DNA of 22,116 nucleotides, taken from a virus. The position numbers and the translations under genes are program-made. The DNA is taken from positions 1 to 22,116 of IMG/VR virus record IMGVR_UViG_3300001298_000018; one strand, 5' to 3'. The notes beneath the pieces are model-generated. The model saw only the letters and a list, made by a program, of their open reading frames with translations, did not search any database and was not told the DNA's origin. Below, one piece after another: positions 1-22,116 of the stretch (position 1 is the first letter of the stretch; each line of letters opens with the position of its first letter).

Positions 1-219
1 AGGGAGGGGAAGGGAGGCTGCGTCACGCTCTGTCACGTCTTGTCCCGTGACAGTCACGTCCGTGTCGCGTGACCGTTGACGACGTTTGCGTTCGCGCGCC
101 GCTTCGCGATTGGCGTCCAGCGTCTTGCGTTCAGCCTCGATGGCCTCCACCGCGATCATGATCACTTCAGGGGTCGCGCCAGCCTCCACCAGCCGGCGCA
201 CGGTGTCGGCGAGGCTCAT
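1..219 (-). CDS. Truncated phage protein with Arg-rich and Thr-rich segment (3' end outside window)
   Basis: An open frame starts at the ATG at 219-217 and runs off the left edge without a stop, giving at least 73 residues. Its ATG overlaps the helicase stop codon as ATGA, so it is the next gene of the leftward replication operon. The visible N-terminal part is an amphipathic helix (MSLADTVRRLVEAGATPEV), then a charged stretch rich in Arg/Lys (about residues 34-48), then a Thr/Asp-rich linker (TDVTVTGQDVTERD) entering a Pro-rich stretch. Similar linkers occur, to my recollection, in phage replication-associated proteins of the DUF1376 type, but no domain can be read from what is present, so the function is left open. 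Confidence 0.7.
   Translation of the reverse strand, partial: MSLADTVRRLVEAGATPEVIMIAVEAIEAERKTLDANREAARERKRRQRSRDTDVTVTGQDVTERDAASLPLP
22..73. repeat. Cluster of GTCACG/CGTGAC hexamers at about 10-11 bp spacing
   Basis: GTCACG occurs at 22-27, 32-37 and 53-58, with the near copy GTCCCG at 42-47 and the reverse form CGTGAC near 46-51 and 68-73. The spacing is close to one helical turn. The block lies within coding sequence for the Thr/Asp-rich linker of the partial gene, so amino-acid repetition (Asp-Val-Thr) may fully explain it. An iteron-like role is only a possibility, raised by the neighbouring helicase gene. Confidence 0.4.
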
Positions 220-1625
220 GCGAAGCTCCTGTCAGTGATGAGGTCGATCTCAGCCCGGTACTCCTGGGGCTCGGCGCCCTCAGAGCCGTGGCGGTTCTTG
301 GCGATGATCACGTCCATCACCGTGCGCTTGAGGGCGACCTCTGCCTCCCACAGCATGTGCTCCTCGGTCCCGGCCTTCGGCTCCGACTTCTGGAGATAGT
401 AGACCTCGCGGAAGGGGAAGAGGACGGCGTCTGCGTCCTGCTCGATGGAGCCCGACTCCCGCAGGTCTGACAGCATGGGGCGCTTGTCGTCGCGGCTTTC
501 GACGGAGCGGTTCAGCTGGGACAGGAGGATGATCGTGATCTTGGCCTCGCGGGCGAGCGTCTTCAGCGCCGTGGTCATCTCGGCGATGGCGCTGGCCTCG
601 TTACGACCGGCCAGGGCGGGGCGGCGCATCAGCTGCAGGTAGTCGATCCCGATGGCGGCCAGGTCGCCGCGGCGCTTCATGGCCCAGACGGCGCGGGCAA
701 CGTCCTCGACCGACACGCCAGCGCGGTCTCGCAGCCACAAGTTCCGAGGGATGCCGCCCTTCACCTCATGCAGCACCTGAAGGTCGAAGGACGTCAGCGG
801 CGCCACCTTGGCGATGTCGGAGAAGCTGACGGGTTGGTCGTGACCAGCCGTCAGGCGCGACAGGGCGCGGTCGTTCAACTGGTCGGTGTCCATCTCCAGC
901 GAGAAGCCGGCGAACAGCCGCGACGGGTTCCGCGTGGCGGCGTTGTAGAGGACGTTGCCGAGGAGAGCCGTCTTGCCCATGCCAGGGCGCCCGGCCATCA
1001 CGATCACCGAACCAGGCATCAGACCCCCGAGACGCTTGTCGATCGACGAGAGGCCGGTCTGGACGCCCTTGGGCTTGCCGGTGGCGACCTCTAGTTCCAG
1101 GCGATCCATGCGGGCCTGAGCGGCGTCGTGGGCGTTGACGAACATCGCGTCTTCCGGCGCGGCGCCCCGCTCAGCGGCTTCTAGGGTGGCGCGCGCCTCC
1201 GCGACGGCGTGATAGCCGGTCTGCTCCGGGTTGCGGGCGGCCTGCATTGCCTCGGCAGCCATCTTGATCAGGCGGCGCCGGACGGCGGTGTCGGCGATCT
1301 GCTCGGCATAGGCGCGAGCGTTGGCCGCCGGCGGGGCCCGGTCGACTAGATCGAAGAGATAGCCGAAGCCGCCAAACTCGTCGAAGGCGGGGTCCTCGCG
1401 GAAGCCGCCCTGCAATGTCGTCGGCTCGGCGAGCTTGCCCGCGCTGATCGCGGTGGCGATGGCCAGGTACAGGCGCTGGTGGAAAGGCTCGCTGAAGTCC
1501 TCGTCCGTGATCAGGTCGTGGAACTGGCGGTGGACCTCGTTGTCGAACATGAGCTGGCCGAGGACGGCTTGTTCAGCCTCCAGGTTCAGCGGGAGTGCCG
1601 GGCCCTCGTCGCGTGGGTCCATCAT
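216..1625 (-). CDS. dnaB: Replicative DNA helicase, DnaB family
   Basis: A 469-residue DnaB-type hexameric helicase, expected to unwind DNA ahead of the phage replication fork. Residues 11-125 match the DnaB N-terminal helical domain (NLEAEQAVLGQLMFDNE). The RecA-like ATPase domain follows: Walker A GRPGMGKT at about 212-219, Walker B IGIDYLQL at about 325-332, and the downstream LLSQLNRSVESRDDKRP and SDLRESGSIEQDADAV segments typical of DnaB motifs H3/H4. The length is normal for the family. The start is the first of two consecutive ATGs and overlaps the preceding gene as ATGA. It sits near the end of the leftward early operon and implies that the phage supplies its own helicase and recruits the host primase and polymerase. 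No separate helicase loader is recognisable in the window. Confidence 0.96.
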   Translation of the reverse strand: MMDPRDEGPALPLNLEAEQAVLGQLMFDNEVHRQFHDLITDEDFSEPFHQRLYLAIATAISAGKLAEPTTLQGGFREDPAFDEFGGFGYLFDLVDRAPPAANARAYAEQIADTAVRRRLIKMAAEAMQAARNPEQTGYHAVAEARATLEAAERGAAPEDAMFVNAHDAAQARMDRLELEVATGKPKGVQTGLSSIDKRLGGLMPGSVIVMAGRPGMGKTALLGNVLYNAATRNPSRLFAGFSLEMDTDQLNDRALSRLTAGHDQPVSFSDIAKVAPLTSFDLQVLHEVKGGIPRNLWLRDRAGVSVEDVARAVWAMKRRGDLAAIGIDYLQLMRRPALAGRNEASAIAEMTTALKTLAREAKITIILLSQLNRSVESRDDKRPMLSDLRESGSIEQDADAVLFPFREVYYLQKSEPKAGTEEHMLWEAEVALKRTVMDVIIAKNRHGSEGAEPQEYRAEIDLITDRSFA

Positions 1626-1804
1626 TTGTCACCGCCTGCAAAAAGCGGCCCGCAGCGCACTGTTTCGGCACGAGAAACGGCCGCGTCGGCCCATTTGGTC
1701 AACTGGTCGGCGATGGCCGGATAGCGCTTGGCGCGGGACTTCGCCTCCCGGCGCAGCATCCCGGCGTAGTGGAGCTCCAGCGCGACGAGGTCCTTCCTAT
1801 TCAT
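1622..1804 (-). CDS. Small conserved-looking protein of unknown function (60 aa)
   Basis: A short basic, helical protein directly upstream of the helicase gene, sharing ATGA with its start. Two starts are possible. The inner ATG at 1804 is preferred because GAGGG lies about 7 nt upstream, while the ATG at 1816 has no ribosome-binding site and would lengthen the overlap with the upstream gene. The sequence reads MNRKDLVALELHYAGMLRREAK at the start, with a predicted helix rich in Arg/Lys/Ala and no zinc ligands or known motif. Its position between a DNA-binding protein cluster and DnaB makes a replication accessory role conceivable, but nothing in the sequence shows it. Confidence 0.6.
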   Translation of the reverse strand: MNRKDLVALELHYAGMLRREAKSRAKRYPAIADQLTKWADAAVSRAETVRCGPLFAGGDK

Positions 1805-2162
1805 GGCCGCCCTCATCGTTGGCCGGCTTCATCTTGGAGAACAGGCGCTCGGCTTCAGCCGCGGCGACGACGCGCCCCAGCTTGAAAACGGAGCAGACAT
1901 CGGCGGCGGTCGCATTCAGGCCGGTAGCGGTCTCGACGCGGCCAATGATGGGCCAGCGGAACTCGGCAGCGATGTCGATCAGGTGGCCGAGAAACTCCGC
2001 CTGCTCTTTCGGATCGGTGATGTCTTGCATCTGGCCCGACACCAAGCGGCGGGCCTGCATCCTCAGGAACAGGCTGCGGGCCGTGCGCGCCTGCTTGACG
2101 GACACATGCTCCCGGCGGCGGTCGATACGCTCGACGAGGTAGCGCTCTTTTCCGTTGGTCAC
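1797..2162 (-). CDS. Unknown phage protein, 121 aa
   Basis: A complete frame of 121 residues, starting with an ATG that overlaps the LexA-like gene stop (ATGA) and ending 8 bp inside the next gene. The N-terminal third is strongly basic (KERYLVERIDRRREHVSVKQ), consistent with nucleic-acid contact. The middle contains aromatic and hydrophobic helix-forming residues (EQAEFLGHLIDIAAEFRWPI), and the end has AANDEGG-like low-complexity sequence. I do not recognise a family. Tight coupling on both sides supports it as a real gene of the replication operon. Confidence 0.7.
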   Translation of the reverse strand: MTNGKERYLVERIDRRREHVSVKQARTARSLFLRMQARRLVSGQMQDITDPKEQAEFLGHLIDIAAEFRWPIIGRVETATGLNATAADVCSVFKLGRVVAAAEAERLFSKMKPANDEGGHE

Positions 2163-2497
2163 GCTCCGGCTCCCTCGCGCATGGCCTGCGACAAGGCGGT
2201 ACGATGGGCCAGGGCTGCGCCAATCCGAGTCGCAGCGCTTTCCAGAGCCTCAATCGACATGGAGGCGATCCGCGCATCAGAGATGGCGGCGCCGAAACGC
2301 TCCACGACCTCGATGTTTCGAGCGCGGCCTGGTGTGCGTCGAACCACGCCCTCTTCGACGAGGGCGGTGATCAGGCGGTGGACGAGAGACTTCGAGGACA
2401 GCCCCATGTGCAACTGGAGCTCTTCCAGCGAGGGCGAAACCCCGTCGACGGTCAGTTCGCGGATGGCGATGAGGCAGGCGTTCTGTTGAGGGGTCAT
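2159..2497 (-). CDS. LexA-type winged-helix DNA-binding protein without peptidase domain
   Basis: A 112-residue protein. Residues 1-66 have the layout of the LexA N-terminal winged helix: TPQQNACLIAIREL (helix 1), GVSPSLEELQLHMGLSS (helix 2 and turn), KSLVHRLITALVEEGVVRR (recognition helix and wing), then a basic wing RTPGRARNIEV. The autocleavage Ala-Gly site and Ser/Lys dyad domain of LexA are absent; the C-terminal 45 residues are Ala-rich helices. It is therefore likely a small transcription regulator, or a replication-associated DNA-binding protein, rather than an SOS sensor. It is coupled to its neighbours by 1-bp (TGATG) and 4-bp (ATGA) overlaps. The fold is a confident call; the target is unknown. 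Confidence 0.8.
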   Translation of the reverse strand: MTPQQNACLIAIRELTVDGVSPSLEELQLHMGLSSKSLVHRLITALVEEGVVRRTPGRARNIEVVERFGAAISDARIASMSIEALESAATRIGAALAHRTALSQAMREGAGA

Positions 2498-2688
2498 CAG
2501 CCGATCCAGCTCCCGTTGTCGTTGGCGCTCATGGTCAGCTTCTCGATCTCGCTGGCGGCGATGGTGCGGACGGCGTCGATGCCGCCCATGTCGCGGATCG
2601 CGCGCATCGCGCCGGACAGGCGGGCACGCTCGATCTCGATGTTGGCGGCCCGCTCACGCATGGCGGTGATGGCGCGATCCGTCTTCAT
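2497..2688 (-). CDS. Small helical protein of unknown function (63 aa)
   Basis: A 63-residue frame, translationally coupled on both sides: its ATG overlaps the GcrA-like stop (ATGA) and its stop overlaps the next ATG (TGATG). The sequence is mainly helical (AITAMRERAANIEIERARLSG), with alternating charged and hydrophobic residues that could form a short coiled coil at about residues 5-30. It ends with the ANDNGSWIG tail. No known domain was recognised. The compact arrangement and absence of stops in this frame support translation. Confidence 0.65.
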   Translation of the reverse strand: MKTDRAITAMRERAANIEIERARLSGAMRAIRDMGGIDAVRTIAASEIEKLTMSANDNGSWIG

Positions 2689-3389
2689 GCGACCCTGGCC
2701 TCGTCCCAGATGGAGGACGGCGCAGGCTTGGTCGCGGCGCGGCGGTACTCAGCCGGGGCTTTGATTTCGCGCCGGACGGGCTGATAGGCGCTGGCCGCAC
2801 GCTGCTGGTGGGCGCCGCAGTAGCTTTCGAGGGCGGCGCCGACGCCTTCCTGCACTGGCAGACCGCAGCACATCTGCTGGGCCGGGCGTTCTGGCTCGCC
2901 GACGGGCCAGGCGCACTGATATCGGCCACGCTCCATCAGGGGAATGGCGGTATCGTTGGCCGGGACGGCGAACTCCTCGACGATCTTGGCACCGTGGGCT
3001 TGCTGAGCGGCGCGGCGCTTCTCGGTCTCAGCCGCGTTCACGACCTCGATGTTGCCGAACGCCACGGCGGGCCGGTTCTGCTGGCCTGGCTTTGGCGGCG
3101 TGCGCGCGGCGACGTTCTGGACGATGGCGCCGGTGGAGCGGTCGCGCTTCACCTCCGGTGCCTTTGGTGTCCGCTTGGCCTGGGCCGTCGCGGTGTGAGT
3201 CTGGAAGTTCACCGGCGCCGTACGCGGCTTCAGGCCCAAGCGGCTCGCCTTGCCGATCACCGCGGCGCGCGACTTGTCGCCGAGCCGGTTGGATATCTCG
3301 GTGCCGGTTTTGCCCTCGGCCCACATCTTCCTCAGGGTCTCGACCTGATGCTGGGGCCATTCGGTGTTATTGCCGTGGTGGTTGGTCAT
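2685..3389 (-). CDS. GcrA-like cell-cycle regulator homologue
   Basis: Starting at the ATG at 3389 (ATGA overlap with the resolvase gene) this encodes 234 residues. Residues 10-56 resemble the GcrA DNA-binding domain: WPQHQVETLRKMWAEGKTGT, then EISNRLGDKSRAAVIGKASR and LGLK, including the AVIGKxxRLGL signature. Residues 157-203 resemble the GcrA C-terminal sigma70-contacting segment: QCAWPVGEP, then CC and SYCGAHQQRAASAYQP, with Cys159, Cys174/175, Cys191 and His194. The 100-residue linker is Ala/Lys/Pro-rich. In Caulobacter, GcrA binds sigma70-RNA polymerase and activates promoters carrying methylated GANTC. A phage copy could redirect host cell-cycle transcription or activate late phage promoters; that part is inference. 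A longer frame upstream exists but overlaps the resolvase gene and is not favoured. Confidence 0.85.
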   Translation of the reverse strand: MTNHHGNNTEWPQHQVETLRKMWAEGKTGTEISNRLGDKSRAAVIGKASRLGLKPRTAPVNFQTHTATAQAKRTPKAPEVKRDRSTGAIVQNVAARTPPKPGQQNRPAVAFGNIEVVNAAETEKRRAAQQAHGAKIVEEFAVPANDTAIPLMERGRYQCAWPVGEPERPAQQMCCGLPVQEGVGAALESYCGAHQQRAASAYQPVRREIKAPAEYRRAATKPAPSSIWDEARVA

Positions 3390-3886
3390 GCGGTCCTCGC
3401 AGCGGTCAGGGGTTCCCAGCGCCAAGCCTGGGAGGGATGACGAAGACGGACGGCGCAGAGCCAGATGCCAAAGGCATCGGCCTCGTCCGAGGTTTTGGGA
3501 TCGAAGCCGTATGCCTTGGCCGCGGCGATCATCTGGGCCTTGTCGGCCTTGCCGGAGCCGGTCAGCGCCTTCTTGACCTGAGACGTGGCGACCTCGGCGC
3601 ACTCGATGCCGGCGCGGTGCGCGACCATCTCAGTGACGCCGGCCATGCCTTGCAGCTTCCGGGTCGTCGCGATCTGGGTCTGGCCCGCCAGAATGGGGGC
3701 TTCGAACACGATCAGGCTGGGCCCGACCTCGCGAACCTGCGGACGCAGCCAGTCCTCCCATGCCGAGAGGAACAGGCCGACATCCGTGCCGGTGGACGGC
3801 AGGCGGAAGTGATCCAGCACGGGGCGCGCGTCGGGGTTGCCGACGCAGGTGCCCGTCTGGGTCGCGAGGTCGAGCGCCAGGATCAT
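3386..3886 (-). CDS. RuvC-like Holliday-junction resolvase (RNase H fold)
   Basis: A 166-residue protein with the four acidic positions of the RuvC family in the expected order: Asp6 in ILALDLATQTG, Glu62 in LIVFEAP, and Asp134 and Asp137 in SDEADAFGIW. The basic segment VKKALTGSGKADKAQM (about 104-119) matches the DNA-binding region before the last acidic pair. RuvC-type enzymes cut four-way junctions symmetrically using two metal ions; in phages they resolve recombination intermediates or branched replication DNA before packaging. The length is close to that of bacterial RuvC. It lies between the GapR-like and GcrA-like genes and overlaps both by 1-4 bp. Confidence 0.9.
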   Translation of the reverse strand: MILALDLATQTGTCVGNPDARPVLDHFRLPSTGTDVGLFLSAWEDWLRPQVREVGPSLIVFEAPILAGQTQIATTRKLQGMAGVTEMVAHRAGIECAEVATSQVKKALTGSGKADKAQMIAAAKAYGFDPKTSDEADAFGIWLCAVRLRHPSQAWRWEPLTAARTA

Positions 3887-4437
3887 CAGGCGGCGCCTTT
3901 GACTTCGGCGTCGGTCAGGTCTGTGTCGTCATTGGCCGGGGCGGCGCCCAGAGCCAGGACCAGCTTCTCCTGTGCCGTGTGCCAGCCCTTCAAGAAGGCC
4001 TGCTGATAGTTCGGCGAGATGACGTCCGGCATGACCGGGTCTTCGCCGCGCAGGCCCATCGAATAGCCCGTGGCCTCTGCGTCGATCTCATCGCGAGCCG
4101 GTGAGGGCAGGGCGAACAGATCGGCCTGGGTGCCGGCGGGGAGTCCTGCCCAGGTACGCAACTGTGCCCGGCGCTCTTCCTCGGCGGTCAGGTCGCGGCG
4201 GCTGGCGGCTCCGTCATCAAGGATTGCTCGCAGTTCCTTCCGCGTAAACTTGTCCTTCTTGGCCTCAGCGAAGAGGTCGTTCAGGACCGAGCGTTCAGCA
4301 TCCAGCGCGGCCTTGGCTATGGCGCATTTGTTGTCCTGAACGCGCAGCTTGTTCAGGTGCGACAGGAAGACGGCTTCTTCGTCGCGGTTCGGGATCGACT
4401 TGGGATCGGCCCCTTCACTCGTCAGCTTCTTGGCCAT
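3886..4437 (-). CDS. GapR-like (DUF2312-like) N-terminus joined to RMF/CrpP-like C-terminus
   Basis: The ATG at 4437 (MAKKLTS) is chosen because GGAGG lies 5-6 nt upstream; GTG/ATG codons at 4452 and 4449 would add five residues and lack this signal. The product has 183 residues. Residues 22-75 are a charged coiled-coil-like helix ending in LNDLFAEAKKDKFTRKELRA, which closely follows the GapR pattern (FAEAK..GF..K.LRAIL). GapR is the alphaproteobacterial protein that binds overtwisted DNA. Residues 118-157 (ATGYSMGLRGEDP, then NYQQAFLKGWHTAQ) resemble the ribosome modulation factor/CrpP pattern G-x2-xG..P..W..G. The fusion of the two is my reading of motifs; neither assignment was tested by profile search. 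Its stop overlaps the resolvase start by 1 bp. Confidence 0.75.
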   Translation of the reverse strand: MAKKLTSEGADPKSIPNRDEEAVFLSHLNKLRVQDNKCAIAKAALDAERSVLNDLFAEAKKDKFTRKELRAILDDGAASRRDLTAEEERRAQLRTWAGLPAGTQADLFALPSPARDEIDAEATGYSMGLRGEDPVMPDVISPNYQQAFLKGWHTAQEKLVLALGAAPANDDTDLTDAEVKGAA

Positions 4438-4485
4438 CTGGCCCTCCATCACGACCGCTCAAACGGGGCGGTCAGTCCCGTTCGG

Positions 4486-4938
4486 TCACGCCGCGCGAAG
4501 CGGGGTAGGGCTGGCGGCCTCGATGGCGCGCCGGACGCCACGGACCCGCTCAAGGGCCTCCTCGGCGTCACGTTCGGCCGCAGCGATGGCGTCGAGATCG
4601 TTGTTGGACAGGCGGCCGTCGGCCAGGGCCTCACGAACAGCGGCGACGACGTCCATGCTCTCCTGAGCGAGGTCGAAGGCCAGCTCCTTCAGGCAGCCGG
4701 TCACCGGCGACGGGCGGCAGGCGTCGAACAGGACGGTGCTGTAGATCGCCTTGCCGCAGTGGCGCTCGAGGTCCGCCATGACGTCAGCGGGCATGGTCGA
4801 GGGATCGTGCGGGGTCTGGTAGCTCGACAGGGCCGACTTGCGGACCCGGCAGGCGCGCGCCGCTTCCTCCAGACCGCCGCAAGCGTCGATCAGGTCGGCG
4901 GCGAGCCGGGCGTGTTCTCGGTGGCTGATCTTGTTCAT
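4486..4938 (-). CDS. Possible CII-like phage regulatory protein
   Basis: A 150-residue protein. The N-terminal half (REHARLAADLIDACGGLEEA, then ARACRVRKSALSSYQ) has the helix-turn-helix layout of phage regulatory proteins of the CII type, with a candidate recognition helix RKSALSSYQTP at about residues 33-43, followed by MPADVMADLERHCGK. The C-terminal half (about 85-145) is a long Ala/Glu/Asp-rich helix that could dimerise. It is separated from its neighbours by about 48 bp on each side, the loosest spacing in the left operon. The DNA-binding role is inferred from layout only; no exact family is claimed. Confidence 0.6.
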   Translation of the reverse strand: MNKISHREHARLAADLIDACGGLEEAARACRVRKSALSSYQTPHDPSTMPADVMADLERHCGKAIYSTVLFDACRPSPVTGCLKELAFDLAQESMDVVAAVREALADGRLSNNDLDAIAAAERDAEEALERVRGVRRAIEAASPTPLRAA

Positions 4939-4985
4939 GGACTGCGGATGTTCCGACGGGGTTTCCGGATGACCGTCAGCCGCCC

Positions 4986-5327
4986 TCAGGCGACATCAGG
5001 CCCAGGCTGTTGAGGAGAAGGCGATTGGTCGTTCGCGGCGTGCGGATGTTCAGCGGGCTTGCCGCCGAAGAAGGGGGCGAGCGTCCGCTGCGTGAGGTGA
5101 CGCGCCTGTGCGGTCTGAGCCTCGGCGGCTATGACCTGCTCGAGTTCCGGGAGGATCTTCGACGCAGCCAGCGCCAGCCCGCCAAGAAGGTGCAACACCT
5201 CCGCGTGGCGACCTTCCTTGGCCGCCCGGTCCATATCGACCAGGGCCATGTAGGTGGCGCGGGCGGTCATCAGCTCGACGTAGTGCTCGATGACCAGGGC
5301 GGGTGCGGCGGGTGATGGGGCGGCCAT
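4986..5327 (-). CDS. Unknown small early protein (113 aa)
   Basis: The second gene of the leftward operon, whose ATG begins one base after the stop of the Cro-like gene. It has a Pro/Ala-rich start, a helical hydrophobic core (HYVELMTARATYMALVDMDR, AEVLHLLGGLALAASKILPE) and a Pro/Gln-rich tail (NDQSPSPQQPGPDVA). There is no clear transmembrane segment, as the hydrophobic stretch carries charged residues. Position-wise it resembles the small unknown genes that follow cro in lambdoid operons. No family is recognised. Confidence 0.65.
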   Translation of the reverse strand: MAAPSPAAPALVIEHYVELMTARATYMALVDMDRAAKEGRHAEVLHLLGGLALAASKILPELEQVIAAEAQTAQARHLTQRTLAPFFGGKPAEHPHAANDQSPSPQQPGPDVA

Positions 5328-5328
5328 G

Positions 5329-5583
5329 TCAGGCGGCCTCAGAAGGGCGCTGGTCGTCGTTAGCGGCCTCGGAACGGAAACGCTCGACGAGGGCGATATC
5401 AGGGTTCAGGTCTGCAGCTTTGATCCGGCCGCCGGACAGGCGTTCGATTGAGAGCGCGACCCGCACGCTGGCGGCGCCCGTACGTTCAAGCGTGCTGACA
5501 TGACCCTTGCTCTTGAGGCCGACGCGAACCGCGAAGGCTTCCTGCGACAGGCCGAGTTCTTTGCGAAGGGCGGTGATGTCCAT
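5329..5583 (-). CDS. Cro-like HTH regulator opening the leftward early operon
   Basis: From the ATG at 5583 the product has 84 residues. Residues 1-35 form an XRE-type helix-turn-helix: MDITALRKELGLSQEAFAVR, then VGLKSKGHVSTLERTG, with Gln14-Glu15-Ala16 at helix 2 and the S30-T31-L32 recognition helix. A short dimerisation-like part follows and the tail is polar. A longer frame extends upstream into the operator region and across the divergent gene, so the short start is preferred even though no ribosome-binding site precedes it; the mRNA may be leaderless, which is common in Caulobacterales. An operator copy ends 9 bp upstream of the start. It probably represses the divergent gene and its own operon, as Cro does. 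Confidence 0.8.
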   Translation of the reverse strand: MDITALRKELGLSQEAFAVRVGLKSKGHVSTLERTGAASVRVALSIERLSGGRIKAADLNPDIALVERFRSEAANDDQRPSEAA

Positions 5584-5589
5584 ACGCGA

Positions 5590-5619
5590 ATGTTTGCATA
5601 TGCCGAACATTTCAGCAAG
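5590..5619 (-). promoter_or_regulatory. Candidate leftward early promoter/operator, shared with 9861-9890
   Basis: Read on the minus strand, the pattern CTTGC-N4-ATGTTCGGCATATGCAAAC-WT lies just before the Cro-like start. The same pattern occurs on the plus strand at 9861-9890, with 26 of 30 positions identical. TTGC plus a 17-bp spacer would make it a -35 box, with the operator covering the spacer and -10 region; the -10 box itself (AAACAT) is a poor match. The conservation at two early-operon starts is directly visible; promoter function is inferred. Confidence 0.6.
5592..5610 (-). promoter_or_regulatory. Operator-like repeat O1
   Basis: On the minus strand this is ATGTTCGGCATATGCAAAC, with a perfect GCATATGC palindromic core and asymmetric flanks. 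It ends 9 bp before the Cro-like start codon. It is an exact match to the copy at 9870-9888. Confidence 0.8.
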
Positions 5620-5623
5620 GCGG

Positions 5624-5642
5624 ATGTTCGGCATATGCAGAC
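5624..5642 (+). promoter_or_regulatory. Operator-like repeat O2
   Basis: ATGTTCGGCATATGCAGAC on the plus strand: one mismatch to O1, in inverted orientation relative to it. It lies in the middle of the divergent control region. Confidence 0.75.
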
Positions 5643-5659
5643 TGACGGCTCGGCACCGT

Positions 5660-5678
5660 GTTTGCATACTCCGAACAT
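5660..5678 (-). promoter_or_regulatory. Operator-like repeat O3 overlapping the repressor start codon
   Basis: On the plus strand it reads GTTTGCATACTCCGAACAT, differing from the reverse complement of O1 at two core positions. Its last two bases are the first two of the rightward regulator's ATG, so binding here would block initiation of that gene. The degenerate core suggests weaker binding than O1 and O2. Confidence 0.7.
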
Positions 5679-6072
5679 GAACACCAAGCCCCGGAAGTCG
5701 CGCCCCGCAGAGGTCTATGAGGACTATCGCTCTAGGAGCGGCTGGTATTTGGCGGCCTGGCGCGACTATGCTGGGCTCACCCTTGAAGATCTCGCGGCCG
5801 AGCTGGGAAGGTCGAAGGGTTACATTTCGGACTTGGAAACAGGCGCCGTGCGCACGGGGCGACCGGCGACTCGATTCAACCGCGACCTCATTGAGCAAGT
5901 TGCGGGTGTTGTCGGAACGACTGGCGGCCGCCTGATTGATGTGAACCCGTTCAACCTGAATGAGCAGGTGGAGCGCCTCAACTCGGTCATCTCGCGCTTA
6001 GACGAAGCGGGACAACAGGCGGTTCTCAATATGGCGGAGTCCTGGGCCGGTCGAACCGGCACTGGCGGATAA
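5677..6072 (+). CDS. XRE-family HTH regulator, likely lysogeny repressor
   Basis: From the ATG at 5677 the product has 131 residues; a longer in-frame start at 5500 would run through the operators and the divergent gene and is rejected. Residues 24-58 are a canonical HTH: WYLAAWRDYAGLTLEDLAAE, then LGRSKGYISDLETG, with recognition helix SKGYISDLE. The C-terminal part (about 85-131) is helical with hydrophobic positions suited to dimerisation, and no LexA/CI peptidase residues are present. It is divergent from the Cro-like gene and leads a rightward cassette of two membrane proteins and an AlbA_2 regulator. A repressor role is inferred from position; it could instead be the Cro partner of the pair. 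Confidence 0.8.
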   Translation: MNTKPRKSRPAEVYEDYRSRSGWYLAAWRDYAGLTLEDLAAELGRSKGYISDLETGAVRTGRPATRFNRDLIEQVAGVVGTTGGRLIDVNPFNLNEQVERLNSVISRLDEAGQQAVLNMAESWAGRTGTGG

Positions 6073-6104
6073 CCCAGCCGGAAGGCTGAACCTCGGGGGA
6101 GGGG
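6064..6104 (+). repeat. Gene-junction repeat, copy 1 (stop codon plus ribosome-binding site)
   Basis: GGCGGATAACC at 6064-6074 and AACCTCGGGGGAGGGG at 6089-6104 recur as one unbroken unit at 6680-6702. Here they are separated by a small hairpin insert. The unit contains the upstream gene's Gly-Gly-stop end and the GGGGGAGGGG Shine-Dalgarno for the next gene. Confidence 0.7.
6075..6088 (+). other. Small perfect hairpin between repressor and membrane-protein gene
   Basis: CAGCC-GGAA-GGCTG forms a 5-bp stem with a four-base loop immediately after the repressor stop. No T-run follows, so it is not a rho-independent terminator; it may affect mRNA stability or translation of the next gene. Confidence 0.5.
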
Positions 6105-6107
6105 CAA

Positions 6108-6428
6108 ATGAACATAGCCGCCAGCGCCGGCGCCAACGCCGCGATCATCGCGACCTTGGCTCGCAGCAAGGTCATTGAGCATTTCCAGAAGGCTGGGGCG
6201 CTAAATCCTGAGGCTGCCGTGCCGCTGCCGGCCAAGAGTTCTCGCTCCATTGTGGACGCCCTGATCAAGCAGAAGGTGCTGATCCCTGCCGGGGACGGGT
6301 TGTTCTACGTGGATCTCGACGCCGACAAGCAGTGGCTTCGTGCGCAGGGCAATGTGGCGGTCGCCGTGATCATCGGGCTGGTTGTCCTGCTGGGGATCGT
6401 GATGGTCATCGTGGCGGTGGCGGGGTGA
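6108..6428 (+). CDS. Small tail-anchored membrane protein with wHTH-like N-terminal part
   Basis: A 106-residue protein preceded by a strong GGGGGAGGGG ribosome-binding site. Residues 10-80 are soluble, with a compact helical pattern (SKVIEHFQKAGALNPEAAV, SIVDALIKQKVLIPAGDGLF, YVDLDADKQWL) similar to a winged-helix module with the strand-loop GDGLFYVD. Residues 83-104 (VAVAVIIGLVVLLGIVMVIV) form a single C-terminal transmembrane segment. It would sit at the inner membrane with its soluble domain in the cytoplasm. It overlaps the next gene by GTGA, so the two are probably made together. A lysogenic-conversion or superinfection-exclusion role is a guess from position alone. Confidence 0.75.
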   Translation: MNIAASAGANAAIIATLARSKVIEHFQKAGALNPEAAVPLPAKSSRSIVDALIKQKVLIPAGDGLFYVDLDADKQWLRAQGNVAVAVIIGLVVLLGIVMVIVAVAG

Positions 6429-6688
6429 CCGAAGCCGAACTCTGGAAGCTGGCGGCCCAGCCCGCGATATTCGCTATCGCCATGCTGTCGTTCCTGAAGG
6501 CGTCGTGGCGGGTGAGGTTGATGGCGGCCGTGGGCGCCGCTGCGGTGGGCCTGGCGATCAGTCTGATCGCCATGTGGGCTGAGCGCTCCGGGATGCCATG
6601 GCTTGGGTGGGTCTTCGCAGCGAACTGCGCTGCGTATCTAGTATGGCGTTTGATCAAGCGGCGGCGAGCAGCCGCGCATGGCGGATAA
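6425..6688 (+). CDS. Small integral membrane protein (about three TM segments), GTG start
   Basis: A GTG at 6425 overlaps the preceding stop as GTGA and gives 87 residues; an earlier ATG would place about 31 residues inside the upstream gene. Three hydrophobic stretches are visible: AQPAIFAIAMLSFLKASW, LMAAVGAAAVGLAISLIAMW and GWVFAANCAAYLVWRLI, followed by a basic end KRRRAAAHGG that favours a cytoplasmic C-terminus. No family is recognised. With the tail-anchored protein it forms a two-gene membrane unit inside the immunity cassette. Confidence 0.7.
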   Translation: MTEAELWKLAAQPAIFAIAMLSFLKASWRVRLMAAVGAAAVGLAISLIAMWAERSGMPWLGWVFAANCAAYLVWRLIKRRRAAAHGG

Positions 6689-6702
6689 CCTCGGGGGAGG
6701 GG
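6680..6702 (+). repeat. Gene-junction repeat, copy 2
   Basis: GGCGGATAACC runs directly into TCGGGGGAGGGG, ending five bases before the ATG at 6707. It is the uninterrupted form of the unit at 6064-6104. The duplication marks both ends of the two-gene membrane unit. Confidence 0.7.
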
Positions 6703-6706
6703 TGAT

Positions 6707-8188
6707 ATGGCTAAGCAGCCAGACTTGTTCGAACATCCTGGAAAGAGAGTGTTCGAACAAAAAGGGGCAGAAGTTGTTCGAACACTTCGGCCCAAATATG
6801 CGGCGATCGATGCCGAAAAAATTAGCCAGGACGAAGCCCAGACAATTTTGGCTTTGGATGAAGCTCAGACCTACGAACTGAAAGGGCGCGAGGTGGCGCC
6901 CGCGAAGCTGATGCGAACGATCTCAGCATTCGCAAACGCTGATGGCGGAGAGCTGTACGTAGGGGTTGCCGAAACCGCCGCTAGAACGCGCTACTGGGAT
7001 GGCTTCGCGAACCCCGAAGCCGCAAATGGCCATATCCAAGCGTTCGAACAAGCGTTCCCACTCGGGACCTACTTCAACTACTCCTTTTTGGCGTGCGAAG
7101 GCCTGCCGGGCCTGGTCCTCAAGGCGATCGTCAATAAGACTGACCGCGTCACATATGCAGCCAACGGGACGGCCTATCTTCGCAGAGGGGCTCAATCCAT
7201 AGCGCAAAACACTCCCGAGCTCCTGCGGCGCTTAGAGTACTCGAAGGGTGTTGCGACCTATGAGACCGAACTCGTCAATGTAGACCTAGATGTGGTTACG
7301 GAGTCCGAAACCGCCAAGCTGTTCATACGGCACGTGGTTCCTCAAACCAGTGTGGCTTCTTGGCTTAAGAAGCAGGCCCTCATCAGAGAATATCGCCCCA
7401 CCGTCGCCGGCCTTCTGCTGTTTGGCGATGTCCCTCAGGCCCACCTTCCAAAACGGTGCGGTGTAAAGGTCTACCGTTATAAGACCAGCGAGGCTGAGGG
7501 TTTTCGGGAGGCGCTAGCTTTCACGCCGGAAACCATTGAGGGGCCTCTTTACGATCAGATCAAAGTGGCGGTGGCTCGAACTATCCATCATGTCGAGAAG
7601 ATCCCTCGACTTGGTGATGCTGGCCTAGAAGCCATCAAATATCCCCTGGAGACGATCCATGAGATCGTGACCAACGCCATAATCCACCGCGATTATAGTA
7701 TCGCCGACGACGTCCACATCAGAATTTTCGACAACCGAATTGAAGTGCAAAGTCCGGGTCGGCTTGCAGCCCACGTGACCCTGGAAAATGTCCTTCGAGA
7801 AAGAGCGCATCGCAACGGCGCCATCGTCCGGATGTTGAACAAATTCCCTGACCCGCCGAACAAGGATGTCGGAGAGGGGCTAAATACCGCATTCCGAAAA
7901 ATGTACGAGGTTGGCCTTAAGCGGCCGCTGCTAAATCAAACAGAAAATAGCTTCCTGGTGACCATCAGGCACGAGCCACTGGCCGGTCCTGAGGAAGCGA
8001 TCATCGACTTTCTTGTCGAAAATGGGACTATCAAGAACGCACAAGCGCGCGAGATAACCCACATCAAAGCCGACTACGTCATGAAGCGCATCTTCCAGAA
8101 GATGATGAAGAAGGGCGTGATTGAACAGGTTCCGGGGACGGACAAATTCACGACCTGCTACCGCCTTAGCGAGGCTGTTGCGGGCTAA
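6707..8188 (+). CDS. AlbA_2 (Schlafen-type) DNA-binding / HATPase regulator protein
   Basis: A 493-residue protein of the family often annotated as ATP-binding transcriptional regulator or RecG-like. Residues about 50-170 are the AlbA_2 domain (TYELKGREVAPAKLMRTISA, FANADGGELYVGV). Residues about 235-345 include LLFGDVPQAHLPKR and the GHKL-like ATP-binding part LETIHEIVTNAIIHRDY with HIRIFDNRIEVQSPGRL, and DVGEGLNTAFRKMYEVGL at about 387-404. The C-terminus (about 428-490) is a winged helix (EEAIIDFLVENGTIKNAQAR). The codons are visibly A/T-richer than neighbouring genes, suggesting separate acquisition. A strong GGGGGAGGGG ribosome-binding site precedes it and a rho-independent terminator follows. 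Three identical 10-bp palindromes lie in its first 80 bases, suggesting autoregulation. Family members occur in defence and regulatory settings; the exact role is unknown. Confidence 0.88.
   Translation: MAKQPDLFEHPGKRVFEQKGAEVVRTLRPKYAAIDAEKISQDEAQTILALDEAQTYELKGREVAPAKLMRTISAFANADGGELYVGVAETAARTRYWDGFANPEAANGHIQAFEQAFPLGTYFNYSFLACEGLPGLVLKAIVNKTDRVTYAANGTAYLRRGAQSIAQNTPELLRRLEYSKGVATYETELVNVDLDVVTESETAKLFIRHVVPQTSVASWLKKQALIREYRPTVAGLLLFGDVPQAHLPKRCGVKVYRYKTSEAEGFREALAFTPETIEGPLYDQIKVAVARTIHHVEKIPRLGDAGLEAIKYPLETIHEIVTNAIIHRDYSIADDVHIRIFDNRIEVQSPGRLAAHVTLENVLRERAHRNGAIVRMLNKFPDPPNKDVGEGLNTAFRKMYEVGLKRPLLNQTENSFLVTIRHEPLAGPEEAIIDFLVENGTIKNAQAREITHIKADYVMKRIFQKMMKKGVIEQVPGTDKFTTCYRLSEAVAG
6726..6784. 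promoter_or_regulatory. Three TGTTCGAACA palindromes at 24-25 bp spacing inside the AlbA_2 gene start
   Basis: Perfect TGTTCGAACA sites at 6726-6735, 6750-6759 and 6775-6784 encode different residues in different frames (LFEH, VFEQ, VVRT), so protein repetition does not explain them. A related CGTTCGAACA lies at 7041-7050. The regular spacing of roughly 2.3 helical turns fits cooperative binding of a dimeric regulator. Confidence 0.7.
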
Positions 8189-8379
8189 GTCCCCGCTTCG
8201 TCACGCCCCGCAGCGGGCGGGGTTTTTCCCTCCCGCTCCAGCGTGTCCGCCTCCTCCCGATACTTGTCGGCGATCCCGCCGAACCTCTCGCGATCTGCCT
8301 TGAAGGGTGAAAGCCTGGCCATGTTCTCGGCGCTGCGCTGAAGCTGGCGAAGCTCCGATAGTCGGGAGGGACGGGTCAT
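8185..8379 (-). CDS. Small charged protein of unknown function (64 aa)
   Basis: From the ATG at 8379 (MTRPSRLSELRQLQRSAENM) the product is a hydrophilic helical protein; an upstream ATG at 8427 adds 16 residues of weaker character. The pattern of short helices ERFGGIADKYREEADTLERE is like small alphaproteobacterial proteins of unknown role. Its 3' end overlaps the AlbA_2 gene stop by 4 bp on the opposite strand and includes the terminator hairpin of that gene. No clear Shine-Dalgarno was found, so this gene is less certain than its neighbours. Confidence 0.5.
   Translation of the reverse strand: MTRPSRLSELRQLQRSAENMARLSPFKADRERFGGIADKYREEADTLEREGKTPPAAGRDEAGT
8206..8227 (+). terminator. Rho-independent terminator of the repressor/AlbA_2 cassette
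   Basis: CCCCGC (8206-8211), loop AGCGG, GCGGGG (8217-8222), then TTTTT. It lies 17 bp after the AlbA_2 stop codon, closing the rightward immunity cassette. Confidence 0.85.
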
Positions 8380-8576
8380 TGTGAAGCGGAACTCGGATAA
8401 TGCGGTCGGGAACTGGCTTCGGACCAAGTCCTGAGCCTGTTGCCGATACGGCCCGTCTGAGGGCTTGGATGACCTCGCAGTTCCCTAAAGTCGCTCAACA
8501 TTATCGTGTAGCTCAGCCGTAGGAACGCCCGTTTCCGCAGCTGCTTCATCTCCCGTAACCAAAAGGGAGAAGCGAC

Positions 8577-8777
8577 ATGACCGACGTCCAACCGAACCAC
8601 GATCGCGAACAGGATCTGGAAACCACGACGCCGCAACCGGACGAGAACCCGCAGCAGCGGGAGCATCTTCGAGAGCAGGCTCAGCGCCAGCCAGGTCAGG
8701 AAGATCCGGCGCCGGCGTCGGGCGGCGAAGGCGCTGCCGGGGCAGGCGGGCCCGGTGGATTCGGCACAGGAAGCTGA
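8577..8777 (+). CDS. Small acidic, disordered protein (66 aa)
   Basis: A 66-residue frame preceded by AGGGAG about 8 nt before the ATG and followed at once by a strong terminator, so it looks like a self-contained monocistronic unit. The sequence is rich in Gln, Glu, Asp and Pro (NHDREQDLETTTPQPDENPQ), ending in a Gly/Ala-rich tail. No hydrophobic core or known motif is seen, so it is probably intrinsically disordered. The function is unknown; it may be a cargo gene carried by the phage. Confidence 0.65.
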   Translation: MTDVQPNHDREQDLETTTPQPDENPQQREHLREQAQRQPGQEDPAPASGGEGAAGAGGPGGFGTGS

Positions 8778-8802
8778 AGCCCAGCTCATTGAGCACATCG
8801 AA

Positions 8803-8827
8803 CCCCGTCCGAAAGGGCGGGGTTTTT
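8803..8827 (+). terminator. Rho-independent terminator after the disordered protein gene
   Basis: CCCCGTCC (8803-8810), GAAA tetraloop, GGGCGGGG (8815-8822) with one G-T wobble, then TTTTT. It lies 25 bp after the stop codon. Confidence 0.88.
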
Positions 8828-8845
8828 GCTGTCAGGCTCAATTGA

Positions 8846-8873
8846 AAACGGCGGCCCGATGGAGCCGCCGTTT
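8846..8873 (-). terminator. Hairpin terminator for the lipoprotein gene
   Basis: AAACGGCGGC (8846-8855) and GCCGCCGTTT (8864-8873) form a 10-bp perfect stem with an 8-base loop. On the minus strand it is followed by a short T-run and lies 20 bp past the lipoprotein stop. It may work in both directions. Confidence 0.75.
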
Positions 8874-8893
8874 CCGTCTTCAATGCATGAAGA

Positions 8894-9283
8894 TCACTCG
8901 CCGCGAGCGATCGGCTCCAGCAGGAAGCTCGGGACCTGGATCGTCAGGTTGGCGTTGGCCGGGTTGTCGCACTGCTTGTCGTTGTAGAACGTCATCAGGT
9001 GCGTGCGGCGCTGTTCAACCAGTTGCTGTGCGTCGCGGGCGTTCAGGTAGTTGCCGGCGGCGGCGGGCCAGAACAGCAGAACCGCAGCGACGTTGGCGCC
9101 GTTCACGCCCTTGTCGCTGTCGGCGTCGCGCTTGATGGCGTCGAGGCGATTGAACTCTTCCTTGAGCTGCGTGCAGGTCATGGCGCGGTCGCCGGGCTGC
9201 ATGACGCTGACCTTCTCGGTCGTGGTGCAGGCGGTCAGGGCAAGGCCAGCGCACAGCGTGGCCGCGATTGCGGTCTTCTTCAT
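8894..9283 (-). CDS. Small lipoprotein
   Basis: The ATG at 9283 is preceded by GGGGGGA about 6 nt upstream and starts a classic lipoprotein signal: basic MKK, hydrophobic core, lipobox LTAC with Cys19 as the lipidated residue. The mature part (about 110 residues) contains GDRAMTCTQLKEEFNRLDAI, a hydrophobic segment VNGANVAAVLLFWPAAAGNY and the RRTHLMTFYNDKQC motif with paired Cys. This resembles a widespread small proteobacterial lipoprotein family of unknown role. The residue after Cys is Thr, so outer-membrane sorting is expected. Alone on its strand with its own terminator, it is a candidate lysogenic-conversion gene. Confidence 0.85.
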   Translation of the reverse strand: MKKTAIAATLCAGLALTACTTTEKVSVMQPGDRAMTCTQLKEEFNRLDAIKRDADSDKGVNGANVAAVLLFWPAAAGNYLNARDAQQLVEQRRTHLMTFYNDKQCDNPANANLTIQVPSFLLEPIARGE

Positions 9284-9307
9284 GTGATCCCCCCAGGATC
9301 GATAGTC

Positions 9308-9328
9308 CGCTCGACCCTCCGTCGAGCG
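9308..9328. promoter_or_regulatory. 7-bp inverted repeat upstream of the lipoprotein gene
   Basis: CGCTCGA (9308-9314) and TCGAGCG (9322-9328) are separated by 7 bp and lie 25-45 bp before the lipoprotein ATG. It could be an operator or a 5' leader hairpin; the sequence does not decide. Confidence 0.45.
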
Positions 9329-9370
9329 ATAGCGACGACATATCACGACGTTCGTAAAAGTCGAGTGACG

Positions 9371-9739
9371 TCAGGCGGCCTCTTCGTCGGCCAGTTCGTC
9401 ACCTTCGGCCAACGGATCTATCTGGGTCCAGGTGTCGCCGCCGGCGCTGCAGTCGATCTTGAAGTAGGCGGTGTCGTCGAGCCAAGGGTCGCGGCCATCA
9501 GGATCGATCCCGGTTGCTGCGCGCGGTACAGACCCATGCTGGGCCAGCACCTCGACCTCTCCGAACAGGTCCAGGTCGGTGTCCGCCCATTGCTGATAGA
9601 CCAGCACTCCATCGGCTGAGCGGGCGAGGATCTCGCCGCCTTCTTCTGCGTCCACAGCGCACACGAACTCGTATCGCTGGGCTGGCTCCCGGCGATGATC
9701 CCAGAACGGTTGCGCGTAGTAGTGCAGCCGGCGCGGCAT
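9371..9739 (-). CDS. Unknown acidic phage protein (122 aa)
   Basis: A 122-residue protein starting MPRRLHYYAQPFWDHRREPA and ending in a strongly acidic tail (PLAEGDELADEEAA). The middle (YEFVCAVDAEEGGEILARSA, VLVYQQWADTDLDLFGEV) has alternating beta-strand-like stretches typical of small cytoplasmic proteins. No metal-binding or catalytic motif is seen and no family is recognised. It is read leftwards and diverges from the right early operon; the gap between its start and the operators at 9836-9888 is about 95 bp, so it may share that control region. Confidence 0.65.
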   Translation of the reverse strand: MPRRLHYYAQPFWDHRREPAQRYEFVCAVDAEEGGEILARSADGVLVYQQWADTDLDLFGEVEVLAQHGSVPRAATGIDPDGRDPWLDDTAYFKIDCSAGGDTWTQIDPLAEGDELADEEAA

Positions 9740-9789
9740 GCCTCATCCCTCCAGACGTTAACGCTCCACCCGCCACATCGAACGACGTT

Positions 9790-9794
9790 GAGTC
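9790..9794. promoter_or_regulatory. GANTC (CcrM-type) site in the divergent intergenic region
   Basis: GAGTC within the 9-bp near-palindrome TTGAGTCAA, 46 bp upstream of the first right operator. GANTC is the CcrM methylation site sensed by GcrA in Caulobacterales. A single site could be chance. Confidence 0.4.
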
Positions 9795-9835
9795 AACCGG
9801 CTTGCTGGCTGGTGCGTCCGATCATGACGTCCGCA

Positions 9836-9854
9836 TGGTTCGGCATATGCAAAC
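9836..9854 (+). promoter_or_regulatory. Operator-like repeat O4
   Basis: TGGTTCGGCATATGCAAAC, two mismatches at the left edge to the 19-bp repeat at 9870-9888; start-to-start spacing is 34 bp. Confidence 0.75.
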
Positions 9855-9860
9855 TTTTCT

Positions 9861-9890
9861 CTTGCGGTCATGTTCGGCATATGCAAACTT
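9861..9890 (+). promoter_or_regulatory. Candidate rightward early promoter/operator
   Basis: CTTGC-N4-ATGTTCGGCATATGCAAAC-TT, 26/30 identical to the minus-strand element at 5590-5619. It ends 24 bp before the first ATG of the right operon, suitable for a short leader. TTGCGG is the candidate -35; the -10 match is weak. Confidence 0.6.
9870..9888 (+). promoter_or_regulatory. Operator-like repeat O5
   Basis: ATGTTCGGCATATGCAAAC, identical over 19 bp to O1 at 5592-5610 on the other strand, some 4.3 kb away. Confidence 0.8.
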
Positions 9891-9914
9891 TCTCCCATCA
9901 CCGGGAGACGAACC

Positions 9915-10028
9915 ATGTCACTCAAGACCGAAACCACTGCCCAGAAGACGGCCGCCTTTGAACAGGCGATCCGCGATCTGAAGGCTGGCGTTGAAGCCCA
10001 GCGCCAGCTGATCCTGGGGGCCCGCTGA
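9915..10028 (+). CDS. First gene of right early operon, 37-aa protein
   Basis: ATG at 9915 with GGGAG about 7 nt upstream, encoding 37 residues that form one amphipathic helix (AAFEQAIRDLKAGVEAQRQL). The stop overlaps the next ATG as TGATG. Its short length would escape many gene finders. The ribosome-binding site, operator-controlled position and coupling support it as real; it may be a leader peptide or a small protein-binding factor. No family is recognised. Confidence 0.65.
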   Translation: MSLKTETTAQKTAAFEQAIRDLKAGVEAQRQLILGAR

Positions 10029-10666
10029 TGGCCCTCGCTCGTCACCAAGACGGCCTGCGCCCCATTGGGGAAGCGCTGGGCGCCGTCATCGTCGGCCTCG
10101 ACCGCGTCGTCGCGAAGAAGGCCGGCAAGACCGTCATTCAGAACCTCGCCGACACGCAGGGCTGGGAAGCGCCTGAGGAAGGCACCGAGCGTTATCGGAT
10201 GCTGGACCTCGCGCTGGCCTCGCGCGGCATGGGCTACAGGTTCAAGGGCGGGGAGGGCGCGCACGACGCGTGGTCTCTGGCCCGGACCTGCGCCGCCTTC
10301 GCGTGTGAGCGGGACTGCATCGATGTCCGCCGTGAAGACGGTGTGACCGAAGCCGAAGCCCGCATGGCGCTGACGCAGTGGGGCCTGACCGAGGTCCGCG
10401 CCCGCCACGCCGCGCCGGGCGACCTGCTGCTTTTCCAAGCCAAGGAAGGCTTCCACGTCGCGATCATGTCGGCGCCGGGCGGGGACCTGTCCTGGTCAAT
10501 GCTGCCGGGCCGCCGTCTGGCTGAAGCCCGCATGATCCACGCCGCGCCGGCCAAGTCGGTCGTCGAGAGCTGGGTCGGGCCGTTCTGGATGGAACAGCTG
10601 GTCGCCGCCTTCTCCTTCGAGACGCCGGGCGCGCCGCTTCGGGCTGTGATGCGGAGAGCTGCATGA
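10028..10666 (+). CDS. NlpC/P60-like protein with an altered catalytic site (fold tentative)
   Basis: A 212-residue protein. The C-terminal half has the NlpC/P60 peptidase layout: APGDLLLFQAKEGFHVAIMS (about 128-147, candidate catalytic His143), then ARMIHAAPAKSVVESWVGPF (about 167-186) and a final WMEQLVAAFSF strand. Upstream, GYRFKGGEGAHDAWSLARTC (about 69-88) aligns with the usual G-x-D-C-x-G-L-V nucleophile loop, but the Cys position is Ala81. Cys88, Cys93 and Cys97 lie nearby and might substitute. NlpC/P60 enzymes cleave peptidoglycan stem peptides, but the early-operon position argues against a tail or lysis enzyme. It may be an inactive scaffold or an enzyme with another substrate. Confidence 0.55.
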   Translation: MALARHQDGLRPIGEALGAVIVGLDRVVAKKAGKTVIQNLADTQGWEAPEEGTERYRMLDLALASRGMGYRFKGGEGAHDAWSLARTCAAFACERDCIDVRREDGVTEAEARMALTQWGLTEVRARHAAPGDLLLFQAKEGFHVAIMSAPGGDLSWSMLPGRRLAEARMIHAAPAKSVVESWVGPFWMEQLVAAFSFETPGAPLRAVMRRAA

Positions 10667-10890
10667 GCGCCTTGTCATTCACCAGCGCCTACATGGCCAC
10701 GGCTGCATCCCTACAACTGGCCTATGACGTGGCCAGCCTGACCAGCAATCTGGCCCTGGCCCGGCACGACGAAACCGGGACCTACGCCGACGAGTGCCGC
10801 CGCGAGATCGCCAAGCTGCGAGCTTCGCTGGCCACCATCGAACAGGCTGTTGAGGCCATGCCGACCCTCAAGTCGGAGGCTGCCGCGTGA
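10663..10890 (+). CDS. Small helical protein of unknown function (75 aa)
   Basis: A 75-residue frame coupled to the preceding gene by ATGA and to the next by TGATG. It is Ala/Leu-rich at the start (TSAYMATAASLQLAYDVASL), and from about residue 45 it is a charged helix (ECRREIAKLRASLATIEQAV) with heptad-like spacing that could form a coiled coil. No known domain. Its place among the small genes at the head of the right operon is typical of phage early accessory proteins, often host-takeover factors, but nothing specific can be read. Confidence 0.65.
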   Translation: MSALSFTSAYMATAASLQLAYDVASLTSNLALARHDETGTYADECRREIAKLRASLATIEQAVEAMPTLKSEAAA

Positions 10891-11069
10891 TGGAACTCCG
10901 CATCTGCCCCGGCATCGCGAAGCTCTATCGCCTCGCCTTCATCGACACCGACGGCTCGTTCCTGACGATCTCGGAACATGACGACGCCGACGGCGCCGTG
11001 AACGCTAAGCGCGCGATGGAGCGGGAGATGGCCGATGCCGCCCGCAAAGTCGCGACGGTGCGCGCCTGA
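10890..11069 (+). CDS. Unknown small protein (59 aa)
   Basis: The ATG at 10890 overlaps the upstream stop as TGATG; an in-frame GTG three bases earlier is an alternative. The sequence has beta-strand character at the start (MELRICPGIAKLYRLAFIDT, then GSFLTISEHDDADGA) followed by a helix with Lys/Arg/Glu. A strand-strand-helix fold is plausible. No family is recognised. Its stop overlaps the next small ORF as TGATG. Confidence 0.6.
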   Translation: MELRICPGIAKLYRLAFIDTDGSFLTISEHDDADGAVNAKRAMEREMADAARKVATVRA

Positions 11070-11173
11070 TGGCCGAGACCCTATCCACCCTCGCCGTGGG
11101 CGCCCTGATCGCAATGGTCTGGCTCGTCGCAGGCGCCGCCTTCCTCATTCACACTCGGGAGCCCGAGCAATGA
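11069..11173 (+). CDS. Very small single-span membrane protein (34 aa)
   Basis: ATG at 11069 in a TGATG overlap, stop at 11171-11173 in an ATGA overlap with the next gene, so it fills its slot exactly. The protein is almost entirely one hydrophobic helix (TLAVGALIAMVWLVAGAAFL) with a short polar tail. At 34 residues it is easily missed. The two-sided coupling is the main evidence that it is translated. Such small membrane proteins in phage early operons sometimes modulate host membrane complexes; no target is evident here. Confidence 0.6.
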   Translation: MAETLSTLAVGALIAMVWLVAGAAFLIHTREPEQ

Positions 11174-11409
11174 ACCGCGAAGCCTCCACCGACTATCAGG
11201 CCGTGAACCGCGTCGGCCGGGTCGTGAAGACCTTCTCCGACATCGAGATCGGCCGCGTCTGGGTCCGCAAGAACGCCCACGTCTACGACCACCTCGAACT
11301 GCTGGAAGTCGAGACCGTCGTCACCACGCGCCGGGTCTATCGGCCTCGTCCGAAGCCGGTTCAGGGCTTCGCGATCCCGCCCCGTCAGGAGGCCCGGCTA
11401 TGCGCGTAG
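11170..11409 (+). CDS. Unknown small basic protein (79 aa)
   Basis: From the ATG at 11170 the product has 79 residues. The core (YQAVNRVGRVVKTFSDIEIG, RVWVRKNAHVYDHLELLEVE, TVVTTRRVYRP) is beta-strand-rich and Arg/Val-rich, ending in a proline-containing tail. A longer frame upstream overlaps two small genes and is not favoured. It overlaps the following gene by 10 bp. Not recognised; it could be an SH3-like or OB-like small fold. Confidence 0.6.
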   Translation: MNREASTDYQAVNRVGRVVKTFSDIEIGRVWVRKNAHVYDHLELLEVETVVTTRRVYRPRPKPVQGFAIPPRQEARLCA

Positions 11410-11888
11410 GCTTCATGGTCTGGAACCCGGCGCGCGGCATGCCGACGGTCGTCCACGACAGTATCGAGCAAGCGTCGGCCGAGGCTGATCGCCTGACGCG
11501 CCAGAACCCCGGCGAGCACTTCATCATCATGTCGCCGGTGCTGAGCGCCGAGGACGCAAACCTAGGCCGGGCATGGAGTGACGGCGCCCGGTTTATGGGT
11601 GTGCGAGCGGATGCCGCAGAGGCCAACGCAAAGCGGATGATCGACGACGCCATCCAATACGAGGCCAGGGCAAAGCGCCGGTTCGCCGTCATCGAGCGAG
11701 ATCAGCGCCGGTTCCAGGCCATCGTCGCCGACTGCCTGCTCTGGTTCGACGGCTTCCGCGCCGCCCACTCCCCCAAAGACAGCTGGGAACGTCCGCACGT
11801 CCCTGACCGCGACGCCCTGCGCGAACTGAACGCCGCGCTGCAGGCGCTGGAAACCCCACAGCCCGAGTTTGAGGAGATCCCGTTTTGA
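11400..11888 (+). CDS. Conserved phage protein of unknown function (162 aa)
   Basis: ATG at 11400 with GGAGG 7 nt upstream, inside the end of the preceding gene. Residues 1-46 (MRVGFMVWNPARGMPTVVHD, then EQASAEADRLTRQNPGEHFI) have the strand-helix-strand pattern of a short module common in alphaproteobacterial phage proteins (WNPAxGMPxVVHxSxxxAxxEAxRLAxxNPGxxF). The middle is a long charged helix (about 65-110), and the C-terminal part ends in acidic EFEEIPF. It precedes the exonuclease gene with a TTGA overlap, so it may belong to the recombination cassette, though no catalytic motif is visible. Confidence 0.7.
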   Translation: MRVGFMVWNPARGMPTVVHDSIEQASAEADRLTRQNPGEHFIIMSPVLSAEDANLGRAWSDGARFMGVRADAAEANAKRMIDDAIQYEARAKRRFAVIERDQRRFQAIVADCLLWFDGFRAAHSPKDSWERPHVPDRDALRELNAALQALETPQPEFEEIPF

Positions 11889-12841
11889 CCCTGCACAACC
11901 CCCTGCCCATGCCCCTGTCGGGCAAGATCAGCGAGCCGGGCGTCTATGATCTGAGCATGGCCGTCTATCATGGCGACTGCTGCGCGGCGCCGTCTGTGTC
12001 GTCCTCGGGACTCCGCACGATCTGGAGCCAGTCGCCGGCCCACTACTTCCACGCCAGTCCCTACAACCCAGCGCCCCAAGAGCCGAGCGAACGTCCACAC
12101 TTCTCCATCGGGAAGGCCGCGCACCACCTGCTGTATCAGGGCCGCAAAGGCTTTGACGCCGAGTTCGTCGTTCGACCCTCCAAGTGGAAGGACTGGCGGA
12201 CCAACGAGGCCAAGGAGTGGAAGGCCGAGCAGATCAAGTCCGGCCTCACCATCATCACCGATGCCGAACTGGAGCTGATCACCGGCATGGCCCGTTCGCT
12301 CGGCGCGCATCCCCTGGTGAAAGCTGGCGTCCTCGACGGCGCCGTAGAGCGCTCGCTGATCTTCAGAGACGCAAAGACCGGGGCGTGGCTCAAGAGCCGG
12401 CCTGACAACATCCCTTCGTCGTCAGGCCTGTTCGCCGACCTCAAGACCACGGTGAGCGTAGCCGACAACGATCTGGAGCGCTCGCTCGCTGACTTCGGCT
12501 ACCACATGCAAGCCGCCTTGGTTGGCATGGCCTCCGAAGCCGTTCTCGGCCGCCCGATGGAAGAGTTTGCCCTCGTCTGGGTCGAGAAGGCGCCGCCGCA
12601 CTGCGTCCGCGTCACCGTCCTGACCGGCGAAGACCTCGACCGGGGCCGCCAGCAGTTGCGCCGCGCCATCGACCAGTTCGCCGAGTGCATCGCGACCGGT
12701 GAGTGGCCGGGGCCGGGCGGGTCTCGCCGCGACGCCGAATATCTGACTCTGCCGCCGTGGGCCGCCAAGCGCATCGACGAGCGCCTGGAGGTGATCGCCG
12801 CCGAGGCCAACGACAACCATCCCCAGACTGAGGCGGCGTGA
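11885..12841 (+). CDS. RecE/lambda-Exo-type PD-(D/E)XK exonuclease
   Basis: A 318-residue protein starting at TTG 11885, which overlaps the previous stop as TTGA and has GAGGAG about 7 nt upstream; an ATG at 11909 is the alternative. The nuclease signature is visible: VERSLIFRDAKTG (acidic Glu155), SRPDNI (Asp174), ADLKTT (Asp185-x-Lys187), then YHMQAALVGMASEAV (Gln209, motif IV). An N-terminal VSSSGLRTIWSQSPAHYF and FSIGKAAHHLL match the RecE/DUF3799 nuclease type. It should degrade one strand from DNA ends 5' to 3', feeding the RecT annealase encoded two genes downstream. The C-terminus ends in the ANDNHPQTEAA tail. Confidence 0.9.
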   Translation: MTLHNPLPMPLSGKISEPGVYDLSMAVYHGDCCAAPSVSSSGLRTIWSQSPAHYFHASPYNPAPQEPSERPHFSIGKAAHHLLYQGRKGFDAEFVVRPSKWKDWRTNEAKEWKAEQIKSGLTIITDAELELITGMARSLGAHPLVKAGVLDGAVERSLIFRDAKTGAWLKSRPDNIPSSSGLFADLKTTVSVADNDLERSLADFGYHMQAALVGMASEAVLGRPMEEFALVWVEKAPPHCVRVTVLTGEDLDRGRQQLRRAIDQFAECIATGEWPGPGGSRRDAEYLTLPPWAAKRIDERLEVIAAEANDNHPQTEAA

Positions 12842-13017
12842 TGGACGGCGAGGAATTGGTTGGTCGCATCGTCCAGACGCCAACCCGGCGGGGCCGCATC
12901 GTGGCTGCCAACCGAATGCTCGATTTCGCGCTCGTCGAGGAGATCGACAGCGAAGACCGCCCGACGGGGAATCGCGGGCTCCTGAAAACCCTGAAAGACC
13001 TGAGCGAGGCCGCCTGA
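12841..13017 (+). CDS. Small protein between exonuclease and RecT (58 aa)
   Basis: ATG at 12841 overlaps the exonuclease stop (TGATG) and its own stop overlaps the RecT start (TGATG). The product has a basic N-terminal half with strand character (ELVGRIVQTPTRRGRIVAAN, MLDFALVEEI) and an acidic/polar end. Its conserved-looking slot between the exonuclease and annealase suggests a link to recombination, but no motif was recognised. It is too short for many predictors. Confidence 0.6.
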   Translation: MDGEELVGRIVQTPTRRGRIVAANRMLDFALVEEIDSEDRPTGNRGLLKTLKDLSEAA

Positions 13018-14033
13018 TGAACGCCGTCACCACCCAAACGCGCCCGCAGATTATGGCGGGCGGTCAGGTTTCCGCCTTGGTCCCGCAGTCGCTCGACGAG
13101 GCCTTCCGCGTGGCCAGCGCCATGGCGGCGTCCGGCATGACCCCCAAGGGCGTGGACAAGCCCGAACAGGTGCTGGTCGCGATCATGGCGGGCGCCGAAC
13201 TCGGCTTCGCTCCCTTCCAGGCCATGCAGTCGTTCGCCGTCATCAACGGCAAGCCGAACATCTGGGGCGATGCTCTGCCGGCGCTGCTCTGGTCGCGCGG
13301 CTTCAAGATCAAGGAGTGGTTCGACAACGAGGACGAGCCGACCAAGGCGTTCTGTCGGATCACCCGCCCGGATGGCGACGAGATCGAGCGGTCGTTCTCG
13401 GTCGGTGATGCGAAGAAGGCCGGGCTGCTCGGCAAGCAGGGGCCTTGGCAGCAGTACCAGAAGCGCATGCTCCAAATGCGAGCCCGCGCCTTTGCGGCCC
13501 GCGACGGCGCCGCTGATGTCCTGCGCGGCATGCACGTCGCGGAGGAAGTGCAGGACTACCAGCCGATCACGGTGCGCCGCGTGCCGACTGAAGCTCCTAA
13601 CCTTGCTGCTCGCCTGTCGGCGCCGTCCGACACGCCGCGCGAAGGCTTCAGCGCCGTTCACGGCCTCGACCCCAACGACACCATCCCAGATTTCGACGCG
13701 GAGACCCCCTCCGACGCCGCGTCGAATAAGCCCGCGTCTGATGAATCCCCCCCGTCAGACGCGGGCGACCCTTTCCCCGGCGATGCCCCCCACGCAGGGG
13801 AAACGACAGCCAGCGGCCCCGAGGCCAGCGCCGATGACGAGAAGTCGCTGGCTGTCGACGTCATCGCATGGGCAGACAAGCTGATCGACGACCTGCCGTT
13901 CCTGAAGCCGGAGCAGGTCGCCGCTGTGGAAACCGACCGTCGTGAGCTGGCCAAGTTCGCCATCCTGAAGACGACGGACATGGCGAAGGCGCGCGAGCTG
14001 GAAGCCGCCCTCCAAGCCGCGAAGGAGGGGTGA
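13017..14033 (+). CDS. recT: RecT-family single-strand annealing protein
   Basis: A 338-residue protein. Residues 20-190 carry the RecT pattern: PQSLDEAFRVASAMAASGMT, PEQVLVAIMAGAELGFAPFQ, AMQSFAVINGKPNIWGDALP, and KKAGLLGKQGPWQQYQKRML with an alpha-helical RARAFAARDGAADVLRGMHV. RecT proteins anneal complementary single strands exposed by the partner exonuclease. Unusually, about 135 residues follow the core: an acidic Pro/Ser/Asp-rich segment (about 205-275) and then a helical C-terminal piece (AVDVIAWADKLIDDLPFLKP, ELAKFAILKTTDMAKARELE). The tail may contact SSB or other partners; that is inference. It overlaps the upstream small gene by one base. Confidence 0.92.
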   Translation: MNAVTTQTRPQIMAGGQVSALVPQSLDEAFRVASAMAASGMTPKGVDKPEQVLVAIMAGAELGFAPFQAMQSFAVINGKPNIWGDALPALLWSRGFKIKEWFDNEDEPTKAFCRITRPDGDEIERSFSVGDAKKAGLLGKQGPWQQYQKRMLQMRARAFAARDGAADVLRGMHVAEEVQDYQPITVRRVPTEAPNLAARLSAPSDTPREGFSAVHGLDPNDTIPDFDAETPSDAASNKPASDESPPSDAGDPFPGDAPHAGETTASGPEASADDEKSLAVDVIAWADKLIDDLPFLKPEQVAAVETDRRELAKFAILKTTDMAKARELEAALQAAKEG

Positions 14034-14038
14034 GCGTT

Positions 14039-14794
14039 ATGACGACCTATGAGCGCATCCTCCGCGTCGTCGATCTGGAGACGACTGGCCTTGAGCCACC
14101 GACGGCCGAGATCATCGAGCTTGGCTTCCAAGACGTCCGCCAGGGCGAGTGGGGCGACTGGCTTCTCGACGACGATACCTATGGTCAGGCGCTTTTCGGC
14201 TGTGAGCGGCCTTGCCCACCCGAGGTGATGGCCGTCCACCACATCCTGCCGTGGGAGATCAAGGATCGCCCTCTCTTCCAGTCGCGCACCGCTGAGGATT
14301 GGATGGAGAACCGGGCGTTCGGTCGATCCGCCGACGTCTACGTCGCGCACAACAGCAAGTTCGAGCAGGCCTTCCTACCGGGCTTCCGCGCCCTGGACGG
14401 CTCGACCCCGGCGAAGTGGATCTGCACCTACAAAGCCGCTCTGCGCATCTGGCCCGAGGCCCCGGCGCACACCAACCAGACGCTCCTCTATTGGCTGGGC
14501 CTGCACAACGAGATCGACGAGGACCGGCGCCACCCGCCGCACCGTGCGCTGCCCGACGCCTATGTCACCGCTCACATCCTCTGCCGGCTCCTACAGAAGG
14601 CGACCGTCGCTGAACTGATCCAGTGGACGGGCGAGCCGCCGCTCATGCCGACGTGTCCCATCGGCAAGTTCCGCGGCCAGCCGTGGGCCGATGTCGAAGC
14701 GGGCTTCCTGAGCTGGATGCTGGCGCAGGCCTCGATGGAAGAGAATTTGAAATGGAACGCCCGCCGCGAACTTGAGCGGAGGCGCGGAGCATGA
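14039..14794 (+). CDS. ExoX-like DEDDh 3'-5' exonuclease with DUF3820-like C-terminus
   Basis: The ATG at 14039 is preferred over the GTG at 14030 because AGGGG/GGAGG lies 8-10 nt upstream of it and only one base from the GTG. The 251 residues show Exo I VVDLETTG (Asp12, Glu14), Exo II YVAHNSKFEQAFL (His104-Asn105, with Glu109 where Asp is usual) and Exo III HRALPDAYVTAHIL (His168, Asp173). Residues about 200-250 (CPIGKFRGQPWADVEAGFLS, WML) match the DUF3820 module often fused to ExoX-type enzymes. It likely trims single-stranded DNA 3' ends during recombination and repair, fitting the RecET neighbours. Confidence 0.88.
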   Translation: MTTYERILRVVDLETTGLEPPTAEIIELGFQDVRQGEWGDWLLDDDTYGQALFGCERPCPPEVMAVHHILPWEIKDRPLFQSRTAEDWMENRAFGRSADVYVAHNSKFEQAFLPGFRALDGSTPAKWICTYKAALRIWPEAPAHTNQTLLYWLGLHNEIDEDRRHPPHRALPDAYVTAHILCRLLQKATVAELIQWTGEPPLMPTCPIGKFRGQPWADVEAGFLSWMLAQASMEENLKWNARRELERRRGA

Positions 14795-15354
14795 CCCGCC
14801 CCATCTGGGAGATAGACGCCGAGATCCGCGCGCTGAAAGCCGAGCAGAAGAAGGCGCGCGGCCGGACGTTCAAGCCGGGCATGAAGCTGCGGTCTTGGAA
14901 GCCGACGGGGGAGAGGCAACGCGACCCCCGCCAGACCGACGCCGCCTATCTGGCCTGGCTGCACGTCGACACCGACTGCATCGCCTGCCTGATTGAAGGG
15001 CGACCAGCGAACCCGCACGGCCTGCAGAACACCATCGAGGCGGCCCACCAGAACCTGGGGATCGCCGGGAAGGGCTGGCGCGAGCGCGGCGCCGGAAAGC
15101 GCATCCATGACGCCCGGTGCGTCCCGCTCTGCACGCTGCACCACACCGGCCTGCCGAACGCCTGCGACAACGGCCAGCGCAAGTTCTGGGACCGTCTAGG
15201 TCTCGGCGATGCTTTGGCGGACTTTTGCGCTGATCTGAAAGCCGCCTTCGACCAGGGCCGCCCCGCCATGCCTGTCATCGTTCTGTGGGCCACGCGTCCC
15301 GCCAACGATCACCACGCCAACGACTCCACCCCTAACAAGCAGCGAGAAGCGTGA
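14791..15354 (+). CDS. HNH / DUF968-like nuclease
   Basis: A 187-residue protein with an ATGA overlap at its start. A zinc-binding HNH-type core is visible: TDCIACLIEGRPANPHGLQN (Cys63, Cys66), then EAAHQNLGIAGKGWRERGAG (His86) and DARCVPLCTLHHTGLPNACD (Cys110, Cys114, His117-His118), with NGQRKFW after it. The pattern follows DUF968/NinG-like recombination-enhancement nucleases of phages. The N-terminal 40 residues are a charged helix and the C-terminal end is polar (ANDHHANDSTPNKQREA). It could cleave branched DNA or provide a nuclease step in recombination; the exact substrate is unknown. Confidence 0.75.
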   Translation: MTRPIWEIDAEIRALKAEQKKARGRTFKPGMKLRSWKPTGERQRDPRQTDAAYLAWLHVDTDCIACLIEGRPANPHGLQNTIEAAHQNLGIAGKGWRERGAGKRIHDARCVPLCTLHHTGLPNACDNGQRKFWDRLGLGDALADFCADLKAAFDQGRPAMPVIVLWATRPANDHHANDSTPNKQREA

Positions 15355-16019
15355 TGGCGACCCTGATCACCAAGTTCGATATTGGCGATACTGTCTGGCA
15401 CGCCACGACGGTCACTGAGAAGCGGCAGCACCGCTGCCCGGATTGCCTCGGCAGTCGCAAGTGGAAAGCCGTTTCGCCAGCTGGCGCCGAGTTCGACGCG
15501 CCATGCCCGCGCTGCACCGCCAGCTACCAGAGCGATAGAAGCTTGAGCCTCGACTATTCGGTCATGGCGCCGAGCGCGCGTCGGCTGACAGTCGGGCAGA
15601 TCAAGGCGTCCACCGCGACCGGCAACGATTACGACGCGGGCAACAGCTACATGTGCCTTGAGACCGGCATCGGCAGCGGCTCGGTCTATCGCGAGGCCGA
15701 CCTTTTCGCCACCGAGGCCGAGGCCTTGGATGCGGCGCAGATCAAGGCCGACCAGACCAATCAGGACCCCGATTTCTGGGTCGCCAAGCAGTACGACAAG
15801 AGCGTCAAGTTCTCCGACTACGAGCTGAAAGACGCGCGCGTTGAAGGGGCGATCTCGGCGGCGAGCTCGGCTCGCTATGCGGTCGGCTATCTGCTGGACG
15901 ATCTCGAAAACGCCGACAGCCTGGATGATGTGAAGACGCGCATCACGGAATGGCGGGACGCGCCTGAGCCTGACCTTCCTGCGAGCAAGCTGCCGCCTCT
16001 GACGGGAGCCCCCGCATGA
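15354..16019 (+). CDS. Zinc-ribbon protein of unknown function (221 aa)
   Basis: ATG at 15354 in a TGATG overlap (an in-frame GTG three bases earlier is possible). A clear zinc ribbon lies at HRCPDCLGSRKWKAV ... APCPRCTASY, with Cys28, Cys31, Cys51 and Cys54, resembling the DnaJ-type CxxCxG spacing. The centre (about 70-150) is Asp/Ala/Tyr-rich, followed by a helical part and a proline-rich tail (APEPDLPASKLPPLTGAPA). No catalytic motif. Zinc ribbons of this sort mediate protein or nucleic-acid contacts. It overlaps the next gene by 4 bp. Confidence 0.7.
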   Translation: MATLITKFDIGDTVWHATTVTEKRQHRCPDCLGSRKWKAVSPAGAEFDAPCPRCTASYQSDRSLSLDYSVMAPSARRLTVGQIKASTATGNDYDAGNSYMCLETGIGSGSVYREADLFATEAEALDAAQIKADQTNQDPDFWVAKQYDKSVKFSDYELKDARVEGAISAASSARYAVGYLLDDLENADSLDDVKTRITEWRDAPEPDLPASKLPPLTGAPA

Positions 16020-16474
16020 CCTCCGTTCCTCACTCCGGCGCAAAGAGCGTGACCCCCGGCGGTTCTGTTGCTGGCCACACGCCCGGGCCTTGGATCGAGA
16101 TTGAAACAGAGTCCTCGGTTGATCATGAATGGGCGGACGGCGGACGCATCGGCGGCTGGCAAGACATCGGCCCCGACGAGGGCGAGGCCGTTGCCGTTGT
16201 GTTGTTCCGCAACGGCTCTGACCACTTCAATGCTGATCTGCGCGGCGAAGCCAACGCCCGCCTGATCGCCGCCGCGCCTGATCTGCTGGAGGCTCTGCAG
16301 TATGCGGTGAACACCATCGAGGCCATGCGCCCCACTTTCTCGCAAGTGAAGGACGAGGGCCACGCCTACCACGATCAGGTTCTTACAACCGCCCGCGCCG
16401 CAATCGCCAAGGCTACGGCAGGCGAGACCCGCAACGCCGAACCCATCCACCGCCGGGACGGAGACGAGGGGTGA
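16016..16474 (+). CDS. Conserved phage protein with TPGPW / AAPDLLEAL motif (152 aa)
   Basis: The motif order HTPGPWIEIETE followed by EANARLIAAAPDLLEALQYA is very common in phage and prophage proteins of unknown function, usually near recombination or methylation genes. The two motifs lie at about residues 21-32 and 78-97; a helical tail and a polar end follow. The start overlaps the upstream stop as ATGA, and the stop lies one base before the methyltransferase ATG. The role is unknown; no enzymatic residues are evident. Confidence 0.75.
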   Translation: MTSVPHSGAKSVTPGGSVAGHTPGPWIEIETESSVDHEWADGGRIGGWQDIGPDEGEAVAVVLFRNGSDHFNADLRGEANARLIAAAPDLLEALQYAVNTIEAMRPTFSQVKDEGHAYHDQVLTTARAAIAKATAGETRNAEPIHRRDGDEG

Positions 16475-17559
16475 CATGGCTATTTGTCCCGAACGCCTCG
16501 ACTTCATCAGCATCTGCACCGGAGGCGGCGGACTCGATCTCGGCGTCGAGCTGGCAGTTCCAGGTTCTCGCTCAGTCTGCATGGTCGAGAGGGAAGCCTT
16601 CGGCGCCGCGCGACTGGTTTCGGCGATGGAAGAAGGCCTTCTGGCTCCAGCGCCTGTTTGGAGCGATGCCCGAACCTTCAACGGCCGACGCTGGCGTGGA
16701 TGCGTGGACGGCCTCATTGGCGGCATACCGTGCCAGCCGCACTCCGTCGCCGGAAAGCGACGCGGGTCTGCTGACGCTCGCGATCTCTGGTCCGCAGCCA
16801 GGCGCATCGTCGTCCAGTCCGGCGCGTGGTTCGTCCTCATCGAGAACGTCCCTGGCATGCTCTCCTCGTCCGATCCCGAACTCCGCTCCGGCGGCGAGCG
16901 GGTATGGCGAGACCTACAGCGCCTGGGTTTCGCGGTTGAGGGCGGACTGTTCTCAGCGGCGGAAGTCGGCGCGCCTCATGAACGCGAGCGGGTCTTCATC
17001 CTCGGGGCGGCCGACGCCGGCCGCGCGGGACATCAAGGGCGCGAACTCGGCCGAGCATCTGGCGAAGTCGTCGGGCTCACTGCACCTGGATCAGCTTCCG
17101 AACTTCGTGGCGCACTGCTGGGCCACACCAACGGCTTCCGAGAACAGCAACCGCACGACCAAGATGGCGCCCAGCCACGGGAAGACGCACGGGATCGTGC
17201 TGGCGGGCCAGGCTTGCGACCTGTCGGAGCAATGGGCGACGCCGGCCGTGGCGGACGTGCAGGGAGGCCGCAAGGCGCGCTCGGGCAGTCGATCGACGGA
17301 ACTGCTGCTGAATGGTCAGACTCCGGAACTCTGTGGCCGCCTCGACCCAACGACCTCGACGGCTGGCGAGACCTCCTCGCCGTCAGGCCGGAAGTTGAAC
17401 CCGCGGTTCGTGGAGATGCTCATGGGGTGGCCTCCCGGGTGGACGAACTTCGCATGCTCGGAAACGGCGTTGTCCCGCTGGAAGCAGCGCATGCGCTCCG
17501 AACTCTCGCAGTTCGCCTATCGGCCCGCTCCGCCGCCGCAACCCGACTTGTTCGGATGA
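16471..17559 (+). other. Long alternative reading frame overlapping the methyltransferase (possible dual coding)
   Basis: From GTG 16471 an open frame of 362 codons runs through nearly the whole methyltransferase gene in a different frame. It contains a thrice-repeated TPxAxD-type motif (GRPTPAARDIKG, HCWATPTASENS, QWATPAVADVQGG) and LNPRFVEMLMGWPPGWTNFA near its end. I recall similar predicted proteins annotated as hypothetical beside or over phage cytosine methyltransferases. However, its second codon position coincides with the third position of the methyltransferase frame, which explains its Ser/Ala/Pro/Thr richness, and no ribosome-binding site precedes the GTG. It may be only a shadow frame. 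Confidence 0.3.
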
Positions 17560-17600
17560 TGAACGCCCCTGAACGCCAGGACGAAAGGTCCGCAGCATGA
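16476..17600 (+). CDS. DNA (cytosine-5) methyltransferase
   Basis: A 374-residue C5-cytosine methyltransferase, transferring methyl from S-adenosylmethionine to cytosine. Motif I FISICTGGGGLDLG (about 10-23), motif IV GGIPCQPHS with catalytic Cys86, motif VI ENVPG (123-127), motif VIII PHERERVF (167-174) and motifs IX-X near RMLGNGVVPLEAAHALRTLA (326-345) are all present and ordered. The target-recognition region (about 178-320) is Gly/Arg/Ala-rich with repeated GDAGRGG, ADAGRAG and HTNGFRE-type units. The ATG at 16476 has GAGGGG 4-5 nt upstream. A solitary phage enzyme like this commonly protects phage DNA from host restriction; no restriction endonuclease is adjacent. The recognition sequence cannot be read. 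Confidence 0.94.
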   Translation: MAICPERLDFISICTGGGGLDLGVELAVPGSRSVCMVEREAFGAARLVSAMEEGLLAPAPVWSDARTFNGRRWRGCVDGLIGGIPCQPHSVAGKRRGSADARDLWSAARRIVVQSGAWFVLIENVPGMLSSSDPELRSGGERVWRDLQRLGFAVEGGLFSAAEVGAPHERERVFILGAADAGRAGHQGRELGRASGEVVGLTAPGSASELRGALLGHTNGFREQQPHDQDGAQPREDARDRAGGPGLRPVGAMGDAGRGGRAGRPQGALGQSIDGTAAEWSDSGTLWPPRPNDLDGWRDLLAVRPEVEPAVRGDAHGVASRVDELRMLGNGVVPLEAAHALRTLAVRLSARSAAATRLVRMMNAPERQDERSAA

Positions 17601-17983
17601 ACCGCTACACCTACAGCACCTGCCTGTCGTTCGGGACGGACGGAGAGGCCGACTACTGCGAGATGGATGTGACCGTCTCGTTCACGGTCGCATGGGGCTC
17701 GCCAGAGACCGGCGCCGGATACATGGCCGATCCATACAAATACGACCCTGGCTCGCCCGATGTGGTCGAGGACATAAAGGTCGAGAGCATCGACGGCAAT
17801 CCACCGGCTGAATACGGCCCGGTCACGGTCGCCATGATCCTCGATCAACTCGACGGACCGACTGACGTTCACACCCGCGAGATGCTGGCAGAGGCCGTCG
17901 CTGTTGAGGCTGGCGAGGCTGCTTACGCCGACGATCTTCGCGCAGAGCAGAGACGAGAAGACGGCCGGGAGAACCGCGCATGA
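17597..17983 (+). CDS. Unknown acidic protein (128 aa)
   Basis: Begins in an ATGA overlap with the methyltransferase stop and ends in ATGA overlap with the next gene. The first half is strand-rich (MNRYTYSTCLSFGTDGEADY, CEMDVTVSFTVAWGSPETGA), the middle acidic (DVVEDIKVESIDGN), and the end a helical, charged segment rich in Ala/Glu/Arg. No signal peptide or metal motif. The 5' part reads like a small beta-sandwich, but no family is recognised. Confidence 0.65.
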   Translation: MNRYTYSTCLSFGTDGEADYCEMDVTVSFTVAWGSPETGAGYMADPYKYDPGSPDVVEDIKVESIDGNPPAEYGPVTVAMILDQLDGPTDVHTREMLAEAVAVEAGEAAYADDLRAEQRREDGRENRA

Positions 17984-19185
17984 CCCGCGACGCTGAACAC
18001 ACCCCATCACCCCAGAGCGTCGTGCCGATGCGCGGCCCCGGACATTGCGATGACGACGCCGCATGGGCCGAGTTCGTCCGCCAGTATGACGGCCAGCCCC
18101 GTTCACGTCCCGACATGACCGACTTCGCACTGGCGAACCGCGTCTTCATGGCGGACCGGAACGACCTAGACCTGATCGTCTGGCAGACCGCCGCGAAGGA
18201 GCGCATCCGCTGGCTGTCGATTGAACTGGCGAAGGCTCAAGCCGCATTGTCAGCCGCCCCCGCTATGAAGTCGCTTCGGTTCATCGCGAACATGGAGCGC
18301 AACACTGACCGGCTTGGCAGCGTCATGGTCGCAAACTGGATCATCCAAGACCTCGCCGCCCTATCCCCGGAAGCCCCAGCGCGGGATGGGGCGGAGACCG
18401 GCTGGCTGATAGAGGGGTACGATAGCAAGCGCGGAGCCTTTAAGGCGCAATGGTGGGGTCTTCACGCTGATCTAGACGAGGATGGTCAGGGCTGGACGAC
18501 CGACAGCCTCAAAGCCCTTCGTTTTTCGCGAGAGGCAGACGCTCAGGCATATATCGACAATGTCGGTTGGACCGAAGCAAAGCCGACAGATCATCAGTGG
18601 AGCGATACGTCAGCCCTCACCCCCCGCCATGAAGCCCCATCCTCTGCGGTTGACGATTTGGTTGATCGGTTCGCCGTCGCGCTGAAAGAGAAGCTGCGAG
18701 CCGCCGAAGCCAAGTATGGTCACGACGACGCATGGTTGCGTGACGACTGGCGCGACGACCTGATCCGTCAGCTTGGCGAGCACGTTCAGAAGGGCGACCC
18801 GCGCGACGTAGCCGCCTACTGCGCCTTCGCGTGGCACCACGAATGGTCGGTCGGATCATTTTCGGTGAGCGGCGAAAATGATGAAGCCCCAGCCGAGGGG
18901 GCGGGGGAGGCTTTGGGCGCTGCGTGGCGATGGTTCCAAGAGTGGGCTGTCCGCCTAGAACAAGCCGAGCGCCAGCGCGACGAGTTGCGGAAGGCGTTGG
19001 AGGATCACGACCAGACTGCCGCTGAATGCCGGATCGACGGAGCGAGTCCGCAGCGTGACACGACAGCGCCTTGCGAACTGTGCGGCGCGACACAGCGCGA
19101 AAGCTGCGGACGAAAGGGCAGTGCTGCCTACGCGTTCATCTCGTCCGCCAGAACCCTCCTCGCCAACCAGGGAGCCGACCAATGA
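17980..19185 (+). CDS. Multi-segment phage protein of unknown function (401 aa)
   Basis: A 401-residue mosaic. Residues 25-95 are helical (DDDAAWAEFVRQYDGQ, DLIVWQTAAKERIRWLSIEL); about 142-205 (GWLIEGYDSKRGAFKAQWWG ... ADAQAYIDNVGW) resembles a short repeat domain seen in other phage proteins. Residues about 225-295 (VDDLVDRFAVALKEKLRAAE, AKYGHDDAWLRDDW, KGDPRDVAAYCAFAWHHEWS) match a module frequent in alpha- and betaproteobacterial phages. A coiled coil lies at about 315-350, and a C-terminal CELCGATQRESCGRKG cysteine cluster may bind zinc. Different phages seem to shuffle such modules; no function is assigned. Confidence 0.72.
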   Translation: MTRDAEHTPSPQSVVPMRGPGHCDDDAAWAEFVRQYDGQPRSRPDMTDFALANRVFMADRNDLDLIVWQTAAKERIRWLSIELAKAQAALSAAPAMKSLRFIANMERNTDRLGSVMVANWIIQDLAALSPEAPARDGAETGWLIEGYDSKRGAFKAQWWGLHADLDEDGQGWTTDSLKALRFSREADAQAYIDNVGWTEAKPTDHQWSDTSALTPRHEAPSSAVDDLVDRFAVALKEKLRAAEAKYGHDDAWLRDDWRDDLIRQLGEHVQKGDPRDVAAYCAFAWHHEWSVGSFSVSGENDEAPAEGAGEALGAAWRWFQEWAVRLEQAERQRDELRKALEDHDQTAAECRIDGASPQRDTTAPCELCGATQRESCGRKGSAAYAFISSARTLLANQGADQ

Positions 19186-19379
19186 CCGACCACGCTGGAA
19201 AATGTGACATCTGCCTTGATCCTATCGGAGACGACGACCTGTGCCTGACGGACATCGACCTGGGGCCGTGCCATGCCGCGTGCCTTGAGGGCTCTCCGAT
19301 GGTGAACCTAGATACGGGTGAACTTCTCGGCCCTGACGACGCACCGCCTGTTCCGTATCGCTATGGTCTCGACCAATGA
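19182..19379 (+). CDS. Small treble-clef-like zinc protein (65 aa)
   Basis: The ATG at 19182 overlaps the previous stop as ATGA; a longer upstream frame would overlap the larger gene and is rejected. The sequence holds KCDICLDPIGDDDLCLTD and GPCHAACLEG: Cys8, Cys11, Cys21, Cys30, His31 and Cys34 are candidate zinc ligands in a small treble-clef or LIM-like arrangement. The tail is acidic and Pro-rich. Function unknown; likely a nucleic-acid or protein adaptor. Confidence 0.65.
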   Translation: MTDHAGKCDICLDPIGDDDLCLTDIDLGPCHAACLEGSPMVNLDTGELLGPDDAPPVPYRYGLDQ

Positions 19380-19627
19380 CCGACCATAGCGCGCTCAAGT
19401 CGGAGATTCAGACGGTTTCAGCCATGCGGTCGTCACCGTTCCGCAAGGGGATTGTTGCCGGTCTCAAAGCCCGCCTCGGACGCAAGCTCGACAAAAACCC
19501 CTATCCTCAGAACGGCCCTCAATGCGGTCGAGCTCATCGCAACTGGAGCGACGGCTATGCGCACGGCTTGGTTCGACAACTCCCCCTCCCATCCGCCCCT
19601 AACCAAGCAAAGGAGGCTGGAGAGTGA
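19376..19627 (+). CDS. RMF/CrpP-like small protein (83 aa)
   Basis: Residues 22-66 follow the ribosome modulation factor/CrpP layout: FRKGIVAGLKARLGRKLDKN, then PYPQNGPQCGRAHRNWSDGY and AHGL, i.e. a G..AG...G, NPYP and W..GY..G signature. RMF dimerises and hibernates 70S ribosomes; CrpP relatives have other proposed roles. Here it could act on host ribosomes or bind RNA. A second RMF-like segment is fused to the GapR-like protein at 3886-4437. The gene is coupled by ATGA to its upstream neighbour and by TGATG to its downstream one. Confidence 0.65.
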   Translation: MTDHSALKSEIQTVSAMRSSPFRKGIVAGLKARLGRKLDKNPYPQNGPQCGRAHRNWSDGYAHGLVRQLPLPSAPNQAKEAGE

Positions 19628-20094
19628 TGGTTCATTCCGGCCAAGAGGCCTCCATACCTGTCGCGGATGAAGCGCCCCGTCGCATCCAGCTTTCCCGCGC
19701 GAAGGGATGGCGGAAGCCTGAGAACACCGTGAGCGTCGCTCGACCTGGTCGCTGGGGGAACCCCTTCACCATCTCTGCGGCTGTGGAGTCGGGCTACGCG
19801 GCTCCCGACACCGCTCAAGCCTTCGTGGTCCAGTGCTTCCGAGACTGGAACAGCGCCAATAGGGCTGAGCGCTGGTGGATGGGGCCGGAGAGCGATCTTC
19901 GCCGTCGTCCATTCGTGGAGGACATAGGCCAGCTGCGCGGCAAGAACCTTGCCTGCTGGTGCCGCCTCGATCAGCCCTGCCATGCCGACGTGCTGTTGGA
20001 GATCGCCAACCGATCCCCCATCCAGCACGGGTACGAAGCCGAAGGCGAAGTCTCCCCTAATCTCAAAGCCAAGGCACAGGGAGAGGGCGGATGA
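19627..20094 (+). CDS. DUF4326-family protein
   Basis: A 155-residue protein; AGGAGG and GGAG precede both the ATG at 19627 and the GTG at 19624, so the exact start is open by one codon. DUF4326 hallmarks are present: PRRIQLSRAKGWRKPENTVS, VARPGRWGNPF and the C-terminal LRGKNLACWCRLDQPCHADV with LLEIAN. The conserved Cys/Trp/His cluster CWC...CH could be catalytic or metal-binding. The family is common in phages and has no established function that I can name. A polar tail follows. Confidence 0.88.
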   Translation: MVHSGQEASIPVADEAPRRIQLSRAKGWRKPENTVSVARPGRWGNPFTISAAVESGYAAPDTAQAFVVQCFRDWNSANRAERWWMGPESDLRRRPFVEDIGQLRGKNLACWCRLDQPCHADVLLEIANRSPIQHGYEAEGEVSPNLKAKAQGEGG

Positions 20095-20387
20095 GCGACT
20101 TCCACGACAGACTGTCCGCCATGCTCGCCAAAGAAGCGACCGCCGCCAGCAAGGCCCCCGACCGTCACGAGCGCATGGGCGACATGATCGAAGGGTTGGC
20201 TCGCGGTCTGGGCTTCACCGTCGCCATTGCAGCGAACGGCAACGCCGAGACCATCGACACGATGATCTCCGGGGCTGAGCGCTACGCCTTGGAGGAAGCG
20301 GCGGACAAAGCGCCCTTCGCTCAGTTCATGGCGATGGCACGTGGACCCCGCACCCCCACCACACCCCCTGATGGAGAGGGACGATGA
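20091..20387 (+). CDS. Unknown small protein (98 aa)
   Basis: Starts at an ATGA overlap and ends in an ATGA overlap. It has an N-terminal helix (MSDFHDRLSAMLAKEATAAS), a central Gly-rich hydrophobic part (MIEGLARGLGFTVAIAANGN) resembling a short alpha/beta segment, and a proline-rich end. No family recognised. It is too hydrophilic for a membrane protein. Confidence 0.65.
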   Translation: MSDFHDRLSAMLAKEATAASKAPDRHERMGDMIEGLARGLGFTVAIAANGNAETIDTMISGAERYALEEAADKAPFAQFMAMARGPRTPTTPPDGEGR

Positions 20388-20608
20388 GCGCTGCATTCAC
20401 AATCGGATTGCTTCTCGCCGTGTACACCGCTGGCATGATGGCCTGCCTGTTGCGGGGCTTGCATCTGCACAACCGATACTTGGGGCGTGACGAGCAAAAA
20501 ACAGAACGAGGCGTGGTGATCAGCCTGTTCTGTTTTGCCTGGCCAGTTCTTCCTCTGGTCTTGCTTGTGATCGACAGGGCCTCCGACGACCGCAGAGGTG
20601 ACGAATGA
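20384..20608 (+). CDS. Small membrane protein, two TM segments (74 aa)
   Basis: Hydrophobic stretches AFTIGLLLAVYTAGMMACLL (about 4-23) and VVISLFCFAWPVLPLVLLVI (about 44-63) flank a basic, polar loop (HLHNRYLGRDEQKTERG), with a charged C-terminus DRASDDRRGDE. The positive loop favours an N-out/C-out hairpin with the loop in the cytoplasm. The ATG overlaps the upstream stop. Role unknown; small hairpin membrane proteins near integrases are sometimes exclusion factors. Confidence 0.7.
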   Translation: MSAAFTIGLLLAVYTAGMMACLLRGLHLHNRYLGRDEQKTERGVVISLFCFAWPVLPLVLLVIDRASDDRRGDE

Positions 20609-20835
20609 GCGCCGCGAACGACAGCACGCCGACCCGCCGGGTCCGACTAGAGGGCGCCGCCGACATCGCCAAATATCTCGGCCGGCCCGAGCGATGGGTC
20701 TATCACGCGCGGGAGAAGGGCTGGTCCTGCCCGATCCGCAAACGCGACGGGATCGGCCTCTACGCCTTCCCGGACGAACTGGACGCTTGGCTGGAGGCTG
20801 ACGAGACCCTAGCCACGAACGTGCGCGTCGCGTGA
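20605..20835 (+). CDS. Excisionase-like (Xis/AlpA type) HTH protein
   Basis: A 76-residue protein immediately before the integrase. Residues about 14-65 (RLEGAADIAKYLGRPERWVY, HAREKGWSCPIRKRDGIGLY, AFPDELDAWLEA) form a MerR-like winged helix-turn-helix as in HTH_17/excisionases. Excisionases bend att DNA and steer the integrase toward excision. The gene pair order, xis then int with 54 bp between, fits. It could alternatively be a transcription regulator of the integrase. The ATGA overlap with the upstream membrane-protein gene ties it to the early operon. Confidence 0.8.
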   Translation: MSAANDSTPTRRVRLEGAADIAKYLGRPERWVYHAREKGWSCPIRKRDGIGLYAFPDELDAWLEADETLATNVRVA

Positions 20836-20889
20836 CGGATGACATCGGCGGCCTGACGTGCCTGTATGCGGCACGCTCAGGGGCTCCAC

Positions 20890-22116
20890 ATGGCTAACGT
20901 CCGCAAGATCAAGAACCGGCCGCGCCAGGACGGTAGCGTCAAGGTCAGCTGGCGCGCGACCTGGGCTGGCCCTGACGGCGTCCGACAGTCCAAGAACTTC
21001 GACCTGAAGGGCGAGGCGAAGGCGTGGCTGGACAGCGTGTCGGCCGGGCTGGTCGGCGGCTCGTCCACCATGACGGTGACGCAGCTGGCCGAAGCTCACA
21101 TCGCCAACTTCCACGGCCTCGTCAGGGCGGGCGCCCGGCGCACCGGGACGGCGGACGGCTATCAGTCGATCCTCGACACCCATATCCGCGACCACAAGAT
21201 CGGACGCACCCGGCTATCCAACCTGCGGTCGCCCGACATACAGAGCCTCCTTGACGAGGTCGTCCAGAGCGGCGGCTCCATCAACCTCGCACGGCAGATC
21301 AGGCGCTCTCTAGTGACGTGGTGCCGGTTTGGAGCCCGGCGCGGCTGGCTGTTGGCGAACCCGGCTCAGGCCTGCGCCGTCGAGGGTGATGGGGAAAAGG
21401 CCGATAGCGAGCCCTTCTCCCTGCCGTCGAAGGAGCAGCTTGCCGCCCTTATTAAGGCCGCGACCGAGAGCACCAACCCTGAACGCGACAGCGCCGTGGT
21501 GCGCATCCTCATGTTCGGCGGGCTGCGGATCTCGGAGGCTCTCGGCATGGCCGACGACGCCGCAGTTGTTCGGACGACGGGCGGCAAGCTGCGCGTGAAG
21601 GAGCGGCTCGACCGCTCGCATCGGACGCTGGATCCCCCGAAGACGAAGAAGGGCCAACGCGACGTGCCGATCGGGCAGACGACAGCCCTTGCCGTGCGCG
21701 CCTGGCGCCTGAAGCGCGGGCCGGTCGGCCACTTCAACCATGTCGACGGACGGCGCGAGCGGCGGCTGATGCCTGGCCGTCTGTTCCCGAACCCGAAGAC
21801 CGGCGAGGGCGTGTGGGGCTACGAGGACTTCATCCGCGACTGCTGGATGCCGCTGATGCGCGCGGCGGGGCTGGTGATGATGCTGCCCGACAGCAAGGGC
21901 AAGAACCGCCCGGTTGCGGAGTTCAAGCCCCATGTCCTGCGCCACGTCGCCGTCAGCCTCTGGCTCGCGCAGACGCCGCAGCCCAAGCCGAAGAAGGTTC
22001 AGGAACTGGTCGGACACGCCACGCTGAAGATGACGATGGACACCTACGGCCATCTCTGGCGTGACGAGGAAGAGGACGACGCCATCGCCCAGGCCAGCGA
22101 GCGCCTGATTAGCTGA
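20890..22116 (+). CDS. int: Tyrosine site-specific integrase
   Basis: From ATG 20890 (AGGGG about 7 nt upstream; an ATG at 20866 adds eight residues) the product has 408 residues. An arm-binding N-terminal part with basic residues (VRKIKNRPRQDGSVKVSWRA), a SAM-like core-binding domain (about 65-150) and the catalytic domain follow. The visible active-site residues are Arg213 (GGLRISEAL), Lys near 251-254 (KTKKGQRDVPIG), His348-x2-Arg351 (HVLRH), His376 (LVGHATLKMT) and nucleophile Tyr386 (MDTYGHLW). It integrates and excises the phage genome by strand exchange at att sites. The stop codon is the last base triplet of the window, so the att site should lie just beyond or upstream of xis. Confidence 0.95.
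   Translation: MANVRKIKNRPRQDGSVKVSWRATWAGPDGVRQSKNFDLKGEAKAWLDSVSAGLVGGSSTMTVTQLAEAHIANFHGLVRAGARRTGTADGYQSILDTHIRDHKIGRTRLSNLRSPDIQSLLDEVVQSGGSINLARQIRRSLVTWCRFGARRGWLLANPAQACAVEGDGEKADSEPFSLPSKEQLAALIKAATESTNPERDSAVVRILMFGGLRISEALGMADDAAVVRTTGGKLRVKERLDRSHRTLDPPKTKKGQRDVPIGQTTALAVRAWRLKRGPVGHFNHVDGRRERRLMPGRLFPNPKTGEGVWGYEDFIRDCWMPLMRAAGLVMMLPDSKGKNRPVAEFKPHVLRHVAVSLWLAQTPQPKPKKVQELVGHATLKMTMDTYGHLWRDEEEDDAIAQASERLIS

Follow-up and report, generated by a model that had tools for sequence, protein, structure and literature searches.

A predicted lambda-like switch with shared 17-bp operators and a Shine-Dalgarno hairpin in a phage of Brevundimonas-type bacteria

Two early operons of a virus begin with the same repeated sequence, which raises the question of whether one repressor specificity controls both. 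The window (the whole stretch of DNA analysed) is a complete virus record of 22,116 bp. A first-pass annotation reported a 19-bp operator, present between divergent regulators and before the right operon, and predicted that one helix-turn-helix (HTH) regulator acts on both arms, much like lambda OL/OR. The locus is probably where a temperate, lambda-like phage that infects Brevundimonas-type bacteria decides between lysis and lysogeny, and its sequence makes it very likely that this switch works through operators shared by both arms.

Five copies of the 19-mer occur at 5592-5610, 5624-5642, 5660-5678, 9836-9854 and 9870-9888 (0, 1, 2, 2 and 0 mismatches), as reported; no further copy is present elsewhere in the 22,116-bp window, and none arose in 100 shuffles (0 expected). 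The 30-bp element common to both control regions was again 26/30 identical when recomputed. The repeat itself stands, but its unit is better described as 17 bp (GTTCGGCATATGCAAAC), with the leading AT not conserved. Read as 17-mers, the copies begin at 5592, 5626 and 5660 in one cluster and at 9838 and 9872 in the other, both clusters advancing in exact 34-bp steps, a regularity masked by the 32- and 36-bp spacings of the 19-mer coordinates. The operator is an odd-centred dyad, GTTYG-N7-CRAAC. The GCATATGC core lies outside the symmetry, varies in relatives and does not define the motif; the arms GTTYG and CRAAC are what is constant. The regulatory genes and operators are as follows.

4486..4938, minus strand: CII-like protein (phrog_101) of the left operon, E 1.2e-10
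5329..5583, minus strand: cro-like HTH protein, 84 aa, leading the left operon (homology searches)
5592..5608, minus strand: operator s1 (OR1-like), a perfect dyad within the predicted cro promoter, the cro ATG lying 8 nt beyond it
5626..5642, plus strand: operator s2 (OR2-like), left half GTTCG perfect, right half degenerate and abutting the cI -35
5660..5676, minus strand: operator s3 (OR3-like), overlapping the predicted cI -10, its last base directly before the cI ATG
5677..6072, plus strand: cI-like HTH repressor, 131 aa, ATG directly after s3
9838..9854, plus strand: operator sA (OL-like) at the right-operon promoter, from the dyad match and relatives
9872..9888, plus strand: operator sB (OL-like) at the right-operon promoter, containing the TG of the extended -10
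9915..10028, plus strand: 37-aa gene that opens the right operon, with its Shine-Dalgarno in a hairpin

Two features of a lambda-type switch are thereby present: divergent cI and cro genes with three operators between them, and the same operator again at a second early promoter. The left arm, on the minus strand, also encodes a RuvC-like resolvase and a DnaB helicase, and the right operon encodes a DUF3799 nuclease, a RecT-like match (weak, below the cut-off) and an integrase. With these predicted functions the gene order is a mirror image of that of lambda: the CII-like, replication, RecT-like and integrase genes each lie on the arm where they would be expected. The window contains no TTGC-N6-TTGC repeats of the type used by lambda CII, and a megablast search of it against phages gave no match.

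Searches with CI and Cro led to about fifteen related phage contigs and also to a prophage in a Brevundimonas metagenome bin whose CI is 74% identical. Close relatives have the sites at both regions. Among dyad-to-dyad distances at 21 loci, some of them from near-identical phages, 34 bp accounts for 26 pairs and 68 bp for 11, and the next best distance for 3. IMG/VR has 31 stretches in which N17 separates two dyads, versus 3 for a control spacing of N20. The exact 17-mer was found in one of 390 Caulobacteraceae genomes, namely the Brevundimonas prophage, and in three IMG/VR contigs, each with homologous cI/cro; it is absent outside this phage context from both collections. Many copies at unrelated places in host chromosomes, which the first-pass annotation had named as evidence against an operator, were thus not seen across the 390 genomes. 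Host genomes contain chance matches to the loose pattern GTTYG-N7-CRAAC by itself; it is the full 17-mer or the spacing that confers specificity. In a class-wide sample of 385 genomes the exact module was recovered from the Brevundimonas prophage only, and so reference genomes seldom contain it.

The shared 30-bp element is, from its sequence, an operator combined with a predicted promoter (-35 TTGC.., 17-bp spacer, extended -10). Promoters can be predicted for all three transcripts.

5590..5618, minus strand: predicted cro promoter, -35 TTGCTG (5618-5613), 17 bp, -10 AAACAT (5595-5590)
5583, minus strand: predicted cro +1, the A of the ATG
5642..5670, plus strand: predicted cI promoter (PRM-like), -35 CTGACG (5642-5647), 17 bp, -10 CATACT (5665-5670)
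5677, plus strand: predicted cI +1, the A of the ATG, with geometry constant in 11 phages
9862..9890, plus strand: predicted right-operon promoter, -35 TTGCGG (9862-9867), 17 bp, -10 AAACTT (9885-9890)
9897, plus strand: predicted right-operon +1, an A

A scan for consensus sigma-70 promoters detected none in this region, and the -10 elements are weak. The support for the assignments is comparative. In eleven phages s1, s2 and s3 lie at -85, -51 and -17 from the cI ATG, with a cI -35 element [CA][CT]GAC at -35, a CATACT, CAGATT or CACAAT hexamer at -12 and the ATG at +1. The cro ATG follows s1 by 8 nt in ten of the eleven, with TTG at -35, a 17-bp spacer and TG before the -10. Given this fixed spacing from hexamer to ATG, the cI and cro mRNAs are predicted to be leaderless. 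The left arm of s2 is GTTCG in 11/11 phages, and its right arm is degenerate, running into the cI -35. In the operator-pair modules of IMG/VR, nearly all stretches have TTG at one position of the spacer (L083 lacks it, and in two or three others it is shifted by one base). The second operator of each pair (site B) is enriched over the first (site A) for T11 and G12 (96/82% versus 41/62%), as would be expected for an extended -10. When modules are searched for as TTGAC-N5-site, chance matches accompany the true ones, which are recognised by the upstream partner site.

These positions suggest how the switch might operate. CI dimers would bind the sites with adjacent dimers touching, which would explain the fixed 34-bp step, and both early promoters would be shut. 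The centre of s2 lies at -43 relative to the predicted cI start, and lambda CI, bound at OR2 near -43, stimulates its own transcription; to judge from the position of s2, CI bound there may likewise be autoactivating. The 34-bp step and s2 together are suggestive of cooperative binding, looping and CI autoactivation. At s3, Cro or excess CI would shut the cI promoter. Both cI and cro would be translated from leaderless mRNAs that begin at the ATG.

Which protein recognises the sites? CI and Cro of the window family both have a recognition helix of the S[KR]G-x-[IV]S type. Within each phage the operators of both regions are alike, and between phages both change in step. The strongest evidence comes from Mae-JY04, an annotated phage. 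Its Cro is 57% identical over 63 residues, and the recognition helix of its CI differs (DKRKVSHL). This phage has four perfect GTTTC-N7-GAAAC dyads at matching places (0.2 expected at no more than one mismatch): two in the cI-cro region and two about 500 bases past the cI start, the latter 35 bp apart with TTGAC between them. The operators of both regions have changed together with CI, amounting to a complete switch of specificity, which supports one specificity for both arms. By sequence co-variation, the operators appear specific to their own repressor, as in lambda-type switches. The earlier prediction of one HTH specificity acting on both arms, as at lambda OL/OR, gains support from these comparisons. 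Its attribution to a single regulator holds for the specificity but probably not for the protein, as CI and Cro, with their similar recognition helices, probably share the sites. Use of the sites by just one HTH protein (CI at all five, or Cro at the cI-cro region only), with CI alone acting at the second region, is somewhat unlikely. Such an arrangement would fit Mae-JY04, in which Cro retains an SKG helix, CI is strongly different and the operator tracks CI. However, both proteins of the window family have S[KR]G-x-[IV]S helices, and in lambda Cro binds the same operators as CI.

A host regulator, either LexA or a ClgR-like protein, could also be imagined at these sites in place of the phage proteins. 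The ClgR box is the closest described DNA motif that we found; its consensus WNNWMGCYNNNRGCGWWS is a comparable odd-centred dyad (PMC2905415), and of all solved structures ClgR is one of the two that lie nearest to CI in sequence. This box from Streptomyces, Corynebacterium and Mycobacterium has CGC-N5-GCG arms like the GTTCGC-N5-GCGAAC of relatives and is bound by a related HTH, but ClgR is a host protease regulator, and the text consulted mentions no 34-bp array. Compared by eye with WNNWMGCYNNNRGCGWWS, the window site deviates twice (CGG and GCA) and was not assigned to this box. The alphaproteobacterial LexA box, a GTTC-N7-GTTC direct repeat, has 0 matches in the window. Host chromosomes lack the 17-mer outside the prophage and the operators track the phage CI, and we therefore consider binding by a host protein very improbable.

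The right operon shows a further element, immediately past sB.

9891..9908, plus strand: hairpin TCTCCC-ATCACC-GGGAGA, whose 3′ arm holds the Shine-Dalgarno GGAG (9904-9907), with the ATG at 9915

The 5′ arm (9891-9896) is just upstream of the predicted +1. An Rfam search gave no match. Modules that are not leaderless have an inverted repeat directly past site B, with the Shine-Dalgarno as its 3′ arm; in modules L021 and L026, no Shine-Dalgarno or start is present at the expected place. The mean z-score of folding is -3.67 for 21 modules, a set that includes closely related phages, versus -0.21 for 266 control genes on the same contigs (p 1e-13), and four extra modules from an independent search agree (z -1.7 to -5.4). 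Because a MAFFT alignment of the hairpins missed the stems, covariation was assessed by swapping arms between phages. Native arms pair at -10.8 kcal/mol and swapped arms at -7.6 kcal/mol (p 5e-5), a sign that selection acts on the pairing rather than on a DNA motif.

Given these data, we lean towards a masking step that acts on read-through RNA. RNA arriving from upstream would fold the hairpin and hide the site at which ribosomes load on the leading gene of the right operon, and RNA from the right-operon promoter would lack the 5′ arm. With only the read-through RNA masked, repression would be doubled at the level of translation. In fold predictions, accessibility of the Shine-Dalgarno is 0.06 in read-through RNA versus 0.35 in RNA from the +1, a value that is itself not high; control genes gain far less from equal shortening. 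The reading depends on where transcription starts. If the start were slightly upstream, the hairpin would be transcribed from the right-operon promoter and could serve as a 5′ stabiliser or as a constitutive brake on translation. This is unlikely in our judgement, although the hairpin begins 1-6 nt past site B in most modules and the weak -10 leaves the start position uncertain. Against it, the fixed -35 TTG places the +1 at position 9 downstream of site B, and leaderless genes of the same module have their ATG exactly there. Among the paired Shine-Dalgarno bases, 74/79 pair with positions 1-8 past site B, upstream of a +1 at position 9 as indicated by the -35 spacing and the leaderless ATGs.

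In several phages the module lies 29-180 nt past the cI stop in the same direction, and read-through from cI is therefore a real possibility. In the window, where a terminator-like site at 8205 and a gene on the opposite strand (9371-9739) separate the cI operon from the hairpin, it is less obvious. Whether a widespread class of temperate phages of alphaproteobacteria-type hosts uses one compact module to silence the lytic genes behind cI on read-through mRNA even without a terminator is, to us, an evenly balanced proposition. In such a module two repressor dyads 34 bp apart would straddle the -35, the -10 would lie within the second dyad, and the 5′ arm of the Shine-Dalgarno hairpin would be the stretch from the -10 to the +1.

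Besides the ClgR box, two known systems bear comparison with the locus. As in lambda OR/OL, divergent cI and cro flank three operators and the second early operon has a cluster of its own; of the three, the middle one is centred close to -43 relative to the predicted cI start and the last covers the predicted cI promoter, and cI is predicted to be leaderless. Lambda operator steps are about 24 bp, whereas the sites here are 17-bp GTTYG-N7-CRAAC dyads in 34-bp steps. Other differences are that the second region has two sites, not three, that cro is also apparently leaderless, and that a Shine-Dalgarno hairpin occurs at the second promoter. The 131-aa CI gave no match to a peptidase (S24) domain, and Pfam returned HTH matches only, unlike lambda CI with its RecA-cleavable LexA-like (S24) C-terminal domain. 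An AlphaFold model of CI was set aside (pLDDT 49). Because the S24 match is absent, we state that the system works like lambda OR/OL but do not class CI as a lambda CI homologue. The second system is found in phage T4. Experiments established that the Shine-Dalgarno of the T4 lysozyme gene e is hidden by an RNA helix on longer upstream transcripts (PMC3014915) and that I-TevI has a read-through silencer of the same logic (PMC2988022); in both, RNA from the local promoter starts past the 5′ arm and hence is translated (PMC3014915, PMC2988022). The hairpin here also has its Shine-Dalgarno in a helix with the 5′ arm upstream of the local start, although this start is predicted. The T4 examples concern late promoters, in contrast to the repressor-controlled early promoter of temperate phages here.

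None of the open-access papers searched describes these operators or gives operator data for Caulobacteraceae phages. As far as could be searched, the combination of a repressor pair, a promoter and a Shine-Dalgarno mask is also undescribed. The analysis describes, from sequence, a lambda-like switch of Caulobacteraceae phages and provides a motif good enough to detect such switches from the DNA pattern alone. It also raises two testable questions. Does the fixed 34-bp step arise because short repressors that lack a peptidase domain touch one another? And is it an RNA hairpin, in place of a terminator, that insulates lytic operons directly following cI?

We now note additional properties of the window and its relatives. 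In the relative L093 (4004-4756), CI has an HTH and a weak S24 peptidase match and the operator step is unchanged; the operator layout thus seems to be independent of the type of CI C-terminus. Mae-JY04 (L143) was recorded from Microcystis, yet its Cro shares 57% identity with that of the Brevundimonas-type phage family, and the recorded host may be wrong. The second gene of the right operon (10028-10666, plus strand) has a sub-threshold NlpC/P60 match, which is odd in an early operon. The stretch from cI to the second operators (6108-9838 in the window; compared across L021-L034) ranges from 0.4 to 6.2 kb, contains unrelated cargo and corresponds to the place of lambda rex. In the window this cargo consists of two small membrane-like proteins and a Schlafen/AlbA_2-RecG-like protein with PADLOC hits. 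Immediately upstream of the second operator pair and directed away from it is a 122-aa gene (9371-9739, minus strand) of unknown family with no Pfam match. It is kept at that position in several relatives (L021, L025, L026, L028, L029 and L033), with the signature LRYxAQPFW...DAEEGGxILA.
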